A stretch of DNA of 64,000 bases, from positions 558,001-622,000 of the forward strand of contig NZ_CP109055.1 in NCBI RefSeq assembly GCF_035975855.1, read 5' to 3'. Below the pieces are notes generated by a model. It saw only the letters and a list, made by a program, of their open reading frames with translations. It made no database searches and was not told where the DNA came from. This document shows positions 1-64,000 of this stretch, in pieces; positions within the stretch are counted from its first letter, which is position 1; every line of letters starts with the position of its first letter. A program made the translations under genes and the position numbers. The DNA is from Streptomyces sp. NBC_01304. GTDB lineage: Bacteria > Actinomycetota > Actinomycetes > Streptomycetales > Streptomycetaceae.

Positions 1-1
1 C

Positions 2-808
2 AACTACACGCAATCCGCGGTATCCCGGCGGATCGCCGCGCTGGAACAGCAGGCGGGCGGACCGTTGTTCGCGCGGCTCCCGCGGGGTGTACGGCTCAAT
101 CCCGCCGGCCATACGCTGCACCGGCACGCCATGGACGTGCTCGACCGGCTGGCGCGGGCGGAGCGGGAGTTGGCCGTGCTGCACGCGGGGAGCGGCGGAC
201 TGCTGCACACAGGAGCCTTCGCCACCGCCAACATCTCGCTGGTGCCCACCGCTCTGCGGGCGCTCCAGCACGCCAGGCCGGATGTCGAGGTCATCGCGGT
301 CGAGGGTCCGACCGCCACGCTGATGGAGCGTCTCGCGGACGGGGCGCTGGACCTTGCTGTCGTCAGTGACTACCCGTCCGGTCTGCCGTCGCCCGACGGT
401 GTCACGACGACCGTGCTGTGCGAGGACGAACTGTTCGTGGCTCTCCCGCGCGCGCACCGCCTGGCCGGAGCCTCAACGGTCGACCTGTGTGAACTGCACG
501 ACGAGGCATGGCTGCACAGCGCGTTCGGCGAACGTCCCACGATGCTCGCCGATGCCTGCGCACGTGCGGGCTTCACCCCCAGGAAGATCATCCGGATCGC
601 GGAGTGGACCGGGAAGTTCGGCTACGTGGCCGCCGGACTGGGGGTGGCGCTGGTTCCCTCGCTGGCCGCCCGGGCGGTCCCCGACGAACTCGTCCTGTGC
701 CGCCTCACCGACCCGGCCCTGCGCCGGACCGTCCATGTGGCGCTGCCCGCAGCCCCGTTGCCCGCGGCACTGATACTGCGGGATCTGCTGCACGACGCCG
801 TCGACTGA
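2..808 (+). CDS. LysR-family transcriptional regulator, 5' end cut by window
   Basis: The frame is open from base 2, and its first residues (NYTQSAVSRRIAALE) are the recognition helix of a LysR winged helix-turn-helix, so about 20-25 N-terminal residues lie outside the window. The rest is a LysR substrate-binding domain with the usual conserved end of the DNA-binding part (LFARLPRGVRLNPAG). An internal ATG at 65 gives an open frame but would delete the HTH and is not the real start. It converges on the glycosidase gene at 880-2556 across a terminator hairpin. Its target is unknown because the divergent partner is outside the window. Confidence 0.9.
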   Translation, partial: NYTQSAVSRRIAALEQQAGGPLFARLPRGVRLNPAGHTLHRHAMDVLDRLARAERELAVLHAGSGGLLHTGAFATANISLVPTALRALQHARPDVEVIAVEGPTATLMERLADGALDLAVVSDYPSGLPSPDGVTTTVLCEDELFVALPRAHRLAGASTVDLCELHDEAWLHSAFGERPTMLADACARAGFTPRKIIRIAEWTGKFGYVAAGLGVALVPSLAARAVPDELVLCRLTDPALRRTVHVALPAAPLPAALILRDLLHDAVD

Positions 809-815
809 ACCAAGG

Positions 816-840
816 GAGGCAGGCTGCTGCGGCCTGCCTC
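816..840. terminator. Bidirectional hairpin terminator
   Basis: A 9-bp perfect stem (GAGGCAGGC at 816-824, GCCTGCCTC at 832-840) with a 7-nt loop sits between the convergent ends of the LysR gene and the glycosidase gene. There is no T tract, as is usual for Streptomyces terminators. Confidence 0.7.
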
Positions 841-879
841 GCGGCAAAGCCCTTTCGCCGCCGGCATCGAGGGCCGATG

Positions 880-2556
880 TCACGCGTCGGAGTGGACCTC
901 CAAGGTGGACAGCTGGCCTGCGGGCCAGCCGGTGTTGGCGGTGAACTGCAGCCGCAAGTAGCGGGCGGTGGGGGCCGGCAGGGACAGTGTCACGGTGTTG
1001 CCCTTCGCCGGGTCGAAGGTGTGGCCGGCGGACGCGAGCAGTGTGGTGAAGTCGCTGCCGTTCGTGCTGCCGAGCACCGCCAGGGTCTGGGTGCGCGTGG
1101 CCCAGGCCGGGTCGGGCGGCAGGGACAGTACGAGGCGGCGGATCGGCGACGCGGCGCCGAGGTCGACCTGCAACCACTGCGGGAAGGCGTTGTTCACGCT
1201 CTCCCAGTACGTTCTGGCGTCACCGTCCACCACGTTGCCCGGCGCATAGCCCTGGGTGTGCCCGGAGGCGGTCGCCGGCTTGTGCAGGGCGAGGTCGCCC
1301 GGCTGGGGGTTGCCCCCGTCGGGCATCGGGAGCGTCGGACGCTTGTCGGTGAGCGGCAGTTGGCCCTTCAGCATCCGGCTGCCATCGCCGGTGAGCCGCA
1401 GGTAGTAGTCCGCGGAGCAGGCGGTGCCGTCCTCGTCCAGGCCGAGGAAGCCAGAATTCGTGGGGACGTAGGCCGTGCTCTCCGCCGTCTTTGCGATCTG
1501 GTTGCCCTCGTTGTACTCGTCGAACATGGAGATGTAGATGCCCTGCGCGCCTACGCGGACCATGTTGTAGAACTGCCGCCACATGAAGTCGCCGTGGACG
1601 CGCTGGCGCGACTGGACGTCGCCCGGCAGCACGCACGGCTGGTAGTCGATGCCGTGGCCGTTGCACTCGGCCTGGTCGGGGGTGTTGACGTTGGCGTAGA
1701 AGCGGTCGGTGTCCGCGATGTTGCCGATCCGGCCCACCATCCACGGCGAGAGCATGTCGAACGCGTGGTAGACGTCGAGGTAGCCGACGCGGGAGTCCTC
1801 CGTGCCGGTGCGCCAGTGGGTGGGTACGCCGCCCATCACGTAACAGCCCTGGGATTTGAACCAGTTGACGACCTCAAGGCAGTCGGCGGCCGGCCAGGTC
1901 TTGTCGGGTTCGTTGAAGCCGAAGCCCCAGATGCCGACGACGGGCTTGCCGTTCTGGACGGCGTAGGCGGAGGACACGGTGTGGGCGCGCATCTTGTTCG
2001 TCCAGTCGGCCGGCAGCTCGGTGCGCATGTTCGCCCAGCCGGTGGCGTCGTACATGATGTAGAACTTCCGGCCGTGGCTCTCGGCCGCGCTGCGCACCTT
2101 GGCGGCCATGGCGTCGCGGGTCGGGCCCTCGGAGCTGTTGGGGTTGAAGCGCTGGAGTGCGGCGGTGTCGATGGCGTTGTCCTGCAGCCACTTGAAGTGG
2201 GTGTCGACCGCCTGCTGGTCGTACGAGGAGAAGAGGGTCGCGGGCGAGCCGTTGCCCAGATTCGCGTACGCCGTCGGATAGCCGTGGTCGTAGTCGCGCA
2301 TGTCGGGCCAGCTGCGGATGGCGTTGTTCGACGGGGAGGGCGGCTGGCCCCAGTTGCCGCTCCAGTGCCACCAGCCGTCGATCGGCGCTGCGTCGCCCTG
2401 GCAGGCGAACCATCCCTGGTAGCCGACGGTGATCTTCCCGACGACGTCCCCGGGCGCAGACGCGGCCACCGCACGGCCCGCCATGGGCAGACCCGCGGCG
2501 GCGACCGCGCCGCCGGCGAGTACGGACCTGATGACGGAGCGCCTCGACAGGGGCAT
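880..2556 (-). CDS. Secreted GH71/GH99-like glycoside hydrolase with C-terminal F5/8 type C domain
   Basis: 558 aa. It starts at ATG 2556, preceded by AGGTGAGGA; upstream in-frame ATGs lie in non-coding sequence. The N-terminus carries a Tat-type signal (SRRSVIR, R5-R6) with a hydrophobic Ala/Gly stretch, so export as a folded protein is likely. Residues about 40-400 form a GH71/99-like (alpha/beta)8 catalytic region, with the opening block VGYQGWFACQGD and acidic motifs FGFNEPD and FDEYNEG. Residues about 420-558 form a discoidin-like sugar-binding domain (ALHKPATASG, VDGDARTYWE, WLQVDLG). Family members act on alpha-mannans or alpha-glucans outside the cell; the substrate is not readable here. 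The promoter region is shared with the broken end of the upstream monooxygenase. Confidence 0.85.
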   Translation of the reverse strand: MPLSRRSVIRSVLAGGAVAAAGLPMAGRAVAASAPGDVVGKITVGYQGWFACQGDAAPIDGWWHWSGNWGQPPSPSNNAIRSWPDMRDYDHGYPTAYANLGNGSPATLFSSYDQQAVDTHFKWLQDNAIDTAALQRFNPNSSEGPTRDAMAAKVRSAAESHGRKFYIMYDATGWANMRTELPADWTNKMRAHTVSSAYAVQNGKPVVGIWGFGFNEPDKTWPAADCLEVVNWFKSQGCYVMGGVPTHWRTGTEDSRVGYLDVYHAFDMLSPWMVGRIGNIADTDRFYANVNTPDQAECNGHGIDYQPCVLPGDVQSRQRVHGDFMWRQFYNMVRVGAQGIYISMFDEYNEGNQIAKTAESTAYVPTNSGFLGLDEDGTACSADYYLRLTGDGSRMLKGQLPLTDKRPTLPMPDGGNPQPGDLALHKPATASGHTQGYAPGNVVDGDARTYWESVNNAFPQWLQVDLGAASPIRRLVLSLPPDPAWATRTQTLAVLGSTNGSDFTTLLASAGHTFDPAKGNTVTLSLPAPTARYLRLQFTANTGWPAGQLSTLEVHSDA

Positions 2557-2834
2557 GGGGTCCTCACCTTCAGCAGGGTCGGGTGCATGACAACTTTGCG
2601 AGTCCGCGACGAATGTTTCAAGTGAGTGGAGCGAAAAATATCGACTGGGAAGCTCAAAAACGGCACACAGCTGGCCCCTACCTCCCAGCACCTCTCCACA
2701 TGGGGGTTCCTGAACCACGTCGCTCTGTCGCACGATGCGGCGCGTCGGGCGACAGTGCCCGCGCCCCAGGAGGTGTGCACGCCGTGCAGCGATTGATCCG
2801 GAGCCAGTCGTCGATCCCCGCCCCGCGGCCGGAG
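2557..2834 (-). other. Leader of the glycosidase gene and junction with the broken monooxygenase
   Basis: This gap holds the glycosidase promoter region and the point where monooxygenase homology stops (about 2835). A weak GAATGTTTC element at 2611-2619 resembles the GAAA/TTTC half-sites of carbohydrate regulators but is too degenerate to call. The base composition near 2600-2660 (gaaaaatatcg) is AT-rich compared with the neighbours, as expected for a promoter. No gene is seen. Confidence 0.4.
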
Positions 2835-3722
2835 GCCGAGCAGGGTCACGCCCGCGACGCGGTCCCAACGGTGGCCGATGGGCAGGGCGTTGATCCTCCG
2901 CGGCGTGAGGCTGGTGTCCGATGCGCTGAGCAGCGTCTTGAGGCTGTCGGCCCAGCCGTCGAACTCGGTGAGCACCGCCGCCGCCGCTGCTTCGGTGTCG
3001 GTGAAGTCGATGCTGTCGAGCCAGTCCGCTGCCGCCCGCAGGGCGGCGTAGATGTGCAGGCTGCCGTCGGTCTGGTGATGCGCGAAGAAGCCCTTGCCCT
3101 CGGCGAGCGCGAAGAGCGCACCACCTCCGACGACGGCCAGGCTGTCGGGATGACGCGTCGCAGCATCGAGGAGGTTGGCTTCGATGAAGGAGATGCCGGT
3201 GTAGGCGGGCCAGGCATCCGAGACGAGCGGACGGATGCGGGACCAGGCTCCGTCGGCGCCCACGAGCAGGTCAGTGGTGTGGATGCTGCCGTCCGCGAAG
3301 GTGACCTCGTGCCGGCCGTCACCCAGTGGCCGTGCGGCCGTGACCTTGTGACTCCAGCGGACGGTGGACTCGGGCAGCGAGTCGAGCAGGAGATCACGCA
3401 GTTGGCCGCGGTCGACCTCGGGACGGCCTCCGGTGCCGTCGTCGGCCTCTTCCCAGTGCACGGTGGCGTACTTGTCGAGTACGCGGGTGGCCTCGCCGCC
3501 GGAATGGACCAGGGAACGGAAGCCGTCGTAGAGACCGGCGGCGCGCAGGGCCGGTTGGCCGTTGTGTTCGTGGATGTCGAGCATGCCGCCCTGGGTCCGG
3601 GCGTGCCGGTCCGCCTCCAGGTCGAAGACGGTGGCTTCGATGCCGTTGATGTGCAGGACGCGGGCCAGGGTCAGGCCGCCGAGTCCGGCGCCGACGATGG
3701 CGATGGGGTGATGGGTGTTCAT
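2835..3722 (-). pseudogene. FAD-dependent monooxygenase (TetX/PHBH-like), C-terminal third lost
   Basis: It starts at ATG 3722 with a Rossmann FAD site (IVGAGLGG, residues 9-16) and the LLVGADGAWSR block. The first 296 codons align with the intact paralogue at 30752-31885. Homology stops at GVTLLG, exactly where the intact copy continues GDAAHLMPP, the second FAD-binding motif; here the next residues are LRPRGG and then unrelated sequence. The frame stays open without a stop to 1836, through the glycosidase promoter and its coding region in another frame, so any product would be a 628-residue chimera lacking the FAD GD motif. It lies 97 nt downstream of an MFS gene on the same strand, like the intact copy. 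It is probably inactive. Confidence 0.8.
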
Positions 3723-3819
3723 GGTGGCTCCTGGTGCGTCGGGATGAGCCGGCGTCGGGTCCCGGCAGCGTGCGTGCCGGGAATCGGTGCGGTGGAAGAC
3801 GTGGACCGTCGCCCGCTGG

Positions 3820-5355
3820 TCAGGCCTGCTTGGCCGGTTCAGCCTTGGGCCGCGGTGCGCTGCCCGGCTTGCCGCGCAGGGGGACTTCCTTGATGTACAG
3901 CGCGGCGACGAAGGCGGCCGCGGCGCAGAGTGCGCCGACCAGGAAGATCTGCTGGGTGCCGTGGGAGGCGGCCTGGAGATAGGCGTCCTTGGCCGACTGG
4001 GACATGCCGGGTGTGGCCGCACCCCCGCCCTCGGCCGGAGCACTCCCCTCATGCCCCTGGATGGCGCGGGTGAACAGGGAGCCGAAGACGGCGACACCGA
4101 GGGAGCCGCCCAGGCTGCGGAAAAGGCTGGTGGCCGCGGACGCGGCGCCCATGTCGCGCAGCTCGACGGCGTTCTGGGCGATGGTGTTGGCCATTTGGAT
4201 GGTGAAGCCGGTTCCGATACCGACCAGGACCATGTAGGCACTGGTCGTGAAGCGGGACGTGGTGACGTCCATGGTGGACAGCAGACCCATGCCGACGGCG
4301 AGCGAGGCGGCACCCACGACGGGAAACATCTTGTACTTGCCGGTCTTCGCCATCACCTTGCCCGCAGTCATCGAGGCGACCACGGTTCCCGCCATCATCG
4401 GCAGCAGCAACAAGCCGGAGTTGGAGGCTGACGCGCCCTGCACGGTCTGCTGGTACAACGGCAGGTACAGCGTGCCGCCGAACATGGCCACACCGGCAAC
4501 AGTGAGCAGCACGGCGGAGATCGGGAAGTTGCGGTGCCCGGTGAAGATCCGCGGCGGCAGCAGCGGTTCGGCGGCCCGACGCTGCGAGGCGATGAAGGCC
4601 ACGAGCAGCACCACGGCGGCAGCGGCAAGGCTCAGAATCTGCCAGGATCCCCAGGCGTACGTGCTGCCCGCCCAGGTCGCGGCCAGCACCACGGTGCTGA
4701 TCATCGCGGTCATGAGGGTGATGCCGAGCCAGTCGATGACGACCTTGCCACGGCGGGCGGCCGGCACGTGCAGCAGCATCCCGCACCACACCAGGCAGAT
4801 CAGGCCGATGGGTACGTTGACGTAGAAGGCCCAACGCCAGCCCAGGTGGCCGGTGATGAACCCGCCCACCAGCGGGCCGCCGATGCTGCCGACGGCTTGA
4901 ATGATCGCCACCATGCCCTGGTACTTGCCGCGCTCGCGGGGCGGCAGCAGCACACCGATCAGGGCGAACGCGCCCGCCATCAGGCCGCCGGCACCTATGC
5001 CCTGCAGAGCCCGGAAGGCGATCAGCTCGCCCATCGAGGAGGCCTGGCCGGACAGCACCGAGCCGATCATGAACACCACGATCGAGCCCAGGAACATGTG
5101 CTTGCGGTTGAACAGATCGCCGAGCTTGCCCCACACCGGAGTGGAACAGGCAGTGGTCAGCGTGTAGGCGGTGACCACCCAGGACATGTGGTCGATCCCG
5201 CCGATGTCCGCGACAACCGTGGGCATCGCGGTGCCGACGATGAGGCCGTCCAGCATGGACAGCAGCATCGCCAGCAGGATGCCGAACAGGACCCAGCGGA
5301 TGTTCTTCGGGACGACCGGCGTGGTGTCGGCCGCCGGTGCGATGGAAGCGGACAT
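3820..5355 (-). CDS. MFS drug exporter, DHA2 (EmrB/QacA) family
   Basis: 511 aa. ATG 5355 is chosen because GAGGTGA lies just upstream; the in-frame ATGs further up lie inside the operator. It has about 14 hydrophobic segments, motif A (GKLGDLFNRK) and the DHA2 antiporter motif C region (GPLVGGFITGHLGWRWAFY). Proteins of this family expel hydrophobic drugs using the proton gradient. It is closely similar to the exporter at 31939-33477 (same length, shared N-terminal RWVL..LAMLLSMLD block). It lies downstream of a TetR gene on the same strand, and two copies of the palindrome found in front of that TetR gene precede it, so repression by this TetR is likely. A damaged FAD monooxygenase follows. 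Confidence 0.92.
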   Translation of the reverse strand: MSASIAPAADTTPVVPKNIRWVLFGILLAMLLSMLDGLIVGTAMPTVVADIGGIDHMSWVVTAYTLTTACSTPVWGKLGDLFNRKHMFLGSIVVFMIGSVLSGQASSMGELIAFRALQGIGAGGLMAGAFALIGVLLPPRERGKYQGMVAIIQAVGSIGGPLVGGFITGHLGWRWAFYVNVPIGLICLVWCGMLLHVPAARRGKVVIDWLGITLMTAMISTVVLAATWAGSTYAWGSWQILSLAAAAVVLLVAFIASQRRAAEPLLPPRIFTGHRNFPISAVLLTVAGVAMFGGTLYLPLYQQTVQGASASNSGLLLLPMMAGTVVASMTAGKVMAKTGKYKMFPVVGAASLAVGMGLLSTMDVTTSRFTTSAYMVLVGIGTGFTIQMANTIAQNAVELRDMGAASAATSLFRSLGGSLGVAVFGSLFTRAIQGHEGSAPAEGGGAATPGMSQSAKDAYLQAASHGTQQIFLVGALCAAAAFVAALYIKEVPLRGKPGSAPRPKAEPAKQA

Positions 5356-5395
5356 GGCGATCACCTCGTTCAGGAGTGGGGATGACTCCACCATA

Positions 5396-5424
5396 ACGAA
5401 CATGTTCGTCACGAACACGTTCTA
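5396..5424. promoter_or_regulatory. Twin TetR operator upstream of the MFS gene
   Basis: There are two adjacent copies of a GAAC-N2-GTTC palindrome: ACGAACATGTTCGT (5396-5409, perfect) and ACGAACACGTTCTA (5411-5424), with centres 15 bp apart, 40-70 bp upstream of the MFS start codon. The same core GAACATGTTC recurs in a perfect 16-bp palindrome in front of the TetR gene at 6351-6366. The shared motif is seen directly; assignment to that TetR is inference. Confidence 0.85.
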
Positions 5425-5581
5425 CGCAGATCGACGGGCAGCAATCGATGCGATGCGAGGTGCTCGGCGAAGCGTCAGGGACACCGGAGGTGAAGCCGCG
5501 GTTCTTGAGCAGGCCGGCGAGCAGCAGGGGGTCGGCGGCGGCCCGGCGACGGCAGAATGCGCCGACCACGAGACGGCTCAC

Positions 5582-5632
5582 GGCCAGGGCTGTACGGGCC
5601 AGGGCTGTACGGGCCAGGGCTGTACGGGCCAA
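5582..5632. repeat. Three tandem 15-bp direct repeats
   Basis: GGCCAGGGCTGTACG is repeated three times without a gap (5582-5596, 5597-5611, 5612-5626), followed by a partial fourth copy to about 5632. It lies in the roughly 230-bp gap between the MFS operators and the TetR stop codon. No convincing gene uses this stretch; each copy contains GTAC. It may be replication slippage or a protein-binding array. Confidence 0.8.
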
Positions 5633-5652
5633 GGCCGCCGTGCCGGCATCCG

Positions 5653-6339
5653 TCAGGAAGTGGCGCGTGGCGTATGCAGGATGCCGTTGAGGAGCATGCG
5701 GGTCCGCCACATCTGGCGTTCCTGCGGCGTCCCCGACAGCAGCTCGGCAGCCATCGCGGCGACATGGGGCACCTTTGCCGAGGGTGCGTTGGCCACCGCG
5801 GCGGCTGCGTTCGACTCCTGCGCGGAGTCGGACGAGTCGTCTCGGCCTGCATGCTCGGCCGCGCTGGCTGTGGCGACCTGGAGCAGGACGTCCACACCCC
5901 ACGCCGCCTGGTCGTCCGGCACGCCGCCCTGACCGAGCAAGGTCAGCAGCGCCTCCAGCAGATTCAGGTAGTTGGGACCTGAAGGCCGGGCGACCACCGC
6001 CGACTGAGCGAGGCTCGGGTGCTGGAAGAGCAGATGACTGTACGAGGCCAGTACGGCAGCGATCCGCTCCCGCCAGTCCCCGTCCGCAGCGGCGGGCCTC
6101 AGGTCGACCTCGCCCAGCAGTTCGTCGAGGATCGCTGCGTGCAGTTCGGCGGTGTTGGCAACGTAGACGTACAGCGAGGCCGGACCCGTATCGAGCTCCT
6201 GGGCCAGCCGTCGCATCGTCACCCGCTGCAGCCCCTCGGCACGCATGACGCGGACCGCAGTCGCGATGATCCCGTCACGGGTCAGCGCCGGCTTGGCCGG
6301 ACGTTCACGACGGCTCACGGGCTGAGGGCGGGAGGTCAT
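5653..6339 (-). CDS. TetR-family repressor of the adjacent exporter
   Basis: 228 aa with start ATG 6339. Residues about 18-65 form the TetR HTH (GIIATAVRVMRAEGLQRVTM, then LYVYVANTAELHAAIL), with the more variable ligand domain after it (TetR_C type). It shares a strand with the exporter at 3820-5355 about 300 nt downstream. A perfect palindrome, ACCGAACATGTTCGGT, lies 12-27 bp before its start, and the same core occurs twice before the exporter. This fits a ligand-responsive repressor controlling itself and the pump. Confidence 0.92.
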   Translation of the reverse strand: MTSRPQPVSRRERPAKPALTRDGIIATAVRVMRAEGLQRVTMRRLAQELDTGPASLYVYVANTAELHAAILDELLGEVDLRPAAADGDWRERIAAVLASYSHLLFQHPSLAQSAVVARPSGPNYLNLLEALLTLLGQGGVPDDQAAWGVDVLLQVATASAAEHAGRDDSSDSAQESNAAAAVANAPSAKVPHVAAMAAELLSGTPQERQMWRTRMLLNGILHTPRATS

Positions 6340-6350
6340 GACACGAGCCT

Positions 6351-6366
6351 ACCGAACATGTTCGGT
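6351..6366. promoter_or_regulatory. TetR autoregulatory operator
   Basis: ACCGAACATGTTCGGT is a perfect 16-bp palindrome immediately upstream of the TetR start (6339, minus strand). Its GAACATGTTC core is identical to the left element of the MFS operator at 5396-5409. Confidence 0.85.
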
Positions 6367-6539
6367 GCCACATGGTTCCGGCTTCACGGCGTTCCTGTGG
6401 AGCGAACGTCCTGCCCTCACCGAGGCCACGGCGAAACTGCCCGGCCGGACTGCCGGCCAACACCAACCGCTGAACCCGGACCGCGCCCCGGCACAGCGGC
6501 ACGCTCACCGCAGGCCACACGGCGCACCTCGACCGGTCA

Positions 6540-7253
6540 TCAAGCAGCGACGGGCAGTCCTGGGCTTCGGCAGGCCCGGTGCTCGGTGTCGACCGCGAAC
6601 ACCTCGCAACCCTCCCGCGCGGCGGCCCACTCGACGCCCTCCGTGCCCATCGCGAACGCCGCCGTCGCCGCCGCGTCCGCCCCGGTCAGCGTCGGGGCCA
6701 CGACAGTCATGCTCAGCAGGCCGGTCGCCGGGCGGCCGGTGCGTCCGTCGACTAGGTGGTCCCCGCGTTCGTACCGTGCGGACGTCGCCACCGCGCCGTC
6801 GGTGATCTCCAGGACCGTGCACAGCCGGTCGGCCTGTTCGGGATGGCGCACGCCGACTCGCCAGGGGCCGCCCGCAGAGACCACGTGGCCGCCGGCGTTG
6901 AGGCAGAAGTTCGCCGGCCCTCGCGCCGCCAGCAGGTCCGCGGCCCGCTGCACCGACCAGCCCTTCACCATTGCGCAGGGATCGAGGCCGCTGCCCGGCA
7001 GCCGCACCTGAAAGACACCGTGCGTCGCGATCCGGCAGACCTCGCACAGGTCGAGGACCTCGACCAGATCCGGGGTGAGTTCGTGTGGATCCAGCTCGCC
7101 CCGGTCGAGGCGGGACACCTCGCTGTCGGCCTTGAACGGGCTGAACCGCTCGTCGACCTCGCGCAGCCAGCCGAACACCGCGTCCGCGGCCGCCTCCGGG
7201 GCGTCCGGGGCCGCGGCACACCGCCGCTGCCACGATCTGACGACGGGCTCACC
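6540..7253 (-). CDS. ApbE-like FAD:protein FMN transferase, uncertain or degenerate 5' end
   Basis: About 237 codons are supported. ApbE blocks are visible: WLREVDERFSPFKADSEVSRL-type start region, then GLDPCAMVKGWSV (the conserved G-x(2-3)-D-x-x-x-KGW region), FCLNAGGHV (the NxGG flavin site) and VATSARYERGDHLVDGRTG. ApbE proteins transfer FMN to a threonine of partner proteins using Mg2+ and FAD. The usual N-terminal strand with MGT/S-x-F is not found: upstream of about 7240 the frame becomes unrelated sequence (VVRSWQRRC) and there is no good start with an RBS before the divergent hydrolase gene at 7390. The true 5' end may be lost, so the given start only marks where support ends. The C-terminus (SPGLPVAA) looks complete. 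Confidence 0.65.
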   Translation of the reverse strand, partial: GEPVVRSWQRRCAAAPDAPEAAADAVFGWLREVDERFSPFKADSEVSRLDRGELDPHELTPDLVEVLDLCEVCRIATHGVFQVRLPGSGLDPCAMVKGWSVQRAADLLAARGPANFCLNAGGHVVSAGGPWRVGVRHPEQADRLCTVLEITDGAVATSARYERGDHLVDGRTGRPATGLLSMTVVAPTLTGADAAATAAFAMGTEGVEWAAAREGCEVFAVDTEHRACRSPGLPVAA

Positions 7254-7389
7254 CTGAGCCTCCTGAGGGCCCAAGCCGATGTGCGTAGAACTTCTGCGTG
7301 CTGTTCTGCATGGTCCGGTCGCCTCAAGCCGACTTGACTTGCCTGCACGAGACGGGCGCGCAGTCCGTCCCTCCACGTCAGGAGTGATC

Positions 7390-8088
7390 ATGACGGCAAT
7401 CAGGAACATCGTGCTCGTACACGGCGGCTTCGTGGACGGATCGGGCTGGCAGGGCGTCCACGAGCAACTCACCGCTGACGGCTACCGGGTGGCCGTCGTA
7501 CAGAACCCGACCCTGTCGCTGGCCGGTGACGTCGCAGCCACCCATCAGGTCCTCGACGGCCTCGACGGCCCGGCCGTTCTGGTCGGCCATTCCTACGGCG
7601 GCGTCGTCATCACCGAAGCCGGCAACCACCCGAATGTCGCCGCACTCGCCTACATCGCCGCGTTCGCCCCCGACAAGGGCGAGTCGGTCAGCTCCCTGAT
7701 CGCCGACCCGCCGCCCGGAGCACCGGTTCCGCCGATCCTGCCGCCCCAGGGCGGCTTCCTGTTCCTGGACCGGGACAAGTTCGCGGAATCGTTCGCCGCC
7801 GACGTGCCTGCGGCGCAGGCCGCGTTCATGGCCGACGCCCAGGTCCCGTGGGGCGTCGACGCGCTGGACGGCACGGTCTCCGAACCGGCCTGGCGGACCA
7901 AGCCCTCCTGGTACCTGGTCGCCACCGACGACCGGATGATCCCGCCGCCCGCCCAGCGGGCCATGTCCGAGCGGACCGGCGCGACCGTCACCGAAACCCC
8001 CGGAAGCCACGCCGTCTACGTCTCCCGTCCTGCCGTCGTGGCCACCGTGATCGCCCAGGCCGCCGAGAGCACGAGCGACGGCTCCTGA
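7390..8088 (+). CDS. Alpha/beta hydrolase
   Basis: 232 aa. ATG 7390 is preceded by CAGGAG. Features: the oxyanion-loop motif VHGGF, the nucleophile elbow GHSYGG (Ser68), a late acid (ATDDRM region) and His207 in GSHAVY. The family includes esterases and carboxymethyl-ester hydrolases (salicylate/pimeloyl-ester esterase-like); no signal peptide is seen, so it acts in the cytoplasm. A terminator follows at 8100-8129. The substrate cannot be assigned. Confidence 0.9.
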   Translation: MTAIRNIVLVHGGFVDGSGWQGVHEQLTADGYRVAVVQNPTLSLAGDVAATHQVLDGLDGPAVLVGHSYGGVVITEAGNHPNVAALAYIAAFAPDKGESVSSLIADPPPGAPVPPILPPQGGFLFLDRDKFAESFAADVPAAQAAFMADAQVPWGVDALDGTVSEPAWRTKPSWYLVATDDRMIPPPAQRAMSERTGATVTETPGSHAVYVSRPAVVATVIAQAAESTSDGS

Positions 8089-8099
8089 GACTGCCCGAA

Positions 8100-8129
8100 C
8101 CTGCCCGGGCGCGCGTGCGTCCGGGCAGG
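8100..8129 (+). terminator. Hairpin terminator after the alpha/beta hydrolase
   Basis: A 9-bp perfect stem, CCTGCCCGG (8100-8108) with CCGGGCAGG (8121-8129), extends inward after one mismatch and lies 12 nt past the stop codon. Confidence 0.75.
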
Positions 8130-8217
8130 CCCTCGCCTCGTCACTGCCCGCGCTGCGTTCGCCCGTCGCAGAGTTCAGCACGTGCCGCGGGGCGAGGCGT
8201 GATCGGCCAGTGCCGTC

Positions 8218-8270
8218 GCCCGCTTCTGGGCAACCCGCCCCGCAGGTTCCCAAGGTTCCCAGAAGCGGGC
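8218..8270 (-). terminator. Hairpin terminator of the secreted lipase gene
   Basis: A 13-bp perfect inverted repeat, GCCCGCTTCTGGG (8218-8230) and CCCAGAAGCGGGC (8258-8270), lies 8 nt past the lipase stop codon on the minus strand. Confidence 0.75.
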
Positions 8271-8277
8271 ACGTGGC

Positions 8278-9522
8278 TCAGGTGCCGCAGTTGCCCGTGG
8301 TCGGCTGGTCGGCGAACCGCTGGCCGAGCCACTCGAGCGCCGGGCCGTTGCCCTGAATCGCTGTTCCCACATGGGACTGACCGGCGAACGACTTCCACTC
8401 CACGGAGAGTCCCTTGGCGCACCAGTCGGCGCGCAGCTTCTGCCCGACCGTGTAGGGGATCGTCTCGTCCGCGTCGCCGTGGTACAGGTACACCGGCGCC
8501 GACGGCCGCTTGGTCCCGATCAGCTGCTTGGCTATGGCCCGCTGCCAGTCCGGCCGATCCAGCGGATTGGACGTCGTCACGTCCTCGATCTTCTTGCCGC
8601 GCCCTGCCTCCAGAACCGTACCGATGCACTCGCTGCGGACGACCTGGGCGAGCCTGCGGCCCTCCTTGTTGAGATAGGAGCGGAGCTTGAGGGCCGGGTT
8701 GGCGGCGTTCTGCCCGACGGCGGACATCAGCAGATAGCCGGCACTGTCCCCGCCCTCGAGCGACTTGGCGACCGCGGCTAGATCGGCGGGCACACCGCCG
8801 CTCGCCGTGCCCTTGAGGTTCAGTTCGGGGGCGTACGTCCCGGCCATTTCCGCGGCCTTCGCGCTGGCGCCGCCGCCTTGCGAGTAGCCCATGATGCCGA
8901 CGGGTGCCTTCGCGCTCACTCCGTACTTCGCGGCCCCCGGGTGGCGTTGGGCCGCGCGGGCCGCGTCGAGCACGGCGCTGCCCTGCGCCTTGGCGACCAT
9001 GTAGGTGTGGTCGCCCGGTGTGCCGAGACCTTCGTAGTCCGTGACGACGACGGCGTAGCCCCGTACCAACGCGGCATTGACGAGCGGCGCCTCTGCCGTT
9101 GTCCCACCCGGGAATCCGGCGGACGGCGCGCACTTGTCGCCCAGGCCGACGGTTCCGACGGCGTACGTGATCAGGGGCCGGGCGGTGGTCCTGCCGTCGT
9201 CGGGGACTATCACGGTGCCGGAGACGGCGTTGGGGCGCCCGTTGGCGGAGGTCGAACGGTAAGTGATCTTCCAGGCCTTGGTGGGGGTGGGCTGCCCCGG
9301 CGTGTACTGGAACGAAGAGGGCTTTGATCTGAGGATCTGGCCCGGGGCGGTCTTCTTGCCCGGCTTCCATTTTCCGGGGCCGTGGTGCTTGCTCTGCGGC
9401 TGATTCGCGGTGGCGGTGGCGTTTCCGGTGGCCTGCGCGGCGGCGGATCCCGGTAGCCCGAGTACGGCAACCGCGAGAACTGCACCCGCGGCAATCGGTC
9501 GTCTGCGTAACGCTGGTGTCAT
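8278..9522 (-). CDS. Secreted lipase (secretory lipase/LIP-like alpha/beta hydrolase)
   Basis: 414 aa with ATG 9522 behind GGGAG. A Sec-type signal peptide (RRR, hydrophobic VLAVAVLGLPG, AAA-QA cleavage region) is followed by a basic linker rich in K/H/P/G. The catalytic part resembles the secretory lipase family (PF03583): TYAVGT, VVVTDYEGLGTPG, nucleophile motif GYSQGG, YLYHGDADETIP for the acid region, and GQSHVG with the likely His. Cysteines near positions 145, 300, 375 and the C-terminal GNCGT could form disulfides. It probably hydrolyses acylglycerols or other esters outside the cell. Confidence 0.88.
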   Translation of the reverse strand: MTPALRRRPIAAGAVLAVAVLGLPGSAAAQATGNATATANQPQSKHHGPGKWKPGKKTAPGQILRSKPSSFQYTPGQPTPTKAWKITYRSTSANGRPNAVSGTVIVPDDGRTTARPLITYAVGTVGLGDKCAPSAGFPGGTTAEAPLVNAALVRGYAVVVTDYEGLGTPGDHTYMVAKAQGSAVLDAARAAQRHPGAAKYGVSAKAPVGIMGYSQGGGASAKAAEMAGTYAPELNLKGTASGGVPADLAAVAKSLEGGDSAGYLLMSAVGQNAANPALKLRSYLNKEGRRLAQVVRSECIGTVLEAGRGKKIEDVTTSNPLDRPDWQRAIAKQLIGTKRPSAPVYLYHGDADETIPYTVGQKLRADWCAKGLSVEWKSFAGQSHVGTAIQGNGPALEWLGQRFADQPTTGNCGT

Positions 9523-9733
9523 GCGGCTCTCCCAAATCTCCGACAACCATGAGGAGTTGGCAGCACCGTACTGACCCGTCAGTAATACGGCCATAGGCGT
9601 GCCGCAGTCCGCATCCGTCGACTCCGAGGCCCCAAGCGCCCTCACCACCCGCGCTGTCACCCAATGGGCCCGTGCCCATTCCATCCGCAGCCGACGGAGG
9701 GCGCCTTCCCAACGGGCGGGCTAAGGTGCACCG

Positions 9734-10252
9734 GTGAAGCGGATCTTGGTAGTGGGTGTCACCGGTTCAGGCAAGTCGACACTCGCCCGCGCCCTGAGCA
9801 ACCGTCTGGGCCTGACTTACCACGAGATGGACGCGTTGTACTTCGACGGCCCCGGCTGGTCCGTCAACAGCGAGTTGGTGGACGACGTATCAAGGCTCAC
9901 TGCCGGGTCTGGCTGGATCATCGACTCCCTCGGCTCTCCGGAAGTCCGTGACCTGCTGTGGGACCGGGCCGACACCGTCATTTGGCTGGACTACCCCAAA
10001 CGCGTCGTCATGCCCCGCGTTCTGCGCCGGTCCGTCCGGCGCACCGTCACACGCGAGGTCCTCTTCGGCGGCAACAGGGAAACCTGGACGGGCTGGCTGA
10101 GCCGGGAGCACCCGGCCTGGTGGTCCTGGTCGCAACACGGAACCCGCCGCCGCGAAGTCGCGCACCGTACCCGCGATCCCCGCTTCGCCCCGCTCGACAC
10201 CCTGCGCTTCGGCCATCCCCGGGACACGGAGGCCTGGCTGTCATCCCTGTAG
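9734..10252 (+). CDS. P-loop nucleoside kinase-like ATPase (adenylate kinase/topology modulation type)
   Basis: 172 aa with a GTG start at 9734. Walker A is GVTGSGKST (residues 8-16), followed by YHEMDALYFDGPGW, typical of the small FlaR/topology-modulation kinase-like family, and VIWLDYPKRVVMPRVLRRSVRR, an LID/Walker-B-like region. The start is probably leaderless: TAAGGT at 9722-9727 is followed by six bases and then GTG. The family's physiological substrate is unknown. It converges on the MFS gene at 10411 across a strong hairpin. Confidence 0.85.
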   Translation: MKRILVVGVTGSGKSTLARALSNRLGLTYHEMDALYFDGPGWSVNSELVDDVSRLTAGSGWIIDSLGSPEVRDLLWDRADTVIWLDYPKRVVMPRVLRRSVRRTVTREVLFGGNRETWTGWLSREHPAWWSWSQHGTRRREVAHRTRDPRFAPLDTLRFGHPRDTEAWLSSL

Positions 10253-10325
10253 GCCGGCGGGCCGGGTAACTGGATCGTCGATCGCTGAGCCAGCGGTCTC
10301 GCGCCGGTGCCGGAGCGGCGGGGAG

Positions 10326-10366
10326 TCGTGGCAGGGCGGCAGGCAATGCCCGCCGCCTTGCCACGA
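10326..10366. terminator. Bidirectional terminator between convergent genes
   Basis: Arms TCGTGGCAGGGCGGC (10326-10340) and GCCGCCTTGCCACGA (10352-10366) pair over 15 bp with one G-T wobble. It separates the kinase-like gene (+) from the MFS gene (-). Confidence 0.8.
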
Positions 10367-10410
10367 ACCCAGGAAGCCCGATCTTCAAGCCGGTTGTAGT
10401 TCCTACGAGT

Positions 10411-12012
10411 TCAGCGGGCGTCGACCGTCTCGACTGCCTCGGTCTCGTCGACCGGCGCGGGCGCGGGGCTCTCGGTGCTCCGCGGGCCGCGCAGGGCGAC
10501 GTAGACGAACAGCGCGCCCATCACGGCGACGCCTGCCCACATCGCCTGCTGCCAGCCGTCGACGAAGGACTGCTGGGCCGCATCGACGATCTGCTGCGCG
10601 TGCGCGCCGGTGCTGCCCGAGACCTCGACGGCGTTGGCAATGCCTTCGTGTGCGGTGTCGGCGGCCCCTTGCGGAACGCCGTGCAGCCGGTCGTCGATGG
10701 CGCTGCGGTAGCCGGCGGACAGGAGCGCACCCAGCAGGGCGACGCCCAGTGCGGTGCCGAACTCGCGGGTGACGTCGTTGAGTGCGGAGGCGACGCCCTG
10801 CTTCTCGCGCGGCAGCGAGCTGGTGATGGCCTCGGTGGACGGCGTCATCGACAGGCCCATGCCGATGCCCATGGCGAGCATGCCGGGCAGGATGGTCAGG
10901 TAGCCGCCCTTCACGGTGACGAACAGCGCCATCAGCGCCAGACCCGCACCGGCCAGCGCGATTCCGGTGGCCATCGTCGAGCGGGAGCCGACGCGGGCGG
11001 CCATCTTGGGAGCCAGACCGGAGGCCAGCATCATCATGACGGCCATCGGCATCATCGCCACCGTGGACAGCAGTCCCGACCAGCCGAGCACGGCCTGGAA
11101 GAACGGGAACAGGACCACGGCGATGCCCGCCTGGACACCGAAGACGACCAGCAGCGTGACCGAGCCGCCAGCCAGACCGCGCTCCCGGAACAGGCGTACG
11201 TCCAGCAGGGAGGCATCGCGGCGGTGCAGCTCCCAGACCACGAAGCCGATGCCGGCGATGAGGCCGACGGCGAGGCTGATCAGCGTCGCGGGGGCGGTCC
11301 AGCCGCGTTCGGGGCCTTCCTGCAGGACGAAGATGAGGCCGATGACGGCGACGGTGGAGACCAGTGCGCCAACGGTGTCGAAGGAATGGGCGGACCGCTC
11401 ACGGGAGTTGGGCACCGACTTCAGCGTCATGCCCAGAGCCACCAGGACCAGGGCCACCGGCAGCACGAACAGCCAGCGCCAGTCCGCGACATCGACGAGC
11501 AGTGCGGACAGGAACATGCCCAGGATGCCGCCGCCTCCGGCGACTGCGGTCCATACCCCGATCGCCTTGCCGCGCTGTTCCTCGGGGAAGGTGGAGGTGA
11601 TGACGGCAAGGGTGATCGGCATGATCATTGCCGCGCCGATCCCGCCGGCGACACGAGCCGCGATCATGACCTCGGCGGTCGGGGCCAGGCCCGCCACCAC
11701 GTTGGCGACGCCGAAGATGCCCAACCCGGCGACCAGCATGGGCTTGCGGCCCAGGCGGTCACCGATCGCGCCGAGCGGCAGCAGCAGGGCGGCCAGGGCC
11801 AGGGTGTAGATGTTGATGATCCACAGAACCGTGTTCTGCGAGGCCCCGAACTCGACGGCCATGTGGGTCTGGGCGACGTTCAGTCCGGACACCGACGCGA
11901 TGACGGCCATCAGCGCGATGGACACGGCGGTCAGGATCGTACGCAGCTGACGCGCGTCCGGTGCGCCGCCCTCGCCGTGCGCCTCGGGGGCGGCGGGCTG
12001 GTTCGTACTCAT
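10411..12012 (-). CDS. MFS drug exporter, DHA2 family
   Basis: 533 aa with ATG 12012 after AGAGGAA. It has 14 predicted hydrophobic segments; motif A is GAIGDRLGRKPML and the motif C region is GGGGILGMFLSALLVDVADWRWLF. It is a distinct DHA2 subgroup from the pair at 3820 and 31939. It lies 102 nt downstream of a thioredoxin-reductase-like gene on the same strand, and a divergent XRE-cupin regulator follows, so the three form a likely control unit. The substrate is unknown. Confidence 0.92.
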   Translation of the reverse strand: MSTNQPAAPEAHGEGGAPDARQLRTILTAVSIALMAVIASVSGLNVAQTHMAVEFGASQNTVLWIINIYTLALAALLLPLGAIGDRLGRKPMLVAGLGIFGVANVVAGLAPTAEVMIAARVAGGIGAAMIMPITLAVITSTFPEEQRGKAIGVWTAVAGGGGILGMFLSALLVDVADWRWLFVLPVALVLVALGMTLKSVPNSRERSAHSFDTVGALVSTVAVIGLIFVLQEGPERGWTAPATLISLAVGLIAGIGFVVWELHRRDASLLDVRLFRERGLAGGSVTLLVVFGVQAGIAVVLFPFFQAVLGWSGLLSTVAMMPMAVMMMLASGLAPKMAARVGSRSTMATGIALAGAGLALMALFVTVKGGYLTILPGMLAMGIGMGLSMTPSTEAITSSLPREKQGVASALNDVTREFGTALGVALLGALLSAGYRSAIDDRLHGVPQGAADTAHEGIANAVEVSGSTGAHAQQIVDAAQQSFVDGWQQAMWAGVAVMGALFVYVALRGPRSTESPAPAPVDETEAVETVDAR

Positions 12013-12114
12013 GAAGTTCCTCTCAAAAGGGCATGGCGGAATAGCGCGACGGCGGACCGTGTCCGGACGCCGGGATACGAAGGGAAGGAGGAGCGGCGGT
12101 GCGTGCCGCGGAGG

Positions 12115-13128
12115 TCAGGCGGTCGCGGTGCCTTGCCGGGCGGCGGCGAGGGCCGCGTCGGTGTCGGCCGTGGCCAGCTGGGCGTTGATGTGGGCACCGG
12201 CCAGGGCGCCCGCCGCGGCGGAGGCGCCCACTTGGGCGCTCAGGTCGGTGGCGTTGCCGGCCACCCACACGCCGGGTACGTCGGTGGTGCCGGCCGTGCC
12301 GGAGGCGAAGTGGCGGCCCATGTCGTCGGGCAGGTCCTGCAGCGGAAGCTTCAGCCCCTCCAGGCCCTCGGTGCGGGCCTGCATCCGGGTGGCGACCGCG
12401 AGGACGCGGCGGGCCACGAACTCGCCGCCGGTCAGGCGCACTCCGGCGATACCGCCGTCGTCGGCCTGCACGACCTCGTCGGCGGGGGTGTCGACGACGC
12501 GGATGTTCCGGGCGGCGAAGCGCGCGCGGGTGTCCTCGTCGAGGGCGGTGGCGCGGGTGAAGTAGACGAGGTCGTCGGTCAACTGGCGGAACAGCAGCGC
12601 GTGGTGGACGGAGGCGGGGCCGGTGGCGAGGACGCCGATCGGCTCGTCGCGTACCTCCCAGCCGTGGCAGTACGGGCAGTGCACGACGCCGTGTCCCCAG
12701 TGCTGCGCGAGTCCGGGCACGTCGGGCAGCACGTCCCGCAGCCCGGTGGCCACCAGTACCCGGCGTGCCGTGAGGGTCCGGCCGTCGGCCAGGGTGAGGG
12801 CGAACCGCAGGTCCCCGTCCTCCGACGGTGCGGCGGGCTCGGCCGAGGCAACCTCGCCGAACACGATCCGGCCGCCGTACTGGCGCACCTGCTCCCGCCC
12901 GCGCCGGAGGATCTCGGTGGGTGGCGTACCGTCCAGCACGAGGAAGCCGTGCATGGCGTCGGCCGGAGCGTTGCGGGGCGTGCCGCTGTCGATCACGACC
13001 ACGGAGCGTCGGGAGCGGGCGAGCATCAGCGCGCCGTTCAGCCCCGCGGCGCCGCCGCCGATCACCACAGCGTCGACCGTCTCAGCAGGCAGTGCGTCAC
13101 TCGCGTACGGGAAAGTCGTCTCAGACAT
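12115..13128 (-). CDS. FAD-dependent thioredoxin-reductase-like disulfide oxidoreductase
   Basis: 337 aa with start ATG 13128; the in-frame ATG at 13176 lacks support. Features: the FAD-binding motif IGGGAAG (23-29), the redox pair C151-P-Y-C154 in HCPYCHGWE, and GLRDVLPDVPG. The C-terminal GNATDLSAQVGASAAAG block places it in the class of stand-alone TrxR-like flavoproteins, which often oxidise dithiols in secondary metabolites or act as ferredoxin/NADPH-thiol oxidases. The dinucleotide-binding GxGxxA motif for NADPH is poor (VLATGPASVHHAL), so NADPH use is uncertain. It probably forms an operon with the MFS gene downstream, a pairing known for holothin/gliotoxin-type self-protection. Confidence 0.88.
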   Translation of the reverse strand: MSETTFPYASDALPAETVDAVVIGGGAAGLNGALMLARSRRSVVVIDSGTPRNAPADAMHGFLVLDGTPPTEILRRGREQVRQYGGRIVFGEVASAEPAAPSEDGDLRFALTLADGRTLTARRVLVATGLRDVLPDVPGLAQHWGHGVVHCPYCHGWEVRDEPIGVLATGPASVHHALLFRQLTDDLVYFTRATALDEDTRARFAARNIRVVDTPADEVVQADDGGIAGVRLTGGEFVARRVLAVATRMQARTEGLEGLKLPLQDLPDDMGRHFASGTAGTTDVPGVWVAGNATDLSAQVGASAAAGALAGAHINAQLATADTDAALAAARQGTATA

Positions 13129-13208
13129 GTCCTCGCGCCCTTTCTGGCGTGCGCGGTCCCAGCCGATCCGGGCCACCTGCCTTCGACGTTAGGCCCGACT
13201 TGCACTGA

Positions 13209-13226
13209 AGGCATAGCATGTTGCCT
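13209..13226. promoter_or_regulatory. Candidate operator between TrxR-like gene and XRE regulator
   Basis: AGGCA (13209-13213) and TGCCT (13222-13226) form an inverted repeat directly before ATG 13227 in the 98-bp divergent gap. It is short and unproven; it is listed because it is the only dyad at the expected place for autoregulation. Confidence 0.35.
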
Positions 13227-13835
13227 ATGACGCAAGAAGATGGTGCGCTGGACAGCCTCGTACGCAAACGGATCCGCGCGCTGCGGGTCGCGCAGGGCTG
13301 GTCACTGGAGGAACTGGCCACCCGCGCCAACCTCAGCCAGTCCTCGCTGAGCCGCATCGAGAACGGTCAGCGCCGCCTCGCCCTTGACCAGCTCGTCACC
13401 CTCGCGCGCGCCCTGGACACCACCCTCGACCAGCTCGTCGAGAACGCCGCCGACGACGTCATCATCAGCCCCATGATCGACAGTGCCCACGGGCTGATGC
13501 GCTGGCCGATCAAGGGCGAACCCGGCATGAGCGTCGTACGGCAGCGGATGACAGAACCGCCACCGGACAACCCCGCCCGCATGCGCGCCCACCCGGGCCG
13601 GGAATGGCTCGTCGTACTGTCCGGCACCGCGATCCTGATGCTGGGCCACCGCCGTTTTCGCGTCGAGACCAACCAGGCCGCGGAGTTCCCGACGATGCTG
13701 CCGCACGCCATCGGCGCGGAGGGCGGCCCCTGCGAGATCATCGGCATCTTCGACCGCGACGCCCGCCGCGGACATCGCGAGACCGGCGATCAGCGAGAGA
13801 ACACCGACGGCGACGCGCAGGACACCGGCACATAG
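13227..13835 (+). CDS. XRE-family regulator with C-terminal cupin domain
   Basis: 202 aa from ATG 13227 (an in-frame ATG at 13218 adds three residues). Residues about 12-65 form an HTH_3 domain (KRIRALRVAQGWSLEELA, SQSSLSRIENGQRRLALDQL). Residues about 95-180 form a cupin sensor (HPGREWLVVLSGTAILMLG, FPTMLPHAIGAEGGPCEIIGIF). XRE-cupin proteins usually repress neighbouring transport or catabolic genes in response to a small ligand. No ribosome binding site is visible, so leaderless translation is possible. It diverges from the TrxR-like/MFS pair, its likely target. Confidence 0.9.
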   Translation: MTQEDGALDSLVRKRIRALRVAQGWSLEELATRANLSQSSLSRIENGQRRLALDQLVTLARALDTTLDQLVENAADDVIISPMIDSAHGLMRWPIKGEPGMSVVRQRMTEPPPDNPARMRAHPGREWLVVLSGTAILMLGHRRFRVETNQAAEFPTMLPHAIGAEGGPCEIIGIFDRDARRGHRETGDQRENTDGDAQDTGT

Positions 13836-13872
13836 CGACACCGGCCCCGGCAGCCCGCTCACCAGGGGGGAT

Positions 13873-13942
13873 CTTGCGCGCCCGGCAGCACACAACGCCA
13901 TCGCCTTGCGCATCTCGCAAGAAGGTGTGCTCAACGCGCAAG
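13873..13942. repeat. Cluster of CTTGCG/CGCAAG half-sites before the methyltransferase gene
   Basis: CTTGCGCG at 13873-13880, the dyad CTTGCG-N5-CGCAAG at 13905-13921, and CGCGCAAG at 13935-13942 lie within 70 bp. The last two are followed by AGG/AAGGTG-type sequence, and the start of the XRE gene (13230 onward) also carries ACGCAAGAAG. This could be an operator array; the binding protein is unknown. Confidence 0.5.
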
Positions 13943-13961
13943 AGGTGCTTACGGTGGCGGC

Positions 13962-14834
13962 ATGACCCCAGCACACACCCCCCACCAGGGCCACCACGAG
14001 CACGGCCACCACCAGCAGCACGGCGCCGACCACGGCCAGGCGGAGATCCTCGACCTCGACGCGGAAGTCCTCGCCGGGCACATCGCCGCCATCACCGAGT
14101 GGCTGCCCCTGAAGACCGGCCCGCGCCAGATCGTCGACCTGGCCTCCGGCACCGGAGCGGGCACCTTCGCCCTCCTCGACCGCTTCCCCGAGGCGCACGT
14201 CATCGCCGTCGACGCCTCGCCCGGACACCTGCAACGGCTGCGGGAGAAGGCGAGCGCCCGCGGCGTGGACGACCGGGTACGCACCCTGCAGGCCGACCTC
14301 GACGACGCCACCTGGCCCGACCTCGGCGCGCCCGACCTCGTGTGGGCGTCGGCGTCCATGCACCACATGGCCGACCCCGACCACGCACTGCGCACCGTCC
14401 ACGAACTGCTCGCTCCCGGCGGCCTGTTCGCCGTCGTCGAACTGGCCGGCCTCCCCCGCTTCCTGCCCGAGAACGCCCCCGAGGACCGGCCCGGCCTGGA
14501 AGAGCGCGCCCACGCCGCGACCGACCGTTTCCACGCCGAGCACGTACCCCACCGCGGCGCCGACTGGGGCCCGATGCTGAGCGCCGCCGGATTCACCGTC
14601 GAAGGCGAACTCACCGTCGCAGTCAACCTCGAGGGGTCCCGCGACGAGGCGATCGGCCGCTACGCCCTGAGCGCACTGCAGCGCGTCCGCGGCGCCGCCG
14701 CCGACGCGCTCTCGGCGCAAGACCTCGCCGCGCTCGACCAACTCCTCGACACCCACAGCCCGCACAGCATCCTGCGCCGCCCTGACCTCGCGGTACGCAC
14801 GGAGCGCACCGTCTGGGCGGCGCGCCGCGACTGA
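13962..14834 (+). CDS. Class I SAM-dependent methyltransferase with His-rich N-terminus
   Basis: 290 aa with ATG 13962. The first 25 residues hold nine histidines (GHHEHGHHQQHG), a possible metal-binding tail. The methyltransferase fold follows: motif I VDLASGTGAG, acidic loop IAVDASPGH, LQADLDDATWP, and the post-motif WASASMHHMADPDHAL. This is the small-molecule methyltransferase type (UbiE/Methyltransf_25). The substrate is unknown. It is preceded by CTTGCG/CGCAAG sites and may share control with the XRE regulator just upstream. Confidence 0.88.
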   Translation: MTPAHTPHQGHHEHGHHQQHGADHGQAEILDLDAEVLAGHIAAITEWLPLKTGPRQIVDLASGTGAGTFALLDRFPEAHVIAVDASPGHLQRLREKASARGVDDRVRTLQADLDDATWPDLGAPDLVWASASMHHMADPDHALRTVHELLAPGGLFAVVELAGLPRFLPENAPEDRPGLEERAHAATDRFHAEHVPHRGADWGPMLSAAGFTVEGELTVAVNLEGSRDEAIGRYALSALQRVRGAAADALSAQDLAALDQLLDTHSPHSILRRPDLAVRTERTVWAARRD

Positions 14835-14970
14835 CGTGTCTTCCGGGGCGACACCGGCGGCACGCCTGCCGAGGGTCTGCAACCTCGACGCGTTCGCGGT
14901 GCGCGGTCATCGTCGGGCAGCTCGCGGCAGCCGGCCGGCGACACGTGGCAGGCCCCTGAGGACCAGTCGG

Positions 14971-15204
14971 CTACTTGTTGGCGAGTCGGGCCTTCTTGGC
15001 CTTGTTGCCGCAGGTGTTCACTGAGCACCAGCGGCGGTTTGCGCCGCGGCTGGTGTCGAAGAAGAGGCCGGCGCAGTCGGAGCCTTCGCATGCTTTGATC
15101 CGGCCGCGGTCGTAGCCTCCGACTACGTGGACGGCGTCGGCGGCGAGCACGCCGAGCGCGTCCGGTACTGGAGCTTCCCCCGCGTTAGGAACAGTTGGAG
15201 TGTC
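14971..15204 (-). pseudogene. C-terminal fragment of a CGNR zinc-finger (ABATE-type) regulator
   Basis: The minus-strand frame reads a typical CGNR end: IKACEGSDCAGLFFDTSR, then RRWCSVNTCGNKAKKAR and stop at 14971. Intact proteins of this family are about 180-200 aa with an N-terminal ABATE domain; here an in-frame stop lies just upstream of 15204 and no ABATE domain or convincing start is found. A GTG at 15150 could at most give 59 aa. It is a decayed remnant. Confidence 0.7.
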
Positions 15205-15285
15205 TCAGCAGGGGTTCTGTCTCAGGAGATGCCGATCCCGTGAGGCCCGTGAGTGAAGTCGCGACGACAACGTGGAGGGCACTGC

Positions 15286-15993
15286 TTACCCCGACGCCTG
15301 CCGACGGGACTCTCTCACCCAGCGCGCATAGGGCTTGATCATCGCGTATTGCTGGAATGCATCCAGTCCGGCCGATATGTCCATGTTCCACGAGCTGATG
15401 TAATGCGCGTTCGCGATGCTCGGGCGTTCCCGACGCACGTCGTCCAAACGGTCCAGCACGGACCAGGACGTCTCGTCCAGTTGGGCGAGGAACTGCCAGA
15501 ACAGCGTGCTCCCCGCCGCCTTCTCCAACTGCCTGGCGACACGTCTGTCCTCACCCTCCATCGACTCCAGGTGGAAGAGCACAAGGACCGGCAGGCGGGA
15601 GGCTCCATACTCTTTCCGCAGCGCCTCCATCGCGCCGGCGACACTGCCGCCTTCGAACAATCCGTACTCCCGCACCGAACGGGCCAGCGGATTGCCGTCC
15701 ACCCGGGAGTCGTCGAATACAGGCTTCTTCGCCAAGACCGCCCAGTCTGCGATCCACCTCCCGAGGGAGCCTCTCTGGATCGCTGGGAGGCGGTGACAGT
15801 CAGCCCCGTAGATCCAGACATCCGGCGGGCTCGAGTCCAGAGCTTCTGCGATGCGCACAGCTCGACGCACCGTTCGCCGGATTCGCTCCCCCTCGAAGGG
15901 GGCCCGGCTGTCCCCGGACAACACCAAGACGACCTTGGACTCCCCCTTCCTCAGTCCACTCACCCGAGCCGCCAAGCGCATCGTCATCCCCAC
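15286..15993 (-). CDS. VWA-like domain protein (TerF/TerY-like)
   Basis: 235 aa from GTG 15993, with ATG 15987 or 15981 as alternatives; the RBS is unclear. It opens with KVVLVLSGDSRAPF in place of the DxSxS MIDAS of VWA domains, and later has LPVLVLFHLES and STLFWQFLAQLDE, resembling the VWA domain at the end of TerD/TerF-like tellurium-resistance proteins. The metal site looks degenerate, so it may be a scaffold rather than a metal-dependent binder. No Ter neighbours are present. Function unknown. Confidence 0.65.
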   Translation of the reverse strand: MGMTMRLAARVSGLRKGESKVVLVLSGDSRAPFEGERIRRTVRRAVRIAEALDSSPPDVWIYGADCHRLPAIQRGSLGRWIADWAVLAKKPVFDDSRVDGNPLARSVREYGLFEGGSVAGAMEALRKEYGASRLPVLVLFHLESMEGEDRRVARQLEKAAGSTLFWQFLAQLDETSWSVLDRLDDVRRERPSIANAHYISSWNMDISAGLDAFQQYAMIKPYARWVRESRRQASG

Positions 15994-16116
15994 CCCCAGA
16001 AGCTAGCTCCTCAGCCGGCCTCAACAGCAGTAGACCCGCAAACCCGCGAGCTCTCGTGACTCGCCGTCAACACCAGCACGGCCAGATGCACGTCAATGCA
16101 CCAAATGAGACGTCCA

Positions 16117-16509
16117 CTAAACGGGGTCCACGCGCCCGAAGAGTCCCGCATGGCCCGGCGGGAGCTGGGTGAGGATGCGGCGCAGCAGCGCGTCATCGGT
16201 CAACTCCGCGAGCGTGGGCAGTACTGCGGTGACCGCGCGTCGCGCCTCGTCGCGGCGATCGCCTCCGTGCAGAGCCACCGCTTCGACGAAGGCACCGGGC
16301 GTCAACGCCTCGCTGACGGCCTCGGCGGCGTTCAGCATGGGTCCGCACTGCTCGGGCAGGAGTCGCGCCAGGTCGGTGCGGTCGTCCCCGACCAGGTGTC
16401 CGCCCAGAACCTCCAGGACATGGTGAACGGCCCTCGCGGCCTGCTGCGATCCCTCGTAGCCTCCCCGTGCGGCGACTTGGGCCAGCATCGCGTCCAACGA
16501 CCCGTCCAT
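16117..16509 (-). CDS. DUF2267 family protein
   Basis: 130 aa with ATG 16509 behind AAGGAG. All-helical, with features of DUF2267 (ARAVHHVLEVLGGHLVGDDRTDLARLLPEQ). Members are often found in stress or envelope loci near hemerythrin proteins; the biochemical role is unknown. A hemerythrin-domain gene lies 100 nt upstream on the same strand. Confidence 0.85.
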   Translation of the reverse strand: MDGSLDAMLAQVAARGGYEGSQQAARAVHHVLEVLGGHLVGDDRTDLARLLPEQCGPMLNAAEAVSEALTPGAFVEAVALHGGDRRDEARRAVTAVLPTLAELTDDALLRRILTQLPPGHAGLFGRVDPV

Positions 16510-16611
16510 GGTGACTCCTTGCTCTCGGTGCGCCTGCGGTCCGCGCCGCGACCCGCTCGTCTTCCAGGGATACGACCGATCGGCCCGTCCCCGCCCGGCA
16601 CTTGGGCTCGC

Positions 16612-17112
16612 TCAGATCCGGACCATGCCACGCAGACTGCTGACATCACCGCATCCCGAGCCCAGCAGCCGGCTACGCGTCCCGACGAAGGCCGCTCCCA
16701 GGTCCACGCGCTGTGTGCGGCTGAGTCTGCGGCAGGCACCGTTGAGCAGGGTGAGTTCCTCCTCATCCGCGTGGCGGGAGACCACCACGGACAACTGCCT
16801 CAGCCGCCAGTCCCATTCGTACGAGCCGATCTCGTCGATGCCCAGCAGGGCGAGCAGCACCATCACGCCGTCGCGGTGTCCGGCCACATCGTGCGCGGCG
16901 ATGTCCGCGTCGACGCTCTCTCGTTCCTGATGCGTGGTGAGTACGGGGTAGACCACACTCGCCTCGGCCACCCCGTGCGCGACGAACAGATCGGCGAAGT
17001 GGTGCAGCGCGGCCCGCCGGTCGGCCTCGATGCTGCGCATCAGCCGGAGCAGGTCCTCCATCGTCCGATGGTCCTCGAGGATCAGCTCGACCACGTCTTG
17101 GTTTGTGGACAT
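16612..17112 (-). CDS. Hemerythrin HHE-domain protein
   Basis: 166 aa with start ATG 17112 (GGAGGAG upstream). HHE-type iron ligands are spread as expected for a four-helix bundle: LEDHRTMEDLL, LHHFADLFVAHGVAEASVVYP, DIAAHDVAGHRD, SRHADEEELTLL. Such proteins bind O2, NO or act as redox/iron sensors. It probably forms a small operon with the DUF2267 gene. Confidence 0.88.
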   Translation of the reverse strand: MSTNQDVVELILEDHRTMEDLLRLMRSIEADRRAALHHFADLFVAHGVAEASVVYPVLTTHQERESVDADIAAHDVAGHRDGVMVLLALLGIDEIGSYEWDWRLRQLSVVVSRHADEEELTLLNGACRRLSRTQRVDLGAAFVGTRSRLLGSGCGDVSSLRGMVRI

Positions 17113-17359
17113 CGACTGCGCCTCCTCCCTGGAAGTGGGTACCCGGGGGCGCCTACCCCGGACTCCCTTGCCGCCATCCCCCCAATTGCTCCGACTGCCC
17201 GCCCCTCGCAGTCCCGGACGGCTCACTGACCGGGTCCTCAGCGGCCAGGAAGATTACGCAGACATATCGCGGGTAACCGGACTGTTCGCCCCGGCGGGAC
17301 CGCTCGCTACATCGCGACACGTCCGCGCAGTCTCACTGGCTCCGCACAGAGGAGACCCC

Positions 17360-18022
17360 ATGACGAGCGTCAAGGCACGCAAGCGGCGCGGACGCACGTC
17401 CGGCACCCGCTGGTACGTACTCAAGCGACGCACTCCCGGTTCCCGCGGCCGCGCCCGCAGCAGGCCAAGTAGATCCAAACGGACCCGCCGCACTTCTCAA
17501 CAGGGCGACCCTCAACGGACGAACGGCCCTGCACTGCCCGCGGCTCTGCGCGTTCTCGTCATGCTCGCCGCCTTCGCGGCGATGGTGGGGTTCGGGGTGG
17601 TGCTCGCCCGACTGACCCTCGAGCCCTCCGTCGCCTCCGCATCGCTGACCCACAGCAACCTGCGCCCCGGGGACTCCATCCGCGACTATCTCGCACAGCC
17701 CGAATTCCGCGACACCATCAAGCAGTTGGGCGGGAACCTGCTGCTCGGCGTGCCCTTCGGGGTGCTCCTGCCGGTCCTGCTGCCGCGCACTCGCGGACTG
17801 CTCCGGGTCACACTCGCCACGGCCGTGGTGATGGTGCTCGTCGAACTCACCCAGGGCGCGCTGGTCACCGGCAGGACCTTCGACATCGACGATGTCATCC
17901 TCAACACCTTCGGGGCGCTCCTGGGTTACGTGCTTCTCGGCCGCCGCCTCGGCCGCGCCGTGCATCCTCGACGGCATCACTGGTGGCACCGCTGGACGCG
18001 GCAGGAGATCGCCAAGTCCTGA
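17360..18022 (+). CDS. VanZ-family membrane protein
   Basis: 220 aa with ATG 17360 after AGAGGAG. A strongly basic N-terminal tail of about 60 residues (Arg/Lys/Ser) is followed by four hydrophobic segments. The VanZ core shows KQLGGNLLLGVPFGVLLPVL, VELTQG, and FDIDDVILNTFGALLGY. VanZ-like proteins are associated with glycopeptide tolerance or phospholipid/envelope modification. The long cationic tail is unusual for the family, but no lysinylation-type domain is present. Confidence 0.88.
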   Translation: MTSVKARKRRGRTSGTRWYVLKRRTPGSRGRARSRPSRSKRTRRTSQQGDPQRTNGPALPAALRVLVMLAAFAAMVGFGVVLARLTLEPSVASASLTHSNLRPGDSIRDYLAQPEFRDTIKQLGGNLLLGVPFGVLLPVLLPRTRGLLRVTLATAVVMVLVELTQGALVTGRTFDIDDVILNTFGALLGYVLLGRRLGRAVHPRRHHWWHRWTRQEIAKS

Positions 18023-18158
18023 CCTCCCTCCTCTCTCCCGAGGGACAGTCCGGCGGCCTTCTTCAGGTGGCGTACGCAGGTAACCCGACGTGCTGCGCCT
18101 GGTGTTCGCAGACGAACGGCCCAGGTGCGCCCATACGCGAGGCCGTGTCGTGGCCGGC

Positions 18159-19940
18159 TCAGGTCCTGTCGTGCGGCCGGGCCACCTCGCGGGTCCGGGC
18201 GGCGAGCAGGGCGATGTCGTCCCCCGACGGGCCGTCGGTGAGCTGGGCCAGGACGTCGTCGAGGATCTTGTGGAGGCTGTCGCGCGGGGACAGCCGCAGC
18301 CGGGTCAGCCGCTGCAGGGAAGCATCGATGTCCTCGCCCCGGCGCTCGATGAGGCCGTCGGTGTAGAGCAGCAGGACGCCACCGGGCAGTCCGGGCCGGG
18401 TCACGGTGGCGTACTCCCCCAGACCGGTGCCGAGCGGGGGTCCGGCCGGGACCGGAACGATCTGGGGTGGGCCGTCGGGGGTCAGCCGCAGCGGCGGCAG
18501 ATGACCGGCACTCGCGTAGGTGACGGTGTCGGTGTGCGGGTCGCCGAGGACCAGGAGGCAGGTGGCGACCCGGTCGAAGCCGGACTCGGCGACCATGAGG
18601 TCGGCGTAGGTGAGGACATCGTCCAGGGCCAGACCGGATGCGGCCAGGGCGCGCAGCATCGAGCGGTAGTGGCTCATGGCGACGGCGGCCTCCACGCCGT
18701 GCCCCATGACATCGCCGATGACCAGCAGGTTGCGGCCCTGGGGCAGGGCGAGCGAGTCGAACCAGTCACCGCCGACCAGGGAGCTGTCGTCGGCGGGCAG
18801 ATACCGCGAGGCGGTCTCCAGGCCGGGGTGCGGGGCGCTCGGCTCGCTCAGCAGGGCGCGCTGCAGCTCCAGCGCCATGGTGTGTTCGCGGGCGTAGTGG
18901 AAGGCCCGTTCCAGCGCACGGGCCGCGCGGGTGGCCAACTCCTCGGCGACCAGGGCGTCTTCAGGGGTGAAGGCCGGGGACGGGCCGGTACGGACCATGG
19001 ACAGGGTTCCGAGCGGCCGCGACCGGGTGGCCAGCGGAACGACCAGCGCGGAGTGGATGCCCGCCGCGCGATAGCGGCGCAGGCGTTCGGCGTAGGGGCC
19101 CGCGACGGCGTCGCCGTCCGGGTCACGCAGGTCCTGCAGCCAGGGCCGGCCCTGTTCCATGGACTTGCGCAGCGGCGAGTCCGCGTCGTAGTCGACAAAG
19201 CCACTCGGGCGGGCAAGGTCGCCCAGCGCCTCCTTCAGGGCAAGAGTGGCGCTCAGCGCGGCGCGGCGCAGGCGCATGATGCCGGGCGGTGTGTGGTCCT
19301 GCCGGTCGGGCCGGTCCACGGGGTAGAGCTCGACGGCGGCGGCGTCGGCGAGGCCGGGCACGACGAAGTCGGCGAGCTCGGCGCAGGTGGCGTCGACGTC
19401 GAGGGTGGTGCCGATGCTCACGGCCGCCGTGTCCAGGAGAGCCATGCGCTGGTGGGCGCGCTCCAGGCCGTGCAGGTACTGGCGCGGCTCGGTGATTTCC
19501 AGGCCGATGCCGACCAGGCCGATGACGTTGCCGCGCTCGTCCTCGATGCGGTGATAGGTGCTGCGCCACTCGCGGTGGGCGAACGGGGAGCGGGCCTGGG
19601 TGTGGCCGGAGATGACGATCTCGCGAGGGCGGCCGTCCCGCAGGACCTGGCGCAGCGCCTCTGCCGGGCGGTACACGCCGGGGAGGAGGTCGGTGATGGT
19701 GCGGCCCATGTGGGCCTCGGCGGGCATTCCGTTCATGCGGGCCAGGTGCGGATTGACGTACAGGTAGCGCAGGTCGGTGTCGAGCACGACAATTCCCGCG
19801 GCCGCGCCGTCCACGATCTGCCGCAGCACCCGGTACTCGCGGCCCAACCGGGAAGAGGAAGCGGCCGGGCCCACCGCTGCGAGCAGCGCTTCCGCATCGA
19901 AGGTCACGAGCGGCCGCGCGGCGAAGGCGTCCCGGCTCAC
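18159..19940 (-). CDS. PAS-GAF-PP2C (SpoIIE/RsbU) serine phosphatase
   Basis: 593 aa. GTG 19940 is chosen for the strong GAGGAGGTGG ahead of it; ATGs upstream lie in non-coding sequence. Domains: PAS about 30-140 (GIVVLDTDLRYLYVNPHLARMNG), GAF about 160-330, and a PP2C SpoIIE domain about 365-590 (SSLVGGDWFDS, VIGDVMGHG, LLLYTDGLIERRG, SGDDIALLAA) with all metal-binding Asp motifs present. Enzymes of this type dephosphorylate anti-anti-sigma factors; no anti-sigma ATPase domain is fused here. It is abundant in Streptomyces and probably senses a stress signal through PAS/GAF. Confidence 0.9.
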   Translation of the reverse strand: MSRDAFAARPLVTFDAEALLAAVGPAASSSRLGREYRVLRQIVDGAAAGIVVLDTDLRYLYVNPHLARMNGMPAEAHMGRTITDLLPGVYRPAEALRQVLRDGRPREIVISGHTQARSPFAHREWRSTYHRIEDERGNVIGLVGIGLEITEPRQYLHGLERAHQRMALLDTAAVSIGTTLDVDATCAELADFVVPGLADAAAVELYPVDRPDRQDHTPPGIMRLRRAALSATLALKEALGDLARPSGFVDYDADSPLRKSMEQGRPWLQDLRDPDGDAVAGPYAERLRRYRAAGIHSALVVPLATRSRPLGTLSMVRTGPSPAFTPEDALVAEELATRAARALERAFHYAREHTMALELQRALLSEPSAPHPGLETASRYLPADDSSLVGGDWFDSLALPQGRNLLVIGDVMGHGVEAAVAMSHYRSMLRALAASGLALDDVLTYADLMVAESGFDRVATCLLVLGDPHTDTVTYASAGHLPPLRLTPDGPPQIVPVPAGPPLGTGLGEYATVTRPGLPGGVLLLYTDGLIERRGEDIDASLQRLTRLRLSPRDSLHKILDDVLAQLTDGPSGDDIALLAARTREVARPHDRT

Positions 19941-20299
19941 CGGCCACCTCCTCGACGTTCGTGCGGGGCGGCCGCGCGGTCGGCTGCCCTGCCCGTGCCG
20001 CCGGGCCGAGACTCCATGATCCGTCAGGGACGGGCGGCCCGCACGTCCACAGGATCGAACGTTCATTCGCGTTGCGGTGAGGGGCCTCCGCCGGTGTGCA
20101 CGATCTGGACGAGGCGAGGCCGCACGGCCGACCGCCCCGCAGCTCGTACGCCCCCAACACCGCGGATGGGGAGGGTCATTGACAACAGCAAGAGGTGCGC
20201 GCAGGATCCGATCTCGGCCGGTATTTCCCGTACCGAGGGGGTACGTGCTTGAGATCACCGGCGATGGCGGCACATCAGGACCTCAAGGGGGAAATCGCG
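19941..20299. other. Divergent intergenic region
   Basis: 359 bp between the phosphatase and DUF1801 genes. It contains a TTGACA-like -35 (around 20179, plus strand) and a short inverted repeat, CGTACC-N5-GGTACG (20229-20245), 55 bp before the DUF1801 start. No gene is seen. Confidence 0.35.
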
Positions 20300-20752
20300 A
20301 TGAGCAGCACCGAGGGCGGCAGACACGAGGGATTCTCGGCCGAGGAACGGGCCGCGATGAAAGACCACGCAAAAGAGCTGAAGGCGGAGGCACGCCGCAG
20401 CTCGCGCGCGGAGAAGGCGGCGGAGGCGGAGCGGGACGTACTCGCGAAGATCGCCGAGATGCAGGACTCGGACCGGGTCATGGCCGAACGCGTGCACGCC
20501 GTCATCACGGCCGGCGCGCCCGGCCTCGCACCGAAACTCTGGTACGGCATGCCCTCCTACGCGCTGGACGGCAAGGTCGTCTGCTTCTTCCAGAGCGCGG
20601 AGAAGTTCAAGGCCCGCTACGCGACCCTGGGGTTCAGCGACTTGGCGAAGCTCGACGAGGGCCCGATGTGGCCGGCCGCCTTCGCCCTGACCGAGGTAAC
20701 ACCCGAGGTGGAGGCGCAGATCGTCGCGCTCGTGGAGAAGGCCGTGCGCTGA
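20300..20752 (+). CDS. DUF1801/YdhG-like protein
   Basis: 150 aa with ATG 20300 preceded by AAGGGGG. The N-terminal third is a charged Glu/Lys/Ala-rich helix (about residues 10-45). The rest matches the YdhG/DUF1801 fold: APKLWYGMPSYALDGKVVCFFQ, KFKARYATLGF, DEGPMWPAAFALTE. The family is related to the iron chaperone frataxin-like Fra fold, but its role in Streptomyces is unknown. Confidence 0.85.
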   Translation: MSSTEGGRHEGFSAEERAAMKDHAKELKAEARRSSRAEKAAEAERDVLAKIAEMQDSDRVMAERVHAVITAGAPGLAPKLWYGMPSYALDGKVVCFFQSAEKFKARYATLGFSDLAKLDEGPMWPAAFALTEVTPEVEAQIVALVEKAVR

Positions 20753-20881
20753 CGGGCGCCCGCCCGGTGAACGCCCCAGGCCTGCAGGGAACTTCTGCTG
20801 GGCCCGCAAGCGAAGCCGGCGGCGGAACGCCTTGCTGGTCTGTGATGTCCCTTGACCGGCAGCGTGACGCGGCAGGACTCT

Positions 20882-20915
20882 CCCCCAAGAGGGCGGCGCT
20901 CCGCCGCCGAGGGGG
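20882..20915 (+). promoter_or_regulatory. Hairpin that sequesters the ribosome binding site of the lectin gene
   Basis: Inner stem GGCGGCG (20892-20898) pairs with CGCCGCC (20902-20908) around a 3-nt loop. An outer CCCCC (20882-20886) pairs with GGGGG (20911-20915), which is also the only Shine-Dalgarno-like run before ATG 20924. It could act as translational control or as a terminator of the DUF1801 gene. Confidence 0.5.
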
Positions 20916-20923
20916 TAGTGATC

Positions 20924-22240
20924 ATGGGCGAGAACCATGGATGGCTGCTGCAGGCGGGAGACTTCCTGCGCGTGGGCGACTGGCTGCTGTGCGGTGACGG
21001 CCCCAACGGCAACACCTATGCGGCCGTCATGCAGGGCAACGGGGATCTGCTTCTCTGCTACGCGACAGCGGACGGCAACCCCGACCCGTCGCGGCGCTAC
21101 TACTCCCTGATCCGGGACAGCGCCCCGGGCCACATGGGGAATCCGAACTTCTACTTCAACCCGGCGCAGACCAACGGCCAGTACTTCACGGTCATGCAGA
21201 TGGACGGGAACGTCGTGATGTACACGGGGCCCGACCCGGCGCGGTTGAGGCAGGCGTACTGGGCGACCAACACCTCCATCCTCAGGAACAGGGGCGGCTA
21301 CTGCCTGTCGCTGGGACGCGACGGCAACCTGCGCCTGCACGACGTCGCAGAGGCCGCGGCGGACCCGACGAACCCCGAGGTCACGCCCGTGTTGTGGCAG
21401 ACCGCGCTGACCTACCCGGCGCAGCGGGCCGCCCGCGGCAACTGCCTGCACACCGACCAGTGGCTGGCCACAGGCGACTACCTGACCTCCGCCAACGGCC
21501 GGTTCGCCGCGCTGTTGCGCGACGACGGCAACCTCGTGCTGTGCAGCACCGGCAGCAACCGCACCCCGGACACCAGCCGCATTTACTGGTCGGCCTTCGA
21601 CCAGGGAGCCAGCCGCAAGGTCGGCACTCCCGCCGGCGCCCCGTACTGCGCCGTGCTGCAGACGGACGAGAACTTCGTTCTCTACAACGGCGGCCGCCCG
21701 CCCCACGCCGGAGACAAACCGTCGCCGTACTGGGCGATCAGCAACGTCGGCCGGCCCGCCACCGACTCCGTCGCCGTGCTGCGCGACGACGGGATCCTGG
21801 CCGTGCTCCCCGGCACGGACGCCGCCGCCACGGTGAGCCCTCGGTTCCAGACCACCGGGCCGCCGGACGTCCGTACGACGATGAAGGTCAACTGGCCGAC
21901 GTACGCCAAAGCAGTCGTGCCGATCACGCTCACCAACCTGGGAACCACTCCCTCGGCGCCGGGCGCCATGAAGATCGACGTCAATCTGGTCCAGTTCTTC
22001 TCGAACAAGATGGGGGCGGGACCCGACTGCCAGATCACACGCGACGGCGAGCACAGCACCACGTTCGTCTGTCAGGTGCCGGCCATCGCCGCGGGAGCGA
22101 CCCACACCCGTGAGCTGACCCTGGAGAACCTGTCCCACCAGGCCCCGCGCTACGCCCAGGCCCGTGTCACCACGACGATCCCGGGAGACACCGACCCGTC
22201 CAACAACTCCGGGTACACCGACATCACCTTCCGGGGCTAG
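20924..22240 (+). CDS. Bulb-type (mannose-binding) lectin with tandem domains, no signal peptide
   Basis: 438 aa with ATG 20924. It contains at least six repeats of the B-lectin type QxDxNxVxY, for example VMQMDGNVVMY, LLRDDGNLVLC and LQTDENFVLY, in two domains (about 10-150 and 180-300); several copies keep the D/N/V/Y ligands, while others (QGNGDLLLC, RDDGILAVL) are degenerate. Residues about 325-438 form a CARDB-like beta sandwich (VPITLTNLGTTPSAPG, NNSGYTDITF). It has no signal peptide or membrane segment, so it is cytoplasmic or exported by a non-Sec route; related bulb lectins include bacteriocins of the lectin-like class and tailocin-associated proteins. The ligand is probably a D-mannose-type sugar. 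Confidence 0.82.
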   Translation: MGENHGWLLQAGDFLRVGDWLLCGDGPNGNTYAAVMQGNGDLLLCYATADGNPDPSRRYYSLIRDSAPGHMGNPNFYFNPAQTNGQYFTVMQMDGNVVMYTGPDPARLRQAYWATNTSILRNRGGYCLSLGRDGNLRLHDVAEAAADPTNPEVTPVLWQTALTYPAQRAARGNCLHTDQWLATGDYLTSANGRFAALLRDDGNLVLCSTGSNRTPDTSRIYWSAFDQGASRKVGTPAGAPYCAVLQTDENFVLYNGGRPPHAGDKPSPYWAISNVGRPATDSVAVLRDDGILAVLPGTDAAATVSPRFQTTGPPDVRTTMKVNWPTYAKAVVPITLTNLGTTPSAPGAMKIDVNLVQFFSNKMGAGPDCQITRDGEHSTTFVCQVPAIAAGATHTRELTLENLSHQAPRYAQARVTTTIPGDTDPSNNSGYTDITFRG

Positions 22241-22280
22241 GGTCTCGGCCGACGCGGCGGGCGCAGCAGTTCGGGGTCGT

Positions 22281-22310
22281 GGGGCACCTCCGCTCGCGCG
22301 GAGGTGCCCC
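22281..22310. terminator. Bidirectional terminator
   Basis: A perfect 13-bp stem, GGGGCACCTCCGC (22281-22293) with GCGGAGGTGCCCC (22298-22310), has a TCGC tetraloop and lies between the convergent lectin and secreted-protein genes. Confidence 0.85.
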
Positions 22311-22382
22311 GTCGCCGGGCCCGGGCACCCCATCTGTCGGCGTTGCGGCGCCACTTGAGCCCGAAGCGGGCTGCCCGAACTG

Positions 22383-23195
22383 CTACGGGCGCGGCAGTGA
22401 GGTGTTGGTGACCGGAAGCTTCTGCTGCGCACCCGCCACGTAGAGGTCCCTCGGCGCCGTGCGCAGTTCGAACGTGTCGTCGTAGCCGGAGACGCGCACG
22501 GACAGGACGAAGAAGCCGTCCTCCTCGGTGGTCGTCTTCACGTGGGACTCCTGCTCCCAGTAGGTCTGCAGGAAGACCTCGGTGCCTTGGGGCTCGACCC
22601 CCTTGGGGAGGGTGACCTTGCCCTGGACGGTGAGGATGTCGCCCGCCTTCACCTTCTTCTTGTTGACCTGGTAACTGACGGAGCTGGGCTTGGCGTTGGC
22701 GGCGACGGTGGTGTCCGTGTAGTAGCCGTCCTGCGGGGTGTCGGGGTCGCCGTCCTCGTCGTAGGCGGCCGTGATCTGCACTTTGTGCTGGACGTTGAGG
22801 AGGCTGCTGCCACTCACGTGGTCGATGTCGACATCGGGGATGGTGAACTTCCCGTCGGCGTCGGTGACCGGCCTGCCCAGGTCGCGGGGCTCGTAGTAGG
22901 TGGGGTCGATCGGGTCGCCCCACGGATTCCAGGTGGTGAAGCGGACGACCTCCTGGATGGTGACGGGGATGTTGGGCGCCGGGGTGCCATCCGCCTTCGT
23001 GACGGTGCCGGTGACGTCGACGCGCCGGTTGTCGTAGTCGGTGCTGGTCGGGTTGGTGCTCACGGTCAGCACATAGGCGTTGCCGGTTGAGGCGTCCGCG
23101 GGCCGGGCTGTGGCGGCGGGCGCGGACAGCGCGCCTGCGGCGAGCAGGAGTGCGGCGGTGGCGGCAAGCCGCGTGGGCAGGGACTTCCTGGGCAC
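22383..23195 (-). CDS. Secreted Ig-like (carboxypeptidase-regulatory-like) protein
   Basis: 270 aa with GTG 23195 and GGAG eight bases upstream. A Sec signal peptide (RKSLPTRLAATAALLLAAGALSA) ends near ATARPA. Two beta-sandwich modules follow: VDVTGTVTKADGTPAPNIPVTIQ and later ILTVQGKVTLPKG, both of the repeat type used for cell-surface or extracellular adhesins. There are no catalytic motifs, LPXTG sorting signal or lipobox, so the protein is probably released. Exact function unknown. Confidence 0.75.
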   Translation of the reverse strand: MPRKSLPTRLAATAALLLAAGALSAPAATARPADASTGNAYVLTVSTNPTSTDYDNRRVDVTGTVTKADGTPAPNIPVTIQEVVRFTTWNPWGDPIDPTYYEPRDLGRPVTDADGKFTIPDVDIDHVSGSSLLNVQHKVQITAAYDEDGDPDTPQDGYYTDTTVAANAKPSSVSYQVNKKKVKAGDILTVQGKVTLPKGVEPQGTEVFLQTYWEQESHVKTTTEEDGFFVLSVRVSGYDDTFELRTAPRDLYVAGAQQKLPVTNTSLPRP

Positions 23196-23831
23196 GGGTC
23201 AACTCCGAGTTCGGTCGAGACGAGAGGAGTCGCGCCTGGCGGCACCGGTTCCGCCAGGAGTGCGACATGCCAGGTTCGACCGGCGCGGTGGGGCGGGAGT
23301 TGTACCTGGGCGGCCGCTGTTACCCGGCTGTGGCAGGAGGTGGGTTTGTCCGGGTTGCGGGTTCACCTGAACGTCGGCCGGAGGTCGCCCCGCATTGCCC
23401 TCGGCGGGTACATGGAGGGGGCCGGCGTGGCGGCCGGAGGGGTTCGGCGAGCCGTCCGAGACCCACCCGAACGTTCCGAACGCCTAGAAGAACAGCACCA
23501 GTTGGGCCCCGGTGACTGACGCGGCAGCCTGTTGGGAGTCCGTGATCAAACACCCCCGCTCTGCAAAGCGGAACTCGACCATGGATTTAGTCAGACTCGA
23601 GTGAACGCGCCACACCTCTCGCGAACGGGTCCGCCCCGGCATCGAGCGCACCGTCGCCGCACCCAAACCACGGGCCCGACAAGCGTCCAGCCGCCCCAGC
23701 CGAGACCGGCGCCTCACCCCACCCGCATTCCGCGCTGTAAAGCGGACGCCGCGCACGCCTTATTGCCCATTCACAAGAGCAATTTGGAGTGCGTCCCGCA
23801 TCGCGGCCGGGCGTTCGCTGAGGAGATATCA
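23196..23831. other. Long intergenic region upstream of the peptide locus
   Basis: 636 bp with no convincing gene. It contains a hairpin CCTGGCGG-N8-CCGCCAGG (23235-23258) in the leader of the minus-strand secreted-protein gene, a repeated 12-mer CTG[C/T]AAAGCGGA (23561-23572 and 23735-23746), and a dyad ATTGC-N12-GCAAT (23762-23783) about 50 bp before the first small ORF. The last two may belong to the promoter of the peptide operon. Confidence 0.4.
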
Positions 23832-23921
23832 GTGCACGACTACCGAACAGAATTCTCCCGGCATGGCCTTGACACGACCATGCCGTGGCCAGAGCATTAC
23901 TGGCGTTCACCAGTCCGGTGA
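23832..23921 (+). CDS. Small ORF, 29 aa, first gene of the peptide locus
   Basis: GTG 23832 follows a strong AGGAG with a 6-nt gap. The product is polar and aromatic: it starts MHDYRTEFSRHG and ends HYWRSPVR, with no cysteine and no hydrophobic core, so it is not a membrane peptide. It ends 25 nt before the second small ORF. It could be a leader/attenuation peptide, a regulatory peptide, or a second substrate. No homologue is recognised; evidence is RBS quality and position only. Confidence 0.5.
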   Translation: MHDYRTEFSRHGLDTTMPWPEHYWRSPVR

Positions 23922-23946
23922 ACACTGCGACGTGGGAGGTTCTTGA

Positions 23947-24033
23947 ATGTCCGCCATCGTCTCCACCCTGAAGCACACGAAGTACATCATGGGCTCCATG
24001 GCCGGCGTGCTGTTCACCAATTGCCCCAGCTAG
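23947..24033 (+). CDS. Candidate precursor peptide, 28 aa, hydrophobic with C-terminal Cys
   Basis: ATG 23947 follows GGGAGG with a 7-nt gap and a TAG stop at 24031-24033. The N-terminal half is amphipathic with two lysines (K9, K12) and Tyr13; the second half is hydrophobic (IMGSMAGVLF) and ends TNCPS with Cys26, which is reminiscent in plan of AgrD-like or other membrane-attached signal peptides, though without sequence identity that I can name. A perfect hairpin begins 7 nt after the stop, as in RiPP operons where the precursor is made in excess. The next genes are an adenylate-forming ligase and an intramembrane protease, so it is the best candidate substrate for both. Coding status is inferred from RBS, codon use (third-base G/C) and context. 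Confidence 0.7.
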   Translation: MSAIVSTLKHTKYIMGSMAGVLFTNCPS

Positions 24034-24040
24034 TGGGCTT

Positions 24041-24073
24041 CCGGGGTGGACGGCGACCCGCCGTCCACCCCGG
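24041..24073 (+). terminator. Perfect 14-bp stem hairpin: partial terminator/attenuator
   Basis: CCGGGGTGGACGGC (24041-24054) pairs with GCCGTCCACCCCGG (24060-24073) around a 5-nt loop, followed by CCTTTCC. It lies between the small peptide ORF and the ligase gene, where partial termination would make the peptide more abundant than the enzymes. Confidence 0.85.
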
Positions 24074-24117
24074 CCTTTCCGGGCATTCGAACTTCGGCAT
24101 TTCGGGCGGGGAGAGTC

Positions 24118-25533
24118 ATGTTCGACGCGGGCATCCGGCAGTTCCGGCTGGCATGGGCGATGGTGCTCGGACGCCCGATCAACGTACGATCCGCCGAGAA
24201 ACTGGTCGCCGACGCCTTGGCGACGCTGGCTGAATTCGGCTCCCCCGGCGAGGACGTCGAGCAGCTGCTGCGCGGTGCCTCCGCAGACCCGCAGATGCGA
24301 ACCGATCTCACGAACAAGGCAGTGCGCCGCACCGCGAAACGGCTTGCGGCCAAGTCGGCCTTCTACGCCGAACAGTTCAAAGCCGCCGGCATCGACCCGG
24401 CGACACTGGACATCGACAACATCACCGCGGTGCCGGTGACCACCAAGACCGATCTGGTCAAACGCGCCGACGATTTCCTGTGCAGCGAGCCGTTTCTCGC
24501 CTCCCGGACCACGGGGACGACAGGACGCCCCGCAGAGGTCTGGTACTCCGCGTACGAAGAGCGCCTGTGGCCCGCCCTGGTGGCCCTCTCCCAGATCCTT
24601 CGCGGCAACGTCCGCACCACTGATCTGATGCAGTTCAACGTGAGTTCACGCGCCACCGGCACGTCGTACGCCGAAATGCAGGTGGCCCGTCTGGCCGGCG
24701 CGGCCATCCGCATGGTCGGCCTGGTGCCGCCCGCCGAGACCCTCGACCTGATGACCGGCACGGACGCCAGCGCGCCCACCCTGATGGTCACTTACCCCAG
24801 CTACCTCGGCCGGCTGATCACCGAGGCACGTGAACGCGGCCTCGGACCCGACGACTTCAGGCTGCGCGCCATCAACGTCGGCAGCGAGGTGCTCTCGCCC
24901 GCCCTCGCCAAGGCGGCCGCCGACACCTTCGGCGCCCGCATCAACGACGGCTACGGCATGACCGAACTCACCCCGATGGCCGGCGCGATCTGCCGGCAGC
25001 AGCATCTGCACATCGACTCCAGCATCGGCCTGGTCGAGGTGTGCGACCTGGAGACCGGCGAACGGGCCGAACCGGGCGCCCTCGGCACGATCGTGGCGAC
25101 GCCCTTCTACCCGTACCGGGAGTGCATGCCGCTGTTCCGCTACGACACCCGTGACCTGGTGCGCCGCCTTCCCGACGGGCCACTGGACTGCGAGATGGCG
25201 AACGTGCCGGCGACCTCGCACGTCCTCGGCAAGGCCGATCATGTGCTGCGCACGGCCGACGGCGTGGTGACACCACGCGATGTGATCGAGGTCCTGGACG
25301 CCCTGCCAGGGGTCCAGTGGCCGGTGCGGCACCGGGCCACCGTCGTCGACGGCAAACTGCGGATCGAGCTGCCCAGGTCGCAGTCCGGCGACTGGGACCG
25401 CGCCGACGTGATCGCCCGCTTCGCCGCCGCGGGCATGGACACCGACCTCGACATCGTGGACGTCGACGGCCGCGAACTACGGCGCTACCGCTGCGACTTG
25501 ACCGAGAGCAGCTTCACGAGGAGGACCGCGTGA
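24118..25533 (+). CDS. Phenylacetate-CoA ligase-like adenylate-forming enzyme
   Basis: 471 aa with ATG 24118 after GGGGAGAG. It is an ANL-superfamily enzyme of the PaaK/CapK type: phosphate-binding motif SRTTGTTGRPAEVW, core motif INDGYGMTELTP, FRYDTRDLVRRLP, and LGKADHVLRTADGVVTPRDVIEVL. These enzymes activate a carboxylate as acyl-AMP and pass it to CoA or another nucleophile. In the last 60 residues I see no clear catalytic A10 lysine (the end reads ELRRYRCDLTESSF), so the chemistry may be atypical. Its start follows the peptide ORF and hairpin, and its stop overlaps the protease gene (GTGA), so they are translated together. The substrate may be the peptide C-terminus or an acyl chain for the peptide; this is inference. 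Confidence 0.85.
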   Translation: MFDAGIRQFRLAWAMVLGRPINVRSAEKLVADALATLAEFGSPGEDVEQLLRGASADPQMRTDLTNKAVRRTAKRLAAKSAFYAEQFKAAGIDPATLDIDNITAVPVTTKTDLVKRADDFLCSEPFLASRTTGTTGRPAEVWYSAYEERLWPALVALSQILRGNVRTTDLMQFNVSSRATGTSYAEMQVARLAGAAIRMVGLVPPAETLDLMTGTDASAPTLMVTYPSYLGRLITEARERGLGPDDFRLRAINVGSEVLSPALAKAAADTFGARINDGYGMTELTPMAGAICRQQHLHIDSSIGLVEVCDLETGERAEPGALGTIVATPFYPYRECMPLFRYDTRDLVRRLPDGPLDCEMANVPATSHVLGKADHVLRTADGVVTPRDVIEVLDALPGVQWPVRHRATVVDGKLRIELPRSQSGDWDRADVIARFAAAGMDTDLDIVDVDGRELRRYRCDLTESSFTRRTA

Positions 25534-26417
25534 GCGGCGCACAGCACGCCTTCTTCATCCTTGTCACGCTGGGCATCTCGGTGGGCGTCGCGCTCGCGGG
25601 CGTCGCGTTCTTCCGCCGGTTCACCCTGCCGCGGCCGGCCGTCGGCGCGTTCAACGGCAACGACATGGTCATCATGATGGCCTTCGTCGTCGCGCTGCCT
25701 TTCCTCTATCTCGCCCTGCCCGGCTGGCTGTTGCCGTTCTTCCTCGGCCTGACCCTGATCGGCGGCCTCGCGGTCACCTGGGGTGCGGTGATCCGGCCCG
25801 GCCGGCTGCGGTGGCTGCTCATCCTCGGCCTGACGATCGCCGACTGGATCACCGCACGCGCCGCCGAGAACGACCCCACCAACGCCACGCCCTACTGGCT
25901 GGTCAACAGCATCATGATCGTGATGATGGCGGTCGGCGCGGCCAACATGAACGCCCAGGGCGGCCTGCAATTGCGCCACGTGTCCCGGTTCGCACTCGCC
26001 CTGGCCGTGTACGACATCTTCTTCGCCACCGTCGTGCCGATCACCCAGAAGCTGTTCAACGCGGTGCAGGGCTACGCCTACGCCCCCTCGGCGGGCATCC
26101 GCATCGGGGACCTCGGGGCCGTCGTGGGCATGGGTGATCTCCTGGTGTACGCGCTGTACACCACCGTCGCGTACAAGTCGTACGGGCGGCGGGGACTGGC
26201 CGTCGCACTGGGCCTCGTCGCCGTCTTCGGCGGTCTGCTGCCCCCGATGACACCGCTCCTCGTCGAGGCACTCACCGGCGAGCTGCCGACCATGATTCCC
26301 GCCCAGATCTACTTCGGTCCCGCTGCCTTCGTGGGCTATCTCGTCCTGCGCCGCAGCGGCCCGGAACGCCGCATGATCGACGTCCGGCCCCCGGCGGCAG
26401 CCGCGGCGGCGGCGTAG
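25530..26417 (+). CDS. Presenilin/SPP-like intramembrane aspartyl protease (GxGD type)
   Basis: 295 aa from GTG 25530, overlapping the ligase stop by 4 nt. It has about eight or nine hydrophobic segments. The two catalytic signatures of family A22 are visible in neighbouring segments: Y161-D162 in LAVYDIFFATVV and G200-M-G-D203 in VVGMGDLLVYALY, the latter close to the presenilin form GLGDFIFYS. The third signature (PAL in the last segment) is replaced by something like IYFGPAAF, which is a departure from canonical PAL. The C-terminus ends in an Ala tract. Bacterial A22 homologues are rare. Because it is coupled to the ligase and sits behind a hydrophobic 28-aa peptide, intramembrane cleavage of that peptide is the obvious hypothesis. 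Confidence 0.8.
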   Translation: MSGAQHAFFILVTLGISVGVALAGVAFFRRFTLPRPAVGAFNGNDMVIMMAFVVALPFLYLALPGWLLPFFLGLTLIGGLAVTWGAVIRPGRLRWLLILGLTIADWITARAAENDPTNATPYWLVNSIMIVMMAVGAANMNAQGGLQLRHVSRFALALAVYDIFFATVVPITQKLFNAVQGYAYAPSAGIRIGDLGAVVGMGDLLVYALYTTVAYKSYGRRGLAVALGLVAVFGGLLPPMTPLLVEALTGELPTMIPAQIYFGPAAFVGYLVLRRSGPERRMIDVRPPAAAAAAA

Positions 26418-26448
26418 GGACTTTCGGCATCACGCCCTGGGACTTTCG
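26417..26448. repeat. Two direct repeats with a 22-bp period
   Basis: GGGACTTTCG occurs at 26417-26426 and again at 26439-26448. A 22-bp period (two DNA turns) is the spacing used by SARP-type activators, and an AT-rich stretch (26462-26485) follows. No SARP gene is in the window, so this is only a candidate operator. Confidence 0.5.
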
Positions 26449-26534
26449 CGTCACCCACAGCGGTAAAGCATTGTTAATGTTCTTGGTGCGACAGGAAATC
26501 GCCGCTGGATAGCGGTAGATCCTGGCGTACGTCC

Positions 26535-26546
26535 CCGTATACGGGA
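26535..26546. promoter_or_regulatory. 12-bp perfect palindrome upstream of the SnoaL-like gene
   Basis: CCCGTATACGGG is perfect and lies about 160 bp before ATG 26706, in a 288-bp gap without a gene. It is a candidate operator. Confidence 0.45.
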
Positions 26547-26705
26547 GCGGCAAGAGAAAGTAGTACCAGCGTCGGCGCCCCTGCCCGGGCAGCCCCCTAT
26601 GACGCGAGGGCAATCCCAGTCGAGAAATCCTGGGTTCCCGGTGCTGCGAAATCGATCTTACTGAGGCGATGTCTCCGGGAGCCCCTGTCCGGAACGGAAT
26701 CACTC

Positions 26706-27095
26706 ATGTCTGATCTTGAGCGCAACAAGCAGGTCGTCGTCGACTATTACCGGACGGCATTCGGCGGCAATCCGCAAAAGGCGATCGCCGACCACTTCGG
26801 GCCCGCATACATCCAGCACAACCCCGATGCCGAGGACGGCCCGGAGGCGTTCATCGGCTTCGTTTCCTGGCTGCGCGGCGAATACCCGGACCTGAAGCTC
26901 GACATCAAGCGCGTCATCGCCGAAGGCGACATGGTCGTCACCCACTCCCACCTGGACCTGGAGCCGAACAACCCGGACAACCCCGGCCGCGCGCTGGCGG
27001 ATTACTTCCGCCTGGACAATGGCAAGGTCATCGAGCACTGGGACGTCATCCAGGACGTGCCGGCCAAGTCGGCGAATCCCAACGGCATGTTCTGA
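26706..27095 (+). CDS. SnoaL-like (NTF2 fold) protein
   Basis: 129 aa with ATG 26706; only a weak ribosome binding site is visible (GGAACGGAATC). It belongs to the SnoaL/NTF2-like group with ester-cyclase-like features: VVDYYRTAFGGNPQKAIADHFGPAYIQHNP, then VTHSHLDLEP and IEHWDVIQDV. Family members are polyketide cyclases, hydroxylases or uncharacterised small enzymes. It is monocistronic by position (terminator at 27134) and carries no clue to its substrate. A link to the peptide operon upstream is possible but not supported beyond proximity. Confidence 0.85.
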   Translation: MSDLERNKQVVVDYYRTAFGGNPQKAIADHFGPAYIQHNPDAEDGPEAFIGFVSWLRGEYPDLKLDIKRVIAEGDMVVTHSHLDLEPNNPDNPGRALADYFRLDNGKVIEHWDVIQDVPAKSANPNGMF

Positions 27096-27133
27096 GCCTG
27101 GTGCGGCCATGACCGCCTGACGCCGCTCGCACC

Positions 27134-27174
27134 GCGGGTGCCGCCGCCGAGATCGCAGCGGCGGCGGCACCCGC
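27134..27174 (+). terminator. Strong hairpin terminator
   Basis: A 16-bp perfect inverted repeat (27134-27149 with 27159-27174) with a 9-nt loop lies 38 nt past the SnoaL-like stop codon. Confidence 0.85.
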
Positions 27175-27183
27175 ACCCGAGGG

Positions 27184-27213
27184 GTGACCGGTCCGCAACG
27201 GATCTTCTACGCT
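27184..27213 (+). promoter_or_regulatory. Leaderless promoter of the membrane protein gene
   Basis: GTGACC (27184-27189), an 18-bp spacer and TACGCT (27208-27213) precede GTG 27220 by six bases. This is the classic geometry of a leaderless transcript and decides the start codon. Confidence 0.6.
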
Positions 27214-27219
27214 GCCCCT

Positions 27220-28704
27220 GTGCTGTCACCCCACGAACTGACCCCCGCCGAACGTGAGTTGTGGGACGCATTTCCCGCTGGGCGCCTGGTGGATCTGCGT
27301 ACGGGAGTGGCCGAGGACGACGATCCGGGCGCCGGTGAACGCTGGGGCGTCGAGCGAGCGGTGCGGGCCGAGGTCCTGGTCGCGCTGCTCCTCGGCGCCA
27401 ACGAGCGCACCGAACACGCGGTGGCCGCCCTGCGGCTCGCCGGAGCGCGGATCACCGGCCGGCTCTTCCTCGACGAGGCGGAGGTGGCGCATTCGCTGTG
27501 GCTGGAGGGGTGCTGGTTCGACGAGGAGGTCAGCATGACCGGGGCGGCCACCCGAACCCTCAGCTTCCAGAACTGCCGGATGCGCCGCTTCGACGCGCGC
27601 CTGATCCGCGTAGGCGGCCGCTTCATCCTGGAGCACTCGGTGGTCAACGGCCAGCTCTCGCTCATCGACGCCAGAGTCGCGGGATCCCTGCACTTGAGCA
27701 GCAGCACCTTGTCGCTGCCCGGTGACTGGGCCCTGTTCGCCGGCGGCCTGGAACTCGGCGGCGCCCTCTTCGCTCGCAGGGGCTTCACCGTGCACGGCGG
27801 GACCCGCCTCGTCGGCGCCCAACTGCCCGGGCTGCTCCTCGAAGGGGCGAGCCTGGGTGAGGGGTTCGGCCACTCCCTCTACGCCGACAAGGCAGAGATC
27901 ATGACGCTCGTCTGCACGGACGGCTTCACCGCCGAGGCGACCATCTCGCTGCGGGGCGCCCACATCACCGACCTGCTCACGTTCGACACCGCCAGGCTCA
28001 ACGGCAAAGACCTGGCCCTGGACTGCGCCCGCGCCCGCATCGGCGACCTCCAGTTCACCCCGGCAACCCGCCCCCCGGGCGCCGTCGACCTGCGAGACGC
28101 GCAGGTCGGCGTGGTGCGCGACCGACATGGGGCCTGGCCCGAGGCCTTCCATCTGCAGGGCCTGACGTACGACACCTTGCAGTTCGACGCGGGCGCGGGA
28201 GTGCCGGACGACGTGACCCTGCGGGTCGGCTGGCTCCGCAAGGCCTCCGGCTACGCCCCACAGCCGTACGAACAACTCGCGGGCTGGTACCGGAAGATCG
28301 GCAACGACACGGACGCCCGCCGGGTCCTCTTGGAGAAGCACCGCCACCGCCGGCGCACGCTGCCACTCGCCGGACGCGTCTGGGGACACATCCTGGACGT
28401 CACCGTCGGCTACGGCTACCGGCCCTGGCGGGCCGGCGCCTGGCTCCTCGCCCTCACCCTCCTCGGCTCCCTGGTGTTCCAGTACCAGGACAGGACCCCC
28501 CGCAACCCCGGCCAGACCTCGCCCTTCCACCCCGTGGCCTACACCCTCGACTTGCTGATCCCCATCGGCGGCCTGGGCCAGCGCAATTCCTGGTACTGGG
28601 AGTCGACTCCGGCGCAGTGGCTCGCGTACGCCCTGATCGCAGCGGGCTGGCTCCTGACCACGGCGGTCGTGGCGGGCGTGACCCGGCAGCTGAACCGAAC
28701 CTGA
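27220..28704 (+). CDS. Membrane protein with beta-helix repeats and C-terminal transmembrane segments
   Basis: 494 aa from GTG 27220 (an earlier GTG at 27184 falls in the promoter). Residues about 65-300 show repeated short beta strands (ITGRLFLDEAEV, VGGRFILEHSVVNGQLSL, AGSLHLSSSTL, ISLRGAHITDLLTF), a pentapeptide/bactofilin-like right-handed helix. The end carries two hydrophobic segments (WRAGAWLLALTLLGSLVF and WLAYALIAAGWLLTTAVVAG) separated by FHPVAYTLDLLIPIGGLGQ. Streptomyces proteins of this type are commonly labelled 'membrane-associated oxidoreductase', but no cofactor motif is visible, so that name is not supported here. Function unknown. Confidence 0.75.
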   Translation: MLSPHELTPAERELWDAFPAGRLVDLRTGVAEDDDPGAGERWGVERAVRAEVLVALLLGANERTEHAVAALRLAGARITGRLFLDEAEVAHSLWLEGCWFDEEVSMTGAATRTLSFQNCRMRRFDARLIRVGGRFILEHSVVNGQLSLIDARVAGSLHLSSSTLSLPGDWALFAGGLELGGALFARRGFTVHGGTRLVGAQLPGLLLEGASLGEGFGHSLYADKAEIMTLVCTDGFTAEATISLRGAHITDLLTFDTARLNGKDLALDCARARIGDLQFTPATRPPGAVDLRDAQVGVVRDRHGAWPEAFHLQGLTYDTLQFDAGAGVPDDVTLRVGWLRKASGYAPQPYEQLAGWYRKIGNDTDARRVLLEKHRHRRRTLPLAGRVWGHILDVTVGYGYRPWRAGAWLLALTLLGSLVFQYQDRTPRNPGQTSPFHPVAYTLDLLIPIGGLGQRNSWYWESTPAQWLAYALIAAGWLLTTAVVAGVTRQLNRT

Positions 28705-28843
28705 CGGGCGCAGCGGGCGGCTGAAAAGCACCTGAAGAGCGCTTCGCCGAGGACTGGGCACCGGCCATCTTGGCAGCGCATGGCGTACGTCCAGACAGAG
28801 CAACGCACAACGCGAAGCGCGGCAAGGTGGGCAGAGATGGCGG

Positions 28844-29815
28844 GTGATCATCTCAGCCCTGCGCGCTCGCCCACGAGCTGCCCTCCGTGTCTCCCGTCTC
28901 GCCCGCTCCCTTGCCCTCGGCCTTGCCGCACTCTCCCTGCCGCTCGCCGCGTCGACGCCGGCCTCCGCGACCGTGCACTCCCCCGCGTACGCCGCCCGCA
29001 GCGCCCAGGATCCGGTGTCCGACGCGAAGCGTCTCGCGACGCCGAACCTCGCGGGCGCCAACGACTGGTCCTGCAGGCCGAGTGCGCAGCATCCGCGTCC
29101 GCTGATCCTCGTGCACGGCACGATCGCCGACGGCAGCGTGTGGGCGAAGACGGCTCCGCAGTACAAGAAGGCGGGCCACTGCGTGTTCTCGCTCGACTAC
29201 GGCAAGGGGGGCGGAGTGCTGGGCCTGTTCCTGGGCGGGACGGCCCCCATCGCCAACTCGGCCAAGCAGTTGCGGGTGTTCGTCGACGGCGTGCTCGCCG
29301 CGACGGGTGCCTCGCAGGTCGACATCGTCGGGCACTCGCAGGGCGGCATGATGCCCCGTCAGTACATGAAGTTCGAGGGCGGCACTCCCAAGGTGCACAC
29401 CCTGGTCGGCCTCGGCCCGTCCAACCACGGTTCGCAGTCACCGGTCGTGGCGGGCCTGCTCAAGGACCAGCCGTGGCTCGCCGCACTGCTCAACCTGCTC
29501 GGCACCACCGTGTCGGATCTGACCTGCCCGGCCTGCGGTGAGCAGACCGCCGGCTCGGCGTTCCTGACGAAGCTCAACGAGGGCGGTGACACGCTGCCGG
29601 GCGTCTCGTACACGGTGATCGCCACTCGCTACGACCTCGGCATCACGCCGTACAACGGCCAGTACCTCCGGGGCCCGGAGGTGTCCAACATCCTGCTGCA
29701 GGACATCTGCCCGTGGAATCTGGCGACGCACGCCACCCTCGACGAGGATCCGCTCGCCCTGCGCCTGGCGCTCAACGCCCTGGACCCCGAGCACGCGGTG
29801 AAGCCGGTCTGCTGA
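28844..29815 (+). CDS. Secreted triacylglycerol lipase (lipase class 2 type)
   Basis: 323 aa with GTG 28844; the RBS is weak, so a nearby start remains possible. A long signal peptide (RAALRVSRLARSLALGLAAL) ends near PASATVHS. Catalytic features: oxyanion VHGTIADGS, nucleophile elbow GHSQGG, and HATLDEDPLAL near the end for the His. Six cysteines suggest disulfides (CRP, CVFS, CPAC, ICPW, VC end). It is a typical Streptomyces extracellular lipase for long-chain esters. Confidence 0.88.
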   Translation: MIISALRARPRAALRVSRLARSLALGLAALSLPLAASTPASATVHSPAYAARSAQDPVSDAKRLATPNLAGANDWSCRPSAQHPRPLILVHGTIADGSVWAKTAPQYKKAGHCVFSLDYGKGGGVLGLFLGGTAPIANSAKQLRVFVDGVLAATGASQVDIVGHSQGGMMPRQYMKFEGGTPKVHTLVGLGPSNHGSQSPVVAGLLKDQPWLAALLNLLGTTVSDLTCPACGEQTAGSAFLTKLNEGGDTLPGVSYTVIATRYDLGITPYNGQYLRGPEVSNILLQDICPWNLATHATLDEDPLALRLALNALDPEHAVKPVC

Positions 29816-29848
29816 GAGCGGCCCCGGTCCGGCCCGTCGTCGGCCGGA

Positions 29849-29877
29849 TTGACATGCAACCAAATGGTTGCCAATCT
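29849..29877 (+). promoter_or_regulatory. Sigma-70 promoter with ArsR operator in the spacer
   Basis: TTGACA (29849-29854), a 17-bp spacer and CAATCT (29872-29877). A dyad GCAACCA-N2-TGGTTGC (29856-29871) fills the spacer, so a bound repressor would block polymerase. It precedes the ArsR-SRPBCC gene and indicates autoregulation. Confidence 0.8.
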
Positions 29878-29899
29878 GGTGGAGAGGGGGTTGGACGGT

Positions 29900-30685
29900 A
29901 TGGACGAGGTATTCAAGGCGATCGCGGACGCGAGCCGAAGGCGACTCCTTGACCGGCTGAACGAGCGGACCGGGCAGAGCCTGCGCGAGCTGTGCGCGGG
30001 ACTGGACATGACCCGGCAGGCGGTGTCCAAGCACCTGACGGTGCTGGAGGGCGCGGGCCTGGTGACTGCGGTCCGGCACGGCCGGGAGCGGCTGCACTAC
30101 CTCAACCCCGTACCGATTCAAGACATTGCCGACCGCTGGATCGGCCAGTACGAGCGAGGTCGGATGACCGCGCTCAGCAACCTGAAGAACGCCCTGGAAG
30201 GAACGGCGATGGCCAAGCCCGAGTACGTCTACACGATCTACATCCACACCACTCCCGAGAAGCTCTGGGCGGGTCTGACCAGCCCAGAATTCCTCAAGCA
30301 GTACCACGGCGGCTGGGCGCCCTCCTCGGACTGGAAGGTCGGCTCGAAGGTGCTGTGGCCCGTCGAGGACGGCGGCGAACCGCAGGACCTCGGCCAGGTC
30401 GTCACCGCGGCGGAGCCCGGCAAGCGGCTCGCCTACACCTGGCACACGCTGCAGCCGGTGCACCAGGAGATGTTCGGCATGAGCGACGCGGAGTTCGCCG
30501 AGGCGGTCAAGGAACGCTCGAAGGTCACTTTCGACATCGAGCCGGCCGAGGAACCGGAGATGGGCCTGAAGCTGACCATCACCCACGACGGCTTCACCTC
30601 GGCCGACTCCAAGATGCTCGAGGGCGTCAGCGGCGGCTGGACCATGATGATGTCGGAGCTCAAGACGATCCTCGAGAAGGCTTGA
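29900..30685 (+). CDS. ArsR-family regulator fused to an SRPBCC (AHSA1-like) ligand-binding domain
   Basis: 261 aa from ATG 29900 (MDEVFKAIAD, the usual ArsR opening). Residues 1-90 form a winged HTH (RLNERTGQSLRELC, MTRQAVSKHLTVLEGAGLV). Residues about 110-260 are an activator-of-Hsp90-ATPase-like SRPBCC domain (YTIYIHTTPEKLWAGLTSPEFLK, the end GWTMMMSELKTILE). The HTH lacks the metal-binding cysteines of metalloregulators, so the ligand is probably a hydrophobic molecule held by the SRPBCC pocket. The promoter dyad upstream suggests it represses itself. Stand-alone pairs of ArsR plus SRPBCC genes are common; the fusion makes sensor and regulator one protein. Confidence 0.88.
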   Translation: MDEVFKAIADASRRRLLDRLNERTGQSLRELCAGLDMTRQAVSKHLTVLEGAGLVTAVRHGRERLHYLNPVPIQDIADRWIGQYERGRMTALSNLKNALEGTAMAKPEYVYTIYIHTTPEKLWAGLTSPEFLKQYHGGWAPSSDWKVGSKVLWPVEDGGEPQDLGQVVTAAEPGKRLAYTWHTLQPVHQEMFGMSDAEFAEAVKERSKVTFDIEPAEEPEMGLKLTITHDGFTSADSKMLEGVSGGWTMMMSELKTILEKA

Positions 30686-30751
30686 GCGCCTTCGGGCGGG
30701 GGTCTGCCATGAAGTGACGGCCCGCCCCCTGGCAGCCGGGCCCCGCCGGGC

Positions 30752-31885
30752 TCAGGAAGCGTCTTGGGTGGCGAAGTCGGGAAGTTCGGTGGACAGCAGG
30801 TCCTCGGCGCCATGGTCGAGGGCCTGCTGCATTTCGATGGAGCGGGGCAGCATGGTCTTCTCGTAGGCGCGGATGGCGTCGTCGACGCTGTTGCTGTTGA
30901 CCACGGCGAGGGCGAGCTCGCCGGCGTCCAGCATGGCGAGGTTGACACCGACACCGAGCGGGGGCATGAGGTGGGCCGCGTCGCCGAGGAGGGTGACGGT
31001 GGGATTGTGGTCCCAAGTGTGCGGAACGGACAGGGCGTTGATGGGGCGGTCGACGTAAAGGCCGTCGTTGTCGGTGATCAGGCGGCGCAGGGCCGGTGAC
31101 CAGTCGCGGTACTGCTCCAGGAGGTGGGCGCGGATGGCGCCGGTGTCCTTGATGGTCAGGCCGTTCGCGGTGATCCAGTCGGCGGGTACGCGCTGGATGA
31201 TGTAGACCCGGATGTGATCGCCGCTGTTGCGCTGGGCGAACAAGCCCCGTTCGCCGTCGGCTGCGGAGGCGCCGCCCTGGCCGACGAGGGCGGCGATCTC
31301 GGGGTGACGGGTTTCGACGTCGTGGAACCAGCCTTCGAGGAAGCTGACGCCGGTGTATTCGGGAAGCGCCGGGGAAATGGCGCGGCGGACCCTGGACCAG
31401 GCACCGTCGGCGCCGATGACGAGATCGGCTTCGACGGTGGTGCCGTCGGCGAAGCTCAGCCGGCGGGGGCCGGCTTCGGGGCCGTCGACGGAGCGCAGGG
31501 TGTGACTCCAACGGACGGTGCCGGGCTGGAGTGAGTTCAGGAGGAGGTCGCGGAGGTCTCCTCGGTCGATCTCCGGCTTGAAGCATTCGCCCTCTTCGGG
31601 CATGTGATGGAAGAGGGTCGTGCCGTTCGGGTTCAGCCGGCGCATCTCCTGCCCCTCGGGGCGGGACAGGCGGAAGAACTCATCCAGGAGTCCGGCTTCG
31701 CGCAGTGCGATCTGGCCGTTGTCCTCGTGCAGGTCCAGGGTGCCGCCCTGGTTGCGGGCGTCGGGGCCGGCTTCCCGGTCGTGGACGGTGACGGTGATGC
31801 CGTGGCGCTGGAGGATCCTTGCGCAGGTCAGGCCGCCGGGGCCGGCGCCGATGATGGCGATGCGAGGGGTGCGGGGGGTGTTCAT
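30752..31885 (-). CDS. FAD-dependent monooxygenase (TetX-like), intact paralogue
   Basis: 377 aa with ATG 31885 behind GGAG. Group A flavin hydroxylase features: GAGPGG (13-18), DG fingerprint LVIGADGAWSRVR, and GDAAHLMPPLGVGVN (second FAD motif). TetX-like enzymes hydroxylate and inactivate aromatic or tetracycline-type drugs with NADPH and O2. It follows the DHA2 exporter on the same strand after 53 nt, the same order as the truncated copy at 2835-3722, suggesting a modify-and-export cassette. The substrate is unknown. Confidence 0.9.
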   Translation of the reverse strand: MNTPRTPRIAIIGAGPGGLTCARILQRHGITVTVHDREAGPDARNQGGTLDLHEDNGQIALREAGLLDEFFRLSRPEGQEMRRLNPNGTTLFHHMPEEGECFKPEIDRGDLRDLLLNSLQPGTVRWSHTLRSVDGPEAGPRRLSFADGTTVEADLVIGADGAWSRVRRAISPALPEYTGVSFLEGWFHDVETRHPEIAALVGQGGASAADGERGLFAQRNSGDHIRVYIIQRVPADWITANGLTIKDTGAIRAHLLEQYRDWSPALRRLITDNDGLYVDRPINALSVPHTWDHNPTVTLLGDAAHLMPPLGVGVNLAMLDAGELALAVVNSNSVDDAIRAYEKTMLPRSIEMQQALDHGAEDLLSTELPDFATQDAS

Positions 31886-31938
31886 GGTGGTGCTCCGTTC
31901 ATGTCGTGCGGCACGGTGCTGCCGTACTCGCGGTGGTG

Positions 31939-33477
31939 TCAGTTGTTCGCGCCGACGGCGACGCTCTCGGGGCTGTCGGCGGGTGCGGGCGGGCCGGCCT
32001 TCTTCAGAGGGACTTCGATGACGAAGAGCGCGGCGATGAAGGCGAGTGCGCAGACGATCGCCGCGGTGAGGAAGATGTGGCTGGTGCCGTCCGTGACCGC
32101 GCCGAGGTAGGCGTCCTTGGCGCCGGCGGTCAGGTTCCGCACGGCGTTCGGGCCGGTGTCACCGCCGGCAGGCAGAGTGGGCTGGACGGCGCGGGTGAAC
32201 AGCGAGCCGAAGACGGCGACACCGAGGGAGCCGCCCAGGGTGCGGAAGAGGTTGACCGAGCTCATGGCCGCGCCCATGTCGCGCATGGAGACGCTGTTCT
32301 GGGCGATGGTGCCGGCCATCTGCATGGTGAAGCCGAGGCCGATGCCGACGAGGACCATGTACAGGCTGGTCAGCAGGAACGAGGTGTGGGTGTCCATGGT
32401 GGCCAGCAGGCCGAGCCCGGCGGTGAGGAAGAGGGTGCCGGCGATGGGGAACATCTTGTACTTGCCGGTGGCGGACATGACCTTGCCCGCGATGGTCGAG
32501 ACGATGACGACGGGGATCATCATCGGGAGCATCAGCAGGCCGGAGTTGGTGGCGGAGGCGCCCTGGACCGTCTGTTGGAACAGCGGCAGGTAGAGGCCCG
32601 CGCCGAACATGACCACACCGGCGGCGAGGATCATCACCATCGCGAGCGGGTAGTTGCGGTGGCCCGTGAAGACGCTCAGCGGCAGGAGCGGCTCGCCGGC
32701 GCGCTTCTCGACCAGGATGAACAGGGTCAGGCCCGCGAGCGCGGTGGCGCCGAGGGACAGGATCTGCCAGGAGCCCCAGGCGTAGGTGCTGCCGGCCCAG
32801 GTGGCGGCCAGGACGATCGCGGTGATGGCGACGGTGAGTGTGGCGATGCCCGCCCAGTCGATCTTCGCTTGGATGCGCTGGGCGGGGATGTGCAGCTTGC
32901 GCCACAGCCACACCAGGGCGACCAGGCCGAGGGGGAGGTTGATGTAGAAGGCCCAGCGCCAGTCGAAGTGGCCGGTGACGAACCCGCCGAGCAGGGGGCC
33001 GCCGATCGTGCCGATGGCCATGACCGAGGCGGTCATGCCCTGGTACTTGCCGCGCTCACGCGGCGGCACGAGGGCGCCGATCAGGGCGAAGGCGCCCGCG
33101 CCGATACCGCCGGCGCCGATGCCCTGCACCACGCGGAAGGCGATCAGCGCGCCCATGGACTGGGAGGTCCCGCACAGGGCGGACCCGACGATGAACACGG
33201 CGATGGACGCCAGATACGTGGGCTTGCGACCGAAGAGATCGCCGAACTTCCCCCAGATCGGGGTGGTGACGGCGGTGACGAGTGTGTAGGCGGTGACGAC
33301 CCAGGAGATGTGTTCCAGGCCGCCGAGGTCGCCGACGATCGTGGGCATCGCGGTGCTGACGACCATGTTGTCGAGCATCGACAGCAGCATCGCGAGCATG
33401 ACGCCGAGCAGCACCCAGCGCACGTCTTTCGGCACGGCTGTGCGGGCGGCGGAGGGGAGGGAGGCAGTCGCGGACAT
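31939..33477 (-). CDS. MFS drug exporter, DHA2 family, paralogue of 3820-5355
   Basis: 512 aa with ATG 33477 preceded by AAAGGAG. It has 14 hydrophobic segments, motif A GKFGDLFGRK and motif C GPLLGGFVTGHFDWRWAFY. Extended identity with the other exporter (for example in the N-terminal and motif C blocks) marks a duplication. It is divergent from a TetR gene; the promoter TTGACT-N17-TGTTGT on the minus strand overlaps repeated CAACA elements. Confidence 0.92.
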   Translation of the reverse strand: MSATASLPSAARTAVPKDVRWVLLGVMLAMLLSMLDNMVVSTAMPTIVGDLGGLEHISWVVTAYTLVTAVTTPIWGKFGDLFGRKPTYLASIAVFIVGSALCGTSQSMGALIAFRVVQGIGAGGIGAGAFALIGALVPPRERGKYQGMTASVMAIGTIGGPLLGGFVTGHFDWRWAFYINLPLGLVALVWLWRKLHIPAQRIQAKIDWAGIATLTVAITAIVLAATWAGSTYAWGSWQILSLGATALAGLTLFILVEKRAGEPLLPLSVFTGHRNYPLAMVMILAAGVVMFGAGLYLPLFQQTVQGASATNSGLLMLPMMIPVVIVSTIAGKVMSATGKYKMFPIAGTLFLTAGLGLLATMDTHTSFLLTSLYMVLVGIGLGFTMQMAGTIAQNSVSMRDMGAAMSSVNLFRTLGGSLGVAVFGSLFTRAVQPTLPAGGDTGPNAVRNLTAGAKDAYLGAVTDGTSHIFLTAAIVCALAFIAALFVIEVPLKKAGPPAPADSPESVAVGANN

Positions 33478-33555
33478 GACTGATCACTCCTTTCGGACAG
33501 GAAGGGGGAAGGGAGGGGGCGGGTAGTGATCCGAAGCCCGCCATTTCAGAAAAAC

Positions 33556-33584
33556 ACAACAGCCCAATAAGTGCAACAAGTCAA
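33556..33584 (-). promoter_or_regulatory. Promoter of the second exporter cassette
   Basis: On the minus strand TTGACT (33579-33584), a 17-bp spacer, and TGTTGT (33556-33561). On the plus strand the element reads as repeated CAACA/CAACT (33558, 33574, 33582), possible TetR contact points. The region is notably AT-rich. Confidence 0.6.
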
Positions 33585-33587
33585 CTT

Positions 33588-33616
33588 TTGAATCTGCATA
33601 ACCAAAGAGATACGGT
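33588..33616 (+). promoter_or_regulatory. Leaderless promoter of the TetR gene
   Basis: TTGAAT (33588-33593), a 17-bp spacer and TACGGT (33611-33616), then six bases and ATG 33623. It lies back to back with the exporter promoter at 33556-33584, so one bound repressor could control both. Confidence 0.65.
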
Positions 33617-33622
33617 GTAGGC

Positions 33623-34237
33623 ATGCCCGAGACAGAGACCTCCCCCGCACCAGTGGCGCCGGTGGGACGACGCGAGCGGAAGAAGGCGGCGACGCGCCAG
33701 GCCATCGCAGACGCCGCGCTGCGCCTGTTCCTGGAGCGTGGGTACGACGACGTCGGCATCCGCGAGATCGCGGACGCCGCCGACGTGTCCACCACCACCC
33801 TGTTCAAGCACTTCCCGGTCAAGGAAGCCCTCGTCTTCGACGAGGACGCCGACCACGAGGCCGCTCTGCTCGCCGCCGTGCGCGAACGCCCCGAAGGCCA
33901 GTCGATCCCGGCCGCCCTGCGTGAGCACGCGCTGGCTCGCCGCATGGCCTCAGCGGGGGGCGATGCGCGCTTCACCGCGTTCCTGAGGCTGATCAACAGC
34001 ACCCCGGCGCTGCGCGACTACCACCAGGCCATGTGGCTGCGCCACACCGACGCTCTCGCCCGGGCCATCAGGGAGGCCAGCGGCATGCCCGAGGGCGATC
34101 CCGCATGCACGGCCCTGGCCCACTTCGCCCTGGAAGCGCCCCGCGCCGCCCGCGGCCACGACGATCCCCGCCAGGCCGTCATCCGCGCCTTCGACCTGCT
34201 CGAAAGCGGCTGGGACGCGCTCGATCCCGGCCGGTGA
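33623..34237 (+). CDS. TetR-family regulator, divergent from the second exporter cassette
   Basis: 204 aa with ATG 33623. HTH at about 20-65: TRQAIADAALRLFLERGYDDVGIREIADAADVS type, then TTLFKHFPVKEALVF. It is not closely similar to the TetR at 5653-6339, although the exporter/monooxygenase pairs they flank are paralogous. It probably represses the exporter cassette and itself. Confidence 0.92.
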   Translation: MPETETSPAPVAPVGRRERKKAATRQAIADAALRLFLERGYDDVGIREIADAADVSTTTLFKHFPVKEALVFDEDADHEAALLAAVRERPEGQSIPAALREHALARRMASAGGDARFTAFLRLINSTPALRDYHQAMWLRHTDALARAIREASGMPEGDPACTALAHFALEAPRAARGHDDPRQAVIRAFDLLESGWDALDPGR

Positions 34238-34619
34238 GGCCGGCCTCTCGCTGACCCGGTCGCGGCGCGCCACGGCCATGCTCGGGTTCCCGGCCGCGCC
34301 CGCCGCACGGAGTGCCGAGGAGCCGACGCCGGTACGTGCACTTGCTCGGTCGGCGTGGGCGGCCTTCCTCCCGACCATTACTGCGGCTTGGTCTGCGCTC
34401 ACCTCATGGACCTGAGCGAGGGCCATGCCGGCGCAACCCGCGCGCCGCGGGAGGGCACAACCTCACAAGCGTTCAACGCGTTCACGCCCCCGAGGACGCC
34501 GCCGGGTTCTCACCGGGCCGACACCATGGCCTGCTGGTGGTGCCGCACTGCGCGCCACCCGGCATGCCCGAGCTGGGCCCAGCCCGTCGAAGTGGCCCGG
34601 GCCGGCTCGAGGAGGCGCC
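34238..34619. other. Intergenic region before the P450 gene
   Basis: 382 bp, GC-rich, with no convincing gene, hairpin or promoter. An open frame runs into the P450 gene from 34425 but lacks family similarity and an RBS. Confidence 0.4.
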
Positions 34620-35999
34620 ATGACACCGAGAACGGCTGCGGACCTGATGCGGCGGACGGCTGTTCCCGAGGTTCCCGGGGCCTGGCCACTGCTTGGGCAC
34701 ATCGTGCCGATGCTCCGTCGGCCCCTCGAATTCCTGCCTGCCACGGCCGAGTTCGGACGAGTGGTGCAGGTTCGGTTCGGGCGGATGCCGGTGTACGTCG
34801 TCACGCACCCGGAGGCAGTCCGCGAGCTCCTGGTGCCCGGAGACATCGATTTCACCCGCGGGCGCATCTTCGAAAAGCTCGTTCCGGCGCTGGGAAACGG
34901 CATTGCGACGGTGTCCGGCGCGGAGCACCGCCGGCAAAGGAGGCTGCTCCAGCCGGTGTTCACGCGTGAGCGTCTGACCGCATACGCGTCGATCATGCGC
35001 GAAGCCGCAGAAGAGGCGACCGCCTCGTGGCAGGACGGGCAGCGACTCGCCGTCGACGACGTCATGAACGACCTGGCGCTGACCGCGCTGACGCGCAGTC
35101 TGTTCAAGTTCACGGCGAGCAGCGACACCGCCGAGGCCATCAAGGACGGCATGCAGCAGCTCACCAACGGGCTGCTGCTGCGCACCGTGCTGCCGACGAG
35201 CTGGGAGCGCATCCCCTCCCCCGGCAACATCCGCTTCCGGCGCGCGATGGCGCGGATGCACCGTGCGATCGACGACGTCATCAGCACCTACCGGACGGCG
35301 GGCGAGGACCGAGGAGATGTCCTGTCCGCCCTGCTCGCGGTACGCGACACCGACGGCACAGGGCTGTCGGACGAGGAGATCCATGCCCAGGTGATGACGC
35401 TGGCCCTGACCGGCATCGAAGCACCCGGCGCAGCTCTTGGCTGGGTCATGTACGAGATCGGCCGCAACCCCGAGGTCGCCGTCCGCGTCCATGACGAGAT
35501 CGACACGGTCCTCGACGGCCGCCCTCCGCACTTCGACGACCTACCGGACCTCTCCTATCTCGGCCGCGTGATCGACGAGGTGCTGCGGCTGCGCACTCCT
35601 CTCGTGTTCATGCGCCGCGCACTGAGCGCGGTCCGGATCGGCGAGGTGACGATCCCGGCAGGGGCGGAGATCGTCTACAGCCCGTACCTCATGCATCACG
35701 ATGCCCGCTGGTTCCACGACCCCTTGCGTTTCGATCCCGACCGGTGGCTCCCTCAGAACGCGCGGCACATCCCCAAAGGCGCCTACATCCCCTTCGCGGC
35801 AGGTGCGTACCAGTGCATCGGGAAGATGTTCGCCACCATGGAACTCGCCATCGTCACCGCGGTGTTGGGAGCACGCTGGGCACTGCGGCCGGTCCCGGGC
35901 GTCACGGTGCGCGAGCTTGCGACGGCTCTGGTGCGCCCCAGCCAGCTCCCGATGACGGTGCACCGCCGGTCCGATGACCTCCGTAGCGGCCGGAAGTAG
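34620..35999 (+). CDS. Cytochrome P450 paired with a terpene synthase
   Basis: 459 aa with ATG 34620 behind GGAGG. The ExxR of the K helix is E320-V-L-R323, and the heme loop FAAGAYQC places the axial thiolate at Cys399. The region expected to carry the oxygen-activating (A/G)Gx(D/E)T motif reads ALTGIEAPGAALG, without the acidic-Thr pair, like CYP170-type or other atypical terpene P450s. It lies 5 nt before a class I terpene synthase gene, so it probably oxidises that enzyme's hydrocarbon. No ferredoxin gene is next to it. The N-terminus is soluble (no anchor). Confidence 0.92.
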   Translation: MTPRTAADLMRRTAVPEVPGAWPLLGHIVPMLRRPLEFLPATAEFGRVVQVRFGRMPVYVVTHPEAVRELLVPGDIDFTRGRIFEKLVPALGNGIATVSGAEHRRQRRLLQPVFTRERLTAYASIMREAAEEATASWQDGQRLAVDDVMNDLALTALTRSLFKFTASSDTAEAIKDGMQQLTNGLLLRTVLPTSWERIPSPGNIRFRRAMARMHRAIDDVISTYRTAGEDRGDVLSALLAVRDTDGTGLSDEEIHAQVMTLALTGIEAPGAALGWVMYEIGRNPEVAVRVHDEIDTVLDGRPPHFDDLPDLSYLGRVIDEVLRLRTPLVFMRRALSAVRIGEVTIPAGAEIVYSPYLMHHDARWFHDPLRFDPDRWLPQNARHIPKGAYIPFAAGAYQCIGKMFATMELAIVTAVLGARWALRPVPGVTVRELATALVRPSQLPMTVHRRSDDLRSGRK

Positions 36000-36004
36000 C
36001 AGCC

Positions 36005-37024
36005 ATGGACGCCTACTTGGAGCCCGACCTGCGCCTCCCCTTCTCCACCGCCACCCACCCGCAGGCCCACCAGGTCCAGGAACTGACCGAGCGATGGTGT
36101 CGAAGGTTCGCGCTGCTGCGCGCGCCGGGCGCGGCGGCCACGTTCCGGGCACTGGGCTACGGCCGTCTCATGTCCACGCTCTGCCCCTGCGTACCGCTCG
36201 ACACCATGGCGCTGATCACCGACTGGAACAGCTTCTTCTTCATCACCGACGACCAGCAGAACAGCGCCCTGACCACGCAGCGCACCGGCCGCTACGAAGA
36301 ACTCGTCGTCGCCATGCGCGAGATCATCGACGAGGGCCCGCACGGTCGCCACCACCCGCGACACCCGCTCCTCGATGCCCTGCGCGACCTGCTGACGCGC
36401 ACACTTCCAGGCCGTCCCGCCCACTGGAGAGCACGCTTCTGCCGCAACCTTCACCTGTGGCTGAGCGGGCACCTCGCGGAGAACTCCTACCGCGTCTCCG
36501 GAACGGTGCCGAGCGTCGACGACTACATCACCGTGCGACGGGACGCCTCGACGGTGCTGCCCACACTCGATCTGGTCGAGATGGCCGAGGGGGCAACGGT
36601 GACGGACCAGCTGTATCGGACGACTACGTACCAGACCCTCGTCCTGGGCACCGCCGACATCATGTGCTGGGTGAACGACATCCATTCCCTGCGCATGGAG
36701 GCCGACGACCCGATCAACCTCGTCACCGTCCTCGCCCACCATGAGCACCTGTGCACCCAGCGCGCGGTCCGGGCCGTTGCCGCACGCATCACGGCGCGCG
36801 CCCAGGAGCATCTCGCGGCGGCGCGTGAGCTGCCCTTGACGTTGCACGGGCTGGGGCTCACCGCAGGCCCGGCCCGGGCCGCCGTCCTGCGTTGTGTACG
36901 CGATCAGCAGTCATGGGCAGCGGGCATGGAGCAATGGGACCGCACGGACACCATTCGCTTCGCAGACGCGGAGGTCCCGGCGCGCGGGAAGACCGCCTCG
37001 TACGTGGAGGACCTGCTCGCCTGA
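36005..37024 (+). CDS. Class I terpene synthase (sesquiterpene-type)
   Basis: 339 aa with ATG 36005. Metal-binding motifs of terpene cyclases: Asp-rich D82-D83-Q-Q-N in FFITDDQQN, and the NSE triad N224-D-I-H-S228-L-R-M-E232. The pyrophosphate-sensing Arg region is VRRDAS (178-179). The first motif is DDxxN rather than DDxxD/E, a variant seen in some bacterial cyclases. Length fits sesquiterpene synthases. It is translationally linked with the P450 upstream; product unknown. Confidence 0.88.
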   Translation: MDAYLEPDLRLPFSTATHPQAHQVQELTERWCRRFALLRAPGAAATFRALGYGRLMSTLCPCVPLDTMALITDWNSFFFITDDQQNSALTTQRTGRYEELVVAMREIIDEGPHGRHHPRHPLLDALRDLLTRTLPGRPAHWRARFCRNLHLWLSGHLAENSYRVSGTVPSVDDYITVRRDASTVLPTLDLVEMAEGATVTDQLYRTTTYQTLVLGTADIMCWVNDIHSLRMEADDPINLVTVLAHHEHLCTQRAVRAVAARITARAQEHLAAARELPLTLHGLGLTAGPARAAVLRCVRDQQSWAAGMEQWDRTDTIRFADAEVPARGKTASYVEDLLA

Positions 37025-37255
37025 CCGCGACGCGGACGGAGAGCGACGTCAGGAGCGCGGCCTGCCGCGTCGATCTCCAGGAAACGCCTTACGGCATAGG
37101 GCTGGAACTGAGCGAGCGCGGCGGGTGATTCACGGCGCGCGATGTGGTGTCGCACCCCCACTTGTTGATCTTGCTGTGGTTCTTGTTGGCGTACAGGCCT
37201 CATGACACGGCGTCAGTCGACGGTGAGGCCGCTCTCCCCCACCCAAGGAGTCCTG

Positions 37256-39160
37256 GTGCGCGACCTGATCCGCCGTACAGCCATCGTCACGGCCCTGGCC
37301 GTGACCGCGCTGCCCGCCCTGCCTGCGAACGCGGCTCCGCTGCCCGACGGCGACAAGCGGCCCGTCGTGGTCGGCATCGGAACCCTCGATCTGCATGCCC
37401 CGCAGTTCGCGCAGTTCTGCGGCCTCGGCCCGGACGCCATCAAGGACGATAAGCGCACCCTCACCATGCGTCTGGCCAAGCTGCCGGACTTCGACGAGGA
37501 GCACGAGACCGCCCTCGCGGTCACCGGTCTGGTCATGGCCGACCTGGACACGGCCGGCCACAGCCTGCTGTGGGTGGGCGAGGTGGACGACGACCCGGGT
37601 TCGTTCGCGTACTTCTCGATCGAGGGTGCCTGTACGGAGACGACCGACGACGATGAGGTCACCGGCAAGGCGGACACCTGGAACCGCACCTATTACTTCG
37701 ACTCCGACTCCGACAATCCCGGTCGCACCGAGGCCCTGGAGATCGACCCGGACAACCTGCCGCAGCCCGTGGTGCCGCCGCTGGACCTGCCCGACAAGCT
37801 TCCGCCGGCGAAGCCGCAGAGCACGGCGCCCGTCGAGCCGGAGCCCCGGCCCCGGGCGGGCGAGAAGGCCGTGATCGACGTCGCCGTCGGCTACACCCCC
37901 GCGGCCAAGCAGGGCCTCAAGGACGGCAGCGGCTCGGGCACCCCGTCCTGGGCCTGGCAGTCCCGGGAGATCGAGGACGAGATCCAGGCCGCCGTGCTGC
38001 ACATGAACCGGGCCCTCACCGCGAGCGGCGTGAACGCGGAGGTCAGGCTCGTCCACACCTTCGAGGCGAAGGGCTACAAGGGCTCCGAGGCCCCGGACGT
38101 ACTGCTCAAGCAGCTGGAGGCGGGTCAGGGAGAGATGGGCAAGCTCGCCCACGACGTACGCGACCGGTACGGCGCAGATCTGGTCTCCTTGTGGGTCAAC
38201 GTCCCCAAGGACGCAGGCGAGTTCACCGCCGGGACCGGCAGCATGCCCAAGGACGAGGACGACGGCTACGCCAAGGTGTCCGCGGCCACCGAGAAGAACG
38301 CGTACAGCACGATCGACGTGTTCACCGCCACCGGCCGCGACCCGGGCTTCGCCCACGAACTGGGCCACAACATGGGCCTGTGGCACGACCAGCGCACCCT
38401 CGACAGCCAGATCGGACCCGCCGCGAAGCGGAACGGCATGACCGCCCGGGAGTACATGGACCGGCTCGGCATCCCGCCGTACGCCGCCTCCCGCGGCTAC
38501 ATCGCGCCCGACGCCCGCTACTTCACCACCATGGCGTACCGGATCACCTGTGAACCCTTCGCCAAGGGCATCGACGCCCCCGATCCCAACTGCCGTTACG
38601 CCGGCACCTATTCGACGCCGAAGCGGATGTCGCAGGGCACCAGCCCCGAGGTGCTCGGCGAGGACGGCACCGCCGACGCGGCCTCGGTGCTGAACCGGAC
38701 GACACCGCTCGTCGCGCAGTACCGCAAGTCCAAGACACCCGCCCCCACCCCGGTCAAGCTCACCACCAAGGTGGCCCCGGTGGCCCGCGCCGGGAAGGTC
38801 ACCGCCAAGCCCGCCGGACCGTACAAGAAGGGCGCGAAGGTCTCGCTGGCCGCGGCCCCCGGCAAGTACTGGAAGCTCAGCGGCTGGCTCGTCGCAAGCG
38901 CCAAGCAGGGCGCCAAGTCCCCACTGGCGCTGACCCTCGACGCGAACCGGACCGTGACCGCCACCTTCACCTGCAAGACCGCCACCGCGGCCGGGGCGAT
39001 CGGCACTGCGTGGAGGAAGGCCGGCGCCGAGAAGAAGAAGCTGGGCTGCCCCACGGGGCCCGCTACGCGCACCGCGAGCCGTGACTCCCGCCAGAAGTTC
39101 GAGGGCGGCACCATCACGTTGGTGGCGAAGACCAAGAAGACGGTCGTCCGCTACTCCTGA
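37256..39160 (+). CDS. Secreted metzincin zinc metalloprotease
   Basis: 634 aa with GTG 37256 five bases after AAGGAG. Signal peptide RRTAIVTALAVTALPALPANA. The extended zinc motif HELGHNMGLWH (H367, E368, H371, H377) marks the metzincin/reprolysin-like group; the Met-turn is the later FTTMAYR. The pro-like N-terminal region (about 30-210) is followed by the protease, then an InlB/Big-like repeat (about 520-590) and an LGFP-type tail (KKLGCPTGP). It is an extracellular endopeptidase, probably in nutrient scavenging. Its last 10 nt overlap the convergent Nudix gene. Confidence 0.88.
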   Translation: MRDLIRRTAIVTALAVTALPALPANAAPLPDGDKRPVVVGIGTLDLHAPQFAQFCGLGPDAIKDDKRTLTMRLAKLPDFDEEHETALAVTGLVMADLDTAGHSLLWVGEVDDDPGSFAYFSIEGACTETTDDDEVTGKADTWNRTYYFDSDSDNPGRTEALEIDPDNLPQPVVPPLDLPDKLPPAKPQSTAPVEPEPRPRAGEKAVIDVAVGYTPAAKQGLKDGSGSGTPSWAWQSREIEDEIQAAVLHMNRALTASGVNAEVRLVHTFEAKGYKGSEAPDVLLKQLEAGQGEMGKLAHDVRDRYGADLVSLWVNVPKDAGEFTAGTGSMPKDEDDGYAKVSAATEKNAYSTIDVFTATGRDPGFAHELGHNMGLWHDQRTLDSQIGPAAKRNGMTAREYMDRLGIPPYAASRGYIAPDARYFTTMAYRITCEPFAKGIDAPDPNCRYAGTYSTPKRMSQGTSPEVLGEDGTADAASVLNRTTPLVAQYRKSKTPAPTPVKLTTKVAPVARAGKVTAKPAGPYKKGAKVSLAAAPGKYWKLSGWLVASAKQGAKSPLALTLDANRTVTATFTCKTATAAGAIGTAWRKAGAEKKKLGCPTGPATRTASRDSRQKFEGGTITLVAKTKKTVVRYS

Positions 39161-39705
39161 GCACGCGAAGTGGTGCTTGTGAACCCTGCCGGGTTCTCGG
39201 GCCAAGGATGGTTCGGGCGCTCTTGCAGCGCCTTGGCGATCAGGTCGTGGATGAGGCCTTCACCGGGGGCTCGGTTCTCCTTGAGGCGGGCGAGGTCGTC
39301 GGGTCCGAACCAGTCGTAGGCGGTGTGCTTGGACCACTCCAGGGCGGGGTGGTCCAGGTCGCCGTCGACGTCGACGAGGTAGTCGGCCTCGCGACGTGTG
39401 CCGCCCCCGTCGTCGCCGGTCCAGGTGGCGATCCCGAGCAGGCGTCGTACGCGGCGCAGCTGCCAGCCGGTCTCCTCTTCGACTTCCCGGGCGAGGGCGT
39501 CCAGCAGGGTCTCGCCGGGCTCGACGTGGCCGCCGACGACGTCCCAGCAGTCGGGAAAGAGCCGCCGGTCGGGGCTGCGTCGCTGGGCGAAGGCCTTGCC
39601 GTCCTGGTTGAGGACGACCGCTCCGACCGCCCAGACCTCGCCGTCGGCAGGGACCGGGATCTCGACGCCGTTGTCCACGGCCACGTTGCGCTGCTGGTCT
39701 GGCAT
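39151..39705 (-). CDS. Nudix hydrolase
   Basis: 184 aa with ATG 39705. The Nudix box GX5EX7REUXEEXGU is intact (GGHVEPGE ... REVEEETG). The rest fits small MutT/ADP-ribose-type Nudix enzymes that hydrolyse nucleoside diphosphate derivatives. The C-terminus overlaps the end of the metalloprotease gene by 10 nt, tail to tail. Confidence 0.9.
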   Translation of the reverse strand: MPDQQRNVAVDNGVEIPVPADGEVWAVGAVVLNQDGKAFAQRRSPDRRLFPDCWDVVGGHVEPGETLLDALAREVEEETGWQLRRVRRLLGIATWTGDDGGGTRREADYLVDVDGDLDHPALEWSKHTAYDWFGPDDLARLKENRAPGEGLIHDLIAKALQERPNHPWPENPAGFTSTTSRAQE

Positions 39706-39789
39706 GGCCTCACTTTAGGGTCGTTTCCGGCTGCTGCCCGGAGCGTTGACCGCTGCGCTGTCCCGTCGGTGACCTGGCGGTGAGGCAGC

Positions 39790-40194
39790 TCAGAGTGCGC
39801 CGAGTGCCTCCTGGAACGCGTCCGCCGTGGGGGCTATGACAAGCACCTTCCCCTCGATGTCCGCGGGAAGGTGACGGCGGTCGCTCTGGTGGAAGATCAG
39901 CGCACCGCCACCCTGGGGCACGATCGCGGCCCCGAGAGCGGCGGCGAGTTGGGCGAGCACGCCGCCCATCGCGCCGAGCGCGAAGTGGGTCGCCGTCACG
40001 CACGGCATCCCGCCGTCCTCTTGGCGCGCGTGGTAGAGGTCGGCCTCGCCCCCGTCGTCCGCGCGGAGTTGAGAGAAGTCCTCCTCCAGTCCACCTGCCA
40101 CCACATACGGCTCCGTCACCTGCCGGAGCCGTTCGGGGTCCAGGGATACGACCTCGCCGTCGACGAACCGGAGCATGAAGATGCTGTAACTCAC
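39790..40194 (-). CDS. Hypothetical protein
   Basis: About 134 aa from GTG 40194, or 128 aa from ATG 40176; neither has a strong RBS. It opens FMLRFVDGEVVSLDPERLRQVTEPYVV and has a Gly/Ala-rich middle (FALGAMGGVLAQLAAALGAAIVPQGGG). No family recognised. It has codon use typical of the region, so it is probably real. Confidence 0.6.
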   Translation of the reverse strand: MSYSIFMLRFVDGEVVSLDPERLRQVTEPYVVAGGLEEDFSQLRADDGGEADLYHARQEDGGMPCVTATHFALGAMGGVLAQLAAALGAAIVPQGGGALIFHQSDRRHLPADIEGKVLVIAPTADAFQEALGAL

Positions 40195-40303
40195 GTGCGT
40201 ACTCTGCCATCGCCATGAGCGGCCGGAGGACCGGCCGGGATGGACGACACCTGAACGCGCCATCGGAGCCCCAACTCCCTTTCCTCACGTCTTACTTCAT
40301 GTC

Positions 40304-40332
40304 TTGACGAAAGTGGTCTGTACCTTTAGCTT
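40304..40332 (+). promoter_or_regulatory. Chitinase-type promoter with DasR-like element
   Basis: TTGACG (40304-40309), a 17-bp spacer and TAGCTT (40327-40332). The spacer holds AGTGGTCTGTACCTTT (40312-40327), whose left half matches the DasR consensus ACTGGTCTAGACCACT well. It suggests control by N-acetylglucosamine supply of the GH18-type gene starting at 40424. Confidence 0.7.
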
Positions 40333-40423
40333 CACCGAGCGACCCCACCCGCGTGCGTGCACTCGTCCGTTCGCAAGGTGAATGCGGCCCGAGTGCCCCA
40401 CCCGCACGAAAGGCCGCTCCTCC

Positions 40424-41791
40424 ATGCCCAGATCCAGGCACCTCTCCGCATCCGCCGCCCTCACGGTCACGGCACTCACCCTGTCCACCGGCCTGCTCAC
40501 CGTCTCCCCCGCGCAGGCTGCCACCGGCACCATCACCGGCCTGGCCGGCAAGTGCCTCGACGTCGCCGGCGCCGGCTCCGCCGACGGCACCGCCGTCCAG
40601 CTCTACGACTGCAACGGCACCGCCGCCCAGCAGTGGACCGTCGGCAGTGACGGGACCATCCGCGCCCTCGGCAAGTGCCTCGACGTGACCGGCAATGCGA
40701 CCGCCAACGGCGCCAAGGTCCAGCTGTGGAGCTGCGGCGGTAGCGCGAACCAGAAGTGGACGGTCACCGCCGCCCGCGACATCGTCAACCCGCAGGCGGA
40801 CAAGTGCCTGGATGTCACGGGCAACTCCTCGGCCAACGGCTCCCGCGCCCAGATCTGGAGCTGTACCGGCGCGGCCAACCAGAAGTGGACCGCGCCCGCG
40901 CCCGGCGGCGGCTCCCCGTCCGCGCCGATGGCCGTGGCCCCGTACCTGTACAACGGCTGGGGCAGCCCGCCCAGCCCGACCACGATCACCAACGCGACCG
41001 GCGTGAAGTGGTTCACGCTCGCCTTCGTCCTCAGCAACGGCTACTGCACTCCGCAGTGGGACGGCAGCCGCCCGCTGACCGGCGGCGTCGACCAGCAGAC
41101 CGTCAACACCGTGCGCGCGGGCGGCGGTGACATCATCCCGTCCTTCGGCGGGTACAGCGGCAACAAGCTGGAGAGCTCCTGCTCCAGTGCGGGCGAGCTG
41201 GCGGCGGCGTACCAGAAGGTCATCAACGCCTACGGGCTCAAGGCGATCGACATCGACCTCGAGGCCGACGCCTACAGCAACCCGACCGTGCAGCAGCGCA
41301 CCGTCGACGCGCTCAAGACCGTGAAGGCCAACAACTCCGGGCTGAAGGTGTACGTCACCATCGGCACGGGCCAGTCCGGGCCGGACACGAGTCTCATCAA
41401 CCGGGCCGCGTCCTCCGGGCTCACCGTCGACGGCTGGGTGATCATGCCGTTCGACTTCGGCGGTGCCGGCCAGAACATGGGCAACCTCACCGTCCAGGCC
41501 GCCGAGGGCCTCAAGAACGCACTGAAGAACGCGTACCACTACAGCGACGACCAGGCCTACCGGGACATGGGCATCTCGTCGATGAACGGCATCACCGACC
41601 AGAACGAGACGGTCACGGTGAACGACTTCCGGACCATCCTCGGCTACGCCCAACAGCACCATCTGGCCCGGCTGACCTTCTGGTCCGCCAACCGAGACCG
41701 GCCCTGCACCGGCGGCCCCGCCGACAGCTGCTCGGGCGTGAGCCAAGCCGCCTGGGACTACACGCGCGTCTTCGCCCAGTACACCGGCTGA
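40424..41791 (+). CDS. Secreted GH18-type chitinase-like enzyme with ricin-type (CBM13) lectin domain
   Basis: 455 aa with ATG 40424. Signal peptide SASAALTVTALTLSTGLL, cleaved near AQAATG. Residues about 35-160 form a beta-trefoil with three CLDV/QxW repeats (AQQWTV, NQKWTV, NQKWTA). The catalytic part carries the GH18 signature DxDxE as D276-I-D278-L-E280, with SFGGYSG earlier and a late Trp (LTFWSANRD). GH18 enzymes cut chitin or related beta-GlcNAc polymers using Glu as acid. A DasR-like element in its promoter supports a chitin role. It is followed after 21 nt by another lectin-bearing secreted protein. Confidence 0.9.
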   Translation: MPRSRHLSASAALTVTALTLSTGLLTVSPAQAATGTITGLAGKCLDVAGAGSADGTAVQLYDCNGTAAQQWTVGSDGTIRALGKCLDVTGNATANGAKVQLWSCGGSANQKWTVTAARDIVNPQADKCLDVTGNSSANGSRAQIWSCTGAANQKWTAPAPGGGSPSAPMAVAPYLYNGWGSPPSPTTITNATGVKWFTLAFVLSNGYCTPQWDGSRPLTGGVDQQTVNTVRAGGGDIIPSFGGYSGNKLESSCSSAGELAAAYQKVINAYGLKAIDIDLEADAYSNPTVQQRTVDALKTVKANNSGLKVYVTIGTGQSGPDTSLINRAASSGLTVDGWVIMPFDFGGAGQNMGNLTVQAAEGLKNALKNAYHYSDDQAYRDMGISSMNGITDQNETVTVNDFRTILGYAQQHHLARLTFWSANRDRPCTGGPADSCSGVSQAAWDYTRVFAQYTG

Positions 41792-41812
41792 CCCCGACCG
41801 CAAGGAGAAACC

Positions 41813-43996
41813 GTGTTACCCCTACCCCGACGCCGTAGATCAACAGCACTTGCGGTACTGACCGTTGTCGCCGCTTCCCTGCTGACCGCCGCTCCCTCCT
41901 CGTACGCGGCCGCCACTGCGCTGCCCACCGGCTTCGCCACTCTCGTCAACGCCGCGAGCGGCAAATGCGTGGACGCCAAGGGTGCCGCCACCGCCAACGG
42001 CACGGTCGTGCAGCAGTACGGCTGCAACAGCACCACCGCACAACAGTGGAGCCTCACCGCGACGAGCGGCGGCTACGTCCGCATCAACAACGCCAACAAC
42101 ACCAGCCAGGTCCTGGACGTCACAGGCGTCTCCGCCGCCGACAACGCGCCCGTCCAGCTGTGGAGTTACGGCGGTGGCAACAACCAGCAGTGGCTGCCGG
42201 TCGACGAAGGCGGCGGTGCCTACCACTTCGTGAACCGGGGCAGCGGCAAGTGCCTGGACGACCCCGGCGCCTCGACCGCCGACGGCGTGCAGTTCGTCCA
42301 GTACACCTGCAACGGCTCCGCCGCCCAGCGCTTCCAGGTCGTCCCCGTCACACAGTCGCCGGGCAACCCCGACCTGGGGCCGAACGTGGTCGTCTTCGAC
42401 CCCTCGATGTCGTCCTCGTCGATCCAGAGCAAGCTCGACTCGGTCTTCCAGCAACAAGAGAGAAACCAGTTCGGATCCCAGCGCTACGCCGTCCTGTTCA
42501 AGCCAGGCACCTACAGCGCGAACGTCAACGTCGGCTTCTACACCCAGGTGTTGGGGCTCGGCCTGACGCCGGACGCCGTCTCCATCAACGGTGCGGTGCA
42601 CGCCGAAGCCGACTGGTTCCAGGGCAACGCCACCCAGAACTTCTGGCGCGGCGCCGAGAACCTCTCGGTCACCCCGACCAACGGCAGCGACCGTTGGGCC
42701 GTATCCCAGGCGGCCGCCTACCGCCGGATGCACCTGCGCGGCAACCTCGCCCTCGACGACGGCGGCTGGTCCAGCGGTGGCCTCATCGCCGACAGCAAGA
42801 TCGACGGCCAGGTCAACTCGGGCAGCCAGCAGCAGTGGCTGACCCGCAACTCCCAGCTCGGCAGCTGGACGGGCGCCAACTGGAACATGGTCTTCACCGG
42901 CAGCACGGGCGTCCCCGGCACCAGCTTCCCCAACCCCCCGTACACCACGGTCGCCCAGAGCCCCGTCTCACGGGAGAAGCCCTTCCTGTACGTCGACGGC
43001 GCCGGCTCCTACCAGGTGTTCGCGCCCTCCTTGCGGTCCAACTCCACGGGCACCAGCTGGGCGAACGGCGCCTCCGGCAGCTCGCTCTCCCTGGACGCCT
43101 TCTACGTCGTCAAGCCCGGCGCCACCGCCTCCCAGATCAATACGGCCCTCGCCGCAGGCAAGAACCTCCTGGTCACGCCGGGCGTCTACCACCTCGACCA
43201 GACCCTTCAGGTCAATCGCGCCGACACGATCGTGCTCGGCCTGGGCCTGGCCACCTTCGTCCCCGACAACGGCATCACCGCGATGAAAGTCGCCGACGTC
43301 GACGGCGTGAAGATCGCGGGCCTGCTGTTCGACGCGGGCACGACCAACTCCAGCACCCTCGTCGAGATCGGCCCGAGCGGCTCCTCCGCCTCCCACGCGG
43401 CCAACCCCACTTCCCTGCACGACGTGTACGTCCGCGTCGGCGGCGCGGGCGTCGGAAAGGCGACGACCAGCCTCGTCGTCAACAGCGACAACGTCATCGG
43501 CGACCACATGTGGATCTGGCGCGCGGATCACGGCAGCGGCGTCGGCTGGAGCAGCAACACCGCCGACACCGGCCTGATCGTCAACGGCGACAACGTCACC
43601 ATGTACGGCCTGTTCGTCGAGCACTTCCAGAAGTACCAGACCCTCTGGAACGGCAATGGCGGCCGCACCTACTTCTTCCAGAACGAGATGCCGTACGACC
43701 CGCCCAACCAGGCTGCCTGGATGAACGGCTCCACCCAGGGCTACGCGGCCTACAAGGTCGCCGACTCCGTCACCAGCCACCAGGCGTACGGCCTGGGCAG
43801 CTACTGCTACTTCAACGTGAACCCCGGCGTCGTCGCGGCCCGCGCCATCGAGGCGCCCAACAATGCCAATGTGCGCTTCACCAGCATGGTGACGGTCTCC
43901 CTCGGCGGCACCGGCACCATCACCCACGTCATCAACAACACGGGAGGCCCGTCCAACTCCGGTACCAACGTGGCGAATCTGAACAGCTATCCGTAA
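41813..43996 (+). CDS. Secreted right-handed beta-helix protein (GH55-like) with ricin-type lectin domain
   Basis: 727 aa with GTG 41813 after AAGGAG. The signal peptide ends near SSYAAA. Residues about 40-180 form a beta-trefoil (ASGKCVDAKG, NNQQWLPV, GKCLDDPG). The rest is a double beta-helix of the GH55/pectate-lyase-like class: YAVLFKPGTYSANVNVGFYTQVLGLG, later LLVTPGVYHLDQTLQV and IVLGLGLATFV. GH55 members are exo-beta-1,3-glucanases; I cannot confirm the catalytic Glu, so activity is inferred. It shares the DasR-like promoter region with the GH18-type gene by position. Confidence 0.75.
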   Translation: MLPLPRRRRSTALAVLTVVAASLLTAAPSSYAAATALPTGFATLVNAASGKCVDAKGAATANGTVVQQYGCNSTTAQQWSLTATSGGYVRINNANNTSQVLDVTGVSAADNAPVQLWSYGGGNNQQWLPVDEGGGAYHFVNRGSGKCLDDPGASTADGVQFVQYTCNGSAAQRFQVVPVTQSPGNPDLGPNVVVFDPSMSSSSIQSKLDSVFQQQERNQFGSQRYAVLFKPGTYSANVNVGFYTQVLGLGLTPDAVSINGAVHAEADWFQGNATQNFWRGAENLSVTPTNGSDRWAVSQAAAYRRMHLRGNLALDDGGWSSGGLIADSKIDGQVNSGSQQQWLTRNSQLGSWTGANWNMVFTGSTGVPGTSFPNPPYTTVAQSPVSREKPFLYVDGAGSYQVFAPSLRSNSTGTSWANGASGSSLSLDAFYVVKPGATASQINTALAAGKNLLVTPGVYHLDQTLQVNRADTIVLGLGLATFVPDNGITAMKVADVDGVKIAGLLFDAGTTNSSTLVEIGPSGSSASHAANPTSLHDVYVRVGGAGVGKATTSLVVNSDNVIGDHMWIWRADHGSGVGWSSNTADTGLIVNGDNVTMYGLFVEHFQKYQTLWNGNGGRTYFFQNEMPYDPPNQAAWMNGSTQGYAAYKVADSVTSHQAYGLGSYCYFNVNPGVVAARAIEAPNNANVRFTSMVTVSLGGTGTITHVINNTGGPSNSGTNVANLNSYP

Positions 43997-44007
43997 CAGA
44001 CCGAAGA

Positions 44008-44051
44008 CCGGTGAGTGCCGAGCGGTACGCGTACCGCTCGGCACTCACCGG
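44008..44051. terminator. Perfect 44-nt palindrome, bidirectional terminator
   Basis: 22-bp arms (44008-44029 and 44030-44051) are perfectly complementary, centred on ACGCGT. It sits 12 nt after the beta-helix gene and 56 nt before the end of the minus-strand gene at 44107, and can serve both. Confidence 0.9.
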
Positions 44052-44106
44052 ATCCGACCAGCTCCATCCCCATGTGCAGCGGGTGGGGCGCGAGCAGGCG
44101 GGGTGA

Positions 44107-45216
44107 TCAGGTGGCTCGGGCCACCCGGATGTTGAGCTGATAGTCGCCGTCGCCGTCCGTGAAGCGGCGGGTCACGTTGAACGACGAGCCCACATTGGGC
44201 AGTTGCTTCGCGACGACCGAGCGGTTGAAGACGAAGGTCTGGTCGGCGATGTGGTCGTCGTCCAGGAAGCCGAGCAGCCACACGACCACGGCGCCGACGC
44301 CTGCCGTGACGGCACCGACCCATGCGGCCACGCCGGTCGCCGTGAGGATGCCGGCCGCGGCGGCGAAGGCGGCGGCGACGCCCTTGCGGATGTTCTCCAC
44401 GTTGCCCTCGTCGTGCTCCCACAGGGACACGAGGGACCCGATCTCAGTGTCGGGCAGCGGCTGGGCCGCGCAGTTCTGGCCCCAGATGCAGCCGTCGGTG
44501 GACGTGAAGGTCCGCGACTCACCGCTGTCCACGTCGCCGAAGATCTGCGACCGGGTGGTGACCGTGATTCCGCTGCCCAGCGAGCCGAAGATCCAGTACG
44601 GCTCGTTGGACGGCCCGAAGATGCTGTCGGTCTGCCGGTCGATGCAACGGAACGAAGAGGCCTTGATGGTGATCCGTGACGACGGCGGCGCGGCCGCTGA
44701 GGGGGCTTCGGCCTCCGGATCCAGCGCGACCGTCATCGCGGTGGCATGTTCCCGCAGGAGGTCGCGCGAGGGAAGAGCGAAGTCGGCCAGCGAGGCGCTG
44801 CCCGCGTGGATCGCGGCCACATCGACCTGGGTGACGGTCGGCATCGCCAGCACCGACTTGACGATCCCGGGAGCGTCCTTGGCCAGGTCGCGCATGGTGT
44901 AGGACTGCTTCACGTCGAGCTGTGCGAACCGCTTCGGGAAGAACTCGTTGCGCATCTGCTGGGGCATCCGCTTGTCCGACTTGCCGTGCTGCTTGATCTG
45001 CTCGTCGGTGAGGCCGTTCTTGCGGAAGGCCGTCACGATCGACTGCTCCAAGTCCGTGAGCTGGGCGCCCTCCGAGAACTTCGCGCAGCTGTGGAGCACG
45101 ATGGCCAGCAGCCAGTTCCGGTCCGGGTTGGCCGTGAACCTCTTGCGCAGCGGCACGCCCCTGCCCTTGTTGTTCATCATGTCGTCGAACACACGGTCCG
45201 GTGATCGAGGTGCCAT
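44107..45216 (-). CDS. Protein of unknown function with a hydrophobic C-terminal segment
   Basis: 369 aa with ATG 45216 behind GGGGGG. The N-terminal part (about 1-170) is charged and helical (LRKRFTANPDRNWLLAIVLHSC, LTDLEQSIVTAFRKNGLTDEQI). The C-terminal half is beta-rich (FRCIDRQTDSIFGPSNEPYWIFGSLG, TFTSTDGCIWGQNCA) and contains a long hydrophobic segment (AAAFAAAAGILTATGVAAWVGA onward to VVVWLLGFL), as in pore-forming or membrane-inserting proteins. No signal peptide. I do not recognise a family. Confidence 0.7.
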   Translation of the reverse strand: MAPRSPDRVFDDMMNNKGRGVPLRKRFTANPDRNWLLAIVLHSCAKFSEGAQLTDLEQSIVTAFRKNGLTDEQIKQHGKSDKRMPQQMRNEFFPKRFAQLDVKQSYTMRDLAKDAPGIVKSVLAMPTVTQVDVAAIHAGSASLADFALPSRDLLREHATAMTVALDPEAEAPSAAAPPSSRITIKASSFRCIDRQTDSIFGPSNEPYWIFGSLGSGITVTTRSQIFGDVDSGESRTFTSTDGCIWGQNCAAQPLPDTEIGSLVSLWEHDEGNVENIRKGVAAAFAAAAGILTATGVAAWVGAVTAGVGAVVVWLLGFLDDDHIADQTFVFNRSVVAKQLPNVGSSFNVTRRFTDGDGDYQLNIRVARAT

Positions 45217-45577
45217 GGTGGGTCCCCCCTTGTGGCTGAACGCCGTTGTTCCGCCTGGGAAGGGCAACGTCCTGCCGGGCCGAGACGCCGTCAACGCGCA
45301 GTACGAGTCGTACGCCCGGGCCGGGCATCGTGCCGGGCCCCGACGTCATGCGCCTGCCGTAGCGACGTAAGGGGTGAGGGGTGAGGGCCCACCACGCGTT
45401 CCGGCCGGCAGCGCCGGCGGTTCCGCTTGCCGCACCGTGCCGGCGCCGCGCTCGTCCCTGTCGGGGGGCGCGGTCGCCGTCAAGGACAGTGAGGGCGGTT
45501 GTCAGGTGGCCTCGATGGGAACACTTGGCCGGGGCGCCCGGACCGGAGGCGCGCGGGGAAACCGGGGGGATCTGACG
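45217..45577. other. Divergent intergenic region
   Basis: 361 bp between the unknown protein and the Gly/Cys-tail membrane protein. An in-frame extension of the latter upstream to 45374 exists but has no RBS and low coding character. No clear promoter seen. Confidence 0.35.
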
Positions 45578-46951
45578 ATGCGTGGGCGCGGAGGTAGGCC
45601 GGGCGAGCGAGTGAAGCAACTACCCGTCGCGGCAATACCCGTGGGCGGGGTCGAGACCTGGAGCGCGGCCGACGCCGAGCGATGGCGGGCGGCTCGGGCT
45701 CCGGTCATCTTCACGCCCGTCGCAGGGAGTTGGGTCGCGGCGGTCGTGGTGGTGGTGTCGTACGTGCTGGCGTCGGCGTCCTCCTCCTCGTCCGCCGTCT
45801 GGCACGGAGGTGCGAACTCCGGTACGGACTGGCTGCGTTATCCGGCAGCGGTCCTGCTGGCGAGTCTGCCGCTCTGGTACCGACACCTGTCGGAACTGGC
45901 CGGGGCGGCTGCTGCGATCGTCGCAGTGAACGCCGGATTCTCGCTCGCCTCGGCGGACGGCGGCGGTCAGCTCGCCGGCTGTCTGCTCGTACTCGCCGTC
46001 TGCGCCTGGGCGTTCACCGGAGGCTGCCTGCGTCTGCGGGCCCGCCGCAGGCAACACGCGCTCTTCCTCGCGGCGGCCGGGCGGCGGCGCTTCCCGCTGC
46101 CCCGGCGGGTGCCGGAGTCGGACGGTTTTCGCGGGCACGCCCAGTTCTACACCGGGCTCGTGTTCTGCCTCATCGCCGCCGGGCTCCTCATCTCCGGACT
46201 GGTCAAGGACCTGACGGGGGACGCGTACGACGCCGTGGGGCAGCAGATCGCGGCCCTGCTGTTCCTGCTCCCCGGCAGCACCCTGTACGCGCAGGGCCTC
46301 ACCACCTACTGGGCCGCGCGCCGCCTGCACGAGGAGGAAGCACACCCTGCCCTGCGCGTGGGCATACGCATCGCGCCCGACGGCCGCCACTGGATCCACC
46401 CCGACGCCCGCACCCCCGCCGGGCAGCCGCTGATCTCGTACGTCCCCGGGGACAAGGACACCCGCAAGCCCCCGCATCTGCTGGGCAGCAGCTCCTCCTA
46501 CGGCCTCGGCGACGGACACCACAGCATCGACCCGCGCAGCGAGCCGTTCGAAGCGGTCCTCTACGGACCCGTGCACGAGGGCGCCGAGATCGTCGTGGCG
46601 TACGCCACCATCACCTACCACCCCCGTCAGGACACGGGCCAGATGTACTCGGACGTCACCACCGCCGCCCTGCTCCCGCACCGCCGCCACGGCCTGGCTC
46701 CATGGCAGCCGGTCGACGGCATCGCCCACGAGCGCGCACGGCGCGAGAAGGTCCGCGAGGACGCGGCCCGGTCCGACCGCGCCGAGGAACAGCTCACCCG
46801 GTACCGGGCGCAGCGCGCGACCCGAGCGAAGCAGGCCGGAGCCGGAACCGCCGGTGGGTCCGCCGCCGGCGGTGGGGGCTGCGGCGGAGGCTGCGGGAGC
46901 GGCGGGGGCGGTGACGGCTGTGGCGGAGGTTGTGGGGGCTGCGGCGGCTGA
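45578..46951 (+). CDS. Membrane protein with Gly/Cys-rich C-terminal tail
   Basis: 457 aa from ATG 45578 (GGGGGGA upstream). Several hydrophobic segments (VAAVVVVVSYVLAS, YPAAVLLASLPLW, LLVLAVCAWAFTGG, FYTGLVFCLIAAGLLISGL, IAALLFLLPGSTLY) precede a soluble domain (about 310-415) and a helical charged stretch. The last 32 residues are almost only Gly, Cys, Ser and Ala, with eight cysteines in CGGGCG spacing, a tail that could bind metal or be a modification site. No family recognised. Confidence 0.75.
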   Translation: MRGRGGRPGERVKQLPVAAIPVGGVETWSAADAERWRAARAPVIFTPVAGSWVAAVVVVVSYVLASASSSSSAVWHGGANSGTDWLRYPAAVLLASLPLWYRHLSELAGAAAAIVAVNAGFSLASADGGGQLAGCLLVLAVCAWAFTGGCLRLRARRRQHALFLAAAGRRRFPLPRRVPESDGFRGHAQFYTGLVFCLIAAGLLISGLVKDLTGDAYDAVGQQIAALLFLLPGSTLYAQGLTTYWAARRLHEEEAHPALRVGIRIAPDGRHWIHPDARTPAGQPLISYVPGDKDTRKPPHLLGSSSSYGLGDGHHSIDPRSEPFEAVLYGPVHEGAEIVVAYATITYHPRQDTGQMYSDVTTAALLPHRRHGLAPWQPVDGIAHERARREKVREDAARSDRAEEQLTRYRAQRATRAKQAGAGTAGGSAAGGGGCGGGCGSGGGGDGCGGGCGGCGG

Positions 46952-47025
46952 ACTACCGCTCACTGCCGGGCTGTTGCGCTCACCAAAAGGCTCGTGAGCT
47001 GTGACCTCGGGGGCGGCGGGGGGGC

Positions 47026-47535
47026 TTACAGTGAGCGCCCCCAGGTCTGGCCCACGAGGTCGTGGCCAAAGCTGCGATGGGGTTCCTCGGCGATGAGTTC
47101 GAAGCCCTGCTTCTGGTAGATGCGCCGGGCCGAGTCGAGGACGTCGTTGGTCCACAGGGTGATCGCCTCGTATCCGGCCTCGCGCGCGAAGCGAAGGCAC
47201 TCTTCGACCAGGCGGGCTCCCAGGCCCAGTCCGCGCGCCACGGGTTCGACGAGCAGCAGGCGCAGCTTCGCGGTGCGCTCATCCCCGCGTACGCAGAAGA
47301 CGCAGCCGGCACGTACGCCGTCGACCTCGGCGATCCACGCCTCCTGAGGTCCGGCATCCACCGCCGTGGCGTAGTCGGCGACGATCCGTGCGACCAGCGC
47401 CTCGAAGCCGGTGTCCCAGCCGAACTCCCGGTCGTAGAGCTCTCCGTGCGCCGACACCACCCAGCCCAGGTCGCCGGGGCTGCCCAGGCGCCGGATCACC
47501 AGCTCACGTTCCGCCACCGGATCCCTCACTCCCAC
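47026..47535 (-). CDS. GNAT-family N-acetyltransferase
   Basis: 169 aa from GTG 47535 (an in-frame GTG at 47529 is an alternative). GNAT motif A: LRLLLVEPVARGLGLGARLVEECLRFA, with motif B RRIYQKQGFELIAEE. It resembles the acetyltransferase part of MarR-GNAT proteins but has no HTH. It is divergent from a TetR gene; the operator palindrome between them lies at its start codon, so the TetR probably controls it. Confidence 0.88.
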   Translation of the reverse strand: MGVRDPVAERELVIRRLGSPGDLGWVVSAHGELYDREFGWDTGFEALVARIVADYATAVDAGPQEAWIAEVDGVRAGCVFCVRGDERTAKLRLLLVEPVARGLGLGARLVEECLRFAREAGYEAITLWTNDVLDSARRIYQKQGFELIAEEPHRSFGHDLVGQTWGRSL

Positions 47536-47538
47536 ATC

Positions 47539-47558
47539 ACTGAAACGACTGTTTCAGT
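47539..47558. promoter_or_regulatory. TetR operator in the GNAT/TetR divergent gap
   Basis: ACTGAAAC-N4-GTTTCAGT: perfect 8-bp arms over 20 bp, located in the 34-bp gap between the divergent start codons. TAGGCT (47558-47563) and six bases then lead to GTG 47570, so the operator overlaps the TetR promoter. Confidence 0.85.
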
Positions 47559-47569
47559 AGGCTAGCCCG

Positions 47570-48148
47570 GTGACCCGATCCGAGACAAACCCCTCCCCTC
47601 GACGGCAGGAACTCCTGGAAGCCGCCTACGCCTACGTCCTGCGCAGTGGATTGGGTGAACTGTCCCTGCGCCCGCTCGCCGAGGAGATCGGCTCCAGTCC
47701 GCGCGTCCTGCTCTACCTGTTCGGCAGCAAGGACGGACTGATCCGCGCCCTGCTCGCTCGGGCCAGGACCGACGAGCTGGCAGCCCTCCAGCGGCTCACC
47801 GATGCGCGCAAGGGACCCGACGGGCTGGCGGCGGTCGCCGGCGAACTGTGGCAGTGGCTGTCCGACGAAGCCCACCGCGGTCTGCTCACGGTCTGGGTCG
47901 AGAGCTACTCCCGCTCCCTCATCGATCCGGACGGCCCGTGGGCCGGATTCGCCCACGGCACGGTGGACGACTGGCTCACGCTGCTCGCGGCCGGCCAACC
48001 CCCCGAAACCCGCGACACCGACGCCGGACTCGCACAGCGCACGCTCGTCCTGGCCGTCCTCCGCGGAGCGTTGCTGGACCTGCTCGCCACCGGCGACACC
48101 GCGCGCACCGGCGCGGCCGTTCGCCTCCACCTGACCGCCATGGAGTGA
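47570..48148 (+). CDS. TetR-family regulator
   Basis: 192 aa with GTG 47570, leaderless by spacing. HTH about 12-60: RRQELLEAAYAYVLRSGLGELSLR, GSSPRVLLYLFGSKDGLIRALL. It sits beside a palindrome it very likely binds and is divergent from a GNAT gene. The ligand is unknown. Confidence 0.92.
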   Translation: MTRSETNPSPRRQELLEAAYAYVLRSGLGELSLRPLAEEIGSSPRVLLYLFGSKDGLIRALLARARTDELAALQRLTDARKGPDGLAAVAGELWQWLSDEAHRGLLTVWVESYSRSLIDPDGPWAGFAHGTVDDWLTLLAAGQPPETRDTDAGLAQRTLVLAVLRGALLDLLATGDTARTGAAVRLHLTAME

Positions 48149-48244
48149 CGGGAGTACGCGGCCGAAGAAGCACCAGCAAGCCATCCGCCGGTTTTGCCCA
48201 GCTCGTCAGCTTGTGCGAGCCTTGGCGGAGAGCTCGACCAGCTC

Positions 48245-48285
48245 CCGGACGAGGCGCGCCGTACCCGGATTTCGACGACGGTGCC
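48245..48285 (+). promoter_or_regulatory. Guanidine-III riboswitch (mini-ykkC-III class)
   Basis: CCGG (48245-48248), then ACGAGGCGCGCCGTACCCGG to 48268, a short linker and ACGGTGCC (48278-48285). The core ACGAGG, the P1 helix CCGG/CCGG and the 3' strand able to pair as a pseudoknot match the guanidine-III class as I know it from Thermobifida fusca almost base for base. It ends 2 nt before the GGGAG Shine-Dalgarno and 13 nt before ATG 48299 of a SugE-like gene, the expected target. Ligand binding is thought to control access to the ribosome binding site. Confidence 0.93.
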
Positions 48286-48298
48286 TAGGGAGTTCGTC

Positions 48299-48613
48299 AT
48301 GGCATGGATCGTTCTCATCATCTCCGGGATGCTCGAGGCCGTATGGGCCACCGCCCTCGGCAAGTCCGAAGGCTTCTCCCGGGTTCTTCCCAGCGTGATC
48401 TTCGGCGCCGGCCTCATCCTGAGCATGGCAGGCCTCGCCTACGCCCTGCGCACACTGCCCGTAGGCACCGGGTACGCGGTGTGGGTGGGCATCGGAGCCG
48501 TACTCACGGTGACGTACGCGATGCTCTTCGACGGCGAGACCGTCTCGGTCATGAAGCTGCTGATGCTCGCCGGGATCGTCGGCTGCGTGGTGGGCCTGAA
48601 GGTCCTGCACTGA
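48299..48613 (+). CDS. sugE: SugE/Gdx-type small multidrug resistance protein (guanidinium exporter)
   Basis: 104 aa with ATG 48299. Four hydrophobic segments; SMR features GMLEAVWATALGKSEGFSR (Glu in the first helix), RTLPVGTGYAVWVGIGAVLTV. The K-S-E-G-F and PVGTGYAVWVGIG pattern is of the Gdx subtype that exports guanidinium by proton antiport. The guanidine-III riboswitch in front supports this function. A 15-bp stem terminator follows. Confidence 0.93.
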   Translation: MAWIVLIISGMLEAVWATALGKSEGFSRVLPSVIFGAGLILSMAGLAYALRTLPVGTGYAVWVGIGAVLTVTYAMLFDGETVSVMKLLMLAGIVGCVVGLKVLH

Positions 48614-48630
48614 ATTGAGCGGCACTGCCG

Positions 48631-48676
48631 GCCGAGGCTCATCTCCGGGCGCACCCTGGCCGAGATGAGCCTCGGC
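48631..48676 (+). terminator. Terminator of the sugE gene
   Basis: GCCGAGGCTCATCTC (48631-48645) pairs perfectly with GAGATGAGCCTCGGC (48662-48676), 15 bp, 18 nt past the stop codon. Confidence 0.85.
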
Positions 48677-48819
48677 CCGTAATTATGTCCCGCGCCGGGC
48701 GCTCCCAGGCAAACGACGATGAGTTGCGCTTCCCGCCGACGGACTGGCCGCAGGTCGCGGCCCGCTCGTCCGCGCATTGCCCGAACAGCCGGGCACAGTA
48801 CCGCAGTTGGCCATCGACG

Positions 48820-49098
48820 CCCCTGATGGGCGCGCCTGTCTTGGGGGACCCCGGCCACCTGGCCCGATTGCCGGCCAACCTCGTCGCGAACGCCCGACGC
48901 CACGCGGCCACCGCCGTCCCGGTCCGCGTCACCGCCGACGAAAGTGACGTACGCCTGGAAGTGAGCGACGACGGGCCGGGGCCGGGCCTCCCGCCCGAGG
49001 ACCGCGAGCGGATCTTCGAGCGTTTCGCCCGGCTCGACGACGAGGCCCGCACCCGCGACGACGGCGGCAGAGGCCCGGCGACCGGCGGCCGGCCGTGA
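48820..49098 (+). pseudogene. Fragment of a histidine kinase ATPase domain
   Basis: Reading from 48820 (the frame opens at ATG 48685) shows the end of a HATPase_c: VLGDPGHLARLPANLVANARRHA (N box), VRLEVSDDGPGPGLPP (G1), RERIFERFARLDDEARTRDDGG (F box), and then stops at 49098 where GLGLAI should follow. The first 45 codons show no kinase sequence, so both ends are lost. Confidence 0.7.
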
Positions 49099-49225
49099 GC
49101 GGTTTTTGGGTGGCTGCTGAGCGGTTTCCGTTACACAACGGCCGAATGGCCGCGCGGTCGGTCTCCTACGTTCTCTCCCGTCGCCGCACTTCGGCGGCTC
49201 ACCTGCCGAGAACGAAGGAACCCTC

Positions 49226-49606
49226 ATGGTCTCCACCCGCAGTCTCATCCGCTCGACCGCCATCGCCGCTCTGGCGGGCTCGGCACTTCTCGCCCCGGCC
49301 CTCGCCGGAGTCGCGACGGCAGCCTCCGGCCCGGCTGCCGCGCCTTCCCGGTGCGAGGCCGGCCAGTGGCAGTTCAAGGTCCACAAGCTGTGGGACGGCG
49401 GCAAGGCGGAGGTCGCCAAGAGCCCGGGTGACGACTTCCACTTCGCCCAACTCACCGACAAGAAGGGCAACCTCGTCGGCGAGCTCGATTCCGTCGACCG
49501 CCGCTCGCTGGTCCTGAAGACCGGCCTCAAGATCACCCTGACCAAGTCCGGCGGCATCGTCCAGGAGTGGACGGTCGTGCACTACGGGTCCGGCATGGCC
49601 AAGTAG
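49226..49606 (+). CDS. Small secreted protein
   Basis: 126 aa with ATG 49226 preceded by AAGGA. Signal peptide RSLIRSTAIAALAGSALLAPALAG; mature part about 95 aa with one cysteine (SRCEAGQW) and a beta-rich pattern (QWQFKVHKLWDGGKAEV, VLKTGLKITLTKSGGIVQEW). Function unknown. It is the first gene of a group of three exported proteins in front of a two-component system. Confidence 0.7.
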   Translation: MVSTRSLIRSTAIAALAGSALLAPALAGVATAASGPAAAPSRCEAGQWQFKVHKLWDGGKAEVAKSPGDDFHFAQLTDKKGNLVGELDSVDRRSLVLKTGLKITLTKSGGIVQEWTVVHYGSGMAK

Positions 49607-49678
49607 TCCCGTCCTCGTCGCCGTCGCTGTTTCTGCCCCGATCCCGTTCCCGTTCCCGTACCGCAAGGAATCATCTCG

Positions 49679-50173
49679 ATGCGCACCACCACCTTCCGCA
49701 CCGCCGTCGCCGGCGCGTCCATCGCACTGGCCGCCCTGGGCCTGACCGCCTGCGGCGCGGACAAGGCGCAGACCGACGCCGGACGCCCGTCCGCGCCGGC
49801 CGCCTCCCCGTCCGCCCCCGTCCCGGAGCAGAGCTCTGCTCCGGGCACGCCGAGCGCGACCCCCTGGAAGCCGGGCAAGCCCGCCGCCTCGCAGTCCGCG
49901 CCGGCCACGACCGGGACCAAGCCCCCGGCGCAGTCCGGCAAGCCGCAGGTCCGGATGACCAAGGACCCGGGCGCCGCCTCGAAGGAACTGACCCGGCTCC
50001 AGAAGACCGGCTGGTTCAACCCGAACAAGATCGAGTACGCGGATGACCCGGTCATCTCGCTGCAGCAGTTCAAGCGCTGGCTGGACAAGGGCTACATCGC
50101 CCCGGGCGGGGCCTGGACCGCCAAGGGTGAGGCGGCGGTGGAGCGTGCCAACAACGGCGGCGAGGAGATGTAG
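49679..50173 (+). CDS. Lipoprotein with peptidoglycan-binding-like C-terminus
   Basis: 164 aa with ATG 49679 after AAGGAA. Lipobox LTAC (Cys24-25) after a signal peptide; a Pro/Ala/Ser-rich linker (about 25-95) follows, then a short domain (KELTRLQKTGWFNPNKIEYADDPVISLQQFKRWLDKGYI). It lies between the small secreted protein and a second lipoprotein. Confidence 0.75.
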   Translation: MRTTTFRTAVAGASIALAALGLTACGADKAQTDAGRPSAPAASPSAPVPEQSSAPGTPSATPWKPGKPAASQSAPATTGTKPPAQSGKPQVRMTKDPGAASKELTRLQKTGWFNPNKIEYADDPVISLQQFKRWLDKGYIAPGGAWTAKGEAAVERANNGGEEM

Positions 50174-50285
50174 GCCGGGCGCCGCGCCCGATCGCGATGC
50201 CACGCCCACGGGCCGACCATGGCCCTGGGCCCGCGCAGCCCGACGGATCGACCTTCGGCTCGCCGAAACGGACAGGGAGAAGTTC

Positions 50286-51005
50286 ATGGCCAGATGGCCC
50301 CTCGCCGTGGCCTTGGCGTTCGGCGTGCTCACGCTGTCGGGCTGCGCCGACACCTCGGCCGTGGTGGACGCGGGCCGGGCGCTCAGCCCGCCCTCGGTGC
50401 CGGAGCCGCTGTGGACCGTACGCCCCACAGCCTCACCCGAGGGGCCCGAATCACCGGCTCCCCCCGAGAGGCCCGAGCCGTTGCCCGGCCTGAAGCTGCG
50501 CGCGGACGCCGACGCGAAGAGCCTCGACGCCAAGGCCGTGGCCGCCAAGGACCCGGGCATGACCGCGGAGCTGCAACAGTCCGCGGCGCGCTGCAAGCCG
50601 AAGTCGGGGTGCGGGATGCGACCGCCCGTCCTGCGCGATCTGACCGGCGACGGGCGGCCGGAGCTGATGATGCTCATCGATCTCGATCCCCGGTTCCGGT
50701 CCGGTGACGAGGGCGACCTGGGGCTCGGCAGCCAGCTGTATGCCTACCGGGTGAACGAGGGCCGGGTCTACCAGATCCTCGGGCTCGCCGTGGAAGAGGA
50801 CTCCCAAGTGGACCTCCAGGGCCGCGACCTCGTCATCCGCCAGACCGTCCCACAAGGCTGGAGCAACAACGTGGACCAAGTGATGACCACGCGTTACCAC
50901 TGGGCGCCCGAGATCGGCATCCTCGATGTGGCCTCCACCGTCACCGGCCCCGCTCTCGCCACCACTCCTCCTGCTCCTTCACCCTCGACCACGAAGACGT
51001 CATGA
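50286..51005 (+). CDS. CseA-like lipoprotein
   Basis: 239 aa with ATG 50286 after AGGGAGA. Signal peptide with lipobox LSGC (Cys20), a Pro-rich linker, then a domain with an FG-GAP-like pattern (LRDLTGDGRPELMMLIDLD). It overlaps the response regulator by 4 nt (ATGA), so they are co-translated. The order lipoprotein/response regulator/kinase copies CseA-CseB-CseC, where CseA restrains the kinase from outside the membrane; the equivalent role here is inference. Confidence 0.75.
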   Translation: MARWPLAVALAFGVLTLSGCADTSAVVDAGRALSPPSVPEPLWTVRPTASPEGPESPAPPERPEPLPGLKLRADADAKSLDAKAVAAKDPGMTAELQQSAARCKPKSGCGMRPPVLRDLTGDGRPELMMLIDLDPRFRSGDEGDLGLGSQLYAYRVNEGRVYQILGLAVEEDSQVDLQGRDLVIRQTVPQGWSNNVDQVMTTRYHWAPEIGILDVASTVTGPALATTPPAPSPSTTKTS

Positions 51006-51739
51006 CTCCCCCAGGCACCCCCGGCGCCCCCGCCGGTTCCGGTCCCCGGCCCCGCATCCTGGTGGTCGAGGACGACGACGTGATCCGCGAGGCGACCACG
51101 GTCTCCCTGACCCGCCTCGGCTTCGACGTGACCGCGTGCGCGGACGGCGCGAGCGCACTGCACGCCTTCCGCAGCGAGCAGCCGGAGGCCGTCGTCACCG
51201 ATGTGATGCTGCCGGAGCTCGACGGGGTCAGCCTGACCCGTTCGATCCGCGCGAACAGCACCGTCCCGGTGCTGATGATCTCCGCGCGCGGCGACGACAT
51301 CGATGTGATCGCCGGGCTGGAGGCGGGCGCCGACGACTACGTCACCAAGCCGTTCCGTGCCAATGTCCTGGCCGCCCGCCTGCGCGCCCTGATGCGCCGC
51401 ACCACCTTGCACCCCGCGCCGCCCGCCGAACCGGAACCCGCGCCCGTGGCACGCAATGTCCGCACGGTCGGCGAACTGGAGCTGAACACCGACACCATGG
51501 AGGTACGCGTCGCGGGCGCACTCCTCGCGGTCACCCCGACCGAGCTGCGGCTCCTGATCGAGCTCACCTCGTCGCCCGGCGTCGTCTTCAGCCGCGAGAA
51601 GCTCCTGCAGGAGGTCTGGGACTACGCCTGGGGCGGCGACACCCGGGTCGTGGACGTCCATGTCCAGCGGCTGCGCGCCAAGATCGGCGCCGAGCGGCTC
51701 GTGACGGTCCGCGGCTTCGGCTACAAGATCGTCGGCTGA
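51002..51739 (+). CDS. OmpR-family response regulator, CseB-like
   Basis: 245 aa from ATG 51002, overlapping the lipoprotein gene. Receiver: acidic pocket VVEDDDVIREAT, phospho-acceptor Asp67 (VVTDVMLPELDG), Lys116 (DDYVTKPF). The winged helix (about 150-245) shows TPTELRLLIELTSSPGVVFSREKLLQEVW and VDVHVQRLRAKI, RGFGYKIV. The block EDDDVIREAT is typical of CseB. No sigE gene is adjacent, unlike the S. coelicolor locus. Confidence 0.92.
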   Translation: MTPPGTPGAPAGSGPRPRILVVEDDDVIREATTVSLTRLGFDVTACADGASALHAFRSEQPEAVVTDVMLPELDGVSLTRSIRANSTVPVLMISARGDDIDVIAGLEAGADDYVTKPFRANVLAARLRALMRRTTLHPAPPAEPEPAPVARNVRTVGELELNTDTMEVRVAGALLAVTPTELRLLIELTSSPGVVFSREKLLQEVWDYAWGGDTRVVDVHVQRLRAKIGAERLVTVRGFGYKIVG

Positions 51740-51746
51740 GCGAGTC

Positions 51747-53033
51747 GTGCACACAGGTCCCGCACCTCGCGTCATGGGCAGGCGGCAGCAGGAAGCCGGC
51801 AAGAGGTCCGCGGGATTCAGCGGTCTGCCCCTGCGGATCGCCGCACTGATCGCGGCGGGCTCCTGCCTGCTGACCGGCTCCCTCGGCCTACTGGTCAGCG
51901 CCACCTCCGCCGACCAGCGCCTGGACCTCAACCGCACCATCGTGCTGGGACGCCTCGATCGCGCCCTCACCGTCTATGGCGAGACATCCAGCGTCACCGG
52001 TGACGGCGTCGCACTCAACGCCCCCGATCTGCCACCGGAGTTGGCCCGGCGCATCGCGGGCGGACGCGTGGCGACCCAATTGGCCGACGGCTTCGAGGGA
52101 CCGCAGTTGTGGGCGGCCGCGGGCATGGGTGAGCAGACCTTGTCCGTACGCAGCAACTACCGCCTGGAACGCCGGGCCGACCAGCGCTTCAATCGCAGCA
52201 TCACCGTCCTGGCCGCCGGCACCGCCGCAGCCGTCTCGCTGGCCGGCCTGCTCCTCGCCAAGCCGCTGAGCGGGCGTCTGCGCCGGGTCTCGCGCACCGC
52301 ACGCCGGATCGCCGACGGCCATCTCGACGCCCGTATCGGCGAGGTCCGCGGCGCCGACGAGATCACCGAACTCGCCGCGTCCGTCGACCAGATGGCCGCG
52401 GCCCTGCAGCACCGGCTGCGCGCCGAGCAGCGCTTCGCCGCCGACGTCACGCACGAACTGCGCACCCCCGCCGCGGGGTTGCTCGCCGCCGCCGAGATCC
52501 TCCCCGAGTCCCATGAAGCGGATCTGGTACGTGACCGGGTCGAGGCCTTGTGCGATCTCATCGAGGACCTCCTTGAGGTCTCCCGCCTCGACGCGGACGT
52601 CGACGCCGCCGCCCTGGAGCCGCACCACCTCACCGAACTGCTGCAGCGGGTGGTCGCCTCCACCGGGCTTCCGGCGGACCTACGGGTCGTTGACGACTCC
52701 ACGGTGCTGACCGAGCCACGGCGCCTGGAGCGCATCGTCGCCAACCTCCTGGCCAACGCCCACCGGCACGGCGCCGCGCCCGTCACCCTGACCCTCGACC
52801 ACGGCACCCTCACGATCCAGGACCACGGCCCCGGCTACCCCGCCGACCTGCTCACGCAAGGCCCTCGCCCCTTCCGCACCGGCACCCCCGAACGTGGCAA
52901 GGGCAGCGGCCTGGGCCTGGCCATCGCCACCGGCCATGCCCACCTCATCCAGGCTCGCCTGGCCTTCACCAACCCCCCAGGGGGCGGAGCACGCGCCACC
53001 CTCACTCTGCCGCTCGACACCGAGGCGACGTAA
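51747..53033 (+). CDS. Sensor histidine kinase, CseC-like
   Basis: 428 aa from GTG 51747, 7 nt after the response regulator. Two membrane segments flank an extracellular sensor (about 55-150). HAMP about 175-230; H box FAADVTHELRTP with His236; N box IVANLLANAHRHG; G1 IQDHGPG, G2 GKGSGLGLAIA. It should phosphorylate the response regulator encoded just before it in response to an envelope signal. Confidence 0.9.
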   Translation: MHTGPAPRVMGRRQQEAGKRSAGFSGLPLRIAALIAAGSCLLTGSLGLLVSATSADQRLDLNRTIVLGRLDRALTVYGETSSVTGDGVALNAPDLPPELARRIAGGRVATQLADGFEGPQLWAAAGMGEQTLSVRSNYRLERRADQRFNRSITVLAAGTAAAVSLAGLLLAKPLSGRLRRVSRTARRIADGHLDARIGEVRGADEITELAASVDQMAAALQHRLRAEQRFAADVTHELRTPAAGLLAAAEILPESHEADLVRDRVEALCDLIEDLLEVSRLDADVDAAALEPHHLTELLQRVVASTGLPADLRVVDDSTVLTEPRRLERIVANLLANAHRHGAAPVTLTLDHGTLTIQDHGPGYPADLLTQGPRPFRTGTPERGKGSGLGLAIATGHAHLIQARLAFTNPPGGGARATLTLPLDTEAT

Positions 53034-53039
53034 CGCTGC

Positions 53040-53065
53040 CCGTGGGGCATCCGTGCTGCCCACGG
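53040..53065. terminator. Terminator between convergent genes
   Basis: CCGTGGGGCA (53040-53049) pairs with TGCCCACGG (53057-53065) with one bulged G, 6 nt after the kinase stop. Confidence 0.65.
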
Positions 53066-53216
53066 TCATGCGTCGGGTGTTCTTGGCTCGGCCGGCCGCT
53101 CACCAGGCCGCGAGGCCCTGCGCCGCATCCTCGCCGTCGTGGCGTCACCTTCCAGCGCACGGACGCCCCCGCGACGCGGCAGCTTGATCAATCCGGCGGC
53201 CTCCCCACCCACGACA

Positions 53217-54104
53217 TCAGGTGAGTCGCGGGGCGACCTCGGCTGCGACCCATTCCATGGCCTTTCCGACGTGCTCAGCCGCGACCGGCAGCCACAGGGT
53301 GCAATCGGTAAGCCCTGCCTCGGCGAGCCGTATGAGGTCGTCGGCGACGCTCGCTGCGGTGGGCGCGGCACCGCCGAGTGGTCGTCCCGGTGGCGGAACC
53401 ACCGCGGGGATACCGGGCGGTGTGAGGAACGCGGCTGAGGCGAGCGTCAGGCGGTCGGCGTTCCCCGCGTCGCCGGCGAGGTCATGCAGGCGGCGCCGGA
53501 CGTCGCTGACCTCCGCGGCGTCGGCGCCGGTGCCGTACCAGCCGTCGCCGAACCGCAGCACACGGCGCAGGGCGGCGTCGCTGTGGCCGCCGACCCACAC
53601 GGGCGGACCGCCGGCGGTGACCGGAGGCACTCCCAAGCGAGCCTCGTGCAGTGTCGTGAACGGCCCGTCGAAGTCTGCGGGTCCTCCGGTCCACAGGGCC
53701 TTGGCGGCGGCGAGGTGGTCGTCGGTTCGTGCACCGCGTTCACGGGCGGGTACGCCGACGGCGGCGAACTCCTCAGGGTTCCAGCCGGTCCCGACGCCCA
53801 GGACCAGGCGGCCGCCGGACACGACGTCCAGGGTGGCCGCCTGGTTGGCGAGCACCAGCGCGGGATAGTACGGAGCGACGAGTACGGACGTCAGCAGTCG
53901 CAGACGCGTCGTCGCCCCTGCGACGGCCGACAGCAGGACAAGCGGGTCCGTGTCGAGGCCGAAACCGCTGTCCAGGAGGCGGTTGCCGACCGCGACGTGA
54001 TCGAAGCCCAGTTCTTCGGCGTGGCGTGCGGCGCGGAGCACGCCGGCTCCGTCGTCGAGCGGCCAGCGCGGCTGAAGGGAAATGCCGAGGTGCAGCAGGG
54101 GCAT
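53217..54104 (-). CDS. LLM-class (luciferase-like) oxidoreductase, probably F420-dependent
   Basis: 295 aa from ATG 54104 (AAAGG upstream); the ORF extends to 54203 without family similarity. TIM-barrel LLM features: HAEELGFDHVAVGNRL, LLTSVLVAPYYPALVLANQAATLDVVSGGRLVLGVGTGW spread across the first half, and WVGGHSDAALRRVLRFGDGWY in the middle. Actinobacterial members use F420 or FMN for hydride transfer. It lies beside an old-yellow-enzyme gene on the same strand. Substrate unknown. Confidence 0.88.
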   Translation of the reverse strand: MPLLHLGISLQPRWPLDDGAGVLRAARHAEELGFDHVAVGNRLLDSGFGLDTDPLVLLSAVAGATTRLRLLTSVLVAPYYPALVLANQAATLDVVSGGRLVLGVGTGWNPEEFAAVGVPARERGARTDDHLAAAKALWTGGPADFDGPFTTLHEARLGVPPVTAGGPPVWVGGHSDAALRRVLRFGDGWYGTGADAAEVSDVRRRLHDLAGDAGNADRLTLASAAFLTPPGIPAVVPPPGRPLGGAAPTAASVADDLIRLAEAGLTDCTLWLPVAAEHVGKAMEWVAAEVAPRLT

Positions 54105-54280
54105 GAGGTTGCCTTTCGGTGGCCACACGGCGATCACTCGACCGCCCTGTCGCCACACCCAACCCCCGCACCGCCCCTGTTTCATCCCGGCTGGAACGCA
54201 CAATCACCCGTCGCTCCATGTGGTGTTGGCCGGCTGACGCCGCGAAATCCGCAATCCGGTGAACCTTCCCGGTCAGGGCA

Positions 54281-55408
54281 TCAGCTCAGCGTCTTGAGCG
54301 CCGCCGCGTCGTACGGCTTGATCTCCTCGACCCGGTCCCCCAGTACCTTCGCCGCCCACTGCGGGTCCTGGAGCAGGGCGCGGCCGACGGCGACCAGGTC
54401 GAACTCGTCGCGCTCCATGCGGTCCAGGAGGTTGTCGATGCTGCCGAGCGCGGCGCCCTCGCCCGCGAAGGCGCGGATGAAGTCACCGTCGAGGCCGACC
54501 GAACCGACGGTGATGGTGGGCTTGCCGGTGAGCTTCTTGGTCCAGCCGGCCAGGTTCAGGTCCGAGTCTTCGAACTCCGGGAGCCAGTAGCGGCGGGTGG
54601 AGGCGTGGAAGGCGTCGACGCCGGCCGTGGCGAGCGGGGTCAGGATCGCTTCCAGCTCCTCGGGGGTCTCGGCGAGCCGTGCGTCGTAGGCTTCCTGCTT
54701 CCACTGCGAGTAGCGGAAGATCACCGGGAAGTCGGGGGAAACGGTCGCGCGGACCGCGGCCACGATCTCGGCCGCGAACTTCGTGCGGGCCACGGGGTCG
54801 CCGCCGTAGGCGTCGGTACGGCGGTTCGTCCCCGCCCACAGGAACTGGTCGAGCAAGTAGCCGTGCGCGCCGTGCAGTTCGACGCCGTCGAAGCCGATGC
54901 GCTCGGCGGCTGCGGCGGCCTCGGCGAAGGCACCGATGACGTCGTCCAGGTCGCGCCAGGTCATCGCCTTGCCGGCGTTCTCGGTGCCGTCGACGCGGAT
55001 GCCGGAGGGGCCGACGGCGGGCGCGTCGGCAAAGGGCGGTTGGCCCTGCTCGCGCACCATGCCGATGTGCCACAGCTGCGGCACGATGGTGCCGCCCGCC
55101 GCGTGCACGGACTCGGCGACCTTCGCCCACCCCGCCAGCTGCTCCTCACCGTGGAACCGCGGGACACGGTCGCTCTGCCCGGCCGACTCGTGACCGATGT
55201 AGGTCCCCTCGGTGACGATCAGCCCCACGCCGGCGGCGGCACGACGGGCGTAGTACGACTGCACGTCCGCACCGGGGACACCGCCCGGGGAGAACATGCG
55301 CGTCATCGGCGCCATCGCGATGCGGTTCGGGACGGTCAGACCGTTCAGCGCGATGGGCCGGGACAGGATCTCGGCCGCACGGGAGGCGGAGGACGTGGTG
55401 ACGGTCAT
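54281..55408 (-). CDS. Old yellow enzyme-family NADH:flavin oxidoreductase (ene-reductase)
   Basis: 375 aa from ATG 55408 behind AAGGAG. OYE features: LTVPNRIAMAPMTRM, GLIVTEGTYIG, QLWHIGM (His near the FMN), FDGVELHGAHGYLLDQFLWAGTNRRTDAYGG spread over the barrel, and VAVGRALLQDP near the C-terminus. FMN enzymes of this family reduce activated C=C bonds. It is transcribed in the same direction as an MFS exporter 180 nt upstream and may share its MarR control. Confidence 0.9.
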   Translation of the reverse strand: MTVTTSSASRAAEILSRPIALNGLTVPNRIAMAPMTRMFSPGGVPGADVQSYYARRAAAGVGLIVTEGTYIGHESAGQSDRVPRFHGEEQLAGWAKVAESVHAAGGTIVPQLWHIGMVREQGQPPFADAPAVGPSGIRVDGTENAGKAMTWRDLDDVIGAFAEAAAAAERIGFDGVELHGAHGYLLDQFLWAGTNRRTDAYGGDPVARTKFAAEIVAAVRATVSPDFPVIFRYSQWKQEAYDARLAETPEELEAILTPLATAGVDAFHASTRRYWLPEFEDSDLNLAGWTKKLTGKPTITVGSVGLDGDFIRAFAGEGAALGSIDNLLDRMERDEFDLVAVGRALLQDPQWAAKVLGDRVEEIKPYDAAALKTLS

Positions 55409-55586
55409 GAGGTGCTCCTTGTGAGTACCGGTCATAGGTACGTGTGGTGCGCAGTGAAGGCGTGGAGGGAATGTGTGGGGGCAGGCCGTGCCGCGGCCCT
55501 CGGCGGCCGGCACGGCCGGCACGGCCGGCACGGGCAGGAAGCGGTTGGCGTCCCGCGTCAGGTGGTGCAACCCGGTCGGGGCCGAC

Positions 55587-57113
55587 TCAGACCGCGGACT
55601 TCTCGGCGGGGTCGGCAACGGGGCTGTCCACGGCCGGCGTTGTCGCGGCGCCCGCGCCGTCCTTGCCGGCCGTGACGACCCGGGGGCCGTGCTGACCGCG
55701 CAGGCCGAGCCAGCCGATCACTGCCACCAGCGCGAAGGCGACGGCCCCGATGCCGAAGGTGAGGGTGAACCCGGATTCGGCGGGCAGCGGCGGAGCGCCC
55801 GCCGGAAGGTGCTCGATGGTCTTGGACGCCAGGATCGTGGTGACGATGGCGCTGCCGATCGCGCTCCCGGTGGAGCGGGAGATCGAGTTGATGCCGTTGG
55901 CGATGCCGCTTTGGTGGTGCGGGACGCTCGCCATGATCACGGCGGGCATGGCCGCGTAGCCGAAGCTGACGGCCGCGCCGACGACGAGGCCGGCACCGAT
56001 CACCGAGGCGGTGTGGGCGTGGTCGACGGCCAGCCAGCCGAAGCCGACGGCTCCGAAAGCCGCGGCCATGCCGAGCACGAACCGGGGGCCGCGGTGGCGG
56101 ACGAGCTGACCGCCGACGGGCGAGGCGAGCAGGGAGACGATCGCGCCGGGCAACAGGAACTGGACGGACGCGCGCAGGATGGAGGCGTCGAAGCCGAAAC
56201 CGGTGAGCGCCTTCGGCATCTGCACGAGGTAGGAGACGCCGAGGAAGTTCGCGAACATGCCGAAGCCGACGAGGATGCCGGCCAGGTTGGCCATGAGAAC
56301 CGGGCGGTGGACGAACATCCGCATGTCGACGAGCGGCTCGCGGACCTTGCGTTCGACCAGCACCCAGACGGCGGTCATGACGGCCGCGCCGGCGAAGCTG
56401 CCCAGCGTACGACCGGAGGCCCAACCCCACTCGTGGCCCTGGGAGATGGGGAGCAGGAGCAGCAGCAGGGCGATGCCGAGGGTCAGCGCGCCGAGGAAGT
56501 CGGTGCGGCCGCCGGTCTTGTGGCGGGTCGCGGGGACCAGGAAGACGACGGCGAGCAGGGCGAGGACCGCGAAGCCGGTCGCCATCCAGAAGGCGTTGCG
56601 GTAGTCGGCGCCGGCGCCCGAGGTGAGCAGACCGGTGGCGACCAGCGCGAGGCCGCTGCCGAACGCGAGCGTGCCGCTGACCAGGGCCATGGCGCCGGGC
56701 AGCTTCTGCGGCCGGACCTCTTCCCGCAGGACGGAAAGGGCCAGCGGGAAGATCGCGGTGGCGGCGCCCTGGAGCACCCGGCCCACGATCAGCAGCGGCA
56801 GCGAGCTTGCGAGGGCGGCGATGACGGAGCCCACGACCATGACGCCGAGGACGGCCACCAGGGTGGGCTTCTTGCCGTGCTGGTCGCCGAAGCGGCCGAG
56901 GAGGGGGGTGAAGACGGCGGCGGACAGCAGGGTGGCGGTGGTCACCCAGCTGACGTTGGCGGTCGAGGTGCCGAGATCCCTCTGGATCAGACCCAGGATC
57001 GGCACGGGCAGGGTCTGCATCATCGATACGACCATGGCGGCGAGGCTCAGGGCGAAGACGATGACCGTCTCGTTCCGTTGCCCGGTGGCGGGGGCGGGCG
57101 CGGCGTGACTCAT
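55587..57113 (-). CDS. MFS exporter, DHA2 (14-TMS) type
   Basis: 508 aa with ATG 57113. 14 hydrophobic segments; motif A GRFGDQHGKKPTLV; QRDLGTSTANVSWVTTATLLSA near the N-terminus. It is divergent from a MarR gene. On the minus strand TTGACG (57186-57191), 17 bp, TACTTG (57163-57168) forms its promoter, whose -10 overlaps the MarR palindrome, so repression by the MarR is likely. Confidence 0.9.
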   Translation of the reverse strand: MSHAAPAPATGQRNETVIVFALSLAAMVVSMMQTLPVPILGLIQRDLGTSTANVSWVTTATLLSAAVFTPLLGRFGDQHGKKPTLVAVLGVMVVGSVIAALASSLPLLIVGRVLQGAATAIFPLALSVLREEVRPQKLPGAMALVSGTLAFGSGLALVATGLLTSGAGADYRNAFWMATGFAVLALLAVVFLVPATRHKTGGRTDFLGALTLGIALLLLLLPISQGHEWGWASGRTLGSFAGAAVMTAVWVLVERKVREPLVDMRMFVHRPVLMANLAGILVGFGMFANFLGVSYLVQMPKALTGFGFDASILRASVQFLLPGAIVSLLASPVGGQLVRHRGPRFVLGMAAAFGAVGFGWLAVDHAHTASVIGAGLVVGAAVSFGYAAMPAVIMASVPHHQSGIANGINSISRSTGSAIGSAIVTTILASKTIEHLPAGAPPLPAESGFTLTFGIGAVAFALVAVIGWLGLRGQHGPRVVTAGKDGAGAATTPAVDSPVADPAEKSAV

Positions 57114-57152
57114 GGCTGGCGGGACCTTCTCAGTGCTTCAGATCGTAGATGT

Positions 57153-57165
57153 TTGATGACATCAA
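57153..57165. promoter_or_regulatory. MarR operator over the MFS promoter
   Basis: TTGATG-A-CATCAA is a perfect 13-bp palindrome, overlapping the MFS -10 (TACTTG, minus strand, 57163-57168). A related half-site, TTGATGATG, lies at the -35 of the MarR promoter (57216). Confidence 0.8.
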
Positions 57166-57215
57166 GTACTTTCGTAGACGGTAGACGTCAATAGTTAAGG
57201 TCGTCAAGTAAACAA

Positions 57216-57244
57216 TTGATGATGTGAAGCAACTTGAGTAGGCT
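57216..57244 (+). promoter_or_regulatory. Leaderless promoter of the MarR gene
   Basis: TTGATG (57216-57221), a 17-bp spacer and TAGGCT (57239-57244), then six bases and ATG 57251. No ribosome binding site is present, so the transcript is leaderless. Confidence 0.75.
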
Positions 57245-57250
57245 GTAGCC

Positions 57251-57691
57251 ATGAGCGCCACCACCCCACAGGCCCCCTCCAAGCTCCAGCTCCTGGAGCT
57301 GCTCGCCGCCATCGGCACCGCCCAGTGGCGCGATTTCGCGGCGGCCGCCGCACACCACGGCCTCACCTCCACGCAGGCCAAGGTCCTCGCCCAGCTCGAT
57401 CGCCCTCGGCCGATGCGCGGCCTTGCCGCGCTGCTGGCGTGTGACGCCTCCAACGTCACCGGGATCGTGGACCGCCTGGAGGCCCGCGAGCTGGTCCGCC
57501 GTGAAGCCGACGCCGCGGACCGCCGCGTCAAGAACGTCGTCGCCACCGACTCGGGCCGCGAGATCATCCGCCGCGTGCGCGAGGAGATGCAGGGGACGCA
57601 CGGCGCCCTCGATGCCCTGGACGAAGCCGAGAGCACGACGCTCTACGCCCTCCTTGAACGCCTGCGACCGACGATGGAGAGGGACGCCTGA
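57251..57691 (+). CDS. MarR-family regulator of the divergent exporter
   Basis: 146 aa with ATG 57251. MarR wing: GLTSTQAKVLAQLDRPRPMRGLAALLACDASNVTGIVDRLEARELV spread over 35-85, with the basic DRRVKNVVATD wing. It has a clear operator over the exporter promoter and a half-site at its own -35, so it probably represses both until a phenolic or drug ligand binds. Confidence 0.93.
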   Translation: MSATTPQAPSKLQLLELLAAIGTAQWRDFAAAAAHHGLTSTQAKVLAQLDRPRPMRGLAALLACDASNVTGIVDRLEARELVRREADAADRRVKNVVATDSGREIIRRVREEMQGTHGALDALDEAESTTLYALLERLRPTMERDA

Positions 57692-57916
57692 CGGCCTGCG
57701 GCCCAGGCACCTTTCGGGCAGGCGCGGAAGCTTCGTCAACGCCGACGTGCGCCCCTTGACGTTGCCCCCCCAACAGCCCGATGCCGAGGCCCGATCCAGC
57801 AAGGACCCAGCAACGTACACGCATCGTTGTCGACGACGCCTGCCGGATCACCGAGCAGGTCATCGACCACGCGAGGCGGGCAATCCCGGCCAAATCAGCG
57901 GCTAGGCTCCGGTCTC

Positions 57917-58609
57917 ATGCGCGTATTGGTCTTGGAGGACGACCCCGAGCTGGGGCCCGCCGTCGCCGATCGGCTGCGCGGGGCGGGGTTCGCGGTGGAC
58001 CTGGTGCGGACGCTGGCCGAGGCCGATCTGAAGGTCTCCGTCAACGCCTACGACTGTGTCGTGGCCGATCGGACGGTTCCGGACGGCGATGCGGTCAGCT
58101 GGCTGGCCGAGTGCCGGCGGGCGGGGTCGGCACTGCCCTTTCTTCTGCTGACCGCGATGGATGCGGTGAGCGATCGCGTGGCGGGGTTCGAGCACGGGGC
58201 CGACGACTACGTCGTCAAGCCGTTCGCCTTCGCCGAACTGGTCGTGCGAGTGCGCGCGTTGTGCCGCCGGGGACAGCCCGCCCGGCTGCCGGTGCTGCGG
58301 GTGGGTGACCTGGAGGTCGATCTGCCGCGGCGCCGCGTATCGCGCGACGGGGTACTGCTCAGCCTGACGGCCAAGGAGTACGCGGTTCTCGAGGTGCTGA
58401 TGATGCGCGCCGGAGAAGTGGTGACCCGCAGCGAGCTGATCGAGCACTGCTGGGACGAGGTGAGCGAGCCGATGTCCAACGTCGTGGATGTCCTGATCCG
58501 GCAGCTCCGACGCAGGCTGGGGCCACCGGACTTGATCGGGGCGGTGCGGGGCGTCGGCTATCGCCTCGGCGACGGCGACCACGGCCCGGCTGCCGAGGAC
58601 CGAAGGTGA
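57917..58609 (+). CDS. OmpR-family response regulator
   Basis: 230 aa with ATG 57917; no RBS, but TAGGCT (57903-57908) lies 8 nt upstream, so a near-leaderless transcript is likely. Receiver: LEDDPELG pocket, phospho-acceptor Asp51 (VVADRTVPDGD), Lys101 (DDYVVKPF). Winged helix: LTAKEYAVLEVLMMRAGEVVTRSELIEHCW and VDVLIRQLRRRLG. It overlaps the kinase gene by 4 nt and ultimately the GH9 gene, so it may control cellulose use. Confidence 0.92.
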   Translation: MRVLVLEDDPELGPAVADRLRGAGFAVDLVRTLAEADLKVSVNAYDCVVADRTVPDGDAVSWLAECRRAGSALPFLLLTAMDAVSDRVAGFEHGADDYVVKPFAFAELVVRVRALCRRGQPARLPVLRVGDLEVDLPRRRVSRDGVLLSLTAKEYAVLEVLMMRAGEVVTRSELIEHCWDEVSEPMSNVVDVLIRQLRRRLGPPDLIGAVRGVGYRLGDGDHGPAAEDRR

Positions 58610-59904
58610 GACGCCTTCGTCGTGCTGCGCCCGCGTCCCCCGCCGTGGCCCGCCTGCGGCGCACCCGTCGGCTGATGACGCTGCTGTTCGCCGCGACGAC
58701 CGCGGCCTGTCTGCTCGTGCTGGCCACGATCGCGGTACGCATCGACGCGGGCTCCCGTAGCTCCGGTCTCGACCACGAGGTCAGCAGCCGGGCCGCCGGT
58801 CTTGCCCGGTCCGTCTGGTTCGATGCCGGGGTGCTGCACCTGGAGCCGCTTGAGGAGGATGAACTCGCCCAGGGTGCGCAGGTGTTGGCCGTCCTGCAGG
58901 TCGGTCCGGGGAAGGCGCCGCTGGTACGGACCGCTGTTCCAGCCCGTTCCGCGCTGCCCGACGGCGGCGAGCTCGGCCGGGTGTGGGCCGACGTGCTGGC
59001 CGAGCAGGAGACCGTCGTGTTCAGCGCTGACTCGCGGAGCGGCCGGCAATTGCGCTGGGCAGCGGCACCGGTCTGGGACGACGACCGGATCGGGGCCGCC
59101 GTGCTGGTCGGCACGGGGCTGGCCCGCAGTGAGCGCGATCATGCGCTCCTTGTCCGCTGGCTGGCGCTCGGCTGCGCGGCCCTGGTGTGCTGTGCGGCGG
59201 CCGTCGGCCATCTGCTCTCCGGGCGGGCCATGCGGCCGGCCGTCGTCGCGCTGGCCCAGCAGGAACAGTTCCTGGCCGAGGCGGCGCACGAGCTGCGCAC
59301 CCCGCTGACCACGTTGCGGCTGGCGGTGGAAGCGGGGAGCTCACCCGGCGAGGCCGTACGGCTGGTGGACCGGCTGAGCAGACTGGTCACCGGGCTGCTC
59401 GCCAGGGCCCGGATGGAAGCGGGCGGGCAGCGGCCCGAGCTGCTCGCGCTGCGCCTCGATCAGCTGGTGGAGACGACCGTGGCCGAGCTGCCGGACCACG
59501 ATCGCGTGCGGGTACGCACCGAGCCCGTGGTGGTCCTGGGCGATCCCGATCTGCTGGCGCAGGCCGTGCTGAACCTGGTGGAGAACGCCCAACGGTACGG
59601 CGGCCCTGCCGACTCGCCGGTGGAAGTCACCGTCGCACCGGGCCTCGTCACCGTTCGCGATCACGGGCCGGGCGTGCCGGTCGCAGACCGGGAGCGGGTC
59701 TTCTCCCGTGGCGTCACCGAAGGCTCTTTGGGTACGGGAACGGGGCTCGCCATCGTCCGCTGGGTTGCCGAGCTGCACGGCGGCTCGGCCCGCCTCACGG
59801 ACGCACCCGGCGGCGGACTGCTCGCCGAACTGCGGCTGCCGGTCCGTCCCGGCTCACCGTCCTCATCGTCATCTCATGAAGGCTCCGGCACCGTAGGGGC
59901 ATGA
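58606..59904 (+). CDS. Sensor histidine kinase
   Basis: 432 aa from GTG 58606, overlapping the response regulator stop. Two membrane segments (about 22-45 and 180-205) enclose an extracellular sensor. H box LAEAAHELRTP with His228; N box AVLNLVENAQRYGG; G1 VRDHGPG, G2 LGTGTGLAIV. Its stop overlaps the next start (ATGA at 59901-59904), tying it to the GH9 enzyme. No HAMP domain is clear between TM2 and the H box. Confidence 0.9.
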   Translation: MRRLRRAAPASPAVARLRRTRRLMTLLFAATTAACLLVLATIAVRIDAGSRSSGLDHEVSSRAAGLARSVWFDAGVLHLEPLEEDELAQGAQVLAVLQVGPGKAPLVRTAVPARSALPDGGELGRVWADVLAEQETVVFSADSRSGRQLRWAAAPVWDDDRIGAAVLVGTGLARSERDHALLVRWLALGCAALVCCAAAVGHLLSGRAMRPAVVALAQQEQFLAEAAHELRTPLTTLRLAVEAGSSPGEAVRLVDRLSRLVTGLLARARMEAGGQRPELLALRLDQLVETTVAELPDHDRVRVRTEPVVVLGDPDLLAQAVLNLVENAQRYGGPADSPVEVTVAPGLVTVRDHGPGVPVADRERVFSRGVTEGSLGTGTGLAIVRWVAELHGGSARLTDAPGGGLLAELRLPVRPGSPSSSSSHEGSGTVGA

Positions 59905-61805
59905 AACGCCTCCACACCTCCGGTCTGCTCGTCACCGCCGCTGCGGGACTGGGCGCGCTGTTGATCGTCGTGCCACTGCTCGGCCGGGAACCCGAACCCG
60001 GAGCTTCGGACCGGGCAGTGGTCCGTGTCGATCAGGTCGGCTATGTGCGCGGTGAGACCAAGAAGGCCTTCGTCATGGGGTCCGAGGCAGCCCTCACCGG
60101 AGCCCGCTTCAAGGTCGTCGACACCAAGGGCAAGACGGTGGCGACCGGGAAGCTCGGCGCCTCCACCGGGAAGTGGAACGGCAAGTACCAGTCGGTGCGT
60201 ACCGCGGACCTGTCCAAGGTGAACACTCCCGGTACGTACCGCGTCGAGGTGACCGGTACCGCCACCGGGCACTCCCCCGCCTTCAAGGTCGCCGGCGCCC
60301 GGGACCTGATGACCCCGCTCGTCCGGGACAACGTCCGCTTCCTGCAGGCCCAGCGCGACGGAGCCGACGTACTGCCCGACGTCCTGGGGCGCAAACCGTC
60401 CCACCTGGCCGACCGGGAGGCCACCGTCTACGCGCAACCCCGGTACAACAAGGACGGAACGGAGCTGCTCGACGAGCAACTGGCAGAAACCGGTGACCAG
60501 GTGGATGTATCCGGCGGCTGGTTCGACGCCGGGGACTTCCTCAAGTTCACCCACACCACGTCCTACTCGGTGGCCGAACTGCTTCTGGCCCAGCGGGAGT
60601 TGCCCGACGTGGAGGAGCTGTCCGCCGAGGCCGACCACGGCCTGGACTGGCTGGACAAGATGTGGGACCAGGACAACAGGACCCTTTACGCGCAGGTCGG
60701 CATCGGCGCGGGCAACGAAGGGGTGCGCACGGATCACGACGTGTGGCGGCTGCCGGAGGCCGACGACAAGCTCGACGTCTCACCCGGCGACCCCGACTAC
60801 ACGATCAAGCACCGGCCGGTCTTCCGGGCGGCCGCACCGGGCGAGGCGATCAGCCCCAACCTGGCGGGCCGTACGGCCGCGGTCTTCGCCCTCGCCGCGC
60901 AGCGGGCCGCCGAGGAGGATCCCGAGGCGGCCCGGGCCTGGCTGGGCAAGGCCGCGGCTGTCTACGCACAGGCCGACACCGAACCCGGCAAGCTGGTCAC
61001 CGCCTTCCCGGGCGCCTTCTATCCCGAGGACTCCTGGCAGGACGACATGGAGTTCGGCGCCACCGAACTGGCCCTGGCAGCGCAGCTGTTGGAAGACGAC
61101 CGGGAGGGCGACTGGACCGAGGAGGCGGCCGGCTGGGCAAAGGCCTATCTGGACTCCGACGTCCAGGGAACCCTGGGTGTGGCCGATGTGAGCGCGCTGG
61201 CCCACGCCGACCTCGCCGAAATCCTGGGCGAGAGCGATGCACAGGAGGTCGGGGCCGAAGACCTGCACGCGGACCTGCGGCGCCAGCTGGAAGACGGCGT
61301 CAGTCGCGCCTCCGACGATCCCTTCCGTGCCGGCGCGGTCTACGACGACTTCGACGCCGTCCCGCACACCTTCGGCCTGGTGGCGACCGCGCGGCTCTAC
61401 GGCGAGGCCACCGGGGACACCCGCTACGCGGCGTTCGCGGCGCAGCAGCGGGGCTGGGCGCTGGGCGCCAATGCCTGGGGCACCAGCTTCATGATCGGCG
61501 CGGGAGAGGTCTACCCGCACTGCCCGGAGCACCAGGTGGCCAACCTCAAGGGCAGCCTCGACGGCAAGGGCTCCATCCTGCGCGGCGCCGTGGTCAACGG
61601 CCCCAACGAGGCTTCCAAGCTGGAGGAGTTGAACGGCTTCTCGGACATGAAGAAGTGCTCGGCCGCCCCGCCGTCCGGCGCCTGGAGCGAGTTCGACGGA
61701 CAGGGAGCCCGCTACGTGGACCATGTGGGCGCCTGGCAGACCGTGGAGCCGGCCCTGGACTTCACCACGACGGCGCTGCTCGCCTTCGCGCTGACCTCGC
61801 GCTGA
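59901..61805 (+). CDS. GH9 endoglucanase with N-terminal Ig-like domain
   Basis: 634 aa from ATG 59901, overlapping the kinase stop. The N-terminus is a signal peptide or anchor (LLVTAAAGLGALLIVVPLLG) without a clear cleavage site. An Ig-like CelD_N domain (about 40-135: VDQVGYVRGETKKAFV) precedes the (alpha/alpha)6 barrel. The catalytic base motif is D209-A-G-D212 in GGWFDAGDFLKF; the acid is E616 in QTVEPALDFTT, where the usual NE is replaced by VE. It cleaves beta-1,4-glucans. Coupled expression with a two-component system is unusual for a cellulase. Confidence 0.9.
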   Translation: MKRLHTSGLLVTAAAGLGALLIVVPLLGREPEPGASDRAVVRVDQVGYVRGETKKAFVMGSEAALTGARFKVVDTKGKTVATGKLGASTGKWNGKYQSVRTADLSKVNTPGTYRVEVTGTATGHSPAFKVAGARDLMTPLVRDNVRFLQAQRDGADVLPDVLGRKPSHLADREATVYAQPRYNKDGTELLDEQLAETGDQVDVSGGWFDAGDFLKFTHTTSYSVAELLLAQRELPDVEELSAEADHGLDWLDKMWDQDNRTLYAQVGIGAGNEGVRTDHDVWRLPEADDKLDVSPGDPDYTIKHRPVFRAAAPGEAISPNLAGRTAAVFALAAQRAAEEDPEAARAWLGKAAAVYAQADTEPGKLVTAFPGAFYPEDSWQDDMEFGATELALAAQLLEDDREGDWTEEAAGWAKAYLDSDVQGTLGVADVSALAHADLAEILGESDAQEVGAEDLHADLRRQLEDGVSRASDDPFRAGAVYDDFDAVPHTFGLVATARLYGEATGDTRYAAFAAQQRGWALGANAWGTSFMIGAGEVYPHCPEHQVANLKGSLDGKGSILRGAVVNGPNEASKLEELNGFSDMKKCSAAPPSGAWSEFDGQGARYVDHVGAWQTVEPALDFTTTALLAFALTSR

Positions 61806-61927
61806 CCTCGCTCTGGTGGACAGCCACGTGTGTGGACCGGTCCGGGACGGCAGAGCGCACCGTCTCCCACCACGACACCGGCTTGCCCGGACTGGACGCC
61901 GATGCGGATGCCGGGCAACCGGTCAGG

Positions 61928-62662
61928 TCAGGCGCCGGTCAGCGCTGCCGGTGCGCCGTCCGGCTCCCTGAGGGAGGCCGACAGGGCCCGGGCCTCGTGC
62001 TCGGTCATCCGAGAGGTCTCGTACGGCACTGCGTTGACCCACCGCTGCGTCAGCCGGGCGATCCGCTCGCCGTACCGCTCCGCGGTGATCATGTCGCCGC
62101 GCGATCCGGCCTGCTCCGACCCCAGGTCGGCGTGGCTCTGGCTCATCAGCCCCAGCCACGAGCCCAGCCGGTTCACGTCGTCGCGGGTGCCACCGCTCCA
62201 GTTGTTGCCCGGCATGTCGCCCACGCCGATCCACTGCATGCCCATCTGCGCGCCGAAGACCGCCAGTTGCTCCAGGACCGCCAGCTTGTCGCCGCTCTGC
62301 GAGGCGGACATGGTGAACGCGCCGGCCAGCTTGTCCTTCCACGCCTGCGTGACGAACGGCGTGAACGCCGCCTCCATGAACGCCTTGAAGACTGCCGACA
62401 CGCTGCCCATCAGCGTCGGGGAGCCGAAGACGATCGCATCGGAGCGCTCGAGCAGCGCCAGCACTTCCGCGTCGTGCCAACGGCCCGCGACGACGTCCTC
62501 GGGCCGGATCTCGACGAGATGCACCCGGGCGCCCGGCACCAGCCGCGCCCCGTCGGCGAGATGCTCGGCCAGGGCCCGGGTGTGCCCGTGCACCGAGTGG
62601 TAGACCACCGTCACCGTGGCCGTCGGCGCATTCTGCTCACGGGCAACGTCATTGACTGTCAT
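61928..62662 (-). CDS. Flavodoxin-fold NAD(P)H:quinone reductase-like protein (WrbA/FMN-reductase type)
   Basis: 244 aa with ATG 62662 (GAAGAG upstream). FMN loop VVYHSVHGHTRALAEHLADG and later FGSPTLMGSVSAVFKAFMEA, GDMPGNNWSGG. The family reduces quinones by two electrons, protecting from oxidative stress. It is divergent from a LysR gene with a 19-bp palindrome between them, so it is the probable target of that regulator. Confidence 0.88.
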   Translation of the reverse strand: MTVNDVAREQNAPTATVTVVYHSVHGHTRALAEHLADGARLVPGARVHLVEIRPEDVVAGRWHDAEVLALLERSDAIVFGSPTLMGSVSAVFKAFMEAAFTPFVTQAWKDKLAGAFTMSASQSGDKLAVLEQLAVFGAQMGMQWIGVGDMPGNNWSGGTRDDVNRLGSWLGLMSQSHADLGSEQAGSRGDMITAERYGERIARLTQRWVNAVPYETSRMTEHEARALSASLREPDGAPAALTGA

Positions 62663-62759
62663 GTGCTCTTCGCTACTTCCGGTAGTGGGGAAAGCCCTGC
62701 TTGCCCACCCATCACAGCCTGTGTACGGCACGGCATCAACGCCGAACTTCGGCACCCAG

Positions 62760-62778
62760 CGATCGGTGACACCGATCG
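62760..62778. promoter_or_regulatory. LysR operator: 19-bp perfect palindrome
   Basis: CGATCGGTGACACCGATCG is perfect around the central A, in the 135-bp gap between the divergent flavodoxin-fold and LysR genes. It abuts the TAGCCT -10 of the LysR promoter (62786-62791), fitting autoregulation. Confidence 0.85.
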
Positions 62779-62797
62779 ATCGGGTTAGCCTGGGCCC

Positions 62798-63703
62798 GTG
62801 GACAGGATGGAATTGGAAGCATTCGTCGCGGTCGCCGAGGAGCTGCACTTCGGTCGCGCCGCCGCGCGCCTGCATCGGGGGCAGCCCACCGTCAGCGATG
62901 CCGTCAGGCGGCTGGAGAGCACCCTGGGCGGACGGCTGTTCCACCGCACCAGCCGCCGGGTGTCACTGACCGATCTCGGCGAAGCGCTGCTGCCCGACGC
63001 CCACGCCACCCTGACCCAGTTGCGCCACTTCCAGCAGCGCGGACGCGCCCTCGCCGCCGGCGACAGGGCCGACACCACCCTCGTCGTCGCCCACGCCGAA
63101 TACACCGCGCTCCCGCTGCTGTTGCGCTGCCTGCCGCAGCTGCGCGAGCGTTTTCCCAGCGTGACGATCGTGCCGGAGGCCATGCCGACCACGGCCCAGG
63201 TGACCGCCCTGCGGGCACAGACGATCGGCCTCGGCATCGGCTGGGCGACCGGCGGCGTCACCGGCGTACGCGCTCGGGTGCTGTCCTCCGAGAGGTTCAT
63301 GGCGCTCGTGCCCGAGGCCCATCCGCTCGCCGATCACAGCGAGTTGAGCGCCTCCGAGCTGTCCACCACCGGCCTGCTCACGTGGCCCCATCAGATCAAC
63401 AGTGGCCTCTGCGACCGTCTCCTGTCCGCCTTCCACATCGGCGGAGCCGACCTGCGCATCATCCGAACCGCCGACAGCGTGCACGCCATCGCCGCCCATG
63501 TGGCCGCGGGAACGGGTATCGGCATCACCGTCGAATCCGCCCTCGACCAACCGCCACCCGGCCTGCGCGTCATCCCGCTCACCGGCCCTTCGACCACCGC
63601 CGACCAGGTCGCCCTCACCTCCACCGAGCCGTCGGACACGGCCACGGCACTGCGCGACTTGCTGCTGCACGCGTCGGCACAGGCGGCCTCCACCCGTCAC
63701 TGA
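62798..63703 (+). CDS. LysR-family transcriptional regulator
   Basis: 301 aa from GTG 62798 (ATG 62807 is an alternative); TAGCCT plus six bases suggests a leaderless start. HTH: MELEAFVAVAEELHFGRAAARL, GQPTVSDAVRRLESTLGGRLFHRTSRRVSLTDLG spread over 5-65. The effector domain runs from about 90 to 290. It probably controls the flavodoxin-fold gene divergently. Confidence 0.93.
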   Translation: MDRMELEAFVAVAEELHFGRAAARLHRGQPTVSDAVRRLESTLGGRLFHRTSRRVSLTDLGEALLPDAHATLTQLRHFQQRGRALAAGDRADTTLVVAHAEYTALPLLLRCLPQLRERFPSVTIVPEAMPTTAQVTALRAQTIGLGIGWATGGVTGVRARVLSSERFMALVPEAHPLADHSELSASELSTTGLLTWPHQINSGLCDRLLSAFHIGGADLRIIRTADSVHAIAAHVAAGTGIGITVESALDQPPPGLRVIPLTGPSTTADQVALTSTEPSDTATALRDLLLHASAQAASTRH

Positions 63704-64000
63704 GCGGTGTGTATCGGCGAGTTGAAGGTGGTGGGACTGATGCACCCGCGTCGTGCCGGACGCTCACTCGTCGGCAGTCGGAGTCCAAAGATCTTCCCCA
63801 AACCCGGCGTCCACGAACGACCCACCACCGATCTTGATCATTCCGGCATCCGCTGGTTGCAACGGCCCGCTCTGAGGGGCACGGCGAGCCCGCCCTCAAG
63901 CTCACGACCCGTCGCACGTGGAACGGATGTCAGGCTCTCCAGCAACCGTCGACTCTTGCGCCGTTAGGGTGATGCCGGATCGTTTGGCCAACGAAACCCC
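63704..64000. other. Window end, no gene seen
   Basis: 297 bp after the LysR gene, without a convincing ORF, hairpin or RNA gene. Short open frames (for example 63707-63967) lack RBS and codon bias and read as noise. Confidence 0.4.

Follow-up and report, generated by a model that had tools for sequence, protein, structure and literature searches.

The presenilin/SPP enzymes are described, in the available portions of the literature, for eukaryotes and archaea, and are set apart there from the prokaryotic prepilin peptidases. One passage, in PMC8396450, speaks of 'the bacterial presenilin homologue' in a native mass spectrometry study; we take this to be, probably, archaeal PSH. In another article (PMC7768045), words beginning with bacteri-, archae- or prokaryot- occur in two reference titles only. 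Type IV prepilin peptidases carry their catalytic aspartates in soluble regions, several transmembrane segments apart (PMC2947513). Maturation of a ribosomal peptide by an intramembrane protease is described for the epipeptides (EpeX/EpeP) and the daptides (MpaP) in passages of PMC10885120 and PMC10036551; the former also assigns AgrB to C75 and MroQ to M79.

The window, a 64,000-nucleotide stretch of the Streptomyces sp. NBC_01304 genome, contains genes for a short peptide, a PaaK-like enzyme and a presenilin-fold membrane protein (Table 1), apparently an undescribed three-gene cassette of soil actinomycetes. No earlier account of such a system stood among the titles and abstract openings listed for the literature searched, which excluded most subscription papers and all bioRxiv preprints, and six of the peptide sequences are not printed in any paper of that literature. 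In our preferred reading, to which we assign a probability of slightly more than one half, the cassette is self-contained: its first gene encodes a dedicated precursor, the presenilin-type protease cuts this precursor within the membrane, and the ligase homologue tailors it.

Table 1. Features of the peptide-ligase-protease locus, in window coordinates
Feature	Position	Strand	Remarks
Ribosome binding site GGGAGG	23934..23939	+	Read from sequence; 7 nt 5' of peptide start
Precursor-like 28-aa peptide MSAIVSTLKHTKYIMGSMAGVLFTNCPS, stop included	23947..24033	+	ATG start; same plan in 38/38 assessable loci; purifying selection
Conserved peptide leader, residues 1-23	23947..24015	+	K12-Y13, hydrophobic stretch, invariant F23 at end; dN/dS 0.10 in T1
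Variable C-terminal tail (TNCPS), spanning residues 24-28; would hold the product	24016..24030	+	dN/dS 0.47 vs leader 0.10 (T1)
GC-rich hairpin, perfect 15-bp stem and 3-nt loop, between peptide and ligase	24041..24073 (arms 24041-24055/24059-24073)	+	
PaaK-like ANL-family enzyme, 471 aa, without A10 lysine, N-terminal extension of ~60 residues	24118..25533	+	
Presenilin/SPP-fold membrane protein, 295 aa	25530..26417	+	Putative catalytic Asp162 (YD) and Asp203 (GMGD); invariant Pro257 (PAL-like)

The first-pass annotation had called the membrane protein presenilin-type, and the presenilin/SPP fold was confirmed at the level of the structural model, with comparisons scored by VIA-align; identity to human PSEN1, SPPL2a and archaeal PSH is 12-18%. 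Y161 and D162 lie in helix H148-167, and G200xG202D203 at the start of H201-249, with a short helix, H171-179, between them. The YD and GxGD motifs, with both putative catalytic aspartates, are invariant in 76/76 sequences. Pro257 is likewise invariant, and the PAL position reads PAQ in sequence tiers T1 and T2 and PLL in six of the eight T3 rows; according to PMC2947513, no PAL motif is obvious in archaeal MCMJR1 either. The window protein matched no Pfam family at E<=10, no presenilin/SPP model was among the 12 Pfam families listed for 30 of its relatives, and a search of its own genome with PF06550 (SPP) gave no match. An SPP model has matches in two bacterial control genomes at a loose threshold. 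Having the presenilin fold does not guarantee that a protein is a protease.

The assignment of the middle gene to the PaaK-like adenylate-forming family was equally borne out, by Pfam AMP-binding (1.3e-12) and, with a family profile against the PDB, by phenylacetate-CoA ligase (4r1l, 8.6e-33) and AjiA1 (6wuq, 5.6e-24); the match to NCBIfam BagE_FevW is weak (4.1e-16, 59 bits where the cut-off is 800). The ANL N-domain motifs A3, A5 and A7 are retained as TTGT[TS]G, [MV]TE and YxTxD. The A10 lysine (GKxxR) is missing from the last 60 residues in every row of two alignments (16/16 and 56/56) that have some sequences in common, and the proteins end in a conserved RxDLxExxF where GKxxR is expected; the PaaK of the same genome carries SVGKIKR. 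Residues C292, H296, H298, C336 and C358 are invariant among 56 sequences. Without the A10 lysine, the activation step may not occur; an ordinary ligase reaction is not supported, and the earlier proposal that the peptide is acylated or C-terminally activated is a guess. A PaaK homologue lacking this lysine is a chemical puzzle in itself. The overlap of the two enzyme genes at GTGA, also seen in the first pass, recurs as a -4 spacing in 28 of 29 loci, a set that includes three repeats.

Of the two tiny ORFs first reported, the 28-aa one, with its ATG and GGGAGG, is conserved. A small ORF upstream at homologous loci had been set beforehand as a check, and all 38 assessable two-enzyme loci have a peptide of this plan shortly before the ligase gene (29 different sequences, from four genera or more), as found with a search pattern drawn up after peptides at several loci had been inspected. 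Both enzymes were matched without inner stops in all 38, the protease of L085 reaching the contig end. Excluded before this count were L003, on a contig starting 25 nt before the ligase; the decayed G269 locus L045, with a ligase match only from residue 180 and the protease in two frames, where a peptide was looked for and none found; L054, a protease remnant in G019; and the repeats L006-L008, L076 and L077. A purine-rich stretch 5' of the peptide is also present at the other loci. The peptide has no feature in one annotated plasmid record, the gene table of which is incomplete. The other reported ORF, of 29 aa (23832-23921), was rejected as a second peptide: it has no tblastn counterpart in 10 other T1 loci (best E 0.67, at scattered places), and its region matches the DNA of the closest relative, L092, only over the last 48 nt searched (23893-23940, 81%). 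This reading frame most probably arose by chance.

The peptides are 22-29 aa long, with one gene at each locus, and K-Y and F(+11) are invariant across all 29. The leader evolves under dN/dS of 0.08-0.14 and the 4-6-residue tail under 0.41-1.49, approximately 5 to 11 times the leader value (37 of the 38 loci used), the figure of 1.49 for T3 covering four codons only. A short precursor-like ORF is linked to tailoring- and protease-type genes in 38/38 loci, and its dN/dS values show a conserved leader and a variable core, both as in RiPP precursors. A fixed leader with a fast tail resembles precursors with a variable product, and the variation could also reflect mere loose constraint. Among T3 peptides, hydrophobicity peaks in a 10-residue segment that extends into the tail, so that the division into a hydrophobic leader and a separate tail is less clear. 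The tail Cys and last Ser are fixed in all 14 distinct T1 and T2 peptides, yet the Cys is missing from T3 peptides, and a Cys-based product, by lipidation or as a thiolactone, was rejected as the rule for all tiers.

The hairpin behind the peptide gene was correctly recognized as perfect in the first pass, although its stem comprises 15 rather than 14 bp. In 31 of the 38 loci, no more than two of 100 dinucleotide shuffles equal the longest stem found after the stop codon of the peptide; the hairpin is unremarkable in the other seven by this measure, and in seven of 25 loci by folding energy against simple shuffles (z above -2). T1 hairpins contain compensatory pairs. No clear U tract is apparent by eye, and all Rfam families stay below their gathering scores across 23400-24300, where P17 comes closest (E 0.43). 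The hairpin may set a high peptide-to-enzyme ratio.

The cassette is patchily distributed. The protease was detected in 23 of 392 genus genomes and is adjoined by a ligase match in 22 of them, and all 14 ligase genomes from a 219-genome search fall within these 23, so that the earlier proposal also passes its check on co-occurrence of the two enzymes. At E<=1e-60, ligases were found in one of 394 genomes of a class sample and one of 396 of a phylum sample, G000 both times; the T3 protease was found in 4/296 genomes sampled from the class, strongly only in G000 and at E ~1e-4 in the other three. By sequence alone, at least 120 ligase homologues with at least 50% identity are among the matches listed, most from metagenome sources, and homologues of the membrane protein appear under the names Actinomadura, Dactylosporangium, Actinoallomurus, Sphaerisporangium and Catenulispora. 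Only the peptide, ligase and membrane protein recur across the three tiers; no transporter, receptor or regulator does so beside the cassette, an IclR-type neighbor being confined to T2 (7/8 loci by similarity, one scanned). The cassette is stand-alone and in some cases plasmid-borne, as at a T3 locus of Streptomyces sp. NBC_01324. The ligase and two of the proteases drew no PADLOC match, and anti-phage defence was rejected on this basis; phage origin was rejected as well, with no relative on viral contigs in one scan with one pattern.

Under the preferred reading, the first gene would yield a precursor of 22-29 aa that probably outnumbers the enzymes, given its clear ribosome binding site, first position in the operon and the hairpin behind it. 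This precursor resembles a bare signal peptide, with a Lys-containing N-terminus, Lys-Tyr, a hydrophobic stretch to Phe and a short tail, and should insert N-in, C-out. We infer that the peptide is the substrate of the protease from the coupling of the genes in an operon, from their co-occurrence and from the kind of substrate that SPPs take. The protease would cut the hydrophobic stretch and thereby free, outside the cell, the 4-6-residue tail, to which some hydrophobic residues might still be attached. In the weakest step, the PaaK-like enzyme would tailor the peptide, perhaps by an ester, amide or thioester at the tail carboxylate, a reactive group common to all three tiers. The product would most likely act as a pheromone-like signal or be a small bioactive peptide, with specificity set by the tail. 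More tentatively, at somewhat less than even odds, we envisage a new class of actinomycete ribosomal peptide pathway, in which a dedicated bacterial presenilin cuts the bare signal-peptide-like precursor of its own operon and a lysine-less PaaK-family enzyme forms a bond at the hypervariable 4-6-residue tail, producing strain-specific pheromones.

Several other explanations compete with this one. Small subunits or regulators such as KdpF, CydX and Pen-2 are a precedent for a peptide that serves as a single-pass partner of the presenilin-fold protein or the ligase while the cassette acts on another substrate; the hydrophobicity, single-pass size, single gene per locus and strongly conserved leader and hydrophobic part would suit such a role. 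We nevertheless consider it unlikely, because the hairpin in most loci suggests unequal expression, the tail dN/dS far exceeds that of the leader (although Cys and Ser are fixed in T1/T2), and the hydrophobic stretch looks, by eye, short for a stable transmembrane subunit. The order of tiny ORF, hairpin and enzyme genes is also that of an attenuator, in which translation or stalling, together with the hairpin, would control expression of the ligase and protease. Stalling peptides, however, are usually best conserved near the C-terminus, which here is the most variable part; the hairpin begins past the peptide stop without an apparent U tract, and the Rfam search of 23400-24300 was negative at gathering score, so that we regard a regulatory leader as the least probable of these alternatives.

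The peptide could instead be a membrane-active toxin, resembling type I toxins or bacteriocins, for which the protease and/or ligase homologue provides immunity or disposal; this would account for a short, hydrophobic, cationic peptide in a patchy, stand-alone and sometimes plasmid-borne cassette. The absence of PADLOC matches to the ligase and two proteases, the translational coupling of ligase and protease to each other, and a fixed leader with a fast tail, which better matches a maturation pathway, make this improbable. Comparably improbable is that the ligase homologue makes or moves a small molecule together with a membrane protein that is no longer a protease. The annotated plasmid record names a 'phenylacetate--CoA ligase family protein' and a hypothetical membrane protein, and the BagE/FevW-type PaaK relatives, to which the ligase is weakly matched, make non-peptide products, but both putative catalytic aspartates and their motifs are invariant, and the peptide present at all 38 assessable loci would be left unexplained.

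The combination of peptide, ligase-like enzyme and presenilin-fold protein suggests a new bacterial route to a small peptide, perhaps a signal, from a gene so short that gene finders may miss it. With a bacterial presenilin-fold protein and a plausible 22-29-aa substrate in one minimal operon, natural substrates and the ancestral role of presenilin become testable with a small construct.

Compared with the presenilin/SPP enzymes, the cassette protein appears from its model to share the fold and the YD/GxGD aspartate pair on neighboring helices, but it is bacterial, distant in sequence, carries PAQ or mostly PLL instead of PAL, and is linked both to a PaaK-like enzyme and to a very short peptide. 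The aspartate pair on neighboring long helices separates it from the type IV prepilin peptidases (GxGD, A24). The middle enzyme shares its sequence family and the A3, [MV]TE and YxTxD motifs with PaaK-type aryl-CoA ligases (AjiA1/NatL2 and BagE/FevW relatives), and differs in the missing A10 lysine, the RxDLxExxF ending, the N-terminal extension and the lack of a recurring catabolic or biosynthetic cluster alongside. Signal-peptide-derived pheromones cut by Eep, a metalloprotease, and AgrD with AgrB/MroQ resemble the cassette in a short hydrophobic pro-peptide, a membrane protease and a variable C-terminal product; their proteases are of metallo- or cysteine type, whereas the cassette combines an aspartyl presenilin fold with an ANL-family enzyme, and its membrane protein, with no Pfam match at E<=1, is not of the AgrB cysteine protease type. 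Epipeptides and daptides rely on M50/site-2 metalloproteases and other tailoring enzymes, in daptides an RRE-fused site-2 protease with a decarboxylase, aminotransferase and methyltransferase, whereas the cassette has a protease of a different fold and no further recurring gene.

Judged by sequence comparison, the 28-codon ORF is a real peptide gene. Related loci were located via the membrane protein, and the region upstream of the ligase was then inspected for a small ORF. An ORF with a ribosome binding site occupies the same position in all three sequence tiers of cassette loci: T1 (ligase 75-80% identical to that of the window; peptide MSAIVSTLKHTKYVMGSLAAVLFTNCPS), T2 (50-53%; MSAIKTSAKQFKYVMGAMTAVFFATCSAS) and T3 (35-40%; MVKHYVKYAFSTLTAAMFASMV). 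A family-level sample (15 of 297 genomes matched, in 4 of 17 genera) added further genera, and three plasmid records also joined the locus set; among the peptides from other genera, one is MAKTVRHYAKYAISTLTSAMFMPIHS and two start with GTG. The small ORF that the first-pass annotation had proposed upstream of the ligase is present in all 38 assessable loci, with a single match per locus and 29 distinct forms, and both enzymes are found in each of these loci. In the single annotated record examined, the gene table of which is incomplete, the membrane protein is listed as hypothetical, the ligase as 'phenylacetate--CoA ligase family protein', and the peptide ORF falls under no feature.

The four cassette elements are packed into 2.5 kb of an 11 Mb genome, all on the plus strand.

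Cassette elements and neighbouring genes in the window
Feature	Position	Strand	Remark
PAS-GAF-SpoIIE phosphatase	18162-20270	-	
Protein with weak B-lectin match	20891-22237	+	E 5.9e-06, under the Pfam cut-off
28-codon ORF	23947-24033	+	
Perfect hairpin	24041-24073	+	15-bp
PaaK-like gene	24118-25533	+	
Membrane-protein gene	25530-26417	+	start overlaps ligase stop as GTGA
SnoaL-like gene	26706-27095	+	just 3' of the cassette
494-aa protein	27220-28704	+	no clear family; sub-threshold pentapeptide-repeat match only (E 0.15); C-terminus hydrophobic by eye

The SnoaL-like gene probably lies outside the cassette, because a tblastn search of the ligase-adjacent loci of the genus matched only the window's own copy. 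PAS-GAF-SpoIIE phosphatases are a common type of streptomycete regulator.

Linkage of the two enzymes, the overlap of which was already seen in the window alone, recurs in other genomes of the genus Streptomyces. The membrane protein occurs in 23 of 392 genomes, 22 of which have an adjoining ligase match; the lone exception, G019, retains only a cassette remnant (a protease remnant inside a longer frame, L054). Conversely, all 14 genomes matched in a ligase search of 219 are among these 23. The cassette of G269 (L045) is decayed, with a frame-broken protease and a truncated ligase match, and no peptide was found there. Of 29 loci examined for the 4-nt overlap, three of which repeat others, 28 retain it and L053 does not. 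Within the stretches compared (up to 6 kb before and up to 9.5 kb after the ligase start, in many cases less), no further gene recurs across tiers; a few neighbouring ORFs match single loci in other tiers. A shared divergent neighbour, present in 7 of 8 loci, is limited to T2. The copy scanned (L038:4021-4911, minus strand) is IclR-like (HTH_IclR, 4.1e-10), has counterparts at the corresponding position of six other T2 loci, and might serve the cassette as its own regulator or sensor. L092, L093 and L094 place the cassette on plasmids from Embleya and Streptomyces, all of them large and linear and one typed as mobilizable.

All 29 peptide forms share Lys-Tyr and, ten residues after it, Phe; variability is low as far as this Phe and rises sharply directly after it. 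Among distinct DNA sequences drawn from 37 of the 38 loci (9, 8 and 18 for T1, T2 and T3), dN/dS is 0.10, 0.08 and 0.14 in the leader and 0.47, 0.41 and 1.49 in the tail following Phe. In the tested T1 and T2 peptides, Phe is the last residue of the most hydrophobic 10-residue window, which in T3 extends into the tail; these rate and hydrophobicity comparisons, made on small sets of related sequences, are trends and not tests. The tails follow x-x-C-x-S in T1 and x-x-C-S-x-S in T2, and T3 tails lack Cys.

In all 25 loci of the first set, the spacer 3' of the peptide gene folds locally into a hairpin with an energy of -28 to -45 kcal/mol, with whole-spacer energy at z <= -2 against simple shuffles in only 18. 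Across all 38 loci, the longest stem is reached by no more than 2 of 100 dinucleotide shuffles in 31, and seven (L033, L040, L049, L079, L083, L084 and L085) are unremarkable by this measure. Among ten T1 sequences, pairing holds in 99.2% of the cells, and both sides change in 3 of 12 pairs, compared with zero in slid versions of the hairpin; the count of both-sides-changed cells is reached by 1 of 500 shuffles, that of such pairs by 86, and the number of pair types by 489. Since no U tract was seen by eye, we infer a processing or partial-termination element, which would raise the peptide over the enzymes.

The ligase homologue falls in the PaaK branch (PDB 4r1l, 8.6e-33; AjiA1, 5.6e-24), with a BagE/FevW match far under its cut-off. 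It retains the nucleotide motifs and lacks the A10 lysine; the ordinary PaaK of the same genome retains SVGKIKR. Given the missing lysine, and because AjiA1/NatL2 are described in the relevant part of a review as working without domain alternation, we tentatively propose that the homologue might make a bond directly on the peptide. Among 8000 proteins scored, 1244 belong to the ligase branch at E<=0.001, and the best 120 of these are all at least 50% identical, most being from metagenome sources; by these matches, the branch is larger than the cassette as seen here.

In the likeliest reading, the peptide serves as a precursor: it would insert in the membrane like a signal peptide, and the presenilin-type protein would cut it within the hydrophobic stretch. 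The conservation, the linkage, the motifs and the contrast in rates between leader and tail are shown by the sequences, and the fold of the protein by a model. The cut would free the short variable tail, and the ligase homologue would tailor the peptide. The strongest rival reading takes the peptide to be a subunit. Under the precursor reading, we infer the orientation of the peptide, its cleavage, its identity as the substrate and the product, which may act as a signal. Among relatives of the membrane protein, the metagenomic P0069 carries a plastocyanin/cupredoxin domain (precomputed PF00127), and one relative in the set A2 matches Copper-bind at 6.5e-08.

In the way they work, signal-peptide-derived pheromones, AgrD/AgrB/MroQ, epipeptides and daptides come closest to the cassette. 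Eep, the protease of the signal-peptide-derived pheromones, is among the metallo- or cysteine enzymes. The membrane proteases of the AgrB/MroQ, epipeptide and daptide systems are likewise described as metallo- or cysteine enzymes in the pertinent sections of PMC10885120 and PMC10036551. Presenilin-like enzymes are described, in the passages concerned, from eukaryotes and archaea and as distinct from prokaryotic prepilin peptidases (PMC2947513), and the corresponding section of a 2025 membrane-protease review handles presenilin alongside gamma-secretase and the archaeal homologue (PMC12067869). No prior description of a peptide-ligase-presenilin cassette was found in the literature searched. 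As a system, the cassette is regarded here as new in kind, with two enzymes that each form a new branch of a known fold.
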